This document shows positions 1 to 58,319 of a stretch of DNA of 58,319 nt, piece by piece. The notes below the pieces were generated by a model. It saw nothing but the letters and a program-made list of their open reading frames with translations. It was not told the DNA's origin and searched no databases. The position numbers and the translations under genes were made by a program. Origin of the DNA: Bacteroidaceae bacterium (lineage in GTDB: Bacteria > Bacteroidota > Bacteroidia > Bacteroidales > Bacteroidaceae); assembly GCA_017524545.1 (NCBI GenBank), contig JAFXVN010000056.1, positions 1 to 58,319 of the forward strand, in the 5' to 3' direction. Numbering within the stretch: position 1 is the first letter of the stretch; each line of letters opens with the position of its first letter.

Positions 1-331
1 CTGAGAGTACACATGCCTAACAACAGGAGTTTCTACACTAAGACCATGTTCCTGACTAATGACCACAAGGCCATACGTCCCCTCTTTGAGGTAGACTTGG
101 GACAACGTTGAAGTTTGGGTGTCGCATTGACGAAGTCAGGTAATAGCAGAGGTCAAGGACATCTTCGGCACCAAGAAATTCTACAAAGAGCTTTCGAAGA
201 TACTTAAAGTCCTCTTCTTCGTTTCCTTCTTTCTGTGTGACGACCAGAATTTTCGCATCAGGATTGCCACAACCAACATTCTTATTGGGGAACCTTTCAC
301 CCAATCTTTCAAGTTCATTAAAATTTGCCAT
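1..331 (-). pseudogene. Unrecognised protein gene, 5' part, probably frameshifted, runs off the window
   Basis: Reading begins at ATG 329-331 (MANFNELERL) and stays open to a TAG at 56-58, but the frame looks broken between about 95 and 140. From about 108 down to the window edge another frame reads a convincing continuation (YLKEGTYGLVVISQEHG then SVETPVVRHVYS), so a one-base deletion or two-base insertion is likely. A TACCTTTG promoter lies 20 bp upstream of the start, so expression was once intact. The N-terminal part has a strand-like NPDAKILVV segment. I do not recognise the family; a resemblance to uracil-DNA-glycosylase-like folds is too weak to assert. The break could be real or an assembly error. 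Confidence 0.45.
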
Positions 332-350
332 AACTCTTTCATTTTTTCCG

Positions 351-358
351 CAAAGGTA
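351..358 (-). promoter_or_regulatory. Promoter -7 element (TACCTTTG) of the first gene
   Basis: Exact match to the Bacteroidetes -7 consensus TAnnTTTG, 20 bp upstream of ATG 331. No good -33 TTTG box is visible at the expected distance. Confidence 0.6.
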
Positions 359-396
359 TGGCGCCGAAATGCAACATGATTGCATATCAAAGAAAA

Positions 397-1293
397 TTAT
401 TCATAGAAACAGTACATTTCTTGAATAATGGCCTTGATTTGCTGACGAAAAGACTCAGGAGACAATACTTCCAGCTGGTTGGCGTGATTCAGAATCTCTT
501 GAATGAAATCGTATGTAGGAGCTATCTTATACTCAAAAATGGTATAAACATTATTAGATTCAATCTCGCGCTGGCTGTGATGCAGAGGAAGTGAACGCAA
601 ATAATGAGGTTTCTCGCGATAGGCCTTCAAACGTATGGTCATTGGTTTCCTGTCGTGGAAAACACCATAGAAGTCTGTGAAATACTCCTGAGGAGAGAAG
701 TCTTTGGGGTATTTGAATTTGGATTCCTGTATTTCAATGCACTTGATACGGTCAAGCCCAAAACGACGAATCTCTTTTTCTTGTGGCACAAAAGCCAGAA
801 CGTACCAGCGACGTTTGAACAGGCGAATGAAATAGGGATAGATTGTCAACCCCTGTATGCGATTGCCAAAGAAATCCTCATAATCAATCGTTAATTGGAA
901 GTTCTCTCGCATGGCTTTTATTATGCTTTCGAGAAAGAATCTTCCTGATGGCACATTTTCAAGCATAATCCTGTCACTGATAGAACGATTATCCTTCAAT
1001 AAGTTGCTAACAGCAAAAGAATCGAGCAGCCATTGATTGATAGTATCTTTCTCCAGTACATCCGGGTTGTATATATAATACAAGCTAGAACCTCTTAGGC
1101 ATTCGATTACAACTCCAAACTGCTTCAAAATGGCTTCTCGATGATTGTGGAAAGTTCGCAATTTCAAAGGCTGATGCAAATCGTTAATATACGCATCATC
1201 CCATTTGCGAGCTATTTCTTCAAACGAAATCCGGCCTGCATCATGAATTGTAGTTATCAACCACAAATATTTTGCATATAGTCTGTCTGTCAT
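397..1293 (-). CDS. WYL-domain transcriptional regulator
   Basis: A 298-residue protein of the WYL (YafY-like) family: an N-terminal winged-helix-like DNA-binding region followed by a WYL domain that usually senses a ligand or nucleic acid. The WYL core is visible as RRWYVLAFVP followed by RRFGLDRIKCIEI, the typical F-x-L-DRI pattern, and a C-terminal WCX-like extension. I chose ATG 1291-1293 (MTDRLYAKYL) because the only longer start is a TTG that would overlap the probable promoter. The gene lies just downstream of the pectin-degradation genes on the same strand but has its own promoter-like site. WYL proteins often regulate defence or DNA-damage genes; the target here is unknown. Confidence 0.85.
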   Translation of the reverse strand: MTDRLYAKYLWLITTIHDAGRISFEEIARKWDDAYINDLHQPLKLRTFHNHREAILKQFGVVIECLRGSSLYYIYNPDVLEKDTINQWLLDSFAVSNLLKDNRSISDRIMLENVPSGRFFLESIIKAMRENFQLTIDYEDFFGNRIQGLTIYPYFIRLFKRRWYVLAFVPQEKEIRRFGLDRIKCIEIQESKFKYPKDFSPQEYFTDFYGVFHDRKPMTIRLKAYREKPHYLRSLPLHHSQREIESNNVYTIFEYKIAPTYDFIQEILNHANQLEVLSPESFRQQIKAIIQEMYCFYE

Positions 1294-1306
1294 TTCATTA
1301 TTTGTG

Positions 1307-1314
1307 TAAAGATA
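1307..1314 (-). promoter_or_regulatory. Probable -7 element (TATCTTTA) of the WYL gene
   Basis: One mismatch to TAnnTTTG, 13 bp upstream of ATG 1293. Its position favours the ATG over the upstream TTG start. Confidence 0.4.
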
Positions 1315-1325
1315 CCTCAATCTAT

Positions 1326-4091
1326 TTAGTGTAGTTTGGATTTTAGTTCGTCGGGTGCATCCTTGGTGAACGTGTTCACGGGGGGTGCTTCGCGCTCAAA
1401 GAGGTGACGGATGATGTCGGGGTCTATCTTTGTGGTGGGATTGAAGTCCTCGCCCTGCATATACCTCAGGATGGAGTAGCGCAGCTGCCGGGCGACAGGA
1501 GTGTCCTGAGCGATGGGAAGGGTGGTCAGCAGCAGGCGGCCGTTCAGCACGCGCACCTCTAAGAGCATCCCCAGCTTGCGCGACACATGCCAAGTGTCGA
1601 TGGGCTGCACGATGGGCTGGAAGTCTGCGGGGAACTCCTTCATGTTGATGACCTGCGCACGATTGACGAGTTCCCACCAATTGAGGTTCTGCCAGTCGTC
1701 GGTAGGGAAGTCGCGGAAGACAGGATGACTGCTCTGGATATAGGCGCCTGTGGTGTGAGGCGGACGCATCTTGAACCACGAAGTGTTCCAGAAGACGGGC
1801 AGGAAGCTGTGGACGACATCGTCGCCGTAACGAATCTTGCCGGCTGCCGTCAGCAGGACATCGCCACCCTTCTGCAAGACCTTTAGAGCCTTGGCGTCCA
1901 AGGTGTCAACCTCTAAACATTTACCATTTAACCATTTACCATTTACCATTTTTTCTCCCTCTCTTTTGGAGAGGGCTGGGGTGAGGCTTTTGGGATAAAC
2001 CCAGAAGTCCCAGTGGTTCTTGATGCTTGGCGAGAGCTGCACCGTAAGTGTCAGCTTGGCGGGCTTATCGAACTGCGCCAACGGGAAATCCACCGTTCCA
2101 AGCTCTGTGTTCTTGCCGATAGGAATCTCCAAACATTGACCATTTACCATTGACCATTTACCATTTGCCACTTGACCAGAATCCGTTGAGATTTCATAAT
2201 TGGCGGTGACGTTCTCGAGAGCATGGCCTGAGGCATTATAGACCTCGACGGGGACATGCAGCGTCTCGTCGTTGGTATAGACGAACTTCGGGAACTTGGC
2301 CAATGGCACGATGGGCGAACAGAACTCCGTCCAGTCTTCTTTCGTGCAATAGCCTTTCTCGCGCCAATGCACATTCAGCGGCCCGACGAGTGCCGTCCCC
2401 TGCCCGCTGTAGTCGTTCAGCCCCAGCAGCTGGAAGCCGCTGTAGTCTTTGGTGCGCAGGTTACGCTCGATGTCGTACTTGTAGCACAGCACCTGCAGGC
2501 GTCCGCTGGCCATCAGGAAGTTTTCTGCCTGCGAAGCCATCCCGTTGTCGCGCAGCAAGTCCTGGAATATCTCGAAGTTGCGGGCTTTATAGACTCCCGT
2601 ATATTGCGGAATCTCCTTCAGGTCGGGGAAGACACACCATTGTCCCACCTCGTGGGCGATGACAGGCTCGTTGTTGGGTTCCGTCTTCTTGTAGTTAATG
2701 GGATAACGGAGCAGCTGGTAGTAGTCATCGTCGCTGTGGGGCACCTTCTTATCCCAGTCCAGCCCTCGTGCTCCCGACTTGACATGATAGTCCGAGCCTT
2801 CGTCCCAGACCCATCCGCCGCCAACACATGCCGCGCAGTAGATGCGGTTGGGGTCGTGCTCCTTCATCGTCTTCACCCAGTTCTGGCAGTAAGGCAGCCA
2901 GTCGCCGGCTGGTTCGTTGCCTGCCGCCATCATGCAGAACGAGGGGTGATGGCCGTAGGTGTCGATGATTCGGATGCTTTCTTCCATGAGGTACTTGTCG
3001 ATGGGCATACCCCGTCGCAGCTTCACCCCATGATTGGGCCACGACGGACCTTCGGGCTGCAAGTAGAGGCCCAAGCGGTCGGCCACACAGAAAGCCGCTT
3101 CGGGCGGGCAGAAGGAATGGAAGCGGATGTGGTTGAGGCCGTATTCCTTGCACTTGCGCAGCACGCGCTCCCACTCGGCCTCGTCCGTTGGCGGATAGCC
3201 CGTCTCGGGGAAGGTGCAGTTCTCCACTGTGCCGCGCAGGAACAAGGGACGGCCATTGATGAAGAGCTGCTGCCCCTTGGCCTGTATGTCGCGGAGGCCG
3301 AAGGTCACGCTGATGGGTAATCCCTGATAGGTGACCGTTCGCGTATAGAGCTGCGGATGGAACTCGTCCCAGCGCATCGTGTCGGCTCCAAGGGCAAGGT
3401 GGTAGATGGAGTCGTTAATCAGAATGTCAATGGTGCCGTCCTTGATGTTGGGAATCACACGCTTGCGCCAGACGATAGGCCCTGCCTGCAGCTCCATCCT
3501 GCCGATGATGCCGTTCCAGTTGCCTTGTGTCTGGTCGGTCACGGAATGCGAGTCCTTGCCTACACCTACATTCTCTATGCCGTTATACACCTCTATGCTC
3601 AACTTGTTCTCGCCCCCGAATATAATATAAGGTGTGAGGTCGAACTGGTGGGGCGTGGAGAGCGACATCTGATGCCCCACCTCGTGACCGTTCACCGTTA
3701 CTGTCGTCTCTATATGCGGACGTTCAAGGAAGAGCGTTACTTGGTGGCCATTCCAAGTCTCGGGCACTTGTATTGAGCGCTTGTACCAGGCACGGCCCAC
3801 ATAGTGGCGTTCGGGCGTGAGGAAGAAGGGGAACTTCATCTTTCCCTCCACACGATACTTCTCCATGTAGGGGTTGAAGTAGTAGCTGGAATCGTAGAGC
3901 GAGCATGTCCATTGGGTGTTGATGTTTACGGGGTCGCCCTTGCCGTTGGTCAGCATCGAGCCAGGGAGCGTGACCGTACCCTCTTCCCTTTCAGAGCGGA
4001 ACTGCCATTTGCCGCTCAGGTCTATTGTCTGGGAATAGATGGGTGCAAGCATCCATGCCAGCATTATGACAAGTGTTATCTTTTTCATCAT
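1326..4091 (-). CDS. Secreted glycoside hydrolase family 2-type enzyme
   Basis: A 921-residue exported enzyme. After a signal peptide (residues 1-20, ending APIYSQ) come a GH2 N-terminal sugar-binding jelly roll (about 24-205), a short Ig-like segment, and a TIM-barrel with RHRG-like strand LFLRGTVENC, the acid/base motif GNEP (Glu393) and a candidate nucleophile in AHEVGQW (Glu481). The C-terminal part (600-921) is beta-rich. The likely role is removal of a beta-linked sugar from a pectic side chain; the exact substrate cannot be read from sequence. It follows the GH28 gene by 3 bp, so the two are co-transcribed. The gene carries two in-frame repeat insertions, at residues about 640-653 and 702-725, which give VNGKW-type peptides; they sit in the C-terminal accessory region rather than the barrel. 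Confidence 0.85.
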   Translation of the reverse strand: MMKKITLVIMLAWMLAPIYSQTIDLSGKWQFRSEREEGTVTLPGSMLTNGKGDPVNINTQWTCSLYDSSYYFNPYMEKYRVEGKMKFPFFLTPERHYVGRAWYKRSIQVPETWNGHQVTLFLERPHIETTVTVNGHEVGHQMSLSTPHQFDLTPYIIFGGENKLSIEVYNGIENVGVGKDSHSVTDQTQGNWNGIIGRMELQAGPIVWRKRVIPNIKDGTIDILINDSIYHLALGADTMRWDEFHPQLYTRTVTYQGLPISVTFGLRDIQAKGQQLFINGRPLFLRGTVENCTFPETGYPPTDEAEWERVLRKCKEYGLNHIRFHSFCPPEAAFCVADRLGLYLQPEGPSWPNHGVKLRRGMPIDKYLMEESIRIIDTYGHHPSFCMMAAGNEPAGDWLPYCQNWVKTMKEHDPNRIYCAACVGGGWVWDEGSDYHVKSGARGLDWDKKVPHSDDDYYQLLRYPINYKKTEPNNEPVIAHEVGQWCVFPDLKEIPQYTGVYKARNFEIFQDLLRDNGMASQAENFLMASGRLQVLCYKYDIERNLRTKDYSGFQLLGLNDYSGQGTALVGPLNVHWREKGYCTKEDWTEFCSPIVPLAKFPKFVYTNDETLHVPVEVYNASGHALENVTANYEISTDSGQVANGKWSMVNGQCLEIPIGKNTELGTVDFPLAQFDKPAKLTLTVQLSPSIKNHWDFWVYPKSLTPALSKREGEKMVNGKWLNGKCLEVDTLDAKALKVLQKGGDVLLTAAGKIRYGDDVVHSFLPVFWNTSWFKMRPPHTTGAYIQSSHPVFRDFPTDDWQNLNWWELVNRAQVINMKEFPADFQPIVQPIDTWHVSRKLGMLLEVRVLNGRLLLTTLPIAQDTPVARQLRYSILRYMQGEDFNPTTKIDPDIIRHLFEREAPPVNTFTKDAPDELKSKLH
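1917..1986. repeat. In-frame TTTACCA heptamer array plus CTCTCC hairpin inside the GH2 gene
   Basis: Bases 1917-1953 are degenerate 7-8 bp repeats (ATTTACCATTTAACC type). Bases 1954-1986 form a hairpin (CCCTCTC, loop TTTT, GAGAGGG) followed by CTGGGGTGAGG. Together they encode SLTPALSKREGEK followed by MVNGKWLNGK in the GH2 protein. The same array type occurs in intergenic DNA at 52254-52290 and 55326-55362. Confidence 0.8.
2133..2170. repeat. Second in-frame TTTACCA/TTGACCA array in the GH2 gene
   Basis: Four to five degenerate copies of a 7-8 bp unit (ACCATTT/ACCATTG) within coding sequence, translated as ANGKWSMVNGQ. No frame disruption results. Confidence 0.75.
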
Positions 4092-4094
4092 TGA

Positions 4095-5453
4095 TTACTT
4101 CTCTACACCATTAATGAATAACTTCTTAGCTATGCAGCCTTCAATCATCGTGGGGTCGAAGGACTGCTTCTTGTCGCGCACCTTGCAGTCCTCGAAAGTA
4201 AAGTCCCGGAGCTTGTATTTGTCCGAAGTACCGACGTCGAAGAAGTTGTCTGTCTCGACATCTATGTTGCGGAAGGTGATGTCGTTCGCCTGCGACAGCG
4301 GCATGTCGGGACGGTCGCCGGGCTGGAAGAACTGCGTCCACGGCCTTACCACGAGGAACGAGCTGCAAGTGCCGGAGATGTTCTCTACGCGAATCTTCTC
4401 GTAGTGCTGGGGCGTGTCGGGGCGCATCTTCAGCCACAGCACACGGTTCACGCCGTTAATCTTTATGTCAGAGAGCACGATGTTCCAGTCGTGGATGGAC
4501 TCCGAGCCGAGCGTCAGGCATCCGTGCGCCTTGCCATAGCGGCAGTTCTTCACCAGCACATTATAGACGGGGCCGTTGTTCGGGTCTTTGTCTGCCCATG
4601 TTCCTTTGCCGCCCTTCAGCACCACCGCGTCGTCGTTCACCTGCATGTAACAGCCATGCACCAGCACATCGTGGCACACATCGAGGTCGATGGCATCGCT
4701 GGAGGGGGCGCGTACCCCTTTCGTCGGTGCATAGATGAAGTTGTCGAGATAGCGCACACGCTCGCAGCGGTAGAGATGGTTGGTCCAGAACGGGGAGTTG
4801 ATGAGGTTGATGTCCTGAACCGTCACGTTCTTGCAGTTTGAGAGATAGACGAGCCTTGGGCGCATGGCTTCCAGATTGGTGCAAGCCTTGTTGTACATGC
4901 GCCTCAGCCAAAACTCTTCCCAATAGTTGAAGCCGTTGCCGTCTATGCAGCTTTGCTGGGAGGTGAAGCCCGATTCGCTTGGTGTTCCTTCCCAATCGAG
5001 CTTCGCGCCGTCGCCTGCGATGCAGAAGCCGTCCAGCCCGTCGGCATTGACGAGTGCGGCGAAGTACTGCAGGGTCTGCCCCTCCATACGAGTCTCCAAG
5101 AGCTTGAAGTCGCGTATGCGGTCTGAACCCTTTAGCCGTCCCTTCACATAGAGGTTGGTGCCCTGCTTGAAGAAGAGCGACCCGGTGAGGAACGTGCCTT
5201 CTGGAATGACGATTACGCCGCCGCCCTCGCTGGCGCAACGGTCTATCACAGCCTGTATGGCTTCCGTCTGCACAAGCGACGAGTCGTTCTTCACGCCATA
5301 GTCTGTTATCACGTATTGCTTGCCAAGCTTCTGGATGTCCACCTTTGTGATGTTACTGAAAAAGGCATCCATTTGGGTGCCATCGGGCCAGATACCTGCA
5401 TTGATATGCAACGCGGGCATCACTATAACTAACAAAAGAAATATCTTTTTCAT
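4095..5453 (-). CDS. Secreted GH28 polygalacturonase-family protein
   Basis: A 452-residue right-handed beta-helix hydrolase of family GH28, which cleaves alpha-1,4 galacturonic-acid linkages in pectin. Start ATG 5451-5453 gives a clean signal peptide (MKKIFLLLVIVMPALHINA). After it come a pectate-lyase-like N-terminus (VITDYGVKNDS, then AIQAVIDRCASEGGGVI), and the catalytic region with SSDAIDLD, the NDDAVVLK aspartate pair, AHGCLTLGSES in place of GHG, and RVLWLKMR in place of RIK. It overlaps the stop of the GH105-GH106 gene by 4 bp (ATGA), so translational coupling is likely. The enzyme is probably periplasmic or surface-exposed and works with its neighbours on rhamnogalacturonan or homogalacturonan. 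Confidence 0.9.
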   Translation of the reverse strand: MKKIFLLLVIVMPALHINAGIWPDGTQMDAFFSNITKVDIQKLGKQYVITDYGVKNDSSLVQTEAIQAVIDRCASEGGGVIVIPEGTFLTGSLFFKQGTNLYVKGRLKGSDRIRDFKLLETRMEGQTLQYFAALVNADGLDGFCIAGDGAKLDWEGTPSESGFTSQQSCIDGNGFNYWEEFWLRRMYNKACTNLEAMRPRLVYLSNCKNVTVQDINLINSPFWTNHLYRCERVRYLDNFIYAPTKGVRAPSSDAIDLDVCHDVLVHGCYMQVNDDAVVLKGGKGTWADKDPNNGPVYNVLVKNCRYGKAHGCLTLGSESIHDWNIVLSDIKINGVNRVLWLKMRPDTPQHYEKIRVENISGTCSSFLVVRPWTQFFQPGDRPDMPLSQANDITFRNIDVETDNFFDVGTSDKYKLRDFTFEDCKVRDKKQSFDPTMIEGCIAKKLFINGVEK

Positions 5454-8400
5454 CGCATCATCATTAGTCTTTTGTAGATTCGTACATAAGAGTTCAATCC
5501 CGAAGGCACAGGAGCCCAATCGCCGTAGGTGGTACGTTTGTAGTTAATGTCCACCACGTTGATTTCGTTGAACTTGCGCCACTTCACGCCTCTGCGGTCG
5601 TATGCCGCTATGCGGTTGGCAGGAAGGTTTGTCACCTCGATGCGAATGGTGTTCTCGCCTTCGTGCAACAGGCGGTCAAAGTCTAGCGTAAATGGCACGC
5701 ACCAAGCACAACCCACATACGTATTGTTGATATATACGCGTGCCGACTCCCTGACATCGCCTAAGTCAATTCGGTAAGCGACATTTTTGGCGTCGTTGGC
5801 TGAGAGAGAAAAAGTAGTTTCATAGACACCTGTTCCCATCAGTTCCTTTAGGCTGTCGTTGGGTAAAGATTCCCATGTCTTGAGGCCGTCGATGGTCATT
5901 GTATCAGTAATGGCAGGCTGCGATTCTATGAAACTGAGCGACCATTTGTTCTCACTAAGGTCAATAAGGGGTGACCAACTAACGTGTATGTATTTCTGTC
6001 CTTGCGGTTGCAACGCATCAACGGGTTTGGTAACGGTGGTTTTGCCATCAGGCAAAGCATCTATGAAGCAACTCTCACCGCTGCGGAGCGAGACGGTAAC
6101 GATGGCACCCGTAGAGGCAAGCCTGACCTCTCTCATCCCAAAGCTTTTTGGGGTAAGGTTCGACACAAAGTAACGGTAGCCATCACCCACCTTCCTGCGA
6201 ATCATCTTCATCCCCAATGCCGTGCGCAGTTCTTCTGGCTTGGCATACTTCGCCAGCTCCCGGCTCTCTATATTATATATAATGTGTGCGCCCTGATGCT
6301 TCAGGCGCTCCAAATGCTTCCGCGCGGCTTTGCTTAATATGCAGCCCGGAGGCAGGATGAGTGCCGCATAGCGTGTCCCTGCCGCCGTCTGCAACTTGCC
6401 ATCTGTGAAAGAAGTGCCAAGCAAATACTTCTCCGAGATGTAGTCGCAGTCATAGCCCAGCGAGTCAATCTTCATGATAGTGGCAATGAACTCTGGGGCC
6501 TTCTTGTCCATCGAGTTAATCTCAAACAGCATCAGGCGTTTGTCGAGGTTCGTCCGCCACATGTTCCTCACGGGCAGCAGCACGAGGAAGTCGTTATCGG
6601 GCTGTCCCTCCTGCAAGCGCTGCTGACAGAAATCGATGTAGCTCGTCAGCAAAGGAGCGTCGCGCCAAATGGAATTGGTGGGCGACATATCAATCGAAGC
6701 ATAGAACTTCCAGCCCGGCCACGGGTCATCCTTCGGAGAATAGCACGCTCCGTGGAAGAACATCCTGTTCACGCCAGAGCAGAACATGAGGTCGAGGTCT
6801 GGCTTCATCTGCGAAAGGGAAGTGCGGAAATGCTCTGTCAGCCAGGTGAACGTCTCGCTGGAGACAAGTCGTTTGCCTGTTACATGAGCAGCAGAGGAGG
6901 CATATTTCAGCATCGAGAGGTCGGAAAAGTTCTTGCGTGTCATGCCCGGGTCTGTGCGCAAGCCCTTGATGCCAAAGTCGGAAAGGCCAAAACCTTCTAT
7001 CTCTGGAATATCGACCGCCGCATAAATATCAATGAGGTTGGCAGGTGAGCCATGTGCCTGATTCCTCACCTTCACGCCCCGCTCATGGCTCCACCTCACC
7101 CATTGCTCGGTGAAGTTCTTCAACAAGAGGTCGGAAAGCGTCTCGCGATAGTCGCTGATTACCTGTGCATCGCCATCCACAAACTCCTGCAACTTGTCTT
7201 CCAGCCTGTACCCCCGCCGTGCATGGAACTCACTCAGCAGCGTAGGCGTCCAGTCTGCCCCGAACACTTCGTAGGAGTCATTGAAGAAGGTTGCAGGCAT
7301 CGGCGCGCCGGAAGACTTGAAGGCTCTGTCGAAACGAGCCAAGTAATGCGCCACGGCTGTAGAGTCGAAGTGGTCGATAACGTACCCCTCACCGCCTGGA
7401 GCTGCCCGCTTTACCTTTTGGCGCGTGCGGCTTTCATAGAGCGCAATCACACGACGCTTGCCCTTTACCTTGCTCTTAAAGTCCTTTTGGATTATCAAAG
7501 ACCCACCCCGTGCCTCCCTTAAAGGGAGGGGGTTGACTTGCGTCGAGCCTGCTTCAACAAGTGTGTCAATCACTACAAGCTTGCAGGCAGCTTCGGAGAG
7601 GGGCGTCTCAGGAGACCCAAAAGGCCAGCCCGTTCCGAGGTTCATGTCTATCTGTATGCCCTGGCGTTTGCCTTCATTGATGGTGTACTCCAACATCTTC
7701 ATCCACTCTGGCGAGAGGAAGGAGATGTTGTTCTCGTCATTGCCCTGCACGCCATAGAGGGGCGTTATCTCAAGAGTCCTTATGCCATGAGAAGCCATCT
7801 GCTGCATCTGCCACTTCAACCCTTGTTCGGTAACGGCAGAACCTAACCACCACCAGCGCGCTCCTGCCTGCGATGTGGGCGACTTCGTCAGCTTATAGTA
7901 TTCCACAGCTCCCAGCAAGACACATCCTGTGCCATAGTCCTCGAAGTCAGGAACACTGGTGTACGTCACTGGCTGTCCGTCCTTCGGCTCCTTGCCTGTT
8001 CCCTGCAAGTAACCGATGAAGCCGTCCTTGTGCAAGGCCTTCGTAGCGATGGCGTTCCAAGCCTTGTCGATGGCTGGCCGATACGCTTGCTCTGGCAGTA
8101 ACCCGTTCCGCACGCCCCATGCCATTCCCATCAGGAAGAGGGCAGTGCCCGACGTTTCAGGTCCGCCGTATGTTGTTGGCGACATCAGGCTTACATTCCA
8201 GAAACCATCTTCGCGCTGACATTTCAGCAAGGCCTTCATCATAGCCAGATAGTCCGCCTTCAGCTCCTCACAAAAGTCGGAAACCTCATTATGAATTATG
8301 AATTGTGAATTATGAATTGATTCAATGGTCTTTACATACGCCGCCACCACCCAGCCATTGCCTCGGCTCCAGTAGCAGTTCTGCCCGTCGCTCTCTTTGT

Positions 8401-9052
8401 AGGGGGGAGTAAAGTTTGCGTCGCGCCACCACAAGCCTTCCTGCTCATTCCACAGCCCGCCGCCACACATGTTGCGCGTCCATTCGTAGCAGTCGCGGGC
8501 AAAAAGAATATAGCGGGTGTCGCCCGTGATGCTGTACATCTTGGCGTATGCCGGCATAGCCATCTGTATGGCATCAATCCACGTCCAGTAGTCTGTCCGG
8601 TGCTCAGCCATCTGCGCCTCCATGTTCACACGGCAACTGTCGAGCATTCGCTGGTCGCCAGTCATCTCATAGCGGTCAAGGTAGGTCTGTATGCAGCACT
8701 GGTCGTCGGCATTCCTTGTCCTGGTGCCGTTGCGAGGCGTCCACCTGTGGTAGTTGCCCCAGTCATCGACATACTTTATATAGCTTGGTTGCGGGTCGAT
8801 GCCGTAAAGCGCCATCAGTCCCTCGTAATACACCCCGCGCGTCCAAAGTGAGCTGGGGCGCTTCCTGCCAACAAAAGTATCTTTGGTGGGGTCGGGCCAC
8901 TTCGCCATGAAATAGCTGTTCACCCGCCGCGCCGCCTCAAGTACATCGGCACTTAAAGAAAAAGGTGAGAAGGTGAAAAGGTGAAAAAGTAAAAGAACAA
9001 GCACCTTCGCCTTCAACCATTGGGCAGCGTCATATTTATCCCAGTATTTCAC
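5450..9052 (-). CDS. GH105-GH106 fusion: unsaturated rhamnogalacturonyl hydrolase plus alpha-L-rhamnosidase
   Basis: A very long (up to 1,200 residues) two-enzyme polypeptide. Residues about 36-392 are a GH105 alpha/alpha barrel: NADDQCC (Asp116/117), YWTWIDAIQ (Asp160) and WSRGNGWV (228-235). From about 399 a GH106 alpha-L-rhamnosidase begins (RWWWLGSAVT, TLEITPLYG, FNDSYEVFGADW, RRGYRL), ending with a GH2-like jelly roll (VYINNTYVGCAW). GH105 removes the unsaturated uronic acid left by lyases and GH106 removes the next rhamnose, so the fusion joins consecutive steps. No in-frame ATG exists near the start: GTG 9052 or GTG 9004 must be used. The signal peptide (LVLLLFHLFTFSPFSLSA) is encoded by a repeat array. 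Further in-frame repeats lie at residues about 243-255 and 506-518. The start site is uncertain. Confidence 0.85.
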   Translation of the reverse strand: MKYWDKYDAAQWLKAKVLVLLLFHLFTFSPFSLSADVLEAARRVNSYFMAKWPDPTKDTFVGRKRPSSLWTRGVYYEGLMALYGIDPQPSYIKYVDDWGNYHRWTPRNGTRTRNADDQCCIQTYLDRYEMTGDQRMLDSCRVNMEAQMAEHRTDYWTWIDAIQMAMPAYAKMYSITGDTRYILFARDCYEWTRNMCGGGLWNEQEGLWWRDANFTPPYKESDGQNCYWSRGNGWVVAAYVKTIESIHNSQFIIHNEVSDFCEELKADYLAMMKALLKCQREDGFWNVSLMSPTTYGGPETSGTALFLMGMAWGVRNGLLPEQAYRPAIDKAWNAIATKALHKDGFIGYLQGTGKEPKDGQPVTYTSVPDFEDYGTGCVLLGAVEYYKLTKSPTSQAGARWWWLGSAVTEQGLKWQMQQMASHGIRTLEITPLYGVQGNDENNISFLSPEWMKMLEYTINEGKRQGIQIDMNLGTGWPFGSPETPLSEAACKLVVIDTLVEAGSTQVNPLPLREARGGSLIIQKDFKSKVKGKRRVIALYESRTRQKVKRAAPGGEGYVIDHFDSTAVAHYLARFDRAFKSSGAPMPATFFNDSYEVFGADWTPTLLSEFHARRGYRLEDKLQEFVDGDAQVISDYRETLSDLLLKNFTEQWVRWSHERGVKVRNQAHGSPANLIDIYAAVDIPEIEGFGLSDFGIKGLRTDPGMTRKNFSDLSMLKYASSAAHVTGKRLVSSETFTWLTEHFRTSLSQMKPDLDLMFCSGVNRMFFHGACYSPKDDPWPGWKFYASIDMSPTNSIWRDAPLLTSYIDFCQQRLQEGQPDNDFLVLLPVRNMWRTNLDKRLMLFEINSMDKKAPEFIATIMKIDSLGYDCDYISEKYLLGTSFTDGKLQTAAGTRYAALILPPGCILSKAARKHLERLKHQGAHIIYNIESRELAKYAKPEELRTALGMKMIRRKVGDGYRYFVSNLTPKSFGMREVRLASTGAIVTVSLRSGESCFIDALPDGKTTVTKPVDALQPQGQKYIHVSWSPLIDLSENKWSLSFIESQPAITDTMTIDGLKTWESLPNDSLKELMGTGVYETTFSLSANDAKNVAYRIDLGDVRESARVYINNTYVGCAWCVPFTLDFDRLLHEGENTIRIEVTNLPANRIAAYDRRGVKWRKFNEINVVDINYKRTTYGDWAPVPSGLNSYVRIYKRLMMMR
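7500..7537. repeat. Half copy of the GACCC...CTCCCTTAAAGGGAG hairpin element inside the GH105-GH106 gene
   Basis: Begins GACCCACCCC and contains the palindrome CCTCCCTTAAAGGGAGG, then GGGTTGAC. It matches the first half of the 66-bp elements at 19170 and 21076 in metH. Translated as NPLPLREARGGS in a loop of the GH106 domain. Confidence 0.75.
8287..8326. repeat. In-frame ATTATGA heptamer array inside the GH105 domain
   Basis: Five degenerate copies of the 7-mer ATTATGA/ATTGTGA within coding sequence, giving the peptide SIHNSQFIIHNE. It lies in the segment between the WSRGNGW motif and the next barrel helices. The same 7-mer forms the inverted-arm element at 34076-34178. Confidence 0.8.
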
Positions 9053-9091
9053 CTTTTCACTTTTTCAATTTTCAATTGTCAATTATCAATT
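8955..9091. repeat. Inverted-arm heptamer element over the start of the GH105-GH106 gene
   Basis: The left arm 8955-8995 is tandem AAGGTGAA-type units; the right arm 9046-9091 is TTTCACC/TCAATT-type units, i.e. largely the reverse complement. The 50-bp centre encodes AAQWLKAK-like residues. The element supplies both possible start codons and the hydrophobic signal peptide, and fills the gap to the DUF4294 gene, where no TAnnTTTG promoter is seen. Confidence 0.75.
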
Positions 9092-9092
9092 A

Positions 9093-9734
9093 CTAAAGCT
9101 GCCCCGTCTCCACTTGGCGGACAACGCGCTCGATGAGCTTGTCCTCCTCTTCGGGGTGGTACTCTTTCTTCAGGCTGGCACGGAAGGTCCAGGCAAAAAC
9201 CTGGTAGAACGCCGCCTTGGCGGGGCCGAGGAAGGCCTGCACGATTTCATACGAGGACTGGTTGCACTCGCGGTCCACGAGTTTTATAAGAAGCTTGCCT
9301 TGCGAATAGGTGAGCTTCTTCATTTGTGGCGTGTAGGTTTCCTTGATGTCGCGCTCCACCGCGCTGATGTGCGCGCTCTTGGCATTTTTGGTGGGCAGCA
9401 TCTCCAGCGTCTCGTAGGTCTCGGCGATGAGGCCGTTCACCTGCTGGGCGATGGGCAGCACCTTCTTCACGTTATAGACAAGGCGGTTGTAGGCGCGGCG
9501 CTGCTTCTCGCTCTTGAACTTCAGTGGCGGATAGACCCACAGCTCGGGAAGCAGGTAGCACCACATCGTGTCGCCATCCACCACCTCCGGCTTCGCATAG
9601 CGATAGACCTGCAGCTTGAGCTTGTAGGCCATTGGCTCCTCGGCCGTCGGCTCCTCCCCTTCCCCTTGGGCATGGACAAACCCGCAAAGGAACAAGGCAA
9701 CGACAAACACTATTTGGCGATGTGACAATCTCAC
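9093..9734 (-). CDS. DUF4294 domain protein, exported
   Basis: A protein of about 213 residues with the hallmarks of DUF4294, a Bacteroidetes-specific family of unknown function: VDGDTMWCYLLPELWVYPP, then EKQRRAYNRLVYNVKKVLP, then a helical C-terminus (SSYEIVQAFLGPAKAAFYQ). Upstream is a hydrophobic signal sequence (QIVFVVALFLCGFVHAQ). The frame has no ATG; a TTG at 9797 would lie upstream of the promoter, so I place the start at GTG 9734, with TTG 9752 as an alternative. The start is uncertain. It precedes the GH105-GH106 gene by about 40 bp of repeats, and its promoter may be the nearest one for that cluster. Confidence 0.75.
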   Translation of the reverse strand: MRLSHRQIVFVVALFLCGFVHAQGEGEEPTAEEPMAYKLKLQVYRYAKPEVVDGDTMWCYLLPELWVYPPLKFKSEKQRRAYNRLVYNVKKVLPIAQQVNGLIAETYETLEMLPTKNAKSAHISAVERDIKETYTPQMKKLTYSQGKLLIKLVDRECNQSSYEIVQAFLGPAKAAFYQVFAWTFRASLKKEYHPEEEDKLIERVVRQVETGQL

Positions 9735-9765
9735 GATATGGCTGTTTGACAATTGTTTTCCACTG

Positions 9766-9773
9766 CAAAAGTA
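9766..9773 (-). promoter_or_regulatory. Promoter -7 element (TACTTTTG) of the DUF4294 gene
   Basis: Exact TAnnTTTG, about 32 bp upstream of the chosen GTG start. It rules out the longer TTG start at 9797. Confidence 0.6.
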
Positions 9774-9778
9774 CGACT

Positions 9779-9828
9779 TATAAGTGAAAAGTGACAAGTT
9801 AAAAGTGAAAAATTAAAGGTTAAATGCC
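9779..9828. repeat. AAGTGAAA-type heptamer array
   Basis: Five to six degenerate copies of AAGTGAAA/AAGTTAAA directly upstream of the DUF4294 promoter. Same unit as the arrays inside metH. Confidence 0.6.
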
Positions 9829-9944
9829 AGAATTATGTTTTTTTAATTCTTAGGCTTGTGCCATCCACCCCTCGACACAAACCCAACGAGCCACGATATG
9901 AAACCTCCCGCACCGTGCCTAAAAACCCCGAACAGCGAGCCTGA

Positions 9945-10040
9945 TAACTATTTTCAAGGCTTGATAATATATTTTCAAACCGTGATAATATATTTTCAAA
10001 GCTTGATAATATATTTTCAAGCCTTGAAAATAATTATGTA
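9945..10040. repeat. AT-rich element of four 21-bp units with inverted ends (copy 1)
   Basis: Units start at 9955, 9976, 9997 and 10018, each CAA-N6 followed by GATAATATATTTT (last unit diverged). The ends are inverted: CTATTTTCAAGGC at the left, GCCTTGAAAATAATTATG at the right. The element lies between the divergent promoters of DUF4294 and the radical SAM gene. A second copy is at 23831-23930. Translation of one frame gives YFQ-LII repeats and I do not regard it as a gene. Confidence 0.85.
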
Positions 10041-10138
10041 GCGTGCTTGGATGACTTTTATGTTGAGTTCAAAACATGAATATCGGCTGTTACGTGACTC
10101 TGCACGCAGTGTCTAATGACCGATTTGGGTTTAATTAT

Positions 10139-10169
10139 TTTGATATTTGAATTATTACTCGTAACTTTG
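10139..10169 (+). promoter_or_regulatory. Promoter of the radical SAM gene
   Basis: TTTG at 10139-10142, a 19-bp spacer, and TAACTTTG at 10162-10169, an exact Bacteroidetes promoter. ATG follows 8 bp after the -7 box, so the transcript is nearly leaderless. Confidence 0.8.
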
Positions 10170-10177
10170 CAGAAGTT

Positions 10178-10954
10178 ATGAGTACAATTATCTATGATTC
10201 GCCCATCTTCGGCCCGGTACACAGCCGTCGGTTGGGCATCTCGCTCGGCATCAACCTGCTGCCGAAGGGAGGCAAGCTCTGCAGCTTCGACTGCATCTAC
10301 TGCGAGTGCGGACTGAACAGCGAACGCCGCACCAAGAACCCTCTGCCCACCGCCGATGAGGTAGTCGAGGCTCTGAAGAATAAGCTGCAAGCACTGCGGC
10401 AGGAGGGCATCGTGCCCGATGTGCTGACCTTCGCCGGCAACGGCGAACCGACGCTCAACCCGCACTTCCCTGAGATAGTCGATAGGGTGCGCGAGGTGAG
10501 GGACAAGGAATGCCCGTCAGCCAAGATGAGCATCCTCTCGAACGCCACGCAGATACGCCGCCCGGAGATTCGCGAAGCACTCCTTCACTTCGACAACAAC
10601 ATCCTGAAGCTCGACACCGTCTGCCCTATATATATAAATAATGTGGATAGGCCGCAGGGACACTACGACGTGGAGGAACAGATTCGCTGCCTCGAAAGCT
10701 TCGGCGGCAGGTGCATCATACAAACCATGCTCATGCGGGGAGAATACAAGGGCTTCGACCTCGACAACACCGGCGAACGGTACATTGGCCCATACATAGA
10801 AGCCCTTCGCCGCATCAAGCCCCGCGCCGTGATGCTCTACACGCTCGACCGCGAGACACCCGTCGGCGGCCTAGAGAAAGCTGCCCCAGAAGCGATGGAA
10901 GCCATCGCCGACCGCATCCGGCAGCTCGGCATCGAGGTTAGCGTCAGCTATTGA
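10178..10954 (+). CDS. Radical SAM protein (COG0731-like)
   Basis: A 258-residue radical S-adenosylmethionine enzyme. The [4Fe-4S] cluster motif is CSFDCIYCEC (CxxxCxxC, about residues 37-46), after the family's typical N-terminus GPVHSRRLGISLGINLLP. Further SAM-binding features are FAGNGEPTL (GGE-like) and ILSNAT. The reaction is unknown; related proteins are annotated as Fe-S oxidoreductases of the COG0731 group. It has its own promoter and ends 3 bp from the convergent dacB-type gene. Confidence 0.85.
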   Translation: MSTIIYDSPIFGPVHSRRLGISLGINLLPKGGKLCSFDCIYCECGLNSERRTKNPLPTADEVVEALKNKLQALRQEGIVPDVLTFAGNGEPTLNPHFPEIVDRVREVRDKECPSAKMSILSNATQIRRPEIREALLHFDNNILKLDTVCPIYINNVDRPQGHYDVEEQIRCLESFGGRCIIQTMLMRGEYKGFDLDNTGERYIGPYIEALRRIKPRAVMLYTLDRETPVGGLEKAAPEAMEAIADRIRQLGIEVSVSY

Positions 10955-10957
10955 CGC

Positions 10958-12295
10958 TCATCGGCACAACTCCAGACAGACCTTATCCTGAAAGGTACGC
11001 CCCATCGAAACGGAGCCGACGCCCTGGTTGATGATGGCGAAGGCGAGGGTGTGGCCGTTTGCGGCAGTGAGGTAGCCTGCCAGCGAAGAGACACCCGTCA
11101 GCGTTCCCGTCTTGGCACGGACGTTTCCCTGAGCCTCCGTGTCGCGCATACGCTTCTCCAAAGTGCCGTCGATGCCGGCAATGGGCAGCGATGGCAGCAG
11201 GTGCTCGCGGATTTCCGGCGTGCGCCAGGCATAGCCGAGCAGGGCGACAAGCATCTCGGCAGAGGCATAGTTGTAGAGCGACAGTCCGCTGCCGTCTGCC
11301 ACCTGATAGGAGCTGGCGTCCAAGTCGATGCTTTTCAGCAGCTCCTCCGTCCGCAGGGCGGCTTCTTTTCGTCCCGCCCATTTCTTCCCTTTTGTGGCTG
11401 CCGTTTGGCAAAAGAGGCACTCGGCATAGATGTTGTCGCTGTTCTTCATCATGGGCCAGAGCAGGTCGTCGATGCTGTGGCGGATGGTATAGACCAGCGT
11501 CTCGAGGTTTTCCTTGCGCTGCTTCCCCACCTCCGCCTCGGGAGTCGGGGCTTTGATTCCTGCCATATCCAGTGCCTGCAACCAGTCCTGCCCGAAAGTG
11601 TCCTTCCCATTGACCAGCAGAGCGGAGAGCGGGCCGTAGTCGTCGTCCCAGCACCAGCCCCAGCCGTATGGCTTGTCCTCGCGCATCGAGAGGTCGAAGA
11701 CGATGCTGCCAGCGATACTGCTGATGCCCTGCTGCTGCCTGATGCTTGCTGCGGCTTGCAGCAACTCGTCCTGTGTGACGAGCGGATCCATGCCGCCCAC
11801 CACGATGAGGTCGCCCTCCAGCACACCGCCCCTCACCTTTCCCGCGATGCGGAACTCCGTGCGGAGCTGGTAGCCGGGCTTGCAGAAGCGGAGCGCCGTG
11901 ACGGCCGTCACCACCTTCTGGCACGAAGCGGGGCGCATACGATGGGCGGCGTTGACGGCATAGAGAGGCTTCCCGTCCGTGAGGTCATAGACATAGAGCC
12001 CCAGCTGTGTGGTCTCGAAGAGGGAGATGCGGCAGAGCGAGTCGAGTGCCTGCTGCTTGGCGGCCTGCCATGTTCCAAGGGGAGCACGCTGCACCTGCGA
12101 GATGAGGGGCTGTGCGCTGACAACTGGCTGGGGTACATCCTCCTCTTCCTCCACCACGACTGGCACAGGCTTCTGCACGACGACAGGAGCCACGGGACGC
12201 ACATCGGCCTGATGGCTTGTGCGATGGCGGACGGTCTGCTGCGAGGCGCACGATGCCACAAGCAGCAGAAGAAGAAGGTATCTGAGGTGTTTCAT
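10958..12295 (-). CDS. dacB: D-alanyl-D-alanine carboxypeptidase/endopeptidase, PBP4 type (peptidase S13)
   Basis: A 445-residue lipoprotein-like penicillin-binding protein that trims peptidoglycan cross-links in the periplasm. Start ATG 12293-12295 gives MKHLRYLLLLLLVASC, a lipobox with Cys16. The three active-site motifs are present in order: SCQK (SxxK) in RMRPASCQKVVTA, SDN in MKNSDNIYAE, and KTG in RAKTGTLTGVSS. The family-typical GWGWCWDDDYGPLSAL stretch is seen. It starts 13 bp after the stop of the aminotransferase fusion gene, so the two are probably co-transcribed. Confidence 0.9.
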   Translation of the reverse strand: MKHLRYLLLLLLVASCASQQTVRHRTSHQADVRPVAPVVVQKPVPVVVEEEEDVPQPVVSAQPLISQVQRAPLGTWQAAKQQALDSLCRISLFETTQLGLYVYDLTDGKPLYAVNAAHRMRPASCQKVVTAVTALRFCKPGYQLRTEFRIAGKVRGGVLEGDLIVVGGMDPLVTQDELLQAAASIRQQQGISSIAGSIVFDLSMREDKPYGWGWCWDDDYGPLSALLVNGKDTFGQDWLQALDMAGIKAPTPEAEVGKQRKENLETLVYTIRHSIDDLLWPMMKNSDNIYAECLFCQTAATKGKKWAGRKEAALRTEELLKSIDLDASSYQVADGSGLSLYNYASAEMLVALLGYAWRTPEIREHLLPSLPIAGIDGTLEKRMRDTEAQGNVRAKTGTLTGVSSLAGYLTAANGHTLAFAIINQGVGSVSMGRTFQDKVCLELCR

Positions 12296-12308
12296 TTGGA
12301 CGGGGCAT

Positions 12309-14459
12309 TTAGATGTTGTAGGCATTCAATGCTTCGATGACGCAGCGCACCTCCCCGTCCGTCATCAGCGGAGAGATGGGCAGGGAGAGGATTTCGCGAT
12401 GGATAAGCTCGCTGACGGGGTAGGTGCGGTCGTTCCACTCGCTATAGGCCTGCTGGCGGTGGGGCGGGATGGGATAGTGCACCATCGTTCCGATGCCTTT
12501 GGCGAAGAGGTATTCGCGCAGATGGTTGCGCTCCGGCGTGCGGATGGGATAGATGTGCCAGACACACTGCGAGGGGTCGGCGGGCATCGAAGGCAACGTG
12601 ATGAGCGGGTTGATGATGCCCTCGGTGTAGGCACGGGCCACCTTGCGACGCGCCTCGTTGTCGGCATCCAGGCGTTTCAACTTGAGGCACAGCACTGCGG
12701 CCTGCACCTCGTCCATTCGGCTGTTCATTCCCTTCATCTCGTTGGTATATTTCTTGCGACTGCCGTAGTTTCCCATCGCACGAACACACTCGGCAAGGGC
12801 TTCATCGTCGGTGGTGACACAACCGGCATCGCCCAGTGCCCCAAGGTTCTTGCCCGGATAAAAGCTGATGCCGGCGGCATCGCACAGATGACCGGCACGG
12901 ACACCCTCGTAGCTGACGCCATGTGCCTGCGCCACATCCTCGAGGACCTTCAACCCATACCGCTTCGCCAATGCCATAATCGGCCTCATCTCGCAGACAC
13001 GGCCGTAGAGGTGCACCACCATGATAGCTTTGGTGCGCTCCGTGACGAGTGCCTCGATGCCGTCGGGGTCGATGAGGTAGTCCTCCAAGCGGGGTTCGCA
13101 GAGCACGGGCTGCAAGCCTGCCCTGCTCACTGCCAGAATGCTGGCAATGTAGGTGTTGGACGGCACGATGACTTCGGCATCATCGCCCCAGCCCAACATG
13201 CGCTTGTAGGCAAGCAGAATCGCCGTCAGTGAATCCAGTCCGTTGCCCATCGGCACACAGTATTTGGCTCCGCAATATTCGGCGAAGTCTTTGCTGAACC
13301 TTCTGTTCTCCGCTCCAAGCAGATACCATCCGCCCTGTACTACGCGCGACACCTCCGCCGTCAGCTCCGGCTCGAAGGAATTGTTGATGCGCTTCAGGTC
13401 GAGGTAAGAGACCCTTTCTTCTCGCTCCTTCTCTTGCTCCTTGCCCCTTGCCCCTTGCTCCATCAAATCAATCTCATACGTATCGTAGCACACCGCCCTG
13501 CCGCCGAAGCCTTCCTTCTGGTGGATGAGTCCCTCGTTCAGGTAGCGGCCTCCGTCCTCGTTGGACGTGCCGAGGTCGAGATAGTCGAACTGCTTGTAGC
13601 GCTCGTTGATGAGGTGACGAAAGAGGAGGTCGAGTGCGCCGTAGGTGCGTCCCTCTTCTCCGCTGGCGATGTACTGCACATGCGCCACCTTGCGGCACTC
13701 GAAGATGACCACGCCGGCCGCGATGCGCTTTTCGTGGCGTACGATGTAGAGCCGTATGTTTCTGGGGAAGTTGCCCATGAGCAGCGACATCTCCTGTAGC
13801 GTGTGCGTCGGGCGTGCTTGGTGATACCTCTCCAGCACTTCCTCCAGAAGCGTCCAGAACTCGCGCAGCGTCTCGGTGTCTCCCTCCGACATGCGGTCGA
13901 TGTAGAAGCCATGCTCCACAGCCTTCTTAGCCTGACGAATGCGCAGCGTGGTCATCTTCATCGGATTGCGCATCGGGACGCAGGTGCTCACCAAGCGGCG
14001 CGTCAGCCTGGCTCCCGCACGGAACAAGGCATAGAGGTCCTCGCCGGAGGGGACACTGCTATATATATAAGGAATGGGCTTGTAGACAAAGCGTTCCGCC
14101 TGCATCATGTCGCGATAGTACTGCAGGACGGCCTGCATCATGTCCATCATCTCCTTCTGCGTCACGTCGGGCAACACCAGCAGTCCGCCGTAGGTCAGCC
14201 CCTGGTGGGAATAGACGGTCCGGCTCTCTTTGTCCCAATTGGCGGGAAACACAGCCACAAGATCCTTCGTTGTGAGGCTCTTCTCCTTGAACTCCCCGTC
14301 GGGCGATATGCCGGCATAGATGAAGAGGGAGCAGTCGAAGAAGCGGTCGGAATGGTAATCCATGAAGCCGCGCTTGAGCAGGAACGTGCCGTTCTTCGAC
14401 ATATCGACGAAGGCGTCCCACGTGTCCTTGCGATATATGGAATATGGTATGATGGTCAT
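12309..14459 (-). CDS. Fusion of FemAB-like acyltransferase and FdtB-type sugar aminotransferase
   Basis: A 716-residue protein. Residues 1 to about 330 resemble the GNAT/FemAB-like acyltransferases found in surface-polysaccharide clusters ([28 protein letters not shown]). From about 350 a full DegT/DnrJ/EryC1/StrS PLP-dependent aminotransferase follows ([55 protein letters not shown] with the PLP lysine in [15 protein letters not shown]). In dTDP-Fuc3NAc-type pathways the aminotransferase (FdtB) acts after the FdtA isomerase, which is the next gene upstream, so dTDP-3-amino-sugar synthesis is likely. The joint is encoded by a tandem repeat (13421-13461), suggesting two neighbouring genes were merged. 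Confidence 0.85.
13421..13461. repeat. Tandem array encoding the linker of the acyltransferase-aminotransferase fusion
   Basis: Degenerate 7-8 bp units of the TTGCTCC/TTGCCCC type. On the coding strand they give the charged linker [15 protein letters not shown] between the two enzyme domains. Confidence 0.7.
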
Positions 14460-14460
14460 T

Positions 14461-14577
14461 TACGATTTGACAAATTTCTATTTACAATTTATTTACTATT
14501 TGACGATTGGGTTATTTACGGCGGACAAATTTTTCACCTTTTTACTTTTTCACCCTTTAACCCTTTCACCTTTTCCT
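14461..14577. repeat. Heptamer arrays between the fusion gene and fdtA
   Basis: Two array types: TTTACRA/TTTGACRA units at 14461-14530 and TTTTCACC/CCTTTAACC units at 14533-14577. The second encodes the C-terminal tail of FdtA (KEKVKGLKGEKVKR) and its surroundings, so the stop codon of fdtA lies in the repeat. Confidence 0.65.
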
Positions 14578-14986
14578 TGAACTCCTCATAGTCGTGGATG
14601 TAGTCCTCGCTACTGTACTCCTCCGAGGCCAGGCTGATACAGGCGGCATTCGGCGTGAAGTTCATCAGACGGCACCACACGAGGGGCGGGATATAGACCC
14701 CGAGGCTTGGGTCATCCATGTGGAGCACCTCACGACAGTCGCCGTCGTCCAGTTCTATGTCGAAACTCCCGCCAATCGGGAACAGTACCATCTCGCATGT
14801 GCGGTGGGCATGGTCGCCCCGCATGTTGCCGTCTTGGATGTCGTATGTCCAGAAGATGCGCCGGACGGGAAACGGGATGTGCCGCCCGCCCTCGCCGAAA
14901 GCCAGGCTGCCGCGCTGGTCGGAAATCTTCGGAAACTGCACGATAAAGCAGCCTCGCGGAAGCAAAAGACTTGTGTTCAGACTCAT
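14534..14986 (-). CDS. fdtA: dTDP-sugar 3,4-ketoisomerase, FdtA/QdtA cupin family
   Basis: A 150-residue cupin of the FdtA/WxcM-C family that isomerises dTDP-4-keto-6-deoxyglucose to the 3-keto sugar. Diagnostic segments are FPKISDQRGSLAFGEGG, IFWTYDIQ, MRGDHAHRTCEMVLFPIGG (cupin histidines) and GVYIPPLVWCRLMNF. Start ATG 14984-14986 (MSLNTSLLLP) follows a TAACTTTG promoter. The last ~14 residues (KEKVKGLKGEKVKR) are lysine-rich and come from a repeat array, so they are probably not part of the fold. It lies about 75 bp upstream of the fused acyltransferase-aminotransferase, the next enzymes of the pathway. FdtA versus QdtA (product stereochemistry) cannot be settled by eye. Confidence 0.85.
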   Translation of the reverse strand: MSLNTSLLLPRGCFIVQFPKISDQRGSLAFGEGGRHIPFPVRRIFWTYDIQDGNMRGDHAHRTCEMVLFPIGGSFDIELDDGDCREVLHMDDPSLGVYIPPLVWCRLMNFTPNAACISLASEEYSSEDYIHDYEEFKEKVKGLKGEKVKR

Positions 14987-15004
14987 TTCTAATAATTTTC
15001 TGCA

Positions 15005-15012
15005 CAAAGTTA
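15005..15012 (-). promoter_or_regulatory. Promoter -7 element (TAACTTTG) of fdtA
   Basis: Exact TAnnTTTG, 18 bp upstream of ATG 14986. It serves fdtA and probably the whole fdtA-fusion-dacB unit. Confidence 0.65.
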
Positions 15013-15031
15013 CAAAAAAAACCTGAAATCC

Positions 15032-15062
15032 TTGCGCAGTTCACAAAAAAACTTTACCTTTG
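15032..15062 (+). promoter_or_regulatory. Promoter of the tRNA-Ser gene
   Basis: TTG at 15032-15034, a 20-bp spacer, and TACCTTTG at 15055-15062, about 95 bp upstream of the tRNA. It is divergent from the fdtA promoter. Confidence 0.6.
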
Positions 15063-15157
15063 CAGACGCATTTGAGAAAGATAGCGGAAAAGATTCAGGG
15101 GTCGAAGAAGTCATTCTTCATTCTTCTTTCCTCATTCTTCGTTCTCAATGACTGGAA

Positions 15158-15244
15158 GGAAGTTTGGGTGAGTGGCTGAAACCACCAGTTTGCTAAACTG
15201 ACGTACGGGTTACCGTACCGGGGGTTCGAATCCCCCAGCTTCCG
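15158..15244 (+). tRNA. tRNA-Ser (anticodon GCU)
   Basis: The acceptor stem GGAAGTT pairs with AGCTTCC, with discriminator G at 15244. The anticodon loop TTTGCTAAA gives GCU. The long variable arm (GTACGGGTTACCGTAC) is typical of tRNA-Ser, and the T arm is CGGGGGTTCGAATCCCCC. CCA is not encoded. Confidence 0.95.
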
Positions 15245-15263
15245 CAAAAGACAACTTACGGCT

Positions 15264-15306
15264 GCGACACACATCGTAAATCGTAAATAGTCAAATAGTA
15301 AATGAA
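15264..15306. repeat. CGTAAAT/AGTAAAT heptamer array between the tRNA genes
   Basis: Five degenerate 7-8 bp copies (CATCGTAAATCGTAAATAGT and on) fill most of the 64-bp spacer between the two tRNAs. Confidence 0.6.
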
Positions 15307-15308
15307 AT

Positions 15309-15380
15309 GGCGCTTTCGTCTAGCGGCTAGGACACATGCCTCTCACGCATGGAACACGGGTTCGATTCCCGTAGGCGCTA
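15309..15380 (+). tRNA. tRNA-Glu (anticodon CUC)
   Basis: The acceptor GGCGCTT pairs with AGGCGCT, discriminator A. The anticodon stem-loop CATGC-CTCTCAC-GCATG gives CUC, and the T arm is ACGGGTTCGATTCCCGT. It reads GAG codons. CCA is not encoded. It probably shares the transcript of the upstream tRNA-Ser. Confidence 0.93.
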
Positions 15381-15396
15381 CAAAACGACCGAACAA

Positions 15397-15442
15397 GGAG
15401 AAAAAGAGCGAAACATTAACAACGATGTCTCGCTCTTTTTCC
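15397..15442 (+). terminator. Terminator-like hairpin after the tRNA genes
   Basis: GGAGAAAAAGAGCGA (15397-15411) pairs with TCGCTCTTTTTCC (15430-15442). The descending arm carries its own T run. Confidence 0.6.
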
Positions 15443-15468
15443 TTTATCCCCCTCTTGTCATATTGCAG

Positions 15469-15509
15469 AAATCGGGTGTGCCGTGTGGCACACCCGATTT
15501 GCTGTTTTT
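15469..15509 (+). terminator. Strong hairpin terminator
   Basis: A perfect 14-bp stem AAATCGGGTGTGCC / GGCACACCCGATTT with a GTGT loop (15469-15500), followed by GCTGTTTTTG. It closes the tRNA transcript and may also act on the convergent outer-membrane gene. Confidence 0.8.
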
Positions 15510-15554
15510 GAAGATTGCCTTCATGCCTTCGCATGAAGACAAAGCATTGTTCTC

Positions 15555-16499
15555 TTAGAATGTCCAACCAATGCGGATAGCGGGCTCAACGAAGAACTTG
15601 AAGCTTGTGGTAGTTTCCTCATTGTCAATCTTTGCACCAACAGTTGTTGTCACATTTGTGCTGCCACCACTGGTTACGCTTTGTATAAGTTTATTAGCTT
15701 CACCATCGTATTCCTCTAACCTGGTTGCTGTCACTACACCATTTTTGTCATAAGATGCCGTGTTTTCGGTATAGTCATAATAGAAATTGGGAGACTTGCC
15801 TGTCTTGAAGCCTAAGCCAAACTCTGCACCAAGATAAAGTTGTTTATACACATAGAAGTCAACGCCTGCAAACAGATTGCCCACAAAAGAGTTGAAGCTT
15901 GTGTTAACAGGAACCGTTTCGGCCTTACCATTAACGACGCTATTCGTGCCAGTAGGATTGCCTGAATACGTTCTATTCGTAAAGGTGTATTCCGAGCTTT
16001 CTGTTAATTTATAATTCAAATCATGCTTTGAATCATAGTCCCATGTTGTGCTCTCTATGGTTTCTGAGCCGCCCCACTTATCCATCATATAACCAAGTTC
16101 CAAACCAGCATAAACGTCAAAACGACCCTTTGTAACGAGATGACGCTCATAGCCTACCATGATGGAGAAGTTTGTGTGCTTATCCTTTGTCGTTGTTGTG
16201 GTCTCAATGATTTGATAAGCCTTATCTGCTGATACTTCTGTGGGATCCCAATTTACTGTTTCTGTGCTTGTTGTTTTTTCAAACTCCAAACCAAGCTTTA
16301 AGCGAATAGCATCCTTGTCTGACAAGAAGTAACGACCTTTCAGCATACCACCATTGAGGTTGAATGCTCTGTTGCCATTTTGACCAAAGGGAGTGAAGCC
16401 GAATTCTACAGCGAAGTCACCCTTCTCGGGAGTGTACTGAGCGTTAGCAGCAGTGAATGCACCCAGGCAGATTGCCATCATTGTAAATAACTTTTTCAT
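15555..16499 (-). CDS. Outer-membrane beta-barrel protein
   Basis: A 314-residue porin-like protein. Start ATG 16497-16499 gives a signal peptide (MKKLFTMMAICLGAFTAANAQ). The mature part has alternating beta-strand patterns (FAVEFGFTPFG, LKGRYFLSDKDAIRLKLGLEF, FSIMVGYERHLV, FDVYAGLELGYM, FAGVDFYVYKQLYLGAEFGLGF) and ends with FVEPAIRIGWTF, whose terminal aromatic residue is the BAM signal of outer-membrane proteins. Thr/Ser/Asn-rich segments between strands look like long surface loops. Function is unknown. The transcript has a leader of about 185 nt, unusually long for this window. Confidence 0.8.
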   Translation of the reverse strand: MKKLFTMMAICLGAFTAANAQYTPEKGDFAVEFGFTPFGQNGNRAFNLNGGMLKGRYFLSDKDAIRLKLGLEFEKTTSTETVNWDPTEVSADKAYQIIETTTTTKDKHTNFSIMVGYERHLVTKGRFDVYAGLELGYMMDKWGGSETIESTTWDYDSKHDLNYKLTESSEYTFTNRTYSGNPTGTNSVVNGKAETVPVNTSFNSFVGNLFAGVDFYVYKQLYLGAEFGLGFKTGKSPNFYYDYTENTASYDKNGVVTATRLEEYDGEANKLIQSVTSGGSTNVTTTVGAKIDNEETTTSFKFFVEPAIRIGWTF

Positions 16500-16691
16500 A
16501 ATCTTAAGTTTTGTGCCTCCTGCCCCCAAATTCAGCGTTATTGAATGTTTTAATGGTTTTGGAATGAAAGGACGTGGGAGTTGTTTCGTCATGGAAGCTT
16601 GTTCCTTTCGGAAAACGTCCTTCCCCTTCAGCCTGCCCTACAAACGGCATCGTTAGCCTCTTGGGATTCCGTTTTTGTTATTATCCGAACG
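16500..16691 (-). other. Long 5' leader of the outer-membrane protein gene
   Basis: About 190 nt separate the promoter from ATG 16499. No known riboswitch is recognisable. The remaining bases up to 16819, between the promoter and the metF stop, hold no gene and no convincing terminator, only a short CCG-AAAAA-CGG hairpin near 16780. Confidence 0.45.
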
Positions 16692-16721
16692 CAAAGTTAC
16701 AAAGAAAATACAAATGTGCAA
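16692..16721 (-). promoter_or_regulatory. Promoter of the outer-membrane protein gene
   Basis: TTG at 16721-16719, a 19-bp spacer, and TAACTTTG at 16699-16692 (minus strand). Close match to the Bacteroidetes consensus. Confidence 0.7.
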
Positions 16722-16819
16722 GCTTTTTTGTAAAAAAATTGCATCAAAGGTTAAAAATAATTAAGTCTTATGAGGGAAAAGGCCGTTTTTCGGTCTGTTT
16801 CAGGGAACAAAAGCCTGTT

Positions 16820-17785
16820 TTAGGGAACAAGAAATACTTCGCGGACGATTTGGCAGACGTTGTCGGGCTTAGCCATAGTATAATAATGTATAGCGGGAAA
16901 ACCGTGCTCCAAGAGGTCGCGGCTTTGGCGGATGGCCCAGTCGATGCCGAGCCGGTAGGCGTCTTCCGCTGTTTTTGTCTTTTCTAAGAGACTGACCAAC
17001 TGCTGTGGGATGTCGATATGGAAACTGCGGGGGAGCATGTCAATCTGCCTTTGGGAGGAGATGGGCTTCAATCCGGGGATGATGGGGACTGTGATGCCAG
17101 CCTTGCGGCAGCTATCAACAAAGCGGTAGAAGCGTTCGTTGTCGAAGAACATCTGCGTCACGATGTAGTCGGCTCCGGCCGCTATCTTCTGACGCAGGTG
17201 CATGATGTCGCTCTCGATGTTAGCCGCCTCGAAGTGCTTCTCCGGATAGCCAGCCACACCGATGCAGAAGTCGGTGGCAAGCCCTTGCTTGACTGTTGGA
17301 TCGAGATACTTTCCCCTGTTCAGGTCGCTTATCATGCCGACAAGTTCCGAGCTATGGCTGAAGCCGTCGGGTTCGGGGATGAAGTGCTTTTGTCCGGGCA
17401 AGGCATCGCCTCGCAAAGCCACGATATTGTGAATGCCCAGGAAGTGGAGGTCCAGCAGTTCGCTCTCCACACGACTGCTGGAGGAGCCGCCACAGATGAC
17501 ATGCGGCACAATCTCCAAATCAGGATAGCGGCGCATGATGGCAGCTACGATGGCAACCGTGCCAGGACGCTTGGCAAGCGTCATCCGCGTATATGTGCCG
17601 TCGGCATTCGGGATGTATTCTATCTCGTCGCGGTGACAGGTGATATTGATGAAAGGAGGCTTAAACTCCATCAGCGGGTCGAGACTCTGGTAGAGGCGAC
17701 TTGCATCGCTGCCTTTCAGGGGAGGAACGAGTTCAAAGCTGGCGAAAGGGCGGCGGTTGCTGTTGAGAATATCGATGACTTTCAT
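16820..17785 (-). CDS. metF: Methylenetetrahydrofolate reductase
   Basis: A 321-residue flavoprotein that reduces 5,10-methylene-THF to 5-methyl-THF, the methyl donor for MetH encoded just upstream. Family features are ASFELVPPLKG (catalytic Glu near the N-terminus), FINITCHRDE, HVICGGSSSSRVESEL, IHNIVALRGDALPGQ, IGVAGYPEKHFEA and ADYIVTQMFFDNERFYRF. Length is close to the usual ~300-320 residues. It lies 43 bp downstream of metH, the gap filled by GTTATAACG-type repeats, so metH-metF form an operon. Confidence 0.95.
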   Translation of the reverse strand: MKVIDILNSNRRPFASFELVPPLKGSDASRLYQSLDPLMEFKPPFINITCHRDEIEYIPNADGTYTRMTLAKRPGTVAIVAAIMRRYPDLEIVPHVICGGSSSSRVESELLDLHFLGIHNIVALRGDALPGQKHFIPEPDGFSHSSELVGMISDLNRGKYLDPTVKQGLATDFCIGVAGYPEKHFEAANIESDIMHLRQKIAAGADYIVTQMFFDNERFYRFVDSCRKAGITVPIIPGLKPISSQRQIDMLPRSFHIDIPQQLVSLLEKTKTAEDAYRLGIDWAIRQSRDLLEHGFPAIHYYTMAKPDNVCQIVREVFLVP

Positions 17786-17788
17786 GAT

Positions 17789-17825
17789 GTTAATGGCGTT
17801 ATGACGTTATATCGTTATAACGAAT
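17789..17825. repeat. CGTTATA-type repeats between metH and metF
   Basis: Degenerate copies of CGTTATGA/CGTTATAT/CGTTATAACG fill the 43-bp spacer, including the palindromic CGTTATAACG. Confidence 0.5.
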
Positions 17826-17828
17826 TGA

Positions 17829-20800
17829 TTAGGATGATATGAACTTTGACAAGAGTTGTTCGCCTTCCTTGATGCTGATGCCGCGACGCTGGCAATAGTC
17901 GGCAAGCTGTTCACGGTCGATGCGCCCGACAGGGAAGTAAGTGGCATCGGGGTGGTTGATGAAGAGGCCGCACACGGAGGTGGAAGGCTGGATGCTATAG
18001 TGGTCGGTCAGAGTGATGCCAAGCCTCTGCTCTGCCTCCAGACGGTCGAAGACGATGCGCTTCAGCGAGTGGTCGGGACAGGTGGCATAACCGAAAGCAA
18101 CACGCAAGAGTGAAGAGTGAAAAGTGAAGAGTGAAGAATCAAAATCTACTCTTTCACCGAGCCATTCTGCTGCGGCTTCGGCCAGGCGGGCACAGAGGGC
18201 ATGGGTCATCAGACGCTCCTCTTCGTCGGCAGGTTCCGTTTTGGGGCGGGCTGTAACCACGAACATCCCGATTGGCGATGGCTGCTGCTCATTGAAGAAA
18301 TCCGAGAGACAACGGTAGTGATGGGCGGCTGTCTGGCTGCGGAGCATGGGCAGCAACTGCCCGTCTTTGCAGAGCACGATGTCATTGCCCCGCCCTATCG
18401 CCGGCTCTTCCTTATATAATGCCTCTACACTCAGGCTATCGCGTTGGATGCAAAATTCAAGGAAGTCCTTGCTCTCGCGGAGCGTCTTCTCAGCTTCTGG
18501 GTTGACCAGCAGCTGCGGCAGCGTTTCGCCCTTGAAGCCCCAGAACAGCAGGAACATGCGCCAGTCGATGAATTCCTTGAGGTCTTTAAGTGAAAAGTGA
18601 AAAGTGAAAAGTGAAGAATCAGAGTTACTATTAAAGGCAGGTAGTGAATATAATTCTTCACTCTTCACTCTTAACTCTTCACTCCCTCGGCGGTTAGCTT
18701 CCTGATAGGGTGTAAGCGGGGCATGGTGCTCGCTCCAGGCATCACGAATCTGTTGCTGCTCTGCCTTGATTTGCTCGATGAAATGGGGAGAATCCAATCG
18801 CTTGGCCAACACAGACGTTTGCGAGGCATCGCCACCATAAAGGACAAGACCATCGTAGAGCGGAGCCAGCTTGACAGCCGTGTGGACGGCCGACGTGGTT
18901 GCGCCGCCAACGAGGATGGGAACCTGCAGATGTTCTCTTTGGAATGTCTCGCAAAGCTTCTCCATCTCCTTCAAGGATGGCGTGATGAGGCCGCTAATGC
19001 CCACAAGCATTGGTTTGTGCTGTCGTGTTGCTTCGAGAATCGTCTCGCACGGCACCATTACCCCAAGGTCGATGACCTCGAAGCCATTACAGGAAAGCAC
19101 GATGCTGACAATGTTCTTGCCAATGTCGTGCACGTCGCCGTTGGCTGTCGCGAGGACTACACAAGGATAGACCCCTTCTGACTCCCCCTTAAAGGGGGAG
19201 AATTCCCTCCCTTTAAGGGAGGGTTGGGGTAGGTCCGTGAGAATTGCCACAGCGTCCTTCATCACCTGTGCCGAGCGTACCACTTGCGGCAGGAACATCT
19301 TGCCCTCGCCGAAGAGCTGCCCGATGCGCTCCATTGCCTGCATGAGGGGACCCTCGATGACGTGAATCGGCTCTCCATACTTGGCAAGCGCCTCGGGAAT
19401 GTCCTCTGCCAAGTGGCTACTGTCGCCTTTGGTCAAGGCATATTGAAGACGTTCCTCTATTGAGAGTGAAGAGTGAAGAGTGAAGGGTGAAGAGTGTTCC
19501 TCGACAGTTTTTTCACTTTTAACTTTTAACTTTTCACTTTCGGCGAGTAGCCTCTCTGTCGCTTCATCGTCGCTGTTCAAGATGACATCCTCCACAGCCC
19601 GGAGCAGGCAGGGCTCGATGTCGTCATAGACCTGAAGCATGGACGGATTGACAATCGCCATGTCAAGGCCTGCACGGATGGCATGATAGAGGAACACCGA
19701 GTGCATCGCCTCCCTTACCTTGTTGTTCCCACGGAAAGCAAACGACAGGTTGCTCACGCCTCCGCTTGTTTTCGAGTAGGGTAGGTGCTGCTTAATCCAC
19801 TCCACAGCACGAATAAAGTCGACGGCATACGCCTGGTGCTCCTTAATGCCCGTGCCGACGGAAAGGATGTTAACGTCGAATATGATGTCCTGCGGCGGGA
19901 AGCCCATGGAGGTCAGGAGCTTATAGGCCCGCTCTGCAATGGCAATTTTCCTTTCGTATGTTGTGGCCTGCCCCTCTTCGTCGAAAGCCATGACGACAAC
20001 AGCGGCACCGATGCGTCTCAGCTCAAGGGCTTTGGCCAGGAAGTCTTGCTCTCCTGCTTTGAGGCTGATGGAGTTGACGATGCACTTGCCTTGAGCGTTC
20101 TTCAGTCCTGCAAGAATCGTCGGCCAGTCGCTGCTGTCTATCATCAGGACGGCACGCCCCACGGCAGGCTCTCCGCTGATGTGGCGGCAGAAGGTTTGCA
20201 TCTCCTCCCGGCTATCAAGCATCGCATCGTCCATGTTGATGTCGATGACCGTCGCCCCGCCCTCTATCTGATTGCGAGCCACAGAGAGTGCCTCGCCATA
20301 TTGCTTCTCCGCGATGAGACGGGCAAACCGTCGGGAGCCTGCCACGTTGGTACGCTCTCCAACGTTCGTAATGTTCTGCTCCTGCCGGTCGATTAGCAAG
20401 GGTTCAAGGCCCGACACCCTCAGCTTCGTGTCTTTCTCTGGGACGACCCTCGGGCGGATGTCGCGCAGGGCTTGACTTATAGCCTTGATGTGATGCTCGT
20501 CTGTTCCGCAGCAACCTCCGGCGATATTGAGCAGTCCAGCTTCCGCCATCTGCCGAAGGTGGCTGGCTGTATAGTCGGGCAGTTCCTCGTACTCGCCCAT
20601 CTGGTTGGGCAAGCCCGCATTGGGATATATGGAAATAGGCAGGGGGACATTGGCCGAAAGCTGTTCGACGAAAGGCCGAAGGTCGGTAACGCCGAAGGAA
20701 CAGTTCAAGCCGAAGCTGAGAAGATAGGGGTAATGGCTGATGCTTGTATAGAAAGCCCACAAAGTCTGTCCCGTCAGGGTGCGTCCGCTGCGGTCGTTGA

Positions 20801-21494
20801 CGGTGACAGACACCATGACAGGAATTTCCCGATGAAACCGTTCATTTAGTTTGCTTATAGCATAGATGGCAGCCTTCGTGTTGAGGGCATCGTAGCAAGT
20901 CTCCAGCAGAAGCATGTCGGCACCGCCTTCAAGCAAAGCCTCGGCCTGCTCTGCATAAGAATCCACCATTTCATCGAAAGAAACAAGTCTTCGGGAGGGG
21001 TTGCCCATGTCCGAAGGAAGCGTCAGCGACTTCGACGTAGGGCCCATCGAACCGGCCACATAAATCTTCCTGCTGGACCCACCCCAACCCTCCCTTAAAG
21101 GGAGGGAGTTCTCCCCCTTTAAGGAGGAGTTAGAGAGGGTCTGGCTGTCTGCCACCTCTCGGGCAAGCCGTGCTCCTTCGCGGGCCATCTCATGGGCAAT
21201 TTCCGCACAGCCGTATTCCTGCTGGCTGATTCGGTTTGACGAGAAAGTGTTTGTCGCAATGATGTCGGCGCCCGCCTCGATGTAAAGGCGGTGAATGTCC
21301 TTGATAACCTCGGGCGCTGTCAGGCACAGCACATCATTGTTGCCCGCCAACGACACCGGCCACGAAGCGAACCTCCCCCGATGGAAGCTCTCTGCAGAAA
21401 GCCCGAAAGCCTGAATCCTCGTGCCCATCGCACCGTCCATAATCAGGATGCGCCGGGCAAGGCAATCTCTTATTTCCTTAAACGTCTGCTCCAT
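17829..21494 (-). CDS. metH: Cobalamin-dependent methionine synthase, with five in-frame repeat insertions
   Basis: A 1,221-residue full-length MetH that transfers the methyl group of 5-methyl-THF to homocysteine via B12. Domains in order: homocysteine-binding barrel (GCCGTDEHH zinc cysteines), pterin-binding barrel (ITNVGERTNVAGSRRF, DINMDDAML), cap and B12 domain (DVHDIGKN, His axial ligand), and the AdoMet activation domain (FGYATCPDH, FINHPDATYF). Repeats are inserted in frame at residues about 118-139, 651-677, 753-774, 935-968 and 1116-1129, all at loops or domain boundaries, giving peptides such as SSLFTFHSSL. The start codon is only 8 bp after a perfect -7 box, so the mRNA is nearly leaderless and has no room for a B12 riboswitch. 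Confidence 0.95.
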   Translation of the reverse strand: MEQTFKEIRDCLARRILIMDGAMGTRIQAFGLSAESFHRGRFASWPVSLAGNNDVLCLTAPEVIKDIHRLYIEAGADIIATNTFSSNRISQQEYGCAEIAHEMAREGARLAREVADSQTLSNSSLKGENSLPLREGWGGSSRKIYVAGSMGPTSKSLTLPSDMGNPSRRLVSFDEMVDSYAEQAEALLEGGADMLLLETCYDALNTKAAIYAISKLNERFHREIPVMVSVTVNDRSGRTLTGQTLWAFYTSISHYPYLLSFGLNCSFGVTDLRPFVEQLSANVPLPISIYPNAGLPNQMGEYEELPDYTASHLRQMAEAGLLNIAGGCCGTDEHHIKAISQALRDIRPRVVPEKDTKLRVSGLEPLLIDRQEQNITNVGERTNVAGSRRFARLIAEKQYGEALSVARNQIEGGATVIDINMDDAMLDSREEMQTFCRHISGEPAVGRAVLMIDSSDWPTILAGLKNAQGKCIVNSISLKAGEQDFLAKALELRRIGAAVVVMAFDEEGQATTYERKIAIAERAYKLLTSMGFPPQDIIFDVNILSVGTGIKEHQAYAVDFIRAVEWIKQHLPYSKTSGGVSNLSFAFRGNNKVREAMHSVFLYHAIRAGLDMAIVNPSMLQVYDDIEPCLLRAVEDVILNSDDEATERLLAESEKLKVKSEKTVEEHSSPFTLHSSLSIEERLQYALTKGDSSHLAEDIPEALAKYGEPIHVIEGPLMQAMERIGQLFGEGKMFLPQVVRSAQVMKDAVAILTDLPQPSLKGREFSPFKGESEGVYPCVVLATANGDVHDIGKNIVSIVLSCNGFEVIDLGVMVPCETILEATRQHKPMLVGISGLITPSLKEMEKLCETFQREHLQVPILVGGATTSAVHTAVKLAPLYDGLVLYGGDASQTSVLAKRLDSPHFIEQIKAEQQQIRDAWSEHHAPLTPYQEANRRGSEELRVKSEELYSLPAFNSNSDSSLFTFHFSLKDLKEFIDWRMFLLFWGFKGETLPQLLVNPEAEKTLRESKDFLEFCIQRDSLSVEALYKEEPAIGRGNDIVLCKDGQLLPMLRSQTAAHHYRCLSDFFNEQQPSPIGMFVVTARPKTEPADEEERLMTHALCARLAEAAAEWLGERVDFDSSLFTFHSSLLRVAFGYATCPDHSLKRIVFDRLEAEQRLGITLTDHYSIQPSTSVCGLFINHPDATYFPVGRIDREQLADYCQRRGISIKEGEQLLSKFISS
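18108..18157. repeat. GAGTGAA heptamer array with short inverted arm in the metH activation domain
   Basis: 18108-18140 is AGAGTGAA/AAAGTGAA tandem repeats, followed by a short inverted arm ACTCTTTCACC to 18157. Translated in MetH as DFDSSLFTFHSSL. Confidence 0.75.
18588..18685. repeat. Inverted-arm AAGTGAA element in metH, B12/activation-domain linker
   Basis: Left arm 18588-18620 is (AAGTGAA)n; right arm 18653-18685 is (CTCTTCA/CTCTTAA)n, its inverse; the centre is 32 bp. The whole element is open in the metH frame and encodes about 33 residues, rich in Ser/Glu/Lys and Phe-Thr-Phe-His. Confidence 0.85.
19170..19235. repeat. 66-bp hairpin element in metH (copy b)
   Basis: Bounded by GACCCC and TAGGTC, containing two palindromes, CTCCCCCTTAAAGGGGGAG and CCCTCCCTTTAAGGGAGGG, separated by AATT-type sequence. 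Exactly 22 codons long; encodes LPQPSLKGREFSPF and on in the linker before the DVHDIGKN domain. Inverted relative to copy a (21076-21141), 60 of 66 bases identical. Confidence 0.9.
19462..19540. repeat. Inverted-arm AGAGTGA element in metH, before the cap domain
   Basis: Left arm 19462-19496 (GAGTGAA units), 13-bp centre, right arm 19510-19540 (CACTTTTAA/CTTTTAA units). In frame, encoding SEKLKVKSEK and then SSPFTLHSSLS. Confidence 0.85.
21076..21141. repeat. 66-bp hairpin element in metH (copy a)
   Basis: Bounded by GACCCACCCC and GAGAGGGTC, with palindromes CCCTCCCTTAAAGGGAGGG and CTCCCCCTTTAAGGAGGAG. Exactly 22 codons; encodes TLSNSSLKGENSLPL and on in a loop of the homocysteine-binding barrel. 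Confidence 0.9.
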
Positions 21495-21502
21495 ATCGGG
21501 TG

Positions 21503-21510
21503 CAAAGGTA
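21503..21510 (-). promoter_or_regulatory. Promoter -7 element (TACCTTTG) of metH
   Basis: Exact TAnnTTTG ending 8 bp before ATG 21494. Transcription would begin within a few bases of the start codon. Confidence 0.75.
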
Positions 21511-21546
21511 CAAAGAAATTAAGAATTAAGTATGGTTGGCAGAGAA

Positions 21547-22647
21547 TTATTTTTCCAACAGGAACAGGTATTCATTATATTTGCCGTCTGAGTTTATCCA
21601 CTCGTTCGTCCATCGCATATTGCTCATCACATTCTTCTTGTAGTTAATCTCTTGAGCCGCAATGACTTTACCGTTTGAATGGAGAATGTCATTCAGCTCT
21701 TCTTTCGTTGCCCTGCCACCAGAACCGTATGACAAAAGAATGTAATGGGCGTTGGTCTGTTCTATAAGTTTCTTTATTGCCTGCATAGCGATGAAGTTCC
21801 CCTGCTCGTTCTTTTTGTATTCCTCGAAGAGCGATGGCGATACTGTATCGCGTGTGTCTTCACGCCTCCTTGCCTTGCCGAAGACTTTGGGCTTGTCGTT
21901 CAGTATGATGGTTTTCCAGATGTGGTAGTATGCCGCATACCTGACCCTGCTCGGCGGCATTTTCTCATTGTTTGAACCGTAAGGCGGATCAAGGTAAACC
22001 AAGTCGTGATAATCCTTGACCACGTCGAAGACATCACCCTGAACGACTTTGTTGGTTGTTTCTGTAAGATGTCTTTTAGGAAGCTTAAGCACTATATCAT
22101 TATAGGAGCGCGGCGACCAACCGGAAAGATATGCTGCATAGTGACCTAATGTATTGTCAACAGCGTCCATTGCATAGATGAGACTTGTAAGCAGAACACA
22201 CTTGTCTTCCCAGGTAAGGTCGTATTCATCGATTTTGTCTCTTATGGCATCGAGGCGCATGGTGTTTTTCATTTGGAAAGGCATCTTACCGTCTTCACCT
22301 TCCCCTCCATAGTTCTCGGAAAACCATCCCTTATAACCTTCGAGGGAGTTAAGTTCTTCCAAATACGGGATATAGAAAGAGTCTGGCTGTTTGGAAAGGA
22401 GATAGCAGGTGCCAAAGACTTCCGACCAGACAGAAATGTCGTTGGATGTTGTATCATATCCTATCTGTGAAAAGGCTTGTGCCACTCTTGTTGTTCCGCT
22501 AAAGGCATCAAGGGCAGACTTTACACCAAGCTCGCCAACCATGTCGATAATATAAGGCAGTATCTTAAGTTTGGAGCCAGTGTATTTGATGCCCTCTGTT
22601 TCCGGGACACTCATCACCCTTCCAAATAAATCGTGCTGTATGCTCAT
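21547..22647 (-). CDS. N6-adenine DNA methyltransferase of a type II restriction-modification system
   Basis: A 366-residue D12-class (Dam-like, alpha group) adenine methyltransferase. The N-terminal segment IKYTGSKLKILPYI is the class signature, DAFSGTTRVAQAF is the AdoMet-binding motif I, and LVYLDPPYGSN is catalytic motif IV (DPPY). Between these is a variable region that should hold target recognition. Its ATG overlaps the stop of the upstream gene by 4 bp (ATGA), so both are translated from one mRNA. The product would protect host DNA from the partner nuclease. The recognition sequence cannot be told by eye. Confidence 0.9.
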   Translation of the reverse strand: MSIQHDLFGRVMSVPETEGIKYTGSKLKILPYIIDMVGELGVKSALDAFSGTTRVAQAFSQIGYDTTSNDISVWSEVFGTCYLLSKQPDSFYIPYLEELNSLEGYKGWFSENYGGEGEDGKMPFQMKNTMRLDAIRDKIDEYDLTWEDKCVLLTSLIYAMDAVDNTLGHYAAYLSGWSPRSYNDIVLKLPKRHLTETTNKVVQGDVFDVVKDYHDLVYLDPPYGSNNEKMPPSRVRYAAYYHIWKTIILNDKPKVFGKARRREDTRDTVSPSLFEEYKKNEQGNFIAMQAIKKLIEQTNAHYILLSYGSGGRATKEELNDILHSNGKVIAAQEINYKKNVMSNMRWTNEWINSDGKYNEYLFLLEK

Positions 22648-23522
22648 CTTGTCTTTTGCTTGAAGTTGTCAATATCTGTCTGCAAGATGATATTTGCGTT
22701 CTTGTGTCCGTTCTCTGTACTGTTGAGTGCGAGCCTAAATAATTGAACCAGTGTAAGATTATGTTCGTAGGAAATCCATCCGTTTGTCAGACTGTCGAAA
22801 TAGTTGAAGGCATTCTTTGTGTGTGTCCAAAAGCCACGTTGCAAAGCATTGGCTGCGGCACCTCCATACCTTACCTCACATATGTATTTGCCATTCCTAT
22901 CTATGAACATGTATATAGGATGCGTGCGTCCTTTGGCGGGAACAATCTTCTTCAATTCTTCATCATACTTATATCCTTCTTTGACAAGAAGTATCTTGTT
23001 TGTCCTTCTCTTCATTTTGTCAAAGTCGAACACCATGATATTACATTCTTTTTTCTCTTCTCGATAAATAAGCGGCATCACATTAACAGAGTCAAGAGAC
23101 TGGAAAGCTTCCGAACGGAAGACTTCTTTTATTGTGTCCTTGTCAGTAATAGAATTTCCATATTCGCTTAGTTTAGGAAACATCTTGGCATCCCTATCCG
23201 TTGACAATTGTAGCGGTCCGTCACCGTAAGCCTTCAGGCTGACAGGGATTTCTTCTTTCGTCAGTTCGTTGATAATCACAATGTCCTCCTCGTGTTCTTT
23301 TGCTCGGAACAAGTCCTTGCCCACATGTCGGCTGTCAAAATCATACATGAACTGATGAATGAACTCTGCTATTCCAATCTCTGCTAAGTCGCCATGTGTC
23401 TTGTTCCCTATGAGACGCATGGTAAAGATGTTCGAGAGTGTGTTCTCTACAAGGTCGGGACGTTTGCTTACAAACAACTTAAACCTTTTTTGAAAGTCTT
23501 TGTATAATGTTCCTGTGCTCAT
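22644..23522 (-). CDS. Predicted type II restriction endonuclease
   Basis: A 292-residue protein coupled by a 4-bp overlap to the adenine methyltransferase; this is the main reason for the call. The sequence has a possible nuclease core: the helix glutamate in HGDLAEIGIAEFI, then EEDIVIINE, then IPVSLKAYGDG, a PD-(D/E)xK-like spacing with a divergent S-x-K third motif. I do not recognise a named family. Start ATG 23520-23522 (MSTGTLYKDF) is chosen because an ATG at 23582 lies upstream of the TACCTTTG promoter. AT-rich codon use differs from the GC-rich neighbours (GH genes, 24-27 kb), which fits horizontal acquisition. Confidence 0.7.
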   Translation of the reverse strand: MSTGTLYKDFQKRFKLFVSKRPDLVENTLSNIFTMRLIGNKTHGDLAEIGIAEFIHQFMYDFDSRHVGKDLFRAKEHEEDIVIINELTKEEIPVSLKAYGDGPLQLSTDRDAKMFPKLSEYGNSITDKDTIKEVFRSEAFQSLDSVNVMPLIYREEKKECNIMVFDFDKMKRRTNKILLVKEGYKYDEELKKIVPAKGRTHPIYMFIDRNGKYICEVRYGGAAANALQRGFWTHTKNAFNYFDSLTNGWISYEHNLTLVQLFRLALNSTENGHKNANIILQTDIDNFKQKTR

Positions 23523-23559
23523 GGTTTTGTGGTAAGCATATCTGAAAAAGAAGTTATTG

Positions 23560-23567
23560 CAAAGGTA
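23560..23567 (-). promoter_or_regulatory. Promoter -7 element (TACCTTTG) of the restriction-modification operon
   Basis: Exact TAnnTTTG, 37 bp upstream of ATG 23522. A 53-bp tandem repeat with hairpins begins 15 bp upstream and could affect this promoter. Confidence 0.7.
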
Positions 23568-23581
23568 TGAAGAAAAGTCCA

Positions 23582-23703
23582 TTTGAGCAACTTTCAGAGT
23601 TGAAAACTGCTGAAACGGGGTGAATTTGATGCCATTTGAGCAGATTTCAATGTTGAAAACTGCTGAAACGGTATGAAACCAGACCCGTTTGAGCAGGTTT
23701 CAG
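23582..23703. repeat. 53-bp tandem repeat (2.3 copies) upstream of the restriction-modification operon
   Basis: Copies begin with TTTGAGCA at 23582, 23635 and 23688, exactly 53 bp apart; the third is partial. Each full copy ends TTGAAAACTGCTGAAACGG and can fold into a hairpin (AGCAG-TTTCAA / TTGAAA-CTGCT, clearest in copy two). Confidence 0.85.
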
Positions 23704-23711
23704 CATCTGGC

Positions 23712-23830
23712 AGAGGGGCATAAAAGGCTCGACACGATACGTTCCGAAAGCCATAAGTGCTGGGAGCATAATCCAGAAAGGCTCCTCACATAACCCGAAA
23801 AGGCTGCGCATAAAAGTTCGCGAGGCACGC
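23712..23830. repeat. Degenerate GCATAA...AAAGGCT repeats
   Basis: Four loose copies of GCATAA followed within 10 bp by AAAGGCT (near 23714, 23770, 23794, 23812) lie between the 53-bp repeats and the 21-bp element. No gene is seen in 23583-24144. Confidence 0.4.
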
Positions 23831-23930
23831 CACATAATTATTTTCAAGGTTTGATAATTTATTTTCAAGGCGTGAAAATATATTTTCAAAGCTTGATAAT
23901 ATATTTCCAAGGCTTGAAAATAGTTATGTG
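23831..23930. repeat. AT-rich element of four 21-bp units with inverted ends (copy 2)
   Basis: Units begin at 23845, 23866, 23887 and 23908, each CAAGG/CAAAG plus GATAATATATTTT-like sequence. The ends are inverted: CACATAATTATTTTCAAG and CTTGAAAATAGTTATGTG. Same structure as copy 1 at 9945-10040; both lie between divergent genes. Confidence 0.9.
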
Positions 23931-24099
23931 GCTCGCTGCGCAGGGTTTTGCTCCGTGGCGCACGATATTATACAACACGGACTGCGGGGGTTGTGCCTGT
24001 GGTGCTTTTGACAGCTCAAACAGGCTAAACGAATGATTATCATAAGCTAAATGAAGTTAAAAATACGGAGGCAGCGGCGGTTTATTGCGGAAGAAATGC

Positions 24100-24107
24100 T
24101 ACCTTTG
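24100..24107 (+). promoter_or_regulatory. Promoter -7 element (TACCTTTG) of the carbohydrate-binding protein gene
   Basis: Exact TAnnTTTG, 37 bp upstream of ATG 24145. Confidence 0.65.
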
Positions 24108-24144
24108 CGGCCGAATTACCTTCAAACAATTTTTTTCACGCGAA

Positions 24145-27003
24145 ATGAAATCCATCAAACTTATCGTGACAGCCTTCATGGGGGCAGGACTGCTTGCACT
24201 CTCCGCAGCGGAGATAGACGGTCTTTACTTTTGGAAGAACGGCACTTACACAAGGTTCGATGTCGGGGAAATGCTCTTCGGCGAGAATAAAATCAGCATC
24301 GGAGATGTCTCTGTCGATGTGGCCGACATAGACAGCATCACGTTCGTAAAGCCCACGGAAACGGCTGTGGCGACGGACACATTATATATATATTACGACG
24401 GGGCTTCGGCCACGGTCGCTCCGCAGAACGTGGAGGACATCACGACAACGATAAACGGTGCGGCCGTCACGCTCACCAATGCCAATACCGACCGCGAGAT
24501 GACGTTCGTGCTCAGCGGTGAGAGTCTGGAAGGCAGCTTCACCTACAACGGCGAATACAAGGCTTGCATTCGGCTTGCCGGGGTCAACCTGAAGAGTGCC
24601 ACCGGTGCGGCGCTCGACATCAAATGCGGCAAGCGCATCGCACTCGAACTTGCCGAAGGAACGAACAATTTTTTGGAGGATGCCACGACCGACCTCGGAC
24701 AGAAAGCAGCCCTGTATTGCAAAGGGCATCTCGAAGTGAGCGGAGGCGGCGAACTGACCGTAAAGAGCAACGCCACCCATGCCATCAAGACAAAGGAATA
24801 CATGCTGGTGAAGAAGACTACGGGCCAAATCGTCGTGACGGGCGCAAAGGGCGACGGCATTCATGCCGGACAGTACTTCAAGATGAACGGCGGCGCTGTC
24901 TTCGTGAGGGATGCAAAGGGCGACGGCATACAGGCTGAGGCAACGCAGGAGGGCGACGATGACGACGGGCAGGTCATCATCAAAGGCGGCATCATCGACA
25001 TTACGGTTACAGAGAGAGACGTGGCCGCCATCAAGAGCGACAGCCTCCTCTCCATTTCGGCAGGCGACATCCGCATCACCACAACCGGCGACGGCGACAA
25101 GGGAATCAAGGGCAAGGCCGACATCAGTATCAGCGGCGGAGCTCTGACCTTCACGCAGAGCGGCAAGTATATCGTGGTGAACAACGACCCCGGGTATGTG
25201 ACAAGCATCAAGGCCAACGGCCGTCTGGACATCACTGGCGGCTCGGTCGTTATAGACAACACAGGCGAAGCAGGCAAGGGTCTCAGTGCCGACGGCGACA
25301 TCAGCATTAGCGAAGAGGATGCTTCGCTCACCCTTAACATAGACGCAAAAGGCAGCGGCGGCACACTCGACCTGTCGCGCAACGTGGACGACGACGGCAG
25401 TAGCGGCGACGGAGGAGGCGGCGACGACCCAGACGAGCCGGATCCCGTCTATCGCATCTGTGTGGCTCTCAGCTCCACTAACAGCAACTACTGGAAGAAT
25501 GTTGTGTATCTCTATAGCAGCAACGGCACGAAGATTGCCCAGATGACAGGCACCATCACCGTACAAGCCACAGGTCAGACCACACGCACGTTCTACTACT
25601 ATGAGTTCGACGAACCTCAAAGCGGCCAGTTCTACTTCGCCAGCGACAACTATACCGGTGGTGGCGGCGGCTGGCCCGGTGGTGGTGGCGGCGGCCCAGG
25701 CGGCGGCGGACAGACCTATACCATCCGCACAGGAAACGTCAACGGCCCGAACGACAGCAACCCCAATGTCTATTACTACATCAGCACGAACAACTATTCT
25801 ACAAGTGGCTCGGTGCGCACCTTCACCGTTTCCGACTACACCTCCCGCTACAAGGACGGCACCATCACGGACAGCGGCTCGGTGACTCCCTCGGGAGGGA
25901 AGTTCGTGACAGCCGCAGGCATCAAAGGCGACAAGAACATCACCATCGCCGGCGGCACCATCACCATCGCGAACACAGGCGCGGCAGCCAAAGGCATCAG
26001 CTGCGACAAAGTGCTCCAGACGACTGGCGGCAACATCACCATCACCAATAGCGGCGCAGGCACAGGCACGAGCAGCAGCTACGCGACAGCCAAGGGATTG
26101 ACCTCCGACGGAAGCATCGACCTGCAAGGCGGCACCATCACCATCAAGATGACAGGCACGGGCGGCAAAGGCATCAAGAGCGACGGAACGCTCACCATCG
26201 GCAAGAGCGACAGCGAAGGTCCCGTCCTCAACGTCAGCACAACTGGCGCAAAATTCTCCAACACATCGTCGGCAAAGGCCATCAAAGCCGTGGGAGCCAT
26301 CACCGTAAACGGCGGCGAGAGCGTCATCACAACATCAACCCAAGGTGCAGAAGGCTTGGAAAGCAAGCTGAAGTCGAACGCCTCGATTGTCTTCAAGGGC
26401 GGCAAGCACTACTTCAAGTGCTACGATGATTGCATCAATACGGCTGGTGCGATTAAGTTCGACGGCGGCGTAGTCGTCTGCTACGGCTACGGCAACGATG
26501 CCGTGGACAGCAACTATGGACAGTCGGGAGCCATCCAAATCGGAAACGGCGCCGTCTTTGCCTACACCACTAAGGGCGGTCCCGAGGAAGGTTTCGACTG
26601 CGACAACAACTCCTACATCCAGATTACTGGCAACGGCATCGGCATCAGCGCAGGCGGCACCCAAGGCGGTGGTGGCGGCTGGGGCGGCGGAGGAGGTGGC
26701 TCCAGCAGCATCGGCAGCGCAGTCCAGGGCTACAGCCTCAGCACCAGCAGCCTCAGCTACAGCACAGGGCGCTACTACACCTTGGCCGACGCCAGCGGCA
26801 GGAACCTCGTCACCTACTCCTTCGAGGCATCGGTCAGCAGTACCCTCTCCCTCTTCACCGCCACCGGCATGACAAAGGGCAGCACCTACACCGTCAAGTA
26901 CAGCACGACGGCACCCACCGACGCCACCACAGCCTGGCACGGCCTCTACCTCGGCAGCTCCGCCCAAGGTTCAACACAACTCACAAGCTTCACAGCAAAC
27001 TAA
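24145..27003 (+). CDS. Exported carbohydrate-binding beta-helix protein (DUF4353/Cthe_2159-like, two domains)
   Basis: A 952-residue exported protein with signal peptide (MKSIKLIVTAFMGAGLLALSAA). Its body is repetitive beta-helix sequence of the Cthe_2159-like carbohydrate-binding family (DUF4353): recurring motifs GDGIHA, GDGIQA, GIKGKADISISGG, KGISCDKV, KGIKSDGTLTI, each with Asp/Gly turns suited to Ca2+ and polysaccharide binding. Two such domains (about 110-420 and 560-830) flank a middle region with a glycine-rich linker (residues about 505-525); a second glycine tract lies near 840-855. Family members bind cellulose and pectin, so a role in attaching to plant cell-wall material is likely, fitting the pectinase genes in the window. 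Codon use is GC-rich. Confidence 0.8.
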   Translation: MKSIKLIVTAFMGAGLLALSAAEIDGLYFWKNGTYTRFDVGEMLFGENKISIGDVSVDVADIDSITFVKPTETAVATDTLYIYYDGASATVAPQNVEDITTTINGAAVTLTNANTDREMTFVLSGESLEGSFTYNGEYKACIRLAGVNLKSATGAALDIKCGKRIALELAEGTNNFLEDATTDLGQKAALYCKGHLEVSGGGELTVKSNATHAIKTKEYMLVKKTTGQIVVTGAKGDGIHAGQYFKMNGGAVFVRDAKGDGIQAEATQEGDDDDGQVIIKGGIIDITVTERDVAAIKSDSLLSISAGDIRITTTGDGDKGIKGKADISISGGALTFTQSGKYIVVNNDPGYVTSIKANGRLDITGGSVVIDNTGEAGKGLSADGDISISEEDASLTLNIDAKGSGGTLDLSRNVDDDGSSGDGGGGDDPDEPDPVYRICVALSSTNSNYWKNVVYLYSSNGTKIAQMTGTITVQATGQTTRTFYYYEFDEPQSGQFYFASDNYTGGGGGWPGGGGGGPGGGGQTYTIRTGNVNGPNDSNPNVYYYISTNNYSTSGSVRTFTVSDYTSRYKDGTITDSGSVTPSGGKFVTAAGIKGDKNITIAGGTITIANTGAAAKGISCDKVLQTTGGNITITNSGAGTGTSSSYATAKGLTSDGSIDLQGGTITIKMTGTGGKGIKSDGTLTIGKSDSEGPVLNVSTTGAKFSNTSSAKAIKAVGAITVNGGESVITTSTQGAEGLESKLKSNASIVFKGGKHYFKCYDDCINTAGAIKFDGGVVVCYGYGNDAVDSNYGQSGAIQIGNGAVFAYTTKGGPEEGFDCDNNSYIQITGNGIGISAGGTQGGGGGWGGGGGGSSSIGSAVQGYSLSTSSLSYSTGRYYTLADASGRNLVTYSFEASVSSTLSLFTATGMTKGSTYTVKYSTTAPTDATTAWHGLYLGSSAQGSTQLTSFTAN

Positions 27004-27030
27004 CCCACAAAAGGCAACAGCCCACAAAAC

Positions 27031-27102
27031 CACGAATTGCACGAATTACACGAATGCCCCCTCCATCAAAGGCGTAGGCCATTCGTATAATTCGTGCAAT
27101 TG
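27031..27102. repeat. Inverted-arm CACGAATT element between convergent genes
   Basis: Left arm 27031-27056 is three CACGAATTG/CACGAATTA units, the centre is 23 bp, and the right arm 27080-27102 is CATTCGTATAATTCGTGCAA, its inverse. It can form a long hairpin and may act as a two-way terminator. Confidence 0.75.
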
Positions 27103-27115
27103 ATTATCCGACCAA

Positions 27116-29029
27116 TTATTTCTCCAATTCCACCCATTTGCTGCCATTATAATAATGGGGCAGCCATCCTTTAGATTTTGCCGCTGCCACCTGTGCGGCA
27201 GTCATCAAATTCTGTTCTGCGGAGCTTTGATAAATAACAGACATGCTTCTGTTTTCCACGGTTGGCAGGCCCTCAATGAGTGCGTCCATCGCCTCATCCT
27301 TTATCTGGTTTTGGTGGCAATGCAACCTAATCAATGCCGGGTTATTCGAAACGTCAAGAGTTATCAGTTTGTTGTTTTCGCAGAACAAACCCGTCAAATC
27401 AGGGTTATTTGAAACATCGAGTGTTGTCAGTTGGTTGCTATAGCAGTACAGTTCTGTCAACGCACTATTCTTCGGGACGTTAAGAGTTGTCATCTGATTG
27501 GAATGACACCACAGCTTTTTCAGAGCGGTATTGTTTGAAACATCGAGTGACGTTAACTGGTTGGAATGACAGCGAATCTCCTCCAACGCAACATTTTTCG
27601 ACACATCAAGTGCTGACAACTGGTTTCCATAGCATTGTAAGATTTCCAAATGAGTATTATTCGACACGTTAAGCGCAGACAGCTGGTTATCTGAACAAAC
27701 AAGGCTCTTCAAGTTTGTGAAATACTCTATGCCTTTCAGGTTTTTGATTCCCATTTTCGCCACATTGATGTGTTTGACACCCTCTATCTTGGCTTCTGTC
27801 AGCACACCATCAATAACGTAGCCTTGTTTGGATAACCACTCCCGGAAATTCTTGTCTGGGAAATTCTCAACGGTTAATGCCACTCCTTTATCCTTATTAT
27901 TCGGGATTACAACTGGCATTGAATCTCTGCAACGGAACGTGATAGGCATTCGAAAAGTACTACATACGGTCTTACCATCCTTTTTTGCAGGTTTCCATTT
28001 TGGCATCTCACTAATAACACGCACCGCTTCCTTTGCAAGAGAAGGATGAGGTGAGCTTAATACTTCCAAATCAATGATGGAGCCATCAATATCAATAGTG
28101 AATTTAGTTAACACCTGGCCTTGAATACCTTGTTTTTCACAATCTTTAGGATATATGATGTGTTTTGAAAGCCATTCCAGACATGCTTTGTCCCCTCCAG
28201 GAAACATGGCATTCTTTTCGTCTGGGAAGCTAATGGCATCAATATCCTTGTTATTGTCGAATTTATATGTTTTAAGATTTTCTATTGTGAACTCCCTTTT
28301 TGCAAGAATCTCCTTTAAATACTTTTTTGCGGTGGCGTTATCGTCTTCAATGAATACACGATAGAAATAGTAGGCAGCTTTCTTATCGTTTTGTTTGACC
28401 CCCAACCCTTCTAAGTACATTACGCCCAAACGGATCTTGGCTTTAGGGTTATTGAGGTTATTGTACAGAAGAAATGCTGCACCATAGTTCTGAGTAACAC
28501 CTATTCCTTCTTCATACATTTGTGCCAAAGCAAACATTGCATCTTTATTTCCCATGTCTGCAGCACGTTTGATGTATTCGAATGCTTTTGTGTTTTCTGG
28601 GGCTTCCTTTGAATCCTTATTGAGATACTTAAGTCCCGTCTCATAATTGGTCTTTCCCTCCTTTTGTTTATATTCAGTATATGGTAACAAAGTGCACCTC
28701 CTCGAATCAAGAATTAAATAGTATTTGTTATAGGAGGATAATAAACCGCTACATAGTCTTTCCCCGTTTTTAATGAAAACTATAGAGTCGTTAGGTACAG
28801 ACAAATCAAAAGAATAAAGTCCGTCATCCTCTGTTGTCATGGATGAATTAGCACTGAGATTTTTGACGAGAACACCCTTAATGGGGTTACCGAAATTATC
28901 AACAACTTGTCCTGTGTAAGGATAAGTCTCCTTTTCTTTTGACACCTCGTTTGAGGAAATGCTTTTCTGGGCATACACAACAAAAGTCGCGGCCCATAAT
29001 ACTGTGAACAAAACATATATTCTTCTCAT
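27116..29029 (-). CDS. Exported Sel1-TonB_C-LRR protein
   Basis: A 637-residue protein with a rare domain order: signal peptide (1-20), carboxypeptidase-regulatory-like Ig domain (TGQVVDNFGNPIKGVLV, 39-110), Sel1/TPR-like repeats (about 146-240; AFEYIKRAADMGNKDAMFAL, LGVMYLEGLGVKQ), a TonB C-terminal domain (276-366; FPGGDKACLEWLSKHIIYP, IQGQVLTKF, MPKWKPAKKDGK), then about eight 21-residue leucine-rich repeats (435-580; unit LKKLWCHSNQMTTLNVPKN). The TonB_C part is closely similar to that of the polytopic protein at 43508-45697. No membrane segment other than the signal peptide is seen, so it is not a classical TonB. It may be a periplasmic or surface scaffold. Function is unknown. Confidence 0.8.
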   Translation of the reverse strand: MRRIYVLFTVLWAATFVVYAQKSISSNEVSKEKETYPYTGQVVDNFGNPIKGVLVKNLSANSSMTTEDDGLYSFDLSVPNDSIVFIKNGERLCSGLLSSYNKYYLILDSRRCTLLPYTEYKQKEGKTNYETGLKYLNKDSKEAPENTKAFEYIKRAADMGNKDAMFALAQMYEEGIGVTQNYGAAFLLYNNLNNPKAKIRLGVMYLEGLGVKQNDKKAAYYFYRVFIEDDNATAKKYLKEILAKREFTIENLKTYKFDNNKDIDAISFPDEKNAMFPGGDKACLEWLSKHIIYPKDCEKQGIQGQVLTKFTIDIDGSIIDLEVLSSPHPSLAKEAVRVISEMPKWKPAKKDGKTVCSTFRMPITFRCRDSMPVVIPNNKDKGVALTVENFPDKNFREWLSKQGYVIDGVLTEAKIEGVKHINVAKMGIKNLKGIEYFTNLKSLVCSDNQLSALNVSNNTHLEILQCYGNQLSALDVSKNVALEEIRCHSNQLTSLDVSNNTALKKLWCHSNQMTTLNVPKNSALTELYCYSNQLTTLDVSNNPDLTGLFCENNKLITLDVSNNPALIRLHCHQNQIKDEAMDALIEGLPTVENRSMSVIYQSSAEQNLMTAAQVAAAKSKGWLPHYYNGSKWVELEK

Positions 29030-29070
29030 GGTTCTTTGTTTTGGTGAGTTTTTCTTTCCTTGCTTCTCTT

Positions 29071-29286
29071 TTAGGAATTAGTGGTCAGTCCATTCTTGAA
29101 CCTGCCTTTCATGGCGATATTGAAGCCGATACCGGCGTAGGGGGGTGATGCTGATTTTTTGTTCCTTCTGGCAAGAGGCAGGCGGAACTGGGCGTACAGA
29201 GGGATGTATAGGCAGTGCTCGTTGAAACAATCCCAGCCATTGTCCCTAAGAAACTGGTCGTGGTATTTCTTTGCATTCGTTTTGTG
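29071..29286 (-). pseudogene. Remnant of an outer-membrane barrel gene, in frame after the C10 protease stop
   Basis: Reading on in the same frame past the TAA of the protease gene gives an uninterrupted 71-codon stretch ending TAA 29071-29073, with EHCLYIPLYAQFRLP and YAGIGFNIAMKGRFKNG. These match EHCLYIPLHAMIRMYP and FGGIGFNWAIVGKLKSG of the intact barrel protein at 31482-32240. There is no start codon or promoter, so it is a decayed paralogue, or a tail cut off by the stop codon. Confidence 0.75.
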
Positions 29287-31422
29287 TTATCTTTTTTTAG
29301 GCAGGTATTCTTCTAATTGGAATCCGACGGAAAGATTTTCCCCGGTGAACTTCGACGACACATAGGGCGAGTATGGGGTTGAAGGCTTGGGGATATACAG
29401 CTTTTCCAACGACGAGCAATTATGGAACAGGTATTTCCCGGGGAGACCTGCGGATGCTGGTATCAGTGTGCTTCTTAATGATTCGCAATTCACGAAAGCA
29501 TAATCCGAAATACGTTTTGTGTTCTTGGGCATTACAATTGTTTGCAAAGAAGAGCAATTCGAAAACATTCCTTCTCCGATGGTTTTCGGGATACAAATAA
29601 AATATTCTATATATAATGTGTCGTTTACGCGAGAATACATGCGGCCTTCTTCTTTTTTTACTTTACTGGCAGTTGTATATTTGAATTTCGCCCACTGCTT
29701 TTTGTCCATATTATTGAAGTCAAATTCATCGTGTTCATTTCTGGAGTGTATTCCCCAACCGCTGTAATAAGAATATCCGATTGTCGTATGCGTCCATCCA
29801 CTTGTTGCTTTTTTAATTTTCCATGGTGTCTCGTCCGAAACGATGCTGGCATCTACAAGGTTCAGCTTCCTGAGGGTTCCCATATTCCTGCTGTCATAGA
29901 GAGAGTCGCTTTTAGCACCTGCCATGGCACGTATCAGGCGAATGTCATTGCTTCCAATGGGACCGGTAATTTTTAGAGATGTCAGGTTTTCCTTTTCTTC
30001 GTCGGACAGCAGTTCGCAGAGTGTATTTGCCTTTTTCAAGGTCACTTCTTTCTTGCTTTCGGATTTTTGCGGCTCAATGTGTGTAATGACATTATGGAAC
30101 ATTGTGTCGAGCTTCTCCTCTGCGCTGCCTCCCACGGCACGGAAATATCCGTTTCCATGTCCTCGCCATCCCAAATTAAAATGGAAAAACCCGTCTTCGT
30201 AGCCGTCGCAGATGAAAGCATGGGAGTTTCTCGCAACAATACATGGGCGGCGGCTCTCCAGTTCCTGTTTCAGCAGCCTGAACGCCTCATCGTTTAAGGG
30301 TTTATCTTTCCGCGTCATGCGGCCAGAATACCCCATGTTGTTACACATGATATGCTTAATGTGGTTTAAGTTGGCTGACGTTGAAGATTCCTTATATGTG
30401 GGACTCATCATAAGGGCCAGTGTACCTAAAACCTTTGACAACTCAGCACATGCCGCCGTTTCCTCTTTGTCGTAATGGTTCTTGTACTGTTCCCATTGTG
30501 GTTTCATCTCTGTGCAGTCAAAGTTAAATTTCCTGCCCTCGGTCTCGAAATAGACATTCGACATGCCCTGTTTCGGCCAGTCGTGATATTTCATTATCAT
30601 TGCCATGGCAAGCGGTACACAACCAACAAGGACACGTTCTCCGCCTTTGGTTGGGAGTTTTGCGTTATAGGGCGCGTTTTGCCCCCATTTCAGTTCACCC
30701 AGAAGAGGAGGCACTTGCTCCGCTCCGTCGGCAAACTGTTTGGCCTTCAGCCCCGACTTTTTCAGGGAAGCGAGCAGGTCATTGTAATAAATGAAGAAGT
30801 ATGGAATGTATTTCTTGAGCGACTCTTCATCCATGGCACTCTCCATGCTGTATGCCCATACTGGTTCTCCTGCGCAGTCCCATGTGTCCTTCTTAGCAAC
30901 CAGGCAGAAGCACTTGTGCCGTTGGTCGCAGAAAAAGAAGAAATCCCCCACAGACACCGTATAGTTCAGCGTAAGCGAATCCTTGTCTGCACCTTTCTTC
31001 TGGAGCCATTCGTGTGCCAGTGTCATTTCCTCCCCGTATTGCGGATGAGGCTTGACATAAATTTCCTTGGTTTCTGAAAAGAATTCCTGCCCGTCTATTT
31101 CTGCCGATATGGGGGGCAATGTAATATGCCCCACCCTCGAAGTGGAGAAACGTGCCACTATCGTTAGCATGGAGTATGGTCTCCCCTCCTGAATATTCGA
31201 CTCTTGGCCTGTCTGCATCAGCCCCACTCCCTGAGTGACGTGTGCTTTCTGCCAATGTGTTGCCTCAAGGGTGTATATGACAGGGAACTCGCTGCCTTGT
31301 ATAACTGTATCAGGGACAGAAACACTAAACCCCTTCAATGAGTTGACCTTGTTCGCGACTTTGTTCGCGGAAAAAGCTGCCAATGGCAGGCAGAGACATA
31401 GAAGGATGTATTTTACTTTCAT
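29287..31422 (-). CDS. Secreted C10-family (streptopain-like) cysteine protease with BatD-like and LRR domains
   Basis: A 711-residue exported protein. After a signal peptide (1-19) comes a BatD-like Ig domain (about 30-125: FSVSVPDTVIQGSEFPVIYTL, GHITLPPISAEIDG), then a propeptide-like region, then a C10 peptidase domain with the catalytic Cys268 in LVGCVPLAMAMIMKYH and His401 in NSHAFICDGYEDGFFHFNLGW (Trp419). The C-terminal 250 residues carry BspA-like leucine-rich repeats (IGEGMFSNCSSLQTIVMP, ISDYAFVNCESL). C10 proteases include streptopain and Prevotella interpain A. An LRR tail suggests binding to host or dietary surfaces. The BatD-like N-terminus is unusual for this family. Confidence 0.85.
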   Translation of the reverse strand: MKVKYILLCLCLPLAAFSANKVANKVNSLKGFSVSVPDTVIQGSEFPVIYTLEATHWQKAHVTQGVGLMQTGQESNIQEGRPYSMLTIVARFSTSRVGHITLPPISAEIDGQEFFSETKEIYVKPHPQYGEEMTLAHEWLQKKGADKDSLTLNYTVSVGDFFFFCDQRHKCFCLVAKKDTWDCAGEPVWAYSMESAMDEESLKKYIPYFFIYYNDLLASLKKSGLKAKQFADGAEQVPPLLGELKWGQNAPYNAKLPTKGGERVLVGCVPLAMAMIMKYHDWPKQGMSNVYFETEGRKFNFDCTEMKPQWEQYKNHYDKEETAACAELSKVLGTLALMMSPTYKESSTSANLNHIKHIMCNNMGYSGRMTRKDKPLNDEAFRLLKQELESRRPCIVARNSHAFICDGYEDGFFHFNLGWRGHGNGYFRAVGGSAEEKLDTMFHNVITHIEPQKSESKKEVTLKKANTLCELLSDEEKENLTSLKITGPIGSNDIRLIRAMAGAKSDSLYDSRNMGTLRKLNLVDASIVSDETPWKIKKATSGWTHTTIGYSYYSGWGIHSRNEHDEFDFNNMDKKQWAKFKYTTASKVKKEEGRMYSRVNDTLYIEYFICIPKTIGEGMFSNCSSLQTIVMPKNTKRISDYAFVNCESLRSTLIPASAGLPGKYLFHNCSSLEKLYIPKPSTPYSPYVSSKFTGENLSVGFQLEEYLPKKR

Positions 31423-31481
31423 TGTTTCTTTTGATTAAAAACTGTAGCTTGTGTTAGCAACTATCGTCCAAACCTGCAGCC

Positions 31482-32240
31482 CTATCTTTCCTTATCGATA
31501 ACGTACGATAGGTTCACATTCAGCTTGTTCTGGCGGCTGAAGGCTTCGTCGTAGAGGCGGTGGTGGTTCAGACCCCAGGAATAGGTGAAGGCAACTTCGG
31601 CACGCTTGATGCGTATGGCCAGACCCGCCTCGGCCTGCACGTTCCAATGGTGGGGCGTGTGGTTGTTGTAGTCGAAGATTTCCAAGGGATACTGGCGGCC
31701 CGTGATGGTGTTGCGCCCATATTTGTCCGTAACAGCCATCGGCCCCGATTTCAACTTGCCGACTATCGCCCAGTTGAAACCGATACCGCCAAAGGGGGTG
31801 ACGCATATCGACTTGTTTGAGAAAGGATACATGCGAATCATCGCATGGAGGGGGATATACAGGCAGTGCTCGCTGAAGCGGTTGAAGCCGTAGTCTTCCT
31901 TCATCTGCGAGTTAAAGAAATGAAGATACCACTCGTAGTAGAGGCCAGCGCGGAATCCCAAGCCGTGGAAAAGACCTTTCGACACAGAGAGACCGACCTG
32001 CATACCGTGCAGCATCTTGTCGGGATTGCCCCAAAAGTCCTCGTGGCGGGTTTCGCCATTGATAGTTGTCCGCCATTCCTTGGCTACCCAGCCTCCCGTA
32101 ATGTTAAACAGCAAATCCTTTGCCTCGTAGGTGTGCTTGAACTCACCGGACTCACCTTGGTATGACGCCTCCTGAGCCGATGCAGCAGTTGGCATGAGCA
32201 TTGCGAGAAGTGTCGCTGCTGTCAGAAAAAAGTTCTTCAT
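31482..32240 (-). CDS. Outer-membrane beta-barrel protein
   Basis: A 252-residue barrel protein with signal peptide (MKNFFLTAATLLAMLMPTAASA) and amphipathic strands (LHGMQVGLSVSKGLFHGLGF, CLYIPLHAMIRMYPF, VTPFGGIGFNWAIVG, HWNVQAEAGLAIRI, VAFTYSWGLNHHRLY). Function is unknown. It lies 59 bp upstream of the C10 protease gene on the same strand and may be co-expressed with it from the promoter at 32287. A decayed relative follows the protease gene at 29071-29286, so this protease/barrel region has been duplicated or rearranged. Confidence 0.8.
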   Translation of the reverse strand: MKNFFLTAATLLAMLMPTAASAQEASYQGESGEFKHTYEAKDLLFNITGGWVAKEWRTTINGETRHEDFWGNPDKMLHGMQVGLSVSKGLFHGLGFRAGLYYEWYLHFFNSQMKEDYGFNRFSEHCLYIPLHAMIRMYPFSNKSICVTPFGGIGFNWAIVGKLKSGPMAVTDKYGRNTITGRQYPLEIFDYNNHTPHHWNVQAEAGLAIRIKRAEVAFTYSWGLNHHRLYDEAFSRQNKLNVNLSYVIDKER

Positions 32241-32286
32241 GTGCTATGGATGATTAAAAGTCGTCGTTTTTTGTCTCTAACGACCA

Positions 32287-32318
32287 CAAAGTTAGGGGAA
32301 TTTGGGCAAACCGCCAAA
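32287..32318 (-). promoter_or_regulatory. Promoter of the barrel-protease gene pair
   Basis: TTTG at 32318-32315, a 20-bp spacer, and TAACTTTG at 32294-32287 on the minus strand. Confidence 0.75.
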
Positions 32319-32453
32319 CGAATCAGAGAAAAAAGTATCGATGGCACAGACTTTCTTGTCGTTTTTACGCTCTGCATTGACAGCGAAGAAGGTGCTCGCG
32401 TTCAGATAAACAAAAAAACTCCTGTCTCTATCCCTAATCTCTAATCTTTTTCG

Positions 32454-32461
32454 TAACTTTG
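32454..32461 (+). promoter_or_regulatory. Promoter -7 element (TAACTTTG) of nadB
   Basis: Exact TAnnTTTG, 33 bp upstream of ATG 32495. Rules out the longer upstream start. Confidence 0.65.
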
Positions 32462-32494
32462 CACCGTGATTATGTAAATAAGACATCAAAAGCA

Positions 32495-34084
32495 ATGATT
32501 AAGAAGTGTGAATTCCTGATTATAGGCAGCGGTGTGGCTGGCATGAGCTATGCGCTGAAGGTGGCTAACGCGGGCAAGGGAAAGGTCGTGCTCATCTGCA
32601 AGACGACCCTCGAAGAGGCTAATACGGCAAAGGCTCAGGGCGGCATCGCCTCCGTGACGAATCTGCTGGTGGACAACTTCGAGAAGCACATCGAGGACAC
32701 GATGATTGCGGGCGACTACATCAGCGACCCGGCGGCCGTGGAACAAGTGGTGAGGAATGCGCCGCAAGGCATTCGCGACCTCGTCCGCTGGGGCGTGAAC
32801 TTCGACAAGAAGGAGGACGGCGAGTTCGACCTGCACCGCGAGGGCGGGCACTCGGAGTTCCGCATCCTGCACCATGCCGACGACACCGGGGCCGAGATAC
32901 AGCGCGGCCTGATGGAGGCTGTACGCCAGAACCCCAACATCGAAGTGCTGGAGCATCACTTCGCCGTAGAAATCATCACGCAGCACCACCTCGGCATCCG
33001 TGTGACGCGCCGCACGCCCGACATCGAGTGCTATGGCGCATACATCCTCAATCCCGATACGGGCAAGGTCGATACCTACTTGAGCAAAGTCACCCTCATG
33101 GCGACGGGCGGCACGGGAGCCGTCTATGCCACGACCTCCAATCCCGACATCGCGACGGGCGACGGCATAGCGATGGTCTATCGTGCCAAAGGCAAGGTGA
33201 AGGACATGGAGTTCGTGCAGTTCCACCCGACGGTGCTCTACAATCCCCAGGAGACGCACCCCGCCTACCTCATCACCGAGGCGATGCGCGGCTACGGCGG
33301 CATCCTCAGGCTGCCCAACGGCGAGGAGTTCATGCAGAAGTACGACGAGCGACTCTCGCTCGCCCCGCGCGACATCGTGGCGCGTGCCATCGACCGCGAG
33401 ATGAAGATTCACGGCCTGGACCATGTCTGCCTCGACGTGACCCACAAAGACCCCGAGGAGACCAAGCACCACTTCCCCAACATCTATGCCAAGTGCCTCT
33501 CCATCGGCATCGACATCACCAAGCAGTACATCCCCGTTGCCCCCAGCGCCCACTACATGTGCGGCGGCATCAAGGTGGACCTCGACGGCCAGAGCAGCAT
33601 CCGCCGCCTCTATGCCGTGGGCGAATGCTCGTGCACAGGGCTGCACGGCGGCAACCGCCTGGCCAGCAATTCGCTCATCGAAGCGGTCGTCTATGCCGAC
33701 GCGGCAGCCAAGCACTCCTTGGAGGTCATCGACAGATACGACTTCAACGACAAGGTGCCGGAGTGGAACGACGAGGGCACGATGTCGAACGAAGAGAAAG
33801 TGCTCATCGCCCAGGACGTGAAGGAGGTGAACCAAATCATGAGCACCTACGTTGGTATCGTGCGTAGCGACCTGCGTCTGCATCGCGCCTGGGAGCGTCT
33901 CGACCTCCTGTACGAAGAGACGGAGCACCTCTTCAAGCGCGTCAAGCCGACAAAAGACATCTGCGAGCTCCGCAACATGATAAATGTGGGCTACCTCATC
34001 ACCCGTCAGGCTCTCGAACGCAAGGAAAGCCGAGGCCTGCACTACACCATCGACTACGCAAAGCACGCTTTAGATAATTCATAA
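32495..34084 (+). CDS. nadB: L-aspartate oxidase
   Basis: A 529-residue FAD enzyme that oxidises L-aspartate to iminoaspartate, the first step of de novo NAD synthesis. Features are the FAD-binding N-terminus FLIIGSGVAGMSYALKVA, AKAQGGIASV, the HREGGHSEFRILHHADDTG segment, MEFVQFHPTVLY, APSAHYMCGGIKVDLDG and GLHGGNRLASNSLIEA, which separate NadB from fumarate reductase flavoproteins. ATG 32495 (MIKKCEFLIIG) follows the promoter. In anaerobes fumarate can serve as acceptor. The last two residues and the stop codon lie in a heptamer repeat. nadA and nadC are not in the window. Confidence 0.93.
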   Translation: MIKKCEFLIIGSGVAGMSYALKVANAGKGKVVLICKTTLEEANTAKAQGGIASVTNLLVDNFEKHIEDTMIAGDYISDPAAVEQVVRNAPQGIRDLVRWGVNFDKKEDGEFDLHREGGHSEFRILHHADDTGAEIQRGLMEAVRQNPNIEVLEHHFAVEIITQHHLGIRVTRRTPDIECYGAYILNPDTGKVDTYLSKVTLMATGGTGAVYATTSNPDIATGDGIAMVYRAKGKVKDMEFVQFHPTVLYNPQETHPAYLITEAMRGYGGILRLPNGEEFMQKYDERLSLAPRDIVARAIDREMKIHGLDHVCLDVTHKDPEETKHHFPNIYAKCLSIGIDITKQYIPVAPSAHYMCGGIKVDLDGQSSIRRLYAVGECSCTGLHGGNRLASNSLIEAVVYADAAAKHSLEVIDRYDFNDKVPEWNDEGTMSNEEKVLIAQDVKEVNQIMSTYVGIVRSDLRLHRAWERLDLLYEETEHLFKRVKPTKDICELRNMINVGYLITRQALERKESRGLHYTIDYAKHALDNS

Positions 34085-34178
34085 TTCTCAATTCATAATT
34101 CATAATTCATAATTAGGCTACGCTCGAAGGCTTGGCGAAGGAAATAATTATGAATTATGAATTAAGAATTATGAATTG
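34076..34178. repeat. Inverted-arm ATTCATA/ATTATGA element between nadB and trkH
   Basis: Left arm 34076-34115 is (AATTCATA)n, the centre 34116-34143 is GC-rich (GGCTACGCTCGAAGG and on), the right arm 34145-34178 is (ATTATGA)n. It can fold into a hairpin of about 35 bp. It provides the nadB stop codon and is the only sequence in front of trkH. Confidence 0.85.
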
Positions 34179-34186
34179 AAATAACT

Positions 34187-35659
34187 ATGAAAAAAGGCAT
34201 CCTCGGCATACTCATCATCATGGAGAGCTTCTTCCTGTTGCTCTCCATGGCAGTCGCTATCTTCTATGGCGAGGATGGCTGGCTCAGCTTCCTGCTGACG
34301 GCTCTTGGCACGGTAGGCATCGGCGCATTCTGCATCCTGCTGAGCCGCAAGGGAGAGAACAAGCGAATGCGCAGAGCCGACAACTTCCTCATCGTCGCCC
34401 TTTCGTGGATAGTGTTCTCCGTCATCGGCATGGTGCCGTTCCTTTGCCTCACGGACATGGACTTGGCAAGTGCCTTTTTCGAGACCATGAGCGGCTTCAC
34501 CACAACAGGCGCGACGTGCATCAGCGATATCGACAGCCTGCCCCGTTCCCTGCTCTTCTGGCGAGCCATAACCCAGTGGATAGGCGGCCTTGGCATCGTG
34601 GTCTTCTCCTTTGCCCTCATCCCCGTCTATGAGATGAAGAACAGCAACCTCTATTCTGCCGAGGTGACTGGCCTCGGACTCGACAAGCTGCGACCCAAGA
34701 TTGGCTCCACGGCAAGGCGCGTGCTCTTCATCTACCTGGTGCTCACTGGGGTCTGCGCCTTCCTCTACTGGCTCGGGCCGATGAACCTCTACGATGCCGT
34801 CTGCCATTCCTTCACGACGATAGCGACCGGTGGCTTCAGTACCCACTCCGCCAGCATCGCCTATTTCCACAGCAGCTATATAGAATATGTGGCCTCCTTC
34901 TTCATGCTGATAAGCAGCATCAATTTCTCGCTCTACTACTACATGAGCATCCGCCGGAGCCGCGTACTCTTCACCAACGAGGAGGTGCACGTCTTCTGCG
35001 GCTATATCGCTGCGGCGGTGGCGGGCTTCATGCTGCTTTTCTACTTTGCGCCGGTTCCCGAGAGTGCAAAGGACACGTTGCCGATGGGCTTTGAGGAGAC
35101 CTTCCGCTCGGCACTGTTCCACGTGAGTTCCGTGGCAACGAGCACCGGCTTCTCGGCACAGAAGTTCGACTATGTGTCTTGGGGAGCTTCGTTCTGGATG
35201 CCCACCGTTGTCATTATGGCAATCGGCGCGTGTGCGGGTAGCACGGCAGGCGGCATCAAGGTCATAAGAATCATCATCTGCGCCAAGAGCGTCTTCAACG
35301 AACTCATCCTGATGCTGCACCCCAGGGCAGTCCTTGGTGTGCGTGTCGGAAAACAAATAGTGCCTGAGCACAAGGTGCGTCAGGCACTATCATTCATCTT
35401 CATTTATATGCTGCTGGTGGTCATTGCCATGACCTGCTACTCTTTGCTTGGAGCCGACGTGGACACTGCCCTTGGCAGCAGCATCAGCATGTTGAGCAAC
35501 GTGGGACCTGGCACCGGTGCCACCGGACCCGCCAGCACTTTCGCCGGTGTGCCGGCTTCTGGCAAGTGGCTAATGAGCACCTACATGCTCATCGGCCGTC
35601 TGGAAATCTTCACCGTGCTCTTCCTCCTGATGCCCAACTACTGGAAGGACAGAAAATAG
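34187..35659 (+). CDS. trkH: TrkH-family potassium transporter
   Basis: A 490-residue polytopic membrane protein of the Trk/Ktr superfamily for K+ uptake. The four selectivity-filter (P-loop) segments are visible: SGFTTTGATCISDID, TIATGGFSTHSAS, SVATSTGFSAQKF and NVGPGTGATGPA. Linking hydrophobic helices are clear, and CAGSTAGGIKVIRI is family-typical. The cytoplasmic regulatory subunit TrkA is not next to it. No TAnnTTTG promoter is seen; it may be read from nadB through the inverted-arm element or from a promoter within it. Confidence 0.92.
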   Translation: MKKGILGILIIMESFFLLLSMAVAIFYGEDGWLSFLLTALGTVGIGAFCILLSRKGENKRMRRADNFLIVALSWIVFSVIGMVPFLCLTDMDLASAFFETMSGFTTTGATCISDIDSLPRSLLFWRAITQWIGGLGIVVFSFALIPVYEMKNSNLYSAEVTGLGLDKLRPKIGSTARRVLFIYLVLTGVCAFLYWLGPMNLYDAVCHSFTTIATGGFSTHSASIAYFHSSYIEYVASFFMLISSINFSLYYYMSIRRSRVLFTNEEVHVFCGYIAAAVAGFMLLFYFAPVPESAKDTLPMGFEETFRSALFHVSSVATSTGFSAQKFDYVSWGASFWMPTVVIMAIGACAGSTAGGIKVIRIIICAKSVFNELILMLHPRAVLGVRVGKQIVPEHKVRQALSFIFIYMLLVVIAMTCYSLLGADVDTALGSSISMLSNVGPGTGATGPASTFAGVPASGKWLMSTYMLIGRLEIFTVLFLLMPNYWKDRK

Positions 35660-35683
35660 GATTTGCTGGTGACGGCGGCAGCA

Positions 35684-37135
35684 TTAGTAGCTGAAACTTC
35701 CGGCTTTGAAAGTGATGTCAAAATCTGTGGATGTTATGCCCACCTGCATCTTCCAGTTGATTGTGTATGCCTGGTCAGCTGTTCCCTTATAGGTTTTCTT
35801 GAATATGCATTCGAAGGTTTCGGTCGGCATCGTTACCTTATTATATGGCGACCCGGCCACAGAGTTCACCGTAACGATGTAGGAACTCTTGTTCTCCATA
35901 AAGAGCTTGCCGTCGTACTCATGGCTACTCGTAGCGATGTCGTACTTGTTGCTGCCTTCGTATCTGATGGGCAGCAGGTCCTTGCTTTCACCGACGGTGA
36001 CGCTGCATGTCTTCTTGTAGCTGCCTGCCGTGAGCGTAATCGTTGCCTTACCTGCCTTTACAGGAGTGATGAGGCCATCAGAAGAAACCGTGGCTACGGT
36101 CGCCTTGGAAGACGTCCACTTCAGAGGTTCGTCCTGGGTCAGAACGGATGTCTGCGCCACTAACTGATACGGATAGTTCGGAATCAAAGACAGCGTCTTC
36201 AGCTCTTTGCCGTCGCCAAGGATACGCGCCGACCTAATCTGGGTGATTTTTACCTCCTCGGATATCATGTTCAGCATGTTGGTGTATTTGATGATACCCA
36301 CGCGCTCGTCCAGCTCCTCCGGCAAATCCTGAATCGACAGCTTGCCCTCGGTGTCGGCTGTCAGCCAATCCACGTTTTTGTTCACGCTAATCTTGTCTGT
36401 GCCAATTGCCGAGTTTATGGCCAACTTCATGCTGCTCACCTTGGCCTCGCTTATCACCACCTCTTTTGAGGAGGTGACGATTCTGCAGCCCTGCAGGATT
36501 GTGAAGCTGTCTTCCTTGCCCGTCTCATCGACATAGCTAATCGTGGTGCTTCTGTCTGCTCCGGTTTCGTTCGGAGAAACTGTGAACAGAATCTGCTTGG
36601 TGACACCGTCTTCGGCGGTCACGGCTGTCTTGTTGAACGTCACCCACGAGTCGGACGCATCCTTCAGGTTCTCCGGCTTGAAGCTCTCCTTGGGAGTGAT
36701 TGCCAGCACGCCTCCATCGGCATTGATGGTCAGCTGCTTGCCCTGGACAAAAGCAAAGGGCGAGCCACCGTCCTGGTATATATAGACCACATCGCTTGCT
36801 TCACCGCTCGTGAAACGGATGCTTGCGCTCCTGCTTGTCTCGTAGCCGTCATTGGCCGACACCTTGTAGATGAATGTGTATTCTCCCGAATTGCCGGCAC
36901 CGATACCGCCCCACGAAGACAGCTCAACCCAACCCTTGGCCTCCTCGCTTATCTCGTACTCTGGCTTGGTGTTGGTGTTCTTCAGTATCACGCGGATAAC
37001 GTCGCCCGAAGGGTCGGCATTGAATTCTTTTTGCTCAATGGACATGCCTGTTGTAGTAGGCTGCACCAGTTCCTCGTCTTCACTGCAACCCACAAAGGCA
37101 AACAATGCAATAAGAATAAATAGGTTCTTTCTCAT
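35684..37135 (-). CDS. Surface lipoprotein with BACON and Big_2-type Ig domains
   Basis: A 483-residue lipoprotein: MRKNLFILIALFAFVGC gives a lipobox with Cys17 followed by SEDEE, acidic residues as in the Bacteroidetes surface-export signal. Several beta-sandwich domains follow: a BACON-like stretch (GWVELSSWGGIG, SASIRFTSGEASDVVYIYQDGG), a second similar domain (DSWVTFNKTAV, TISYVDETGKEDSFTILQGC), and a Big_2 Ig domain (LKWTSSKATVATVSSDGLITPVKAG is split over about 330-365, ending KATITLTAG). The C-terminal 90 residues are unrecognised. BACON proteins often bind carbohydrate or mucin; the ligand is not known. Confidence 0.8.
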   Translation of the reverse strand: MRKNLFILIALFAFVGCSEDEELVQPTTTGMSIEQKEFNADPSGDVIRVILKNTNTKPEYEISEEAKGWVELSSWGGIGAGNSGEYTFIYKVSANDGYETSRSASIRFTSGEASDVVYIYQDGGSPFAFVQGKQLTINADGGVLAITPKESFKPENLKDASDSWVTFNKTAVTAEDGVTKQILFTVSPNETGADRSTTISYVDETGKEDSFTILQGCRIVTSSKEVVISEAKVSSMKLAINSAIGTDKISVNKNVDWLTADTEGKLSIQDLPEELDERVGIIKYTNMLNMISEEVKITQIRSARILGDGKELKTLSLIPNYPYQLVAQTSVLTQDEPLKWTSSKATVATVSSDGLITPVKAGKATITLTAGSYKKTCSVTVGESKDLLPIRYEGSNKYDIATSSHEYDGKLFMENKSSYIVTVNSVAGSPYNKVTMPTETFECIFKKTYKGTADQAYTINWKMQVGITSTDFDITFKAGSFSY

Positions 37136-37209
37136 TTTTATGTGTCAAATTATGTTCGTTTTGTTATATTTCTGCGCTAAAATAAGCGTAAATGCCACTT
37201 TTGCGCCCG

Positions 37210-37241
37210 CAAAGGTACGAATAAGTGAGCAAACAGCCAAA
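37210..37241 (-). promoter_or_regulatory. Promoter of the BACON lipoprotein gene
   Basis: TTTG at 37241-37238, a 20-bp spacer, and TACCTTTG at 37217-37210; leader of about 70 nt. Confidence 0.75.
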
Positions 37242-37329
37242 TTTATTCAGGCTTTTTCCATCGAAAGAGCCTCATGGCACACCTTTTCCGCATCATTTCC
37301 CGCCTTTGTGCTGTGCCGCAGCAGATTGT

Positions 37330-39897
37330 TTAATGTGCTTCGAGCCAGTTGGTACCCCAGCCGCAGTCGGCAATGAGGGGGACACTGAGGGCAGCGGCAC
37401 CCTGCATCGCTTCGACGACGAGGTTTTGCAGCCGTTCCTTTTCCTCGGGCAGGACAGAGAAGTTGAGTTCGTCGTGGACCTGCAGTATCATCTTCGACTG
37501 CAAACCCTCTTCCTTGATGCGGTGCTGGACGCGAATCATCGCAATCTTGATGATGTCGGCGGCGCTGCCTTGAATGGGGGCGTTGATGGCGTTGCGCTCT
37601 GCATAACCGCGAACGACGGCGTTGTGGCTGTTGATGTCGGGCAGCTGGCAGCGACGGTGGAAAATGGTCTCAGCATAACCCTTCTCGCGAACCATCTCGA
37701 TGCTCTTCTCCATGTATGCCTTCACGCCCGGATAGGTGACGAAGTACTCGTCGATGAGCTGCTTGGCTTCTTGGCGGGAAACGCCAAGACGCTCGGCAAG
37801 TCCGAAGGCACTGATGCCGTAGATGATGCCGAAGTTGGCAGTCTTGGCCTTTCGCCTTTCGTCGGACGTGACTTCGCCCAACGGCTTCTTGAAAATCTTT
37901 GCTGCCGTGGCGGCATGAATGTCGTTGCCTTGCAGGAAAGCGTCTATGAGGTTGGCATCCTGACTGAGATGCGCCATGATGCGCAACTCGATTTGGCTGT
38001 AGTCGGCACTGAAGAAGAGCTGTCCAGGATAGGGGATGAACGCCTTGCGAACCTCCTTGCCCTGAGCCTCGCGGACAGGGATGTTCTGCAGGTTGGGATT
38101 GGACGAAGAGAGGCGACCCGTAGCTGTAACCGTCTGATTGAACGAAGTGTGGATGTGTCCGGTCTCTGGATTGATGAGCTGCGGCAGGGCATCGATATAG
38201 GTGCTCAACAGCTTCTTCAATCCTCTGTAGTCGAGAATTTTGCCGACAATCGGGTGCTTCCGTCTGAGCGCTTCCAGCACTTCCTCGTTCGTGACGTACT
38301 GTCCAGTTTTTGTCTTCTTGGCTTTGCTGTCGAGCTTCAACGTGTCGAAGAGCACTTCGCCGACCTGCTTGGGGCTGGATATGTTGAAGTCGATGCCAGC
38401 AAGGGCATGTATCTCCTGTTCGAGCGCCAGCATCTGTTCGGTGAAAAGGCGGCTCGTCTCTTTCAGCCCATCGGTGTCAATCAAGACACCAGCCTCTTCC
38501 ATTTCAGCCAGGACAGGCATCAAGGGCATTTCTATGTCGGTGAAAAGCTCCCAAAGCCCTTCCCGCTTAAGTTCCGCTTCAAGGCTTTGTTTCAGCCCCG
38601 CCACGTCTTTGCAGCCATAGACAGAAAGCAGATAGTCGAGGTAGTGTCGCATTTCGGGATGCAGCAGGTAGTGGGCAATCTCGGTGTCGAACATCGGCTT
38701 GTCCGTCAGCCCCTGGGCCTTGAGTTCCCGCCAATGCGCTTTGAGGTTGTGGCCGACCACGATGTCGTTTTCAAGTACAAAGGGCGTGTTTGGAAACGTA
38801 GCCTGCTTAGTTGACCAATTAGACGTGCCTAATTGGTCAATTAGGCGTGTTGTGTTGGCCGACGTAACGTGCTGTGTTGTTTCGCTCGTGCTGAACAGGT
38901 CGAGCTGCACTGGCAGTTCTTCTTTCTTCTTTGGTTCAGGGGCTGCGGCAAACAAATCGAGCTGCATGGAACCGTCGTTGTTCTTTTGAATGGCGGCTGG
39001 TTTGCTCTCCTCCTCGGTGGAGGCTGGGAGGAGGCTTTTCTTGTTCAGCAGCTGGCGGAACTCCAAGCGCTTGTACAGCTCCTGCAGCTTGCTATAGTCC
39101 GGCTCCTGCAGCTTCAGAAGTTCCATGTCGAGGCTGATGGGCACCTCCTGGTTGATGGTGGCAAGCCACTTGCTCTGGCGGATTTGTTCGACGTTCGCCT
39201 CAACCTTTTCCTTCAAGGCACCTTTCAGCTTGTCGGTGGAAGCCAGCAGGTTTTCGATGCTGCCGAACTCCACAATGAGCTTCTGGGCCGTCTTCTCGCC
39301 CACGCCAGGACAGCCGGGGATGTTATCGACGGCATCGCCCATCAGTCCCAGCATGTCGATGACTTGCAGGGGCGACTGCAATCCCCATTTCTTCTTAACT
39401 TCCTCCACGCCCAGAATCTCTGCCTCGTTGTTCTTGCCAACTGGCGGACGGTACATCTTCACCCTGTCCGTGACGAGCTGACCATAATCCTTGTCGGGGG
39501 TCATCATATAGGTCTCGATGCCTGCCAAGTCTGCCTGGTGGGCAAGTGTGCCGATGACATCGTCTGCCTCATAGCCTTGCACTTCGAGCACAGGGATGCG
39601 GTAGGCAGCAAGAATATCCTTGATGATGGGAACAGCGAAGCGTATGGCCTCGGGCGTTTCCTCGCGCTGCGCTTTGTAGAGCGGGAAGGCTTCGTGGCGG
39701 AAAGTGCCGCCGTGGGGGTCGAAGGCGACACCCAGATGCGTGGGCTGACCCTTGGCAATGACCTCCTCGAGTGTGTTGACAAAGCCGAGGATGGCCGATG
39801 TGTTCTCGCCCTTCGAGTTGATACGCGGGTTCTTGATGAAGGCGTAATAGGCGCGGTAAATGAGCGCGTATGCGTCTAATAAATAGAGTTTCTGCAT
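37330..39897 (-). CDS. polA: DNA polymerase I with degenerate 3'-5' exonuclease domain and two clamp-binding-like motifs
   Basis: An 855-residue polymerase I for Okazaki processing and repair. The 5' nuclease domain (1-300) keeps its acidic residues (YEADDVIGTLA, TPDKDYGQLV, MGDAVDNIPGCPGVGEKTA). The polymerase domain is complete: motif A FFSADYSQIELRIMA, motif B RRKAKTANFGIIYG, motif C ILQVHDELNF. Between them the 3'-5' exonuclease region is short: exo motif I (D-T-E) is missing and only FDTEIAHYLLHPE and flanking parts remain, so proofreading is probably lost. The linker has two QLDLF motifs (QLDLFAAAP, QLDLFSTSE), the beta-clamp-binding consensus. A palindromic repeat is inserted in frame (38811-38840). 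Start is ATG 39895-39897. Confidence 0.93.
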   Translation of the reverse strand: MQKLYLLDAYALIYRAYYAFIKNPRINSKGENTSAILGFVNTLEEVIAKGQPTHLGVAFDPHGGTFRHEAFPLYKAQREETPEAIRFAVPIIKDILAAYRIPVLEVQGYEADDVIGTLAHQADLAGIETYMMTPDKDYGQLVTDRVKMYRPPVGKNNEAEILGVEEVKKKWGLQSPLQVIDMLGLMGDAVDNIPGCPGVGEKTAQKLIVEFGSIENLLASTDKLKGALKEKVEANVEQIRQSKWLATINQEVPISLDMELLKLQEPDYSKLQELYKRLEFRQLLNKKSLLPASTEEESKPAAIQKNNDGSMQLDLFAAAPEPKKKEELPVQLDLFSTSETTQHVTSANTTRLIDQLGTSNWSTKQATFPNTPFVLENDIVVGHNLKAHWRELKAQGLTDKPMFDTEIAHYLLHPEMRHYLDYLLSVYGCKDVAGLKQSLEAELKREGLWELFTDIEMPLMPVLAEMEEAGVLIDTDGLKETSRLFTEQMLALEQEIHALAGIDFNISSPKQVGEVLFDTLKLDSKAKKTKTGQYVTNEEVLEALRRKHPIVGKILDYRGLKKLLSTYIDALPQLINPETGHIHTSFNQTVTATGRLSSSNPNLQNIPVREAQGKEVRKAFIPYPGQLFFSADYSQIELRIMAHLSQDANLIDAFLQGNDIHAATAAKIFKKPLGEVTSDERRKAKTANFGIIYGISAFGLAERLGVSRQEAKQLIDEYFVTYPGVKAYMEKSIEMVREKGYAETIFHRRCQLPDINSHNAVVRGYAERNAINAPIQGSAADIIKIAMIRVQHRIKEEGLQSKMILQVHDELNFSVLPEEKERLQNLVVEAMQGAAALSVPLIADCGWGTNWLEAH
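38811..38840. repeat. Palindromic repeat inserted in the polA linker
   Basis: TTGACCAATTAG (38811-38822) and CTAATTGGTCAA (38829-38840) form a perfect 12-bp inverted repeat around 6 bp; flanking TTAG/TTAGGCG extend it. In frame, it encodes IDQLGTSNWS just where exonuclease motif I would be expected. Confidence 0.85.
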
Positions 39898-39906
39898 CAA
39901 TAATAT

Positions 39907-39999
39907 AATTAAGAATTAAGAGTTCTGACTTATGAGTTAAGAGTTGTCGGCGCAAAATTACGAAATTATTCTTAATTCTTAACTCTTAATTCTTAATTT
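39907..39999. repeat. Inverted-arm AATTAAG element between polA and the polyprenyl synthase gene
   Basis: Left arm 39907-39945 is AATTAAG/AGTTAAG units; right arm 39965-39999 is CTTAATT/CTTAACT units. The centre holds the polA -7 box. The arms lie across the divergent promoter region. Confidence 0.8.
39953..39960 (-). promoter_or_regulatory. Promoter -7 element (TAATTTTG) of polA
   Basis: Exact TAnnTTTG, 55 bp upstream of ATG 39897, located in the centre of an inverted-arm element whose right arm covers the -33 region. Confidence 0.5.
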
Positions 40000-40004
40000 C
40001 TTCG

Positions 40005-40012
40005 TACCTTTG
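40005..40012 (+). promoter_or_regulatory. Promoter -7 element (TACCTTTG) of the polyprenyl synthase gene
   Basis: Exact TAnnTTTG, 19 bp upstream of ATG 40032; the -33 region is made of the heptamer arm and has no TTTG. Confidence 0.65.
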
Positions 40013-40031
40013 CAGCCGAAAAATGCGATAA

Positions 40032-41003
40032 ATGGATTTACTTGATAAGATAAAGGCTCCAGTTGCAGCCGAAATGGAGCAATTCAATGATGCTTTCCGC
40101 AAAACGCTCTACAGCAAAAACCCTCTGCTGGAAAAGGCTGTTGAGCTCTTACTCAAAGCCCCAGGCAAACAGCTCCGCCCCATCCTTGTAATGCTTGCTG
40201 CCCGTATGGTTGGCAAGGTGGATGACAAGGTTATCAATGTGGCTCTTGCACTGGAGATGCTGCACACGGCTTCCCTGGTACACGATGATGTGGTGGATGA
40301 AAGCGACCGCCGTCGCGGACTGCCTTCCCTCAATGCTTTCCTTTCCAACCAGACAGCTGTTCTGGCTGGTGATTTCATCCTGAGCAAGGCTCTGGAATGT
40401 GCTGCGCTGACGGAAGATGTACGTGTGGTTCGCTACATTGCACAGCTCGGACAGTCGCTTGCCGACGGCGAACTTCTGCAGCTCGACAGCCAGGACTCTG
40501 AGCGATTCTCGGAGGCTGCCTACTTCGACATCATCAGCCGAAAGACAGCGAGCCTCTTCTCCGTCTGCGCCCGTCTGGGCACTCTTGCAGCAGGAGGCTC
40601 GGAAGCAGAGGCAGAACGTCTGTCACAGTTCGGCAAGCTCATCGGCCTGTGTTTCCAGTTGCGCGACGATGTCTTCGACTACGGCACAGCAGAGGTGGGC
40701 AAGCCGCTTGGCAACGACATGAAGGAGGGCAAGCTCACGCTGCCTGCCATCTATGCCGTGAAGTATGGCGAAGATGCACAGATGCGCGAACTGGCCATGA
40801 AAGTGCGCCGCCGCGAAGCCAGCTTCGAAGAGATACAGCAGCTCATCGACTTCACCATAAGCAAAGGCGGTCTGGAGTATGCTGCCTGGCACATGAAAGA
40901 CATGCGGGGCATGGCAGACGGCCTCATCGACGACACTCGCGACCCTGCAATCACCGAAGCCCTGCACCTGCTTGCCTCGTTTGTTGCAGAGCGCGTATTC
41001 TAA
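40032..41003 (+). CDS. All-trans polyprenyl diphosphate synthase
   Basis: A 323-residue isoprenyl synthase that extends isopentenyl units, probably for the menaquinone side chain used by the fumarate reductase system. First Asp-rich motif LVHDDVVDESDRRRG, second QLRDDVFDYG, with GKQLRPILVMLAA near the N-terminus and GKPLGNDMKEGKLTLPAIYA near the second motif. The residues before the first Asp motif (LEMLHTASLVHDD) are typical of medium- to long-chain synthases; the chain length is not certain. It is a single-gene unit converging on the oxidoreductase gene, 3 bp away. Confidence 0.9.
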   Translation: MDLLDKIKAPVAAEMEQFNDAFRKTLYSKNPLLEKAVELLLKAPGKQLRPILVMLAARMVGKVDDKVINVALALEMLHTASLVHDDVVDESDRRRGLPSLNAFLSNQTAVLAGDFILSKALECAALTEDVRVVRYIAQLGQSLADGELLQLDSQDSERFSEAAYFDIISRKTASLFSVCARLGTLAAGGSEAEAERLSQFGKLIGLCFQLRDDVFDYGTAEVGKPLGNDMKEGKLTLPAIYAVKYGEDAQMRELAMKVRRREASFEEIQQLIDFTISKGGLEYAAWHMKDMRGMADGLIDDTRDPAITEALHLLASFVAERVF

Positions 41004-41006
41004 TAG

Positions 41007-42383
41007 CTATCCTCTCCTTTCCAAATATGGAAGGGTGTAAGGACGGCGGTAGTCGTAGTAGTAGAGACGGTGTGCGAAGGCTTCCTTGTCGCCGTCAAAT
41101 GTCAATGTTGCGGGGTTCCAATGCACGGGACGCTTCAGTTCGCGGGCAATGTTGAACAGGCAGCAGAGCGTGTTGGTGCTGCAGCCGTATTCCACTGGCG
41201 CTATCGGGTCTTTGTGCTCGCGGATGGCATCAATGAAGTTCTGCATGTGCGGAGAGCTTACTTCGTACTGTCCGGCGGCAATGTCCTCCTGCTGCTTCTT
41301 CAGCTTTTTGCTGTCGGAACACTCGATATAGCCGCGTGCCACCTTCAGCCAGCCGTTATCACCGATGAACTTAATGCCTTTGTCGTTAGGATTGTCGGTA
41401 AACGGGCGCTCCTGCATGATGATGCCGTTGGCATATTTCATCGTGGCGTATTCGGCTCCGTTATAGCCCTGCGGGATGAACTCGACGGGGCCAAGTCCGT
41501 CCATGCCGATGGCGGCCTGTGCGATGTCGTACATGTGTGCGCCCCAGTCGGCGGGAAATCCGTTGCCCGTCTCTTCGTACCATCGCCAGGCTCCCCAAAG
41601 TGTCTCGTTCTTGTCAGGGTCGAGCGTAACGACGGGGCAGATGTCGGGATGATAATGCACCTTCGGGTTGTTGAGCGGCCCGAGCCAGAGGTTGAAGTTC
41701 AGGTTGTCAGGTACGGGCATTTCAGGAAGGTCGAAAGGCTTTGGCGGGTCACCCACACGGACGTGTATTTCCTTGATGTCTCCTATCGCGCCGCTGCGCA
41801 CGAGAGCGATGGCAGTCTGAAACTCCGAGCTGCTACGCTGCTGGCTGCCCATCTGAAGAATGCGGTTGTTGGCTCGCACGGCACGCTGCACGGCCAGACC
41901 CTCGGTGATGGTGTATGCCAAAGGTTTCTGCACATAGACATCCTTACCAGCCTGCAACGAGTGTACAGCCACGAGGGCGTGCCAGTGGTCGGGCGTAGCA
42001 ATCTCAATGGCATCGATGTCCTTGCGCTCCAGCAAACGCTCGTATTCCTCATAGACATCGCAGCGCACGGGCATCGACTTGTCTTTCTGCCACTTCGTCA
42101 CATAGCGGCGGAAACGCTCGCGCTTGATGCTATCGACATCGCAGCAGGCTGCCACCTGTACGCCCGGACACGACGCAAAGCTGCGGAAGTCGCTGCATCC
42201 CTGCTGTCCAAGGCCCACGAAGCCCAGCACCACTCTGTCGCTTGGTGCTATGCGCACACCATCTACGGTGAAGCTCGGCAGTATCATAAATCCAGCAATA
42301 CCAGTGCCCGCAGTAGTCAGAAACTGCCGCCGCGACATGTTCCTGGTCTCTTTCCTGTTTGTCTTGTTTTCTTTCTTGTTCAT
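41007..42383 (-). CDS. Gfo/Idh/MocA-family oxidoreductase with twin-arginine signal
   Basis: A 458-residue NAD(P)-dependent sugar oxidoreductase or glycosidase-like protein. ATG 42381-42383 is followed by a twin-arginine signal (MSRRQFLTTAGTGIAGF), so it is likely exported folded. The Rossmann fold has GFVGLGQQGCSD, and the family motifs are EIATPDHWHALVAVHSLQAGKDVYVQKPLAYT cut into EIATPDHWH and DVYVQKPLA (Lys of the EKP-like motif). The C-terminal domain includes WRWYEETGNGFPADWGAH and EFIPQGYNGAEYATMKY. Exported members in Bacteroidetes often act on glycans. The substrate is not known. Confidence 0.88.
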   Translation of the reverse strand: MNKKENKTNRKETRNMSRRQFLTTAGTGIAGFMILPSFTVDGVRIAPSDRVVLGFVGLGQQGCSDFRSFASCPGVQVAACCDVDSIKRERFRRYVTKWQKDKSMPVRCDVYEEYERLLERKDIDAIEIATPDHWHALVAVHSLQAGKDVYVQKPLAYTITEGLAVQRAVRANNRILQMGSQQRSSSEFQTAIALVRSGAIGDIKEIHVRVGDPPKPFDLPEMPVPDNLNFNLWLGPLNNPKVHYHPDICPVVTLDPDKNETLWGAWRWYEETGNGFPADWGAHMYDIAQAAIGMDGLGPVEFIPQGYNGAEYATMKYANGIIMQERPFTDNPNDKGIKFIGDNGWLKVARGYIECSDSKKLKKQQEDIAAGQYEVSSPHMQNFIDAIREHKDPIAPVEYGCSTNTLCCLFNIARELKRPVHWNPATLTFDGDKEAFAHRLYYYDYRRPYTLPYLERRG

Positions 42384-42418
42384 GGTGATAAAGGTTAATA
42401 ATTTGCTGTTTCTCGCTA

Positions 42419-42426
42419 CAAAGTTA
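42419..42426 (-). promoter_or_regulatory. Promoter -7 element (TAACTTTG) of the oxidoreductase gene
   Basis: Exact TAnnTTTG, 35 bp upstream of ATG 42383, with TTG about 19 bp further upstream. Confidence 0.6.
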
Positions 42427-42468
42427 AACAAAAAAGCTTTATTCACCAACAATAATCGAAAATAATCG

Positions 42469-42476
42469 TACCTTTG
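42469..42476 (+). promoter_or_regulatory. Promoter -7 element (TACCTTTG) of gluQRS
   Basis: Exact TAnnTTTG, 19 bp upstream of ATG 42496; divergent from the oxidoreductase promoter. Confidence 0.65.
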
Positions 42477-42495
42477 CGACAAGGAAAGACTATTT

Positions 42496-43500
42496 ATGAT
42501 AACAGGTCGCTTCGCACCATCGCCCACAGGCCGTATGCACCTCGGCAATGTGTTCTGTGCTTTGCTCTCATGGCTTTCCGCCAAGAGCAAGGGCGGACAG
42601 TGGCGGCTCCGCATCGAGGACATCGACCCCCAGCGTTCGCGTCGCGACTTTGCCATGCAGTTGATGGACGACTTGCAATGGCTCGGCTTGCCTTGGGACG
42701 GCGAAGTGGTCTGGCAAAGCCAACGCAGTGACATCTACGAGCACTACCTTCGTCTCCTGCAGGATGCAGGCCTCACCTACCCTTGCTTCTGCACGCGGGC
42801 CGACATCATGGCAACGCAAGCCCCTCACGAAACGGACGGCCGCATCGTCTATGCCGGCACCTGTCGGGGCAAGATTCTCGATGAAACCATGAAAAATACG
42901 CCTGCTGCCATAAGGCTAATGGTGCCAGGTGAGGTCATTTCCTTTTGCGATGGACATTACGGCGAACAGCAAGTCAACCTTGCTCATCAATGTGGCGATT
43001 ACATCCTCCGCCGCAAGGATGGAGCTTGGGCTTATCAGCTGGCTGTTGTAGTTGACGATGCCCTAATGGGCGTGACAGAAGTCGTCCGAGGTCGCGACCT
43101 TCTGCTCAGCACCCCCCAACAACTTCATTTGCGCCAGACTATTGAGTCATTAAGTTCTCCCCATAGAGGGCAATTGCCCGTTGATAGCGGTGCAATTGGG
43201 GAGAGCCTTGCTCGACGGAGGGCAAAAGTTAGAGGGGGTCTCTACTTCTTCCATCATCCTTTGCTTGTAAACGAAAGCGGCCAGCGCCTTTGCAAACGCG
43301 ACCGCTCCCTCGACCTTTCTTCCCTTCGCCAGAAGCATACCTCACCAAAAGACATCATCGGCTATCTCGCCTTCCTTGCAGGTATCCTTCCCTCCCCCAC
43401 TCCTTCCTTCCCCCAAGACCTCCTGCCCCTCTTCGCTTGGCAACGAGTGCCAAAAGAGGACATCATTGCAACATTCCCTAATTTACCGAACTCACGTTAA
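42496..43500 (+). CDS. gluQ: Glutamyl-queuosine tRNA(Asp) synthetase
   Basis: A 334-residue truncated glutamyl-tRNA synthetase without anticodon-binding domain, which attaches glutamate to queuosine in tRNA-Asp. Motifs are GRFAPSPTGRMHLGN (HIGH equivalent), RIEDIDPQRSRR, zinc ligands PCFCTRAD and YAGTCRG, DYILRRKDGAWAYQLAVVVDD, EVVRGRDLL and the KMSKS equivalent QRLCKRDRS. Residues about 220-248 (SSPHRGQLPVDSGAIG and on) have no counterpart in the family; they are encoded by a GC-rich repeat at 43155-43240 placed just before FFHHPLLVNESG. The enzyme should still fold, as the insert is at a surface loop. Confidence 0.9.
   Translation: MITGRFAPSPTGRMHLGNVFCALLSWLSAKSKGGQWRLRIEDIDPQRSRRDFAMQLMDDLQWLGLPWDGEVVWQSQRSDIYEHYLRLLQDAGLTYPCFCTRADIMATQAPHETDGRIVYAGTCRGKILDETMKNTPAAIRLMVPGEVISFCDGHYGEQQVNLAHQCGDYILRRKDGAWAYQLAVVVDDALMGVTEVVRGRDLLLSTPQQLHLRQTIESLSSPHRGQLPVDSGAIGESLARRRAKVRGGLYFFHHPLLVNESGQRLCKRDRSLDLSSLRQKHTSPKDIIGYLAFLAGILPSPTPSFPQDLLPLFAWQRVPKEDIIATFPNLPNSR
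43155..43240. repeat. GC-rich hairpin element inserted in gluQ
   Basis: TTCTCCCC...GGGGAGAG forms the outer stem (43155-43204), with GGGCAATTGCCC inside; the element ends GTTAGAGGGGGTC, like the GTTAGAGAGGGTC end of the metH element at 21076-21141. In frame with gluQ. Confidence 0.7.
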
Positions 43501-43507
43501 AACAGTA

Positions 43508-45697
43508 TTAGTTCAATCGGAACATAACAGGCAGGGCAAAACGTGAGCGAACAGCCTTACCGTCCTGCATTGCCGGTTTCCATTTTGGCATCAGGTTCAC
43601 GACGCGCACTGCTTCTTCAGACAGTCGGGGGTCTGGAGAGCGGCTGATCTTGACATCGACGATGGAGCCGTCTTTGTTGACAACGAAGTTCATGACGACA
43701 CGCCCTTGAACGCCTTCTTCCATACAGTTTCGTGGATACTTGATGTGCTCGCTGAGCCACTTGTAGCAAGCATCGTCACCGCCGGGGAACTGAGCGGTCT
43801 GCTCCACCACCTCATAGATACGGTCATCTGTCGTGGCAGTCTCTTCATTAGCCATAATATCTTCCTGTTCGTCAAGACTCATGTCCTCCATTATTTCCTG
43901 AGTGAGCTCTTCGTCTATCATTCCTGCCGTCTCGGGCTCTGCCTCCGATTCTGTGGTTTCCTCCTCGTTTTCCAAATCTGCGTCACAGAATATCTCTTCA
44001 GGACAGCTTGCTGTTTCGTCGGCATACGATTCTTTGCTGCCGCCTTCTGCCTTGTCGGCTTCGGAGCCGGCAAAAAACTCTTCTGTTTTTGGCTTATCCG
44101 ATGTCGAAGCAAAAGCCTCTATAGCTATTCCCCCGATTAAAGTCATCAAGAGAATAGTAATCATTACCGCTACTACAAGCAGTAAATAGCGGAAACGACG
44201 TGCTATGAAATGCTGACTAACCTTATAGAAAGGCCATGCCAAGACGATGAAGATTGCCGTTACAAAATAGGGAACCAGAACGCCGAGCAGAGCAAAGATA
44301 CCCATAATGAGGTAATAAAGCAATGCACCGTACCCCGCAGGGATAACCAGCAAATGCATGAGAAGAGGGTAGAGGAAACTGCCTTCCACTTCTGTTAGCA
44401 CGTCGCGATCCCGTTCGCGCTTGATTTCGTTTCCGTATTCGTCTTTATAGATGTTAATGGTTTTATATGAGAAATGTTGCCAATCAAAGAATTGCAGAAA
44501 GAAACCTAAGACGCTGAGCGCTCCCCATAGTTTTGGCGATTTCCAGACAGCCCATTCTATATCAACTCCCCAGGAGTAACTATCATCTGTCAGCAACTCA
44601 TACCCCAAGTAGATGCCTACTACAGCTACCAGTCCGGTAACGACCTTACAGCAGACGGCAAATCTCTCTGACGCATCGGAATGACGGCGGTACTCTTCTC
44701 CCTCGCCATAGGCCATGAAGAAGTCTTTCACTCGGGCAAACATGTTGCGGCCATCATCGCGCATTCCTGTCACCGAGCACCAGGGCAGAGCACATCCTGG
44801 TTTGCGGCGCTGCAGCATGATGAGAATTAAGGTATTAAGTGGGATGTTTGCAAATTGAGAGAAGCAGAATTGAGACCATACGGACATGTTCTCTCCATTG
44901 TCAAGAGAAGCTGTCATACCAGCAAAAAAGCCCCATAAAAATAAAGGTGAAAGTACCCACTGGGCTAACATCACCCATCCTGTTGGCTTTAGCCAGAACA
45001 ACATACCGCCATACATGGCCATGTTGATAGCCATACCAATGAAGAACGGTGCACCACCGAACATGGCACCTGCATCACTAACCATATTGGGAAACACAAA
45101 TCCCCAAATGGAACCCAACACTCCCAATACAATCAGGAATGTTGTCAGTCCTGAACGTCCGCGCGCTTTGATGTTTATCTCACCCTTTTCATCAAAGGGA
45201 TACGCCCGCTCAAGAGATTCCTTGAAAGCTATGGTCTCTTCGTTTTTGTCTGTCTCTATAGACTCACATATATATTCGTATGCCAGTGGAACATTTTTCT
45301 GAGTGCCTTTGCCATAGGCCAAAGCCTCGCTAATCATATACTTTATGATTGCCCTGTTTGTTGCGGGAGCGCCATCGCCGCATTCGTCCAAATAACGAGT
45401 TGCATATTGATAGGCATCTGCATTGCTTTGTTTTGTGCCGACTCCAGCATTACAGAGTATTGCCAGAGGGTAATACCCAGCGGGATTTCCCATCTGGACA
45501 GCTTTCTGCGAGTACTTAAAACAAAGAGCCCCTGCTTCTATGTCGCTTTGTTTCTTTGATACCAAGCCAAAATAATAATCTGCCAGCTTACATGTGGCCT
45601 CTAAATCATTTGCATTGGCTTTTGTTTTTAGTTCCTGCAACTCCTGCTCAGAAAGCTTTACGTTTTCCTGCACATTGTTTTGTTCCTGATTATCCAT
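43508..45697 (-). CDS. Polytopic membrane protein with Sel1 repeats and C-terminal TonB domain
   Basis: A 729-residue protein. Residues 1-175 are soluble Sel1/TPR-like repeats (AVQMGNPAGYYPLAILCNAGVG, ISEALAYGKGTQKNVPLAYEY) without signal peptide. About 10 hydrophobic segments follow (roughly 185-550; e.g. FLIVLGVLGSIWGFVF, YLLLVVAVMITILLMTLIGG). A long acidic stretch (about 560-640) then leads to a TonB C-terminal domain (PGGDDACYKWLSEHIKYP, VQGRVVMNF, LMPKWKPAMQDGK). Topology would put Sel1 repeats in the cytoplasm and TonB_C in the periplasm. Classical TonB has one helix, so this is unusual; no ExbB/ExbD genes are nearby. The TonB_C domain closely matches that of the protein at 27116-29029. 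Confidence 0.75.
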   Translation of the reverse strand: MDNQEQNNVQENVKLSEQELQELKTKANANDLEATCKLADYYFGLVSKKQSDIEAGALCFKYSQKAVQMGNPAGYYPLAILCNAGVGTKQSNADAYQYATRYLDECGDGAPATNRAIIKYMISEALAYGKGTQKNVPLAYEYICESIETDKNEETIAFKESLERAYPFDEKGEINIKARGRSGLTTFLIVLGVLGSIWGFVFPNMVSDAGAMFGGAPFFIGMAINMAMYGGMLFWLKPTGWVMLAQWVLSPLFLWGFFAGMTASLDNGENMSVWSQFCFSQFANIPLNTLILIMLQRRKPGCALPWCSVTGMRDDGRNMFARVKDFFMAYGEGEEYRRHSDASERFAVCCKVVTGLVAVVGIYLGYELLTDDSYSWGVDIEWAVWKSPKLWGALSVLGFFLQFFDWQHFSYKTINIYKDEYGNEIKRERDRDVLTEVEGSFLYPLLMHLLVIPAGYGALLYYLIMGIFALLGVLVPYFVTAIFIVLAWPFYKVSQHFIARRFRYLLLVVAVMITILLMTLIGGIAIEAFASTSDKPKTEEFFAGSEADKAEGGSKESYADETASCPEEIFCDADLENEEETTESEAEPETAGMIDEELTQEIMEDMSLDEQEDIMANEETATTDDRIYEVVEQTAQFPGGDDACYKWLSEHIKYPRNCMEEGVQGRVVMNFVVNKDGSIVDVKISRSPDPRLSEEAVRVVNLMPKWKPAMQDGKAVRSRFALPVMFRLN

Positions 45698-45767
45698 ATT
45701 TGTATTATTTGGTAATTAGCGTGGGTTCGAATAATTGGTTTGAGAAAGTTGGTACTAACTTTTCCTC

Positions 45768-45974
45768 TCAGAACAAGTCCTCTATTTTGATGTTGTAAAA
45801 CTCATCAATCGGAATGCCATCCGTGCCAACAACAAGTGCCCGTTGGGGATTAAAGCGTTTTACGAAAGCCGAAAGACCTGCAAGAACCAAAATAATCGTC
45901 TCGGCTCGTTCATCCGTTCCTGCAACTCGTTGAATAGCACACTGATATATGCCACCCAATTTTCAATTCTTCAT
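45768..45974 (-). pseudogene. Remnant of an AAA ATPase with DUF4143 C-terminus
   Basis: A promoter (45999-46006) and ATG 45972-45974 remain, but the frame stops at once (Met-Lys-Asn-stop) and then continues, in the same frame, with the end of a DUF4143-type ATPase: AGLSAFVKRFNPQRALVVGTDGIPIDEFY. The bulk of the gene (normally about 400 residues) has been deleted. The rest of the 411-bp region 45698-46108 holds no other gene. Confidence 0.65.
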
Positions 45975-45998
45975 TACGAAATGTTCAAATCTCAACTG

Positions 45999-46006
45999 CA
46001 AAGGTA
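45999..46006 (-). promoter_or_regulatory. Promoter -7 element (TACCTTTG) left in front of the ATPase remnant
   Basis: Exact TAnnTTTG, 24 bp upstream of the remnant ATG at 45974. It may now serve the Sel1-TonB gene downstream, which has no clear promoter of its own. Confidence 0.55.
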
Positions 46007-46108
46007 GTGATTCTTTTCAAAACCACAATGCCTTGTACAACTTTTTCTCTGCTTTTGCTTGTATTTTGAAACACTTTTCGTGCTTTGCATTTTAGCACCA
46101 TTCCATTC

Positions 46109-47338
46109 TTATCCGAAGAAGATGGCGGCGACGGCCATAGCAGCGATGATGCCGCAGAGGTCAGCGAAGAGGCCTGCTGCAACGGCGTGGCGGGTCTTGC
46201 GGACACCGACGGAGCCGAAATAGACGGCGAGGATGTAGAAGGTAGTGTCCGTTGCGCCCTGGAAGATGCAGGAGAGGCGGCCTACGAAGGAGTCGGCACC
46301 GTACTGCTGCATGGCATCGACCATCATGCCTCGCGCACCGCTGCCGGAAAGCGGCTTCATAATGGCCGTAGGCAAGGCTGCCACATAATCGGCATTGCCG
46401 CCGCAGAACTCAACAAACCGGCCTATGCCGTCCACGATGAAGTCCATCGCGCCGGAAGCACGGAAGACACCGATGGCAACAAGTATCGCCACAAGATATG
46501 GGATGATGCGGATGGCGGTCTCGAAGCCGCCCTTCGCCCCTTCGACGAACGCCTCATAGACATTTATCTTTCTGCGAACGCCTGCCGCGATAAAGGCGAT
46601 GATGATGGTGAAAAGGATGACGTTGGCTACTACGGTGCTCCAGAGGTTCATCGTCTCGCGGTCCACCTGTGTACTGAGCCACATCACACCGCTCACCACA
46701 AGGCAGATGCCAAGCACAAACGCCATGATGGCGCGGTTGAAGAGGTTGATGCGCTGGTAGAGACTGGTGATAATCATGCCGCCGAGCGTGGAGATGGCTG
46801 TGGCAATGAGGATAGGACAGAAGACATCGGTAGGCTGTGCCGCACCCATCTGTGCGCGATAGACCATCACGCCGACGGGGATAATGGTCAGTCCGCTGGT
46901 ATTGAGCACAAGGAACATAATCATCGCATTGGTCGCGGTGTCCTTCTGCTTGTTCAGCTCCTGCAAGCCCTCCATTGCCTTGAGGCCAAGAGGTGTGGCG
47001 GCGTTATCAAGGCCGAGCATATTCGCGCTGAAGTTCATAAAGATATGGCCGAAGACAGGATGCCCTGCGGGTATCTCTGGGAAGAGGCGCACCATGAGTG
47101 GCGACAGCCAGCGAGCCAGCACATCCACCAGTCCGCCGCGCTCGCCTATCTTCATAATACCCATCCATAGGGAGAGCACGCCCGTCAAGCCAAGCGAAAT
47201 CTCGAAAGCAGTCTTGGCATTGTCGAAGGTGCTGTTCATAATGGCAGGGAAAACTTCGGTGTTGCCCATCAGAAGCTGCACAGCAGCTATAAGGAAAGCG
47301 ATGGCGAAGAAGCCAATCCAGATGTAGTTGAGTACCAT
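46109..47338 (-). CDS. SpmA-SpmB fusion, nucleoside-recognition (Gate) domain membrane protein
   Basis: A 409-residue membrane protein made of two Gate domains in tandem: the SpmA-like half (MGIMKIGERGGLVDVLARWLSPLM, MNFSANMLGLDNAATPLGLKAM, FLVLNTSGLTIIP) and the SpmB-like half (GAKGGFETAIRIIPYLVAIL, ALPTAIMKPLSGSGARGMMVD, FVGRLSCIFQGATDTTFYILAVYFGSVG). In Firmicutes the two are separate spore-maturation genes; fused copies are usual in non-sporulating Bacteroidetes and are thought to be transporters of unknown substrate. It is followed closely by no partner gene; 33 bp separate its start from the PRTase-like gene upstream, so they may share a transcript. Confidence 0.9.
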   Translation of the reverse strand: MVLNYIWIGFFAIAFLIAAVQLLMGNTEVFPAIMNSTFDNAKTAFEISLGLTGVLSLWMGIMKIGERGGLVDVLARWLSPLMVRLFPEIPAGHPVFGHIFMNFSANMLGLDNAATPLGLKAMEGLQELNKQKDTATNAMIMFLVLNTSGLTIIPVGVMVYRAQMGAAQPTDVFCPILIATAISTLGGMIITSLYQRINLFNRAIMAFVLGICLVVSGVMWLSTQVDRETMNLWSTVVANVILFTIIIAFIAAGVRRKINVYEAFVEGAKGGFETAIRIIPYLVAILVAIGVFRASGAMDFIVDGIGRFVEFCGGNADYVAALPTAIMKPLSGSGARGMMVDAMQQYGADSFVGRLSCIFQGATDTTFYILAVYFGSVGVRKTRHAVAAGLFADLCGIIAAMAVAAIFFG

Positions 47339-47370
47339 GTCAGTTTTATTGACCTATATTCCGCATTTGT

Positions 47371-48174
47371 TTATATCGCTTCAGCCATCAGGTCTTTACG
47401 TCCTATGAGGCTGAAGACTGTTATCTCATTGTTCTCGTTGAGGATGCGGAGAGTGCGGAGTATCTCGTTCAGCGTAGAACCGCTGGTCGTGACATCATCC
47501 ATCACAAGGATGTTTTGGTTCCTTATTGTGGCACAAAGCTCCTTGTCCTCTTCCGTGGCAAAACGAAGGAAGTTCATTATATATGGACGGAATCTGCTTT
47601 TGCGAACATCCTTGGCTATCGTAAAATAGTCCTTCTGATGTATCAGGTCGAGCATCTTCGCGATTGTTTGCTTCACCTCATCTTTCTGCGCTTCGGTGTA
47701 TCTTGGGCGACCATTCTCCAGCACATCGTCAAGGTACTGCTTCTCGTAAGCATCCATATCAAAGGAAATGCTTGCAGGAAGAGCCTTCAACAACTCCATT
47801 TTACGCAGCATCGGCTGGGCAAAGCGGTAGATGTAGCGCAACATATACTGATTGACCTTGCTCGAAGATTCTGGCATTACGATGAGGTTGTAGTCATAGA
47901 GGTTGACACGGCGGTTGAGCTGGTCGATGGCTTTCTTGATGAACTGCGTCAGGTCCGGGTTGTTCTGCAAGTCCTCCGTGAACTTGACATACTTGATAAA
48001 AGCCGAGCGTACATTTCCATCCACCTGTTCGGCAAACTCGTAGCCATAGTAGAAGCATCTGCCAAAAGCCTCCACTTGATAGCCGTCACCCGTCAGGCTG
48101 ACAATATCCTCTGTGCCGTCGTGTTCGAAGTCGAACACAAACCGCTGTTCATCGTTGTTGAATGTTACACCCAT
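47371..48174 (-). CDS. Phosphoribosyltransferase-like protein
   Basis: A 267-residue protein with a type I PRTase signature near the C-terminus, NILVMDDVTTSGSTLNEIL, the PRPP-binding loop. The N-terminal 90 residues (RFVFDFEHDGTEDIVSLTGDGYQVEAFG) and a helical middle (YLDDVLENGRPRYTEAQKDEV) are not part of standard purine PRTases. The substrate is unknown; roles in nucleotide salvage or regulation are possible. ATG 48172-48174 is chosen because an AGGAG Shine-Dalgarno lies 6-11 bp upstream, rare in this window. It probably forms an operon with the Gate-domain gene downstream. Confidence 0.7.
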   Translation of the reverse strand: MGVTFNNDEQRFVFDFEHDGTEDIVSLTGDGYQVEAFGRCFYYGYEFAEQVDGNVRSAFIKYVKFTEDLQNNPDLTQFIKKAIDQLNRRVNLYDYNLIVMPESSSKVNQYMLRYIYRFAQPMLRKMELLKALPASISFDMDAYEKQYLDDVLENGRPRYTEAQKDEVKQTIAKMLDLIHQKDYFTIAKDVRKSRFRPYIMNFLRFATEEDKELCATIRNQNILVMDDVTTSGSTLNEILRTLRILNENNEITVFSLIGRKDLMAEAI

Positions 48175-48192
48175 AGTGTCTCCTTTTGTGTG

Positions 48193-48200
48193 CAAAAATA
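48193..48200 (-). promoter_or_regulatory. Promoter -7 element (TATTTTTG) of the PRTase-like gene
   Basis: Exact TAnnTTTG, 18 bp upstream of ATG 48174, followed by AAAGGAGA, a Shine-Dalgarno-like sequence. Confidence 0.6.
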
Positions 48201-48364
48201 AGCTATTTATTCATATTACACAAGTTTTTTGAAGGAAATTGACCTTTTCAAGGTTTCTAATCAATTTTATAATAATATAAATAGGGACAAAAAGACTCCG
48301 CACTCAAAAGCCACCAATCCCCTTATTGGTTTGGGGCCGACAATTACATGGGTATTATTATTAG

Positions 48365-48880
48365 CTAAAGGTCATCCATTATTAGTTTCTGATTCAGATG
48401 TTCCATTTCTTCTGAGTTAGCCTTATCTATATATGTTATACGTAACTTGTTACCATTATAATCTTCACGGTTTTCTATATAAATACTTCCATTATTTACG
48501 CTCCATGAATAACTTGTTTCCGTGTAAGGCCAATCTTCTTTACCATCAGGATATTTCTTTCGTACCGCCTCTATATAATCATTGTATAGCTGAAGATTTT
48601 CCACTTCGGATCTAACATGAAAATGGACTTCTATACAATAAACGCTTTTACTTTTTGAATAACAAGCGAAAGCCAAAACTTTTTCACCACAAAACTCACC
48701 GATAAACAAACGTCCATTTGAATAGTGTTTATTGGCAGGTGCAATTGTAAATCCTTTAGACTTTATTTTCTGGGTAAAAGAATTAATATGACCATCTATT
48801 GGTATGCCCATAAATGTCATGTGCCGTGCATAAATAGGAATACTTAATAATATGAAGAATAAACACAACGCTCTTTTCAT
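48365..48880 (-). CDS. Small exported protein of unknown function
   Basis: A 171-residue protein with signal peptide (MKRALCLFFILLSIPIYA). The start of the mature part (MTFMGIPIDGHINSFTQKIKSKGF) resembles a family of small Bacteroidales proteins that open with a 'GIPIDG' segment and a helix. The rest alternates strands and helices (LFIGEFCGEKVLAFACYSKS, NLQLYNDYIEAVRKKYPDG) and has no catalytic motif. It lies just after the sdhB terminator. No promoter of the TAnnTTTG kind is clear. It is AT-rich compared with its neighbours. Confidence 0.65.
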   Translation of the reverse strand: MKRALCLFFILLSIPIYARHMTFMGIPIDGHINSFTQKIKSKGFTIAPANKHYSNGRLFIGEFCGEKVLAFACYSKSKSVYCIEVHFHVRSEVENLQLYNDYIEAVRKKYPDGKEDWPYTETSYSWSVNNGSIYIENREDYNGNKLRITYIDKANSEEMEHLNQKLIMDDL

Positions 48881-48920
48881 AGCATAAAGAAGAAGATACT
48901 CATCCTGTTGTTTGATAAAA

Positions 48921-48961
48921 ATTGAAACACCCCACCTTGCTCTCTTGAGGGCAAGGTGGGG
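48921..48961 (-). terminator. Rho-independent terminator of the sdh operon
   Basis: On the minus strand, CCCCACCTTGC (48961-48951) and GCAAGGTGGGG (48940-48930) form an 11-bp stem around a 10-bp loop, followed by TGTTTCAATTTTT. It lies 20 bp after the sdhB stop. The loop and stem composition resemble the GC-rich hairpin elements seen elsewhere. Confidence 0.8.
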
Positions 48962-48980
48962 GATAATTATGATGCGTCCT

Positions 48981-49739
48981 TTAGTCTGCCAGTTTTGCGC
49001 AGATGAACTCGCGGTTGAGGCGGGCGATGTTCGAGATGGTTTCGCACTTGGGGCATACAGCTTCGCAGGCACGGGTGTTGGTGCAGTTGCCGAAGCCCAG
49101 TTCGTCCATCTTTGCTACCATTGCCTTCGCACGCTTGGCGGCTTCTACCTTACCCTGAGGAAGCAGGGCAAGTTGCGAAACTTTAGATGAGACGAAGAGC
49201 ATAGCAGAGCCGTTCTTGCAGGCTGCCACACAAGCTCCGCAACCGATGCAGCTGGCGCAATCCATTGCTTCGTCGGCATCTTCCTTCGGAATCAGGATAG
49301 CGTTGGCATCCTGAGCCTGACCTGTACGAACTGTTGTATAGCCGCCTGCCTGCATAATCTTGTCGAAGGCGTTGCGGTCGACCATGCAGTCTTTGATGAC
49401 AGGGAAACCAGCAGAGCGCCAAGGCTCTACGGTGATGGTCTCGCCGTCCTTGAACTTACGCATATAGAGCTGGCAGGTAGTGGCGCCGCGCTCTGTCTTG
49501 CCGTGCGGTGTGCCGTTGATGTAGAGCGAGCACATGCCGCAGATACCTTCGCGGCAGTCGTGGTCGAACACGAAAGGCTCCTTGCCCTCGTTGATAAGCT
49601 CCTCGTTCATGATGTCGAGCGCCTCGAGGAACGAGGTGTCGTCGGGAATGTTCTTCAACTCATGCGTGTCGAAGTGACCCTTGTCCTTAGGACCGTTCTG
49701 CTTCCAGAACTTTATCGTAACACTTATATTCTTAGCCAT
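48981..49739 (-). CDS. sdhB: Fumarate reductase/succinate dehydrogenase iron-sulfur subunit
   Basis: A 252-residue Fe-S subunit that passes electrons between the flavoprotein and the membrane quinone. The [2Fe-2S] ligands are in [20 protein letters not shown], and the [4Fe-4S]/[3Fe-4S] ligands in [18 protein letters not shown] and [17 protein letters not shown]. It is the last gene of the operon, but is separated from sdhA by a 522-bp repeat-bounded element with a four-helix-bundle gene. In this bacterial group the enzyme mainly reduces fumarate during anaerobic growth (succinate formation). Confidence 0.95.
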
Positions 49740-49747
49740 GATGTTTT

Positions 49748-50269
49748 TTAGTTGACAAGTAAACGAGTTGACAAGTTGACGAGTTGTTAGCTTATTGACT
49801 TGATGAGTGCAGACAACATACTTATAATCTCATGTATCTGGCTTATCAACTTTTGAGCTTCCTCTATTGGCATATAGTCAAGATTCTTTGAGATAATAAG
49901 CTGAGTCTCCAGTTCGGACGCAGAACCAAGTGCATTGCTAAGAAACTTAACAGTCTCCTTGTCATATACTCGTCCGTAGCCTTCGGCAATATTTGAAGGA
50001 ATTGACACAGCAGCGCGACGCATCTGAGAAACGATTCCAAAGAGTTCATCCTTTGGAAAAGCCCTTGTTGCAACATATATTGCTGCAACATGCTCCATGC
50101 TCTTCTGCCAAACTATCAAATCCTTGTGACTCTTCACTTTCTCTTCTCGTTTACTTAAATTACTAATTCTTTTCCTTATTTTAACTCGTCAACTTGTCAA
50201 CTCATTAACTTGTCAACCTCCAAAAGGAAACAACTTGTTAACTCGTCAACTCGTCAACTCGTCAACTAA
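49748..50269. mobile_element. Putative mobile element with inverted 8-bp-repeat arms carrying a four-helix-bundle gene
   Basis: The element starts TTAGTTGAC (49748) and ends GTCAACTAA (50269), an exact 9-bp inverted terminus. The left arm to 49789 is AGTTGACA/CGAGTTGA units; the right arm from about 50170 is CTCGTCAA/CTTGTCAA units, the inverse. Runs of T flank both ends. The element splits the sdhA-sdhB gene pair, and its right end supplies the sdhA stop codon (TAG in TTAG). The only gene inside is the four-helix-bundle gene. There is no transposase. Confidence 0.6.
49787..50137 (-). CDS. Four-helix-bundle protein (S23/Avd-like, TIGR02436 type)
   Basis: A 116-residue all-helical protein with the family's typical beginning [20 protein letters not shown] and the conserved [19 protein letters not shown], then [18 protein letters not shown] and a final amphipathic helix. 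The family was first found in 23S rRNA intervening sequences and includes Avd of diversity-generating retroelements; members bind nucleic acid but most have no known function. The start must be GTG 50137, after AGAAGAGAAA. It lies in the sdh operon in the same direction, flanked by inverted 8-bp repeat arms. No reverse transcriptase or variable repeat is found nearby, so a retroelement is unlikely. Confidence 0.88.
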
Positions 50270-52248
50270 TTTTTATAATTACGTTGTTGAACCTTAATGA
50301 TTTCATAGTTGAGGGGCTCTTTGATGAGTTCGGGAGCCTTGTCGTCGCTGCCTTGATAGTCCCAGCAGCCAACGTAGAAGAAGTTCTCGTCGTCGCGCTT
50401 TGCTTCGCCTTCCTCTGTCTGGTGCTCCTCGCGGAAGTGACCGCCGCAGCTCTCTTCGCGATGCAGGGCGTCGTAAGCCACAAGCTCACCCATGAGGATG
50501 AAGTCGCGCAGATGGATGGCCTTGTCCAGCTCGACGTTCAAGCCTTCCTTGCTTCCAGGAATAAAGAGGTTGGTGTCGAACTCTTTGCGCAAAGCCTTGA
50601 GCAGCTTCAAGCCTTCCTCCAAGCCTTGCTTCGTGCGACCCATGCCGACGTGCTCCCACATGATGTGGCCAAGCTCTTTGTGGATGGAATCAACAGAACG
50701 CTTGCCCTTGATGTTCATCAGGCGGTCAATCTCCTTCTCAACAGCCTTCTCCGTCTCTGCGAACTCAGGCATATCGGTAGAGAGACGCGGCCAGATGGCT
50801 TGGTCTGCGAGGTAGTTCTGGATAGTGTAAGGCAGTACGAAGTAACCGTCGGCCAGGCCTTGCATAAGCGCAGAAGCACCGAGGCGGTTTGCTCCGTGGT
50901 CGGAGAAGTTGCACTCGCCGATTGCGAAGAGGCCAGGAATGGTGGTCTGCAACTCGTAGTCAACCCAAACGCCGCCCATCGTGTAGTGGATGGCGGGGAA
51001 TATCATCATGGGATAGTAGTAATCGACGCCGTTCTTCGTACAAGCTTTCTCGCCCGGATTGACGTCCGTAATCTCTTCATACATGTCGAAGAGGTTGCCG
51101 TAACGCTGGCGAATCTCGTCAATGCCGAGGCGCTGGATGCTCTCAGAGAAGTCGAGGAACACGGCAAGACCTGTGTTGTTCACGCCGAAGCCCTTGTCGC
51201 AGCGCTCCTTTGCAGCGCGGCTGGCAACGTCACGAGGCACGAGGTTACCAAAGGCGGGATAGCGGCGCTCGAGATAGTAGTCGCGGTCTTCCTCGGGAAT
51301 CTCATAGCCCTGCTTTGTGCCTGCCTGCAATGCCTTTGCGTCCTCCAGCTTCTTGGGAACCCAGATACGGCCATCGTTACGCAGAGACTCGGACATCAGG
51401 GTGAGCTTCGACTGCTTGTCACCATGAACAGGAATACAAGTTGGGTGAATCTGAACGTATGAAGGATTAGCCATCATAGCGCCCTTACGGAAGCACTGAA
51501 CGGCAGCCGTGCAGTTACAACCCATCGCGTTGGTTGAGAGGAAGTAGGTGTTGCCATAACCGCCAGTTGCGATTACGACAGCGTTTGCGCTGAAGCGCTC
51601 CAGCTTGCCGGTCACAAGGTTCTTGGCAATGATGCCGCGAGCACGACCGTCAACAATCACAACATCCTCCATTTCATAACGAGTGAACAGCTTCACCTTG
51701 CCTCTTTGAACTTCCTTCGAGAGAGAAGAATAAGCGCCAAGAAGGAGCTGCTGGCCTGTCTGTCCCTTAGCATAGAACGTGCGGCTCACTTGAGCGCCAC
51801 CGAATGAACGGTTTGCCAACATGCCGCCATACTCGCGAGCAAAGGGAACGCCCTGAGCCACGCACTGGTCGATGATGTTATTCGATACTTCTGCCAAACG
51901 ATAGACATTGGCTTCGCGAGCACGATAGTCACCGCCTTTCACCGTATCATAAAAGAGACGATAGACGGAGTCGCCGTCGTTCTGATAGTTCTTGGCTGCA
52001 TTGATACCGCCCTGAGCTGCGATAGAGTGAGCACGACGGGGCGAGTCCTGGATGCAGAAGTTATACACATTGAAGCCCATCTCGGCAAGAGAAGCGGCTG
52101 CACTTGCACCAGCAAGACCTGTGCCGACAACGATAACATCGAGCTTCAGCTTGTTCTTCGGGTTCACCAGACGCTGGTGAGCTTTATATTCTTTCCATTT
52201 CTCAGGCACTGGACCTGCGGGAATCTTCGAATCTAATACTTTTGCCAT
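50266..52248 (-). CDS. sdhA: Fumarate reductase/succinate dehydrogenase flavoprotein subunit
   Basis: A 660-residue FAD subunit. FAD binding is shown by [21 protein letters not shown] and [17 protein letters not shown] (with the FAD-linking His), and the active site by [35 protein letters not shown] and [20 protein letters not shown]. Length and the C-terminus ([12 protein letters not shown]-like) fit the type B (di-heme) enzymes of Bacteroidetes. ATG 52246-52248 follows a TTTACCA array that replaces the usual short spacer after sdhC. The stop codon lies inside the end of the mobile-like element downstream. Confidence 0.95.
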
Positions 52249-52253
52249 AATTG

Positions 52254-52290
52254 CATTTACCATTTAATTCATTTACCATTTACCATTTAA
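52254..52290. repeat. TTTACCA heptamer array between sdhC and sdhA
   Basis: Four to five units of ATTTACC/ATTTAAT in the 38-bp spacer; the sdhC stop codon (52287-52289) is inside the array. Confidence 0.7.
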
Positions 52291-52982
52291 GCACCGCAAC
52301 TGCCACTGCAACAGGGGCTGAAGTTCTGGATTGCAAACACAATCACTACTGCTGCGAACATCAGCACAACGAGGGTTGCGTAGATGTTGCCGATGCAGCG
52401 CCAGCGCTGGAACCACACTTTGCCGCTCCAACCCATTGTCTGCAAAGAGCTCCAGATGCCGTGAGTCAGGTGGAACCACAGAGCGCAGAGCCATACAAGA
52501 TACAGAGCCGAATAGACAGGACAGCCGAAGGTCTTCTTAATCCAGAAGACACCGTCGGCAGCGTTCTGTGCGTACTCGCCTTCGATAAGCTCAGCTGCCA
52601 TCATGTTCCACCAGAAGTTGTAGAGGTGCAGGCAAAGGCCCAGGCAGATGATGATGCCGAGAACCAGCATGTTCTGGCTCGCCCACTCTACCTTTTCGGG
52701 CTTGTCGGTAATGGCATAGCGGTTGTTGCCGCGAGCCTTACGGTTCTGAATGGTCAGCCAGAAAGCATAGATGAAATGAATAACCACAAGGCCGGCCAAG
52801 CCTACGGTTGCCGCCACAGCGTACCAGTTGGCTCCCAGCATCTCACAGATCATGTTGTAGCCGTCCTCACTGATGAGTGCCACAACATTCATTGACGCAT
52901 GGAACGTCAGGAACAGGACCAGTGCAATGCCGGTCACGGACATCACTACTTTCCTGCCGATTGATGAATTGATTAACCACAT
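52287..52982 (-). CDS. sdhC: Fumarate reductase/succinate dehydrogenase cytochrome b subunit
   Basis: A 231-residue membrane anchor with five hydrophobic helices and the histidines expected for a di-heme type B anchor (LFLTFHASMN, GLVVIHFIYAFW, LCLHLYNFWW, LWFHLTHGIW). It binds heme and quinone. First gene of the operon, with a promoter at 53058-53088 and a leader of about 70 nt. The C-terminus CCSGSCGA is cysteine-rich. Confidence 0.92.
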   Translation of the reverse strand: MWLINSSIGRKVVMSVTGIALVLFLTFHASMNVVALISEDGYNMICEMLGANWYAVAATVGLAGLVVIHFIYAFWLTIQNRKARGNNRYAITDKPEKVEWASQNMLVLGIIICLGLCLHLYNFWWNMMAAELIEGEYAQNAADGVFWIKKTFGCPVYSALYLVWLCALWFHLTHGIWSSLQTMGWSGKVWFQRWRCIGNIYATLVVLMFAAVVIVFAIQNFSPCCSGSCGA

Positions 52983-53057
52983 AGAAAAATTAAATTAAGT
53001 TATTATTTAGTGTTAATTTATGTGCGCGTGTACCTTAATTTAAGTATATAACGAAGG

Positions 53058-53088
53058 CAAAAGTACACAAAAAAGGTTAATTGTGCAA
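53058..53088 (-). promoter_or_regulatory. Promoter of the sdhCAB operon
   Basis: TTG at 53088-53086, a 20-bp spacer, TACTTTTG at 53065-53058 on the minus strand. Confidence 0.75.
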
Positions 53089-53118
53089 CTTTTTCGAGGA
53101 AATGTTGCAGGAAATGCC

Positions 53119-53126
53119 TACTTTTG
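53119..53126 (+). promoter_or_regulatory. Promoter -7 element (TACTTTTG) of mnmG
   Basis: Exact TAnnTTTG, about 180 bp upstream of ATG 53309. The leader would contain the whole inverted-arm element 53145-53294. Confidence 0.5.
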
Positions 53127-53144
53127 TACCTAAAAAAGGAAAAG

Positions 53145-53294
53145 AAGTTATGAAAGGGAGTTAAAATGAGGAGTTATGAAGGGGAGTTATGATGAGCCGT
53201 TACCCTTTTTCGACTAAAGGTTGCCGCCAAAGCTATCGGCCCATCATAACTCCTCAATTTAACTCCCCACTATAACTCCTCATTATAACTCCTT
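53145..53294. repeat. Inverted-arm GGAGTTATGA element in front of mnmG
   Basis: Left arm 53145-53196 is four units of 11-14 bp (GGAGTTATGAAG type); right arm 53242-53294 is four units of CATAACTCCTCA type, the inverse; centre 45 bp. In the mnmG mRNA it would form a stem of about 50 bp ending 14 bp before the start codon. Confidence 0.85.
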
Positions 53295-53308
53295 AAAACA
53301 AATAGCTG

Positions 53309-55276
53309 ATGGAGTTCAAATATGATGTCGTAGTCGTCGGTGCGGGCCATGCCGGATGCGAGGCAGCGTGTGCCGCTGCAAAGTTGGGCGCGAAGACGTG
53401 TCTCATCACGATGGACATGAACAAAATCGCCCAGATGTCGTGCAATCCTGCCGTCGGCGGTATTGCCAAAGGGCAGATTGTCCGCGAGATAGATGCCTTG
53501 GGCGGACACATGGGCGAGGTGACGGACGCGACTGCCATTCAGTTCCGTATGCTCAACCGCTCGAAAGGCCCTGCCATGTGGAGCCCTCGTGCCCAATGCG
53601 ACAGAGGTAAGTTCATCTGGAAGTGGCGCGAGATTCTCGAGAACACACAGAATCTTTCCATTTGGCAAGACCAGGTAGAGGAGCTGCTCACTGTTGAGAC
53701 GAAGGCGGCAGCAAGCGAAGACGGTTTTTCCCACCGGCGGGAAAACCAATTCCCACGTGCGGGAAAACTTTTTCCCACCAGTGGGAAAGCCAAGCGCAGC
53801 ACAGTTGGTGTGCGGACACTCCTCGGTGTTGTGATAAAAGCTCCCTGCGTCATCATCACGGCAGGCACGTTCCTCAACGGCCTGATGCACATCGGTCGCA
53901 CCAAGATTCCAGGCGGTCGCTGTGCTGAACTGCCGAGCCTCCACCTCTCGGAAAGCATCGCGGCCTGCGGCATTACTGTCGGCCGCATGAAGACCGGCAC
54001 GCCGGTTCGCATCGACGGGCGTTCCGTGGATTTCTCTTTGATGCAGATTCAGGACGGAGAGAGCGACTTCCACAAGTTCTCGTACATGGGCGAGCCGCGC
54101 CAGTTGCCACAGCTGCCCTGCTGGATTACCTATACAAACGAGGCGGTGCACGAGCGTCTGCGTGCTGCCCTACCCGACTCTCCGCTCTACAACGGGCAGA
54201 TTCAGAGCATCGGGCCGCGTTACTGCCCAAGCATCGAGACGAAGCTCGTCACCTTTGCAGAACGAACTGAGCATCAACTCTTTCTGGAGCCGGAAGGCAG
54301 TTCGACGAGGGAGCTTTATCTGAACGGCTTTTCGAGTTCGCTGCCTATTGACGCGCAGATTGAGGCTCTGAAATTGATTCCGGCTTTCCGAGACCTGCAA
54401 ATCTATCGCCCGGGCTATGCTATTGAGTATGACTACTTTGACCCCACGGAGCTTCGTCACTCGTTAGAGTCAAAGAAGGTGGAGGGACTCTTCCTCGCCG
54501 GACAAGTGAATGGCACAACGGGCTACGAGGAGGCAGCTGGACAGGGACTCGTGGCAGGTGTGAACGCAGCACGTAAGCTAGGCGGGCAGGAGCCGTTCGT
54601 TATGCGCAGGGACGAGTCCTATATCGGCGTCCTCATTGACGACCTCGTGACGAAAGGCGTAGACGAGCCTTACCGCATGTTCACCTCGCGGGCCGAATAC
54701 CGCATCCTGCTTCGCCAAGATGATGCGGATGCCCGCCTCACGGAGCGCAGCTATTCAATGGGCTTGGCAAGCCGTGAGCGTTACGACCACTGGCTTTCCA
54801 AGAAGCAGACTATCAGCGAGATAGAAGACTTCTGCAGCTCCTATAGCGTGAAAGCTGCACTCATCAACGAGGGGCTAAAGGCACTTGGAAGCGAGGAGCT
54901 GCAACGCGGCTGCAAACTCATCGACCTTGTGATGCGTCCAGGGCTCTCCCTCTCCAACCTCGCGCCGATGATTCCTGCTTTGAAGGACAAGCTGCACAGC
55001 ATCCCGGACCGTCGTGAGGAAATCATCGAGGCTGCCGAAGTGCGGATGAAGTACAGCGGCTACATCCGTCGCGAAAAGGAGGTTGCCGCCAAGATTCAAC
55101 GCCTCGAAGACCTTCGCATCAAAGGTCGATTCCACTACGAGGACATCAAATCGCTCAGCACAGAAGCCCGTCAGAAGCTCGCAAAAATTGACCCAGAGAC
55201 AATGGCACAGGCGAGCCGCATCCCCGGCGTCAGCCCCAGCGACATCAACGTCCTGCTGGTGATGATGAACAGGTGA
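53309..55276 (+). CDS. mnmG: tRNA uridine-5-carboxymethylaminomethyl modification enzyme MnmG (GidA)
   Basis: A 655-residue FAD protein that with MnmE makes cmnm5U at tRNA wobble positions. The FAD site is VVVVGAGHAGCEAACAAAKLG, followed by MSCNPAVGGIAKGQIVREIDALGG, MLNRSKGPAMWSPRAQ, GTFLNGLMHIG, GRMKTGTPVRI, and the C-terminal MFTSRAEYRILLRQDDAD and IPGVSPSDINVLL. Residues about 139-160 (DGFSHRRENQFPRAGK and on) are an in-frame insertion of three palindromic units at the loop before VRTLLGVVIKAPCVI. The gene is near the origin in many bacteria; here a parS-like site follows directly. Confidence 0.96.
   Translation: MEFKYDVVVVGAGHAGCEAACAAAKLGAKTCLITMDMNKIAQMSCNPAVGGIAKGQIVREIDALGGHMGEVTDATAIQFRMLNRSKGPAMWSPRAQCDRGKFIWKWREILENTQNLSIWQDQVEELLTVETKAAASEDGFSHRRENQFPRAGKLFPTSGKAKRSTVGVRTLLGVVIKAPCVIITAGTFLNGLMHIGRTKIPGGRCAELPSLHLSESIAACGITVGRMKTGTPVRIDGRSVDFSLMQIQDGESDFHKFSYMGEPRQLPQLPCWITYTNEAVHERLRAALPDSPLYNGQIQSIGPRYCPSIETKLVTFAERTEHQLFLEPEGSSTRELYLNGFSSSLPIDAQIEALKLIPAFRDLQIYRPGYAIEYDYFDPTELRHSLESKKVEGLFLAGQVNGTTGYEEAAGQGLVAGVNAARKLGGQEPFVMRRDESYIGVLIDDLVTKGVDEPYRMFTSRAEYRILLRQDDADARLTERSYSMGLASRERYDHWLSKKQTISEIEDFCSSYSVKAALINEGLKALGSEELQRGCKLIDLVMRPGLSLSNLAPMIPALKDKLHSIPDRREEIIEAAEVRMKYSGYIRREKEVAAKIQRLEDLRIKGRFHYEDIKSLSTEARQKLAKIDPETMAQASRIPGVSPSDINVLLVMMNR
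53725..53788. repeat. Triple TTTCCCnnnnGGGAAA palindromic repeat inside mnmG
   Basis: Three hairpins in a row: TTTTTCCCACCGGCGGGAAA (53725-53744), TTCCCACGTGCGGGAAAA (about 53750-53768), TTTTTCCCACCAGTGGGAAA (53769-53788). In frame; centres differ while stems are conserved. Confidence 0.9.
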
Positions 55277-55291
55277 GTTTCACGTGAAACA
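55276..55291. promoter_or_regulatory. parS-like centromere site
   Basis: AGTTTCACGTGAAACA matches the conserved bacterial parS consensus TGTTTCACGTGAAACA at 15 of 16 bases, with the inner 14-bp palindrome intact. It begins at the last base of the mnmG stop codon. ParB bound at such a site would help segregate the origin region. parA and parB are not in the window. Confidence 0.75.
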
Positions 55292-55325
55292 AAGCCCCTT
55301 CTACCCCCCCCAAGGAGGAGCACTA

Positions 55326-55362
55326 TTAAATGGTAAATGGTAAATAATTAAATGGTAAATGT
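55326..55362. repeat. TTAAATGGTAAATGG heptamer array before apt
   Basis: Five copies of the 7-8 bp unit AAATGGT/AAATAAT. The last copy creates an extra in-frame ATG (55352) upstream of the true apt start. Confidence 0.7.
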
Positions 55363-55366
55363 CAAG

Positions 55367-55897
55367 ATGAATAACGATTATCTACTGAAAAACTTGCGCA
55401 ATGTGCCAGACTTTCCTATTCCTGGCATACAGTTCAAGGATGTAAGCACCCTCTACAAGAACCCCAAGTGCCTGAAAATTATGGTCAACGAGCTGTACGA
55501 CCTCTACAAAGACAAAGGCATTACGAAGGTCGTGGGCATCGAGAGTCGCGGCTTCGTGGTTGGCGCTGCGCTGGCAGTCAAGCTGGGTGCAGGCTTCGTG
55601 ATGTGTCGCAAGCCGGGCAAGCTGCCCGCCGAAACACGCAAGGAAAGCTACATGAAAGAGTACGGCAAGGACACGATAGAAATTCATTCCGATGCCATCG
55701 ACGAGAAAGATGTTGTGCTCCTGCACGACGACCTCCTCGCCACGGGCGGCAGCATGAAAGCGGCCTACAACCTCGTCAGGCAGTTCAATCCAAAGAAAAT
55801 CTACATCAACTTCATCATCGAACTGACCATCGAGGGTCTGAACGGCAGGGCTGTCTTCGACAAAGACGTGGAAATGACCACCCTCCTCAAAATATAG
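55367..55897 (+). CDS. apt: Adenine phosphoribosyltransferase
   Basis: A 176-residue type I PRTase that salvages adenine to AMP. Motifs are NLRNVPDFPIPGIQFKDVST (family start), VVGIESRGFVVGAALAVKLG, RKPGKLPAET, and the PRPP loop VVLLHDDLLATGGSMKAA. ATG 55367 (MNNDYLLKNLR) matches the family start; an ATG at 55352 in the repeat array would add five residues and cannot be ruled out. It is part of the mnmG-apt-uvrC-dtd row, all on the plus strand. Confidence 0.94.
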   Translation: MNNDYLLKNLRNVPDFPIPGIQFKDVSTLYKNPKCLKIMVNELYDLYKDKGITKVVGIESRGFVVGAALAVKLGAGFVMCRKPGKLPAETRKESYMKEYGKDTIEIHSDAIDEKDVVLLHDDLLATGGSMKAAYNLVRQFNPKKIYINFIIELTIEGLNGRAVFDKDVEMTTLLKI

Positions 55898-55916
55898 CCC
55901 CACCTCCGTCCCGTAT

Positions 55917-55935
55917 GTTGCGTTGTCAACGCAAC
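55917..55935. terminator. Short palindrome between apt and uvrC
   Basis: GTTGCGTTG and CAACGCAAC form a 9-bp stem with a one-base loop; no T run follows, so termination is doubtful and it may be a processing or spacer element. Confidence 0.35.
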
Positions 55936-55969
55936 CCCTCCCCTCCCCCACCCCGCCTGTAAAATTCAA

Positions 55970-57799
55970 ATGGAAAAAGCAGAGAGAGACAAGCTTCGCG
56001 CCTATCTGATGGGTATTGTCGGCAGCCTTCCCGAATGCCCAGGCTGCTACCAGTACCTCGATGAAACAGGCACCATCATTTACGTCGGCAAGGCAAAGAA
56101 CCTGAAGCGGCGTGTCTATTCCTACTTCTCGAAAGACCACGACAGTCGCAAGACCGCCATCCTCGTCTCTAAGATACGCGACATCAAGTACATCGTCGTC
56201 AAGACCGAAGAGGATGCACTACTGCTGGAGAACAACCTCATCAAGCAGTGGTCGCCCCGCTACAACATCCTATTAAAAGACGGGAAAACGTACCCAAGCA
56301 TCGTGGTCACTAACGAATACCTGCCCCGCATCTTCCAAACACGCAAGATAGACAAGCGATTCGGCACATACTTCGGCCCCTACAGCCACGTCCCGACGAT
56401 GTATCTCTTACTCGAACTCATCAGGAAGCTCTATCCGCTACGCAGGTGCCGCGAGTCTATAACAGCCGATTCCATCGCGAAAGGCAAGCATAAAGAGTGC
56501 CTGGAATATCATATCAAAAACTGCAAGGCACCCTGTACGCTTCGACAAAGCCGTGAAGAGTATATGGAAAACATCGCCGAGGCAAAGGAGATACTGAAGG
56601 GAAACACGGCACAATTAGAGCGGAAAATGCTCGCGCAGATGCAGGAACACGCGGCAAAGCTTGAGTTCGAGGAAGCGGAAGCCATTAAACGGAAGTACCT
56701 GCTCTTAGAGAACTATCGCAGCAAGAGTGAGGTCGTGAGCAACACACTCCATAACATCGATGTCTTTAACATAGAGAACGACGAAAAGGTGGCGTATATC
56801 AACTACCTTCACGTCACGAATGGCTGCATTACGCAGGCCTTTACGTTCGAGTATGCAAAACGCCTCGACGAGACAGACGAAGAGCTTCTTGCTGCAGGAA
56901 TCATTGAGATGCGAGGACGCTACGGCAGTGAAAGTAAAGAAGTTATCGTTCCGTTCCCCGTGGAACATTTAAGCAAAGATTTAACCATCACCATACCTCA
57001 GAAAGGAGACAAGAAGAAGCTCTTAGAGCTTTCAAAGCTGAATGTCCTGCAATATAAAAAGGACAGAATCAGCCAGAGCGACAAGCTGAACCCAGAGCAA
57101 AAGCAGGTAAGGTTGATGAAGGAGCTGCAAGATGCCCTACAGCTCCCCACCCTACCGATGCAGATAGAGTGCTTCGACAACTCGAACATCAGCGGAACAG
57201 ATGCAGTAGCCGGTTGCGTGGTGTTCAAGAAGTGCAAGCCAAGCAAGCAGGATTACCGCAAGTACAACATCAAAACGGTTGAGGGGCCAGACGATTATGC
57301 CAGTATGCAGGAGGTGGTAAGGCGACGATACAGCCGCATGATGGAAGAAGGGACTCCCCTACCCGACTTGATTATCACCGACGGAGGCAAGGGACAAATG
57401 GAGGTCGTGCGCGAGGTTGTGGAGGACGAACTGCACCTCTCCATTCCAATTGCCGGACTTGCGAAGGACGACAGGCACAGAACCAACGAACTTCTCTTTG
57501 GGTTTCCACCCCAAATAATCGCGATGAAAACGGACTCTTTGCTATTCCGCCTGCTCACACAGATACAGGATGAAGTGCATCGCTTCGCTATTACATTCCA
57601 TCGCGACAAACGCAGCAAGCGTCAGGTGGCAAGTGCTTTGGACAAAGTGTCTGGTATCGGACCAAAGACAAAAGAGGCGCTTCTACGCAAATGGCACAGC
57701 GTGAAACGCATTCGTGAGGCAGAAGAAAGCGAACTGGCATCAGTTATAGGAGCATCAAAAGCGAAGATTCTAAAGGAAAAGCTTGCAGAAAACATCTAA
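55970..57799 (+). CDS. uvrC: Excinuclease ABC subunit C
   Basis: A 609-residue nuclease that makes both cuts in nucleotide-excision repair. The GIY-YIG domain is at the start (CPGCYQYLDETGTIIYVGKAKNLKRRV), followed by the cysteine-bearing ECLEYHIKNCKAPC, a UVR segment that binds UvrB (LEFEEAEAIKRKYLLL), the RNase H-like endonuclease domain (MQIECFDNSNISGTDAVAG, PDLIITDGGKGQM, LAKDDRHRT) and a helix-hairpin-helix C-terminus (VSGIGPKTKEALLRKW). Length is normal. Confidence 0.96.
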   Translation: MEKAERDKLRAYLMGIVGSLPECPGCYQYLDETGTIIYVGKAKNLKRRVYSYFSKDHDSRKTAILVSKIRDIKYIVVKTEEDALLLENNLIKQWSPRYNILLKDGKTYPSIVVTNEYLPRIFQTRKIDKRFGTYFGPYSHVPTMYLLLELIRKLYPLRRCRESITADSIAKGKHKECLEYHIKNCKAPCTLRQSREEYMENIAEAKEILKGNTAQLERKMLAQMQEHAAKLEFEEAEAIKRKYLLLENYRSKSEVVSNTLHNIDVFNIENDEKVAYINYLHVTNGCITQAFTFEYAKRLDETDEELLAAGIIEMRGRYGSESKEVIVPFPVEHLSKDLTITIPQKGDKKKLLELSKLNVLQYKKDRISQSDKLNPEQKQVRLMKELQDALQLPTLPMQIECFDNSNISGTDAVAGCVVFKKCKPSKQDYRKYNIKTVEGPDDYASMQEVVRRRYSRMMEEGTPLPDLIITDGGKGQMEVVREVVEDELHLSIPIAGLAKDDRHRTNELLFGFPPQIIAMKTDSLLFRLLTQIQDEVHRFAITFHRDKRSKRQVASALDKVSGIGPKTKEALLRKWHSVKRIREAEESELASVIGASKAKILKEKLAENI

Positions 57800-57805
57800 A
57801 ATTAG

Positions 57806-57813
57806 TAGCTTTG
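57806..57813 (+). promoter_or_regulatory. Promoter -7 element (TAGCTTTG) of dtd
   Basis: Exact TAnnTTTG, 37 bp upstream of ATG 57850. Confidence 0.5.
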
Positions 57814-57835
57814 CAGAGAATATAAGAGGCAAACA

Positions 57836-57843
57836 AGGAGGTG
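57836..57843 (+). promoter_or_regulatory. Strong Shine-Dalgarno (AGGAGGTG) of dtd
   Basis: A full anti-16S match 6 bp before ATG 57850, unusual for this group, where start sites generally lack it. It fixes the start at ATG 57850 rather than the upstream GTG 57841. Confidence 0.75.
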
Positions 57844-57849
57844 CGAGAG

Positions 57850-58302
57850 ATGAGAACAGTTATCCAAAGAGTACAGCGTGCCAGCGTAACCATCAATGGA
57901 TCAACGGTTTCCGCGATAGGGCAGGGGTTACTACTACTGCTTGGCATAGAGGCAGCAGACACAGAGGAGGACATCCAATGGCTATGTCGTAAAGTTCTGG
58001 GATTGCGCATCTTCGACGATAAAGAGGGGGTGATGAATCGCAGCATCATGGACGTTGGTGGCGACATTATCGTTGTGAGCCAGTTCACGCTTCATGCAAG
58101 CTACAAGAAAGGGAACCGCCCCAGCTGGATTCGCGCCGCAGGACACGAACATGCCGTACCAATGTACGAACGCTTTGTTGCAGTGCTTAGTGAAGGCCTC
58201 GGCAAACCTGTCGGCACAGGAGTCTTCGGAGCAGAAATGCAAGTGGAACTCATCAACGACGGCCCCGTTACCATCTGCATGGATACTAAGAACAAGGAGT
58301 AG
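57850..58302 (+). CDS. dtd: D-aminoacyl-tRNA deacylase
   Basis: A 150-residue enzyme that hydrolyses D-aminoacyl-tRNA. The active-site motifs are VVSQFTLHASYKKGNRPSW (SQxTL) and INDGPVTICMD (GPVT, the Gly-cisPro motif). The start MRTVIQRVQRASV is typical. Length is normal. It follows uvrC by 50 bp. Confidence 0.95.
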   Translation: MRTVIQRVQRASVTINGSTVSAIGQGLLLLLGIEAADTEEDIQWLCRKVLGLRIFDDKEGVMNRSIMDVGGDIIVVSQFTLHASYKKGNRPSWIRAAGHEHAVPMYERFVAVLSEGLGKPVGTGVFGAEMQVELINDGPVTICMDTKNKE

Positions 58303-58319
58303 GGAATAGGGATTAGGGA

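Follow-up and report, generated by a model that had tools for sequence, protein, structure and literature searches.

Why does a gene for a four-helix-bundle protein lie between short tandem repeats in the middle of the sdhA–sdhB pair of a Bacteroidaceae bacterium? We analysed the window, i.e. the whole stretch of 58,319 nucleotides, together with its own draft genome and with loci from related and distant bacteria. We read the sdhA–sdhB element as, most likely, a minimal mobile element that behaves in part like a homing element.

The element between sdhA and sdhB

The 522-bp segment at 49748–50269 contains one TIGR02436/PF05635 (S23) gene enclosed by oppositely oriented 8-bp arrays. It has the following parts and neighbours:

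49787..50137, minus strand: S23-type four-helix-bundle gene, 116 aa, GTG start (ORF and profile matches)
49748..49786, minus strand: 3′ arm, 8-bp tandem array, stopping immediately ahead of sdhB
50231..50269, minus strand: 5′ outer arm, beginning at the sdhA stop codon
50183..50217, minus strand: 5′ inner array, best pairing partner of the 3′ arm (94%)
50266..52263, minus strand: sdhA, upstream neighbour
48981..49739, minus strand: sdhB, downstream neighbour

The termini are exact inverted repeats, TTAGTTGAC (49748–49756) and GTCAACTAA (50261–50269), and the 8-bp tandem arrays extend over 49750–49786 and 50183–50267, confirming the inverted ends and opposite tandem arms described in the initial annotation. 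Complementarity is 80% between 49748–49798 and 50219–50269, and 94% between 49751–49785 and 50183–50217. The arm score of the element is 30; in 3000 random placements within the window, the 99th percentile is 13.5 and the maximum is 30.

The three genes are all on the minus strand. The sdhA open reading frame extends to 50266 and sdhB begins at 49739, and the TAG stop codon of sdhA comes from the outer arm of the element, bearing out the proposed insertion between the two genes that reaches into the sdhA stop. T runs had also been noticed outside both ends. The right-hand run is present, but it is coding sequence of sdhA, and the Lys-Asn end is also present at empty sites. Therefore, the T runs do not represent a duplicated target. 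The RNA of the element folds strongly (z −7.2), and the fold encloses the ORF. An Rfam scan of window positions 48900–52500 gives no match near the element.

The S23 protein

The product of 49787–50137 matches TIGR02436 (E 1e-38; 131.9 bits against a curated cut-off of 24) and PF05635 (E 7e-39). The S23 half of the earlier "S23/Avd-like" label therefore stands, but the Avd half does not reach curated cut-offs: the bAvd and DGR-Avd profiles score 30.7 bits (cut-off 40) and 28.4 bits (cut-off 80), respectively. The PDB relatives of the protein, 2rld and 2gsc, are each deposited with five chains, and the X. campestris S23 protein is termed a homopentamer in PMC4990558. TIGR02436 is present in 55 of 61 genus genomes and in 153 of 198 phylum genomes; the 12 matches in the window's own genome correspond to 11 genes, one gene being split into two matches. 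Purifying selection acts on the protein: of 19 pairs, the 13 whose dS is finite have a dN/dS of 0.02–0.13, and the remaining six are saturated.

PADLOC gives no defence match for the S23 protein, and 50,697 phage records give no match at E 1e-5. The element's gene, which is its sole gene and belongs to PF05635, has no transposase match, including to the Y1 (TnpA-REP) transposase, and no site-specific endonuclease is found in the S23 form of the element. To our knowledge, S23 has no catalytic site.

The weak sequence matches to bAvd and DGR-Avd would agree with a DGR-type retro-mobility, in which S23 takes the part of Avd and the reverse transcriptase is provided in trans; the sense orientation of S23 genes described below is compatible with an RNA intermediate. 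However, both scores are below cut-off, and the reverse transcriptase profile (PF00078, RVT_1) has no match in seven of nine S23-rich genomes (drafts listed as 83–89% complete), which makes this route unlikely. The draft genome of the window has one RVT_1 match, on another contig. We regard retro-mobility of this type as highly improbable.

Inverted arrays flank S23 genes

An arm score of 14 is our usual cut-off. Ten of the 11 TIGR02436 genes in the window's own genome lie between matching inverted tandem arrays of 7–11 bp units (scores 19.5–40), with units that vary from gene to gene. The exception, L012, is a partial and divergent S23 match with an arm score of 8.0, which is retained and counted as a miss. 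We scored 79 ORFs of 90–160 aa in an 810-kb sample of this genome, made up of 40 stretches and the window, leaving out those less than 300 nt from a stretch end. All eight intact S23 ORFs reach 14, versus none of the 71 other ORFs; among larger ORFs of the sample, 17 of 447 do so.

The same holds beyond this genome. Matching arms (at least 14) are present in 162 of 201 S23 genes from Bacteroidota, cyanobacterial plasmids, and other phyla, versus 3–12% for swapped arms, although these loci are not independent because they are mostly best-scoring and partly orthologous. The count is 74 of 79 for genus loci (swapped arms, 5.2%), 15 of 30 for the best phylum loci (2.8%), 12 of 12 for cyanobacterial plasmid loci chosen from 36 plasmid records (12%), and 61 of 80 for loci from many phyla (5.2%). 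The last set is the best 80 of at least 577 confirmed candidates and comprises Bacteroidota, Patescibacteria, Nitrospirae, Planctomycetes, Deltaproteobacteria, Chloroploca, Acidobacteria, Clostridia, and others. Loci with less than 40 (or 60) nt of flank were left out. The enrichment of arrays beside TIGR02436 genes that the initial annotation had anticipated is thus found.

Elements scoring below 14 were left out of the copy-number, wobble, orientation, and co-inheritance counts, and arms with a tandem score below 12 were also left out of the copy-number count. In 200 of 220 S23 arms the unit is 7 or 8 bp long; the median is 4.62 copies, and 148 of 220 arms round to 4 or 5.

Among 74 genus elements, arm mismatches comprise 58 wobble-compatible and 100 incompatible changes. 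Despite the strong fold of the sdhA–sdhB element, this test speaks against the arms being constrained mainly by sense-RNA pairing. The same mismatches show an excess of A versus G (C versus T) when the 5′ arm is compared with the complement of the 3′ arm, a direction opposite to the one that sense-RNA wobble pairing would preserve.

Gene and arms are inherited together

The gene and its arms form one inherited unit, and each lineage has its own repeat unit. Across 2306 different-site pairs from 69 genus elements, protein identity correlates with same-strand arm similarity (Mantel rho 0.25; 500 permutations reach at most 0.083). In the 16 different-site pairs with 70–85% protein identity, arm similarity is 0.60 on the same strand and 0.15 on the opposite strand. 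Since the opposite-strand similarity is flat, the orientation of the arms relative to the gene is kept.

In seven elements of the sdh lineage, arm identity is 74–100%, as against 19–64% at the fourfold sites of the gene; short anchors served to locate the arms, which biases the arm figure towards conserved ends. The 3′ arm, located by its last seven letters, is 83–100% identical. The arms, like the S23 gene, seem to be conserved beyond synonymous sites.

Related elements are present at unrelated sites, yet they also recur at sdhA–sdhB in distant Bacteroidota. Among 202 elements, 54 pairs have an S23 identity of at least 80%; both neighbours are common to 39 pairs and at least one to 42, whereas 12 pairs share none, some of these including a locus whose flank is short on one side. 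The sdhA–sdhB site is common to 24 of the 202 elements, which have several unit types.

The S23 lineage of the window is site-faithful. We checked 12 of its 17 best named relatives, mainly ones with AGTTGAC-like units; these 12 are 55–87% identical and originate from Prevotella, Bacteroides, Muribaculaceae, and soil Bacteroidetes. All 12 have sdhA upstream and 11 have sdhB downstream, the sequence of L203 ending before the sdhB position could be read. Of the remaining five, L207 and L209 are at sdhA–sdhB, and L202, L205, and L208 are not.

This recurrence is compatible with elements that return to one site in a homing-like manner, or with ancient vertical descent followed by loss. At the sdh site, S23 and SdhA identities correlate weakly (rho 0.31). 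Between the window and L195, dS is 0.88 for S23 and 0.33 and 0.28 for SdhA and SdhB, respectively; between the window and L194, it is about equal for the three proteins. The incongruence of host and element, clear in one host pair but not in the other, is at most suggestive. Counting against mobility, no movement has been observed, and just 15 of the 30 best phylum loci have matching arms. Vertical descent with loss accounts for part of the distribution, as 39 of the 54 close pairs keep both neighbours and S23 and SdhA identities are correlated at the sdh site.

S23 elements occupy junctions of codirectional genes

Empty sites are frequent in relatives. In the sdhA–sdhB survey, 48 of 61 genomes have a recognised sdhB, and the gap was read at 30 loci, including that of the window. 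The gap is 1–6 nt in 19 of these, 24–165 nt in eight, and occupied by an S23 element in three (526, 535, and 648 nt). The 60-nt gap of G031 holds arm-like remnants without a gene. In the pta–ackA survey (ackA in 18 of 20 genomes; 17 gaps read), S23 is present in two gaps (505 and 517 nt), and the rest are 13–164 nt, several of them being one-way arrays. These short gene-less arrays, in G031, G058, G013, G046, and G028, have a unit that differs per genome. At korA–korB, 17 gaps were read from 20 genomes: two hold S23 (436 nt), five hold genes of another family, GxxExxY (461–645 nt), and ten are short (2–33 nt). Here the array takes the place of the korA C-terminus. We found no clean target duplication, as expected of an IS or MITE, at sdhA–sdhB, pta–ackA, or korA–korB; at the first and last of these, the junctions are too altered to read one.

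The claim of a mobile unit is thus supported, by the empty sites and by related gene-with-arms units at unrelated sites. The S23 gene is not a universal occupant of sdhA–sdhB with unrelated flanks, and arrays are enriched beside such genes.

Of 162 elements, 82 have a clear orientation: S23 is sense to both neighbours in 75, mixed in four, and antisense in three. A cruder count gives 53 of 64 in sense. On cyanobacterial plasmids, S23 genes split cas6/cas4 (twice), cmr2/cmr3, and ribonucleotide reductase beta/alpha, and at the last site the S23 gene is antisense to its neighbours. The loci splitting CRISPR genes are L185, L186, and L192. An rRNA scan of 20 of the 80 many-phyla loci found no rRNA-resident copy.

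Could the element instead be a vertically inherited host device, in which RNase III cuts an mRNA hairpin made by the arms and so sets the protein ratio of the operon, with S23 as a modulator? The sense orientation between codirectional genes, the stable fold enclosing the ORF, and the many same-site pairs agree with such a device, as does the RNase III excision described for the rRNA-resident S23 intervening sequence (IVS) in PMC4990558. However, presence is patchy, with empty sites of 1–6 nt in close relatives, related elements are found beside unrelated genes, and the arm mismatches disfavour sense-RNA pairing. We consider a host device unlikely and prefer a mobile element.

Other small repeats are found at the loci surveyed. 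A different palindromic element, rich in CCCTCCC/GGGAGGG, is present in the sdhA–sdhB gap of L145 (165 nt) and the pta–ackA gap of L287 (150 nt), and a motif resembling it is at 43385–43415 of the window. In a KSB1 genome (L218), an S23 element has two matches to Acido-Lenti-1 RNA (RF01687; 2986–3031 and 3559–3604) close by, and this RNA might itself be a small repeat of a related kind.

GxxExxY genes have the same layout

GxxExxY (PDDEXK_3), an unrelated family, has the same layout of a gene between arrays. It was identified by TIGR04256 (E 1.5e-41; one protein scanned) and PF13366; the korA–korB cases were called from ORFs, of which one was profile-scanned and three coincide with PF13366 matches. 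Arms of at least 14 are present at 18 of 26 genus loci (swapped arms, 6%) and 17 of 29 phylum loci (swapped arms, 4.6%), a few of these matches not being tandem arrays by eye. In 12 of 16 GxxExxY arms the unit is 9 bp long, and the median copy number is 2.89. The best PDB resemblance is a weak one to T7 endonuclease I (E 0.049), and PADLOC gives no defence match for the one protein submitted. In a published case, a GxxExxY gene adjoins a reverse transcriptase. There is thus more than a single kind of unit: lineages own distinct repeats, and the GxxExxY family follows the S23 layout.

The sharing of korA–korB by S23 (2 of 17 gaps) and GxxExxY (5 of 17), along with the similarity to T7 endonuclease I, would agree with homing by nucleases encoded elsewhere, the S23 elements being passengers of GxxExxY elements. 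Yet the arrays of the two families differ in period and copy number, and the draft genomes G002, G003, G008, G012, G024, and G028 have S23 matches without a PF13366 match. Passenger homing is the most improbable of the explanations weighed here.

Gene-less arrays

At least six further inverted-arm repeats without a gene had been reported in the window. Six exist, with inverted scores of 12.5–29.5:

34070..34178, no strand: gene-less inverted array pair, AATTCAT-type unit, loop core AGGCTACG
18585..18685, no strand: gene-less inverted array pair, AAGTGAA / TCTTCAC
53140..53295, no strand: gene-less inverted array pair, 13-bp unit
39900..40000, no strand: gene-less inverted array pair, AATTAAG
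8955..9091, no strand: gene-less inverted array pair, AAAAGGTG
19460..19545, no strand: gene-less inverted array pair, weak (score 12.5, under 14)

The array pair at 1910–2180 is direct and not inverted. A loop core like AGGCTACGCCCT...GCGAA..AAATA is common to gene-less inverted-array elements of ~100–150 bp with differing array units (window 34060–34190; L028:5320–5455; L032:13655–13785; L046:15070–15225; L050:8765–8910). These compact elements look like deletion derivatives. Two arrays at 9942–10032 and 23834–23922, ~14 kb apart, have a nearly identical 21-bp unit (ATAATATATTTTCAAGGCTTG).

The own-genome sample has 156 arrays in 810 kb. Given roughly ten S23 genes, most arrays cannot belong to S23 genes. 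We compared array density with the TIGR02436 match count in 42 genus genomes, using 9–80 kb each of hand-picked stretches away from listed S23 matches. Arrays per 100 kb number 1.1 in the five genomes with no S23 match, 5.1 at one or two matches, 10.0 at three to five, and 10.5 at six or more (14 genomes); the Spearman correlation, calculated without phylogeny correction, is 0.36 (p 0.02). Shuffled sequence gives no arrays in 1169 kb. As exceptions, the S23-poor genome G007 is array-rich and the S23-rich genome G059 has no arrays in 20 kb. A link between S23 and the arrays is thus supported, insofar as array density rises with S23 count. A RAYT/REP-like spreading is not upheld, given the 156 arrays in 810 kb, the two arrays in one of the five genomes without an S23 match, and an S23 family for which we know of no catalytic site.

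With so many gene-less arrays, and with one-way arrays of differing units at a single junction (pta–ackA), the arrays might be ordinary microsatellites, arising by slippage and hairpin-templated repair at junctions where S23 genes are merely tolerated. Against such an origin, the two arms of an element match each other, the repeat unit tracks the protein lineage, copy number depends on the gene family (S23 versus GxxExxY), arm conservation exceeds that of fourfold sites, and arrays are few in genomes without an S23 match. We consider it very unlikely.

Discussion

The nearest prior description is the Coxiella IVS paper (PMC4990558), which reports tandem heptamers upstream of the S23 ORF. There, the authors consider that Coxiella S23p is probably not produced in vivo and that its ORF is decaying, find no growth effect of S23p in E. 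coli, and repeat an older idea that the S23 ORF served mobility. The first three of these points speak against an active element. The sdhA–sdhB element resembles 23S rRNA IVSs in its S23 ORF, complementary ends, sense orientation to the host transcript, and patchy presence. In contrast, it lies between protein genes and not within rRNA, both of its arms are tandem arrays, and gene-less pairs and a second gene family follow the same plan. The rRNA-resident form of the element is probably the 23S rRNA IVS.

Short intergenic 7-bp arrays are also described in two papers: TAACTGA heptamers in Beggiatoaceae and cyanobacteria (169 direct sets, one indirect; PMC4679880), and GGGAATC heptamers in Xanthomonas and Nostoc, for which the authors saw no general link to mobile elements and of which Xanthomonas has 70–75 close convergent (inverted) pairs (PMC4692102). 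The near-absence of indirect TAACTGA sets and the missing general link count against the mobile reading. The words "S23", "four helix", and "intervening (sequence)" are absent from the main texts of both. Unlike those heptamers, the arrays here flank S23 genes, also at 12 of 12 cyanobacterial plasmid loci. Among the top-ranked matches of literature searches on S23 or four-helix genes with repeats, on heptamer repeats, and on IVSs with heptamers, with most subscription papers and all bioRxiv preprints outside their scope, no title or abstract opening reports the link, and a search of like scope found no mention of TIGR02436.

In REP/RAYT systems, one gene family, encoding a Y1 (TnpA-REP) transposase, is linked to many gene-less repeats. 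S23 is likewise apparently tied to many gene-less repeats, but the S23 element is without a Y1 transposase and its units vary between lineages. Homing elements, e.g. inteins and group I introns, recur at one conserved site and have empty alleles. The S23 element also recurs at one conserved site across distant hosts (sdhA–sdhB, 24 of 202) with empty alleles (19 of 30), but the S23 form is without splicing or a nuclease, and some S23 lineages change site.

We think it likely that the S23 gene and its inverted arrays, set at a junction of codirectional genes, form a minimal mobile element that would work as follows. The element consists of an S23 gene between two inverted arrays of ~4–5 units of 7–8 bp each, set at the short junction of neighbouring codirectional genes with the S23 gene in the same sense. 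The S23 protein, whose relatives were crystallised as pentamers, would bind to an arm at its roughly five repeat cores, or else to the hairpin formed by the arms; a ratio of five cores per pentamer is our inference. The putative ligand is nucleic acid, probably a DNA hairpin or cruciform. By marking or protecting this structure, S23 would allow copies of the element to reach other junctions or to return to an empty cognate site. Cutting and joining would be carried out by host nucleases and repair enzymes, and in the sister elements cleavage may be due to GxxExxY, a PDDEXK-type protein. Deletions in such elements would have left the gene-less pairs and single arrays.

A wider reading, taken as a whole, seems to us nearly evenly balanced, leaning slightly to the negative. 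It holds that there may be a bacteria-wide class of tiny gene-carrying mobile elements, whose defining feature would be, instead of a transposase, lineage-private inverted tandem arrays that are read by the enclosed protein through about five cores of 7–8 nt (a pentameric S23 ring) or three of 9 nt (a GxxExxY nuclease). To this class would belong, as resident, derived, or dead forms, the rRNA IVSs, the cyanobacterial and Xanthomonas heptamers, and many hairpins between genes. If this is true, two abundant unexplained families, the four helix bundle protein and GxxExxY, would have a role, many bacterial 7-mer repeats would have a suggested origin that joins them with the puzzle of the rRNA intervening sequences, and mobility would be possible without an obvious transposase. 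The pairing of protein and array predicts binding specificities that are directly testable.
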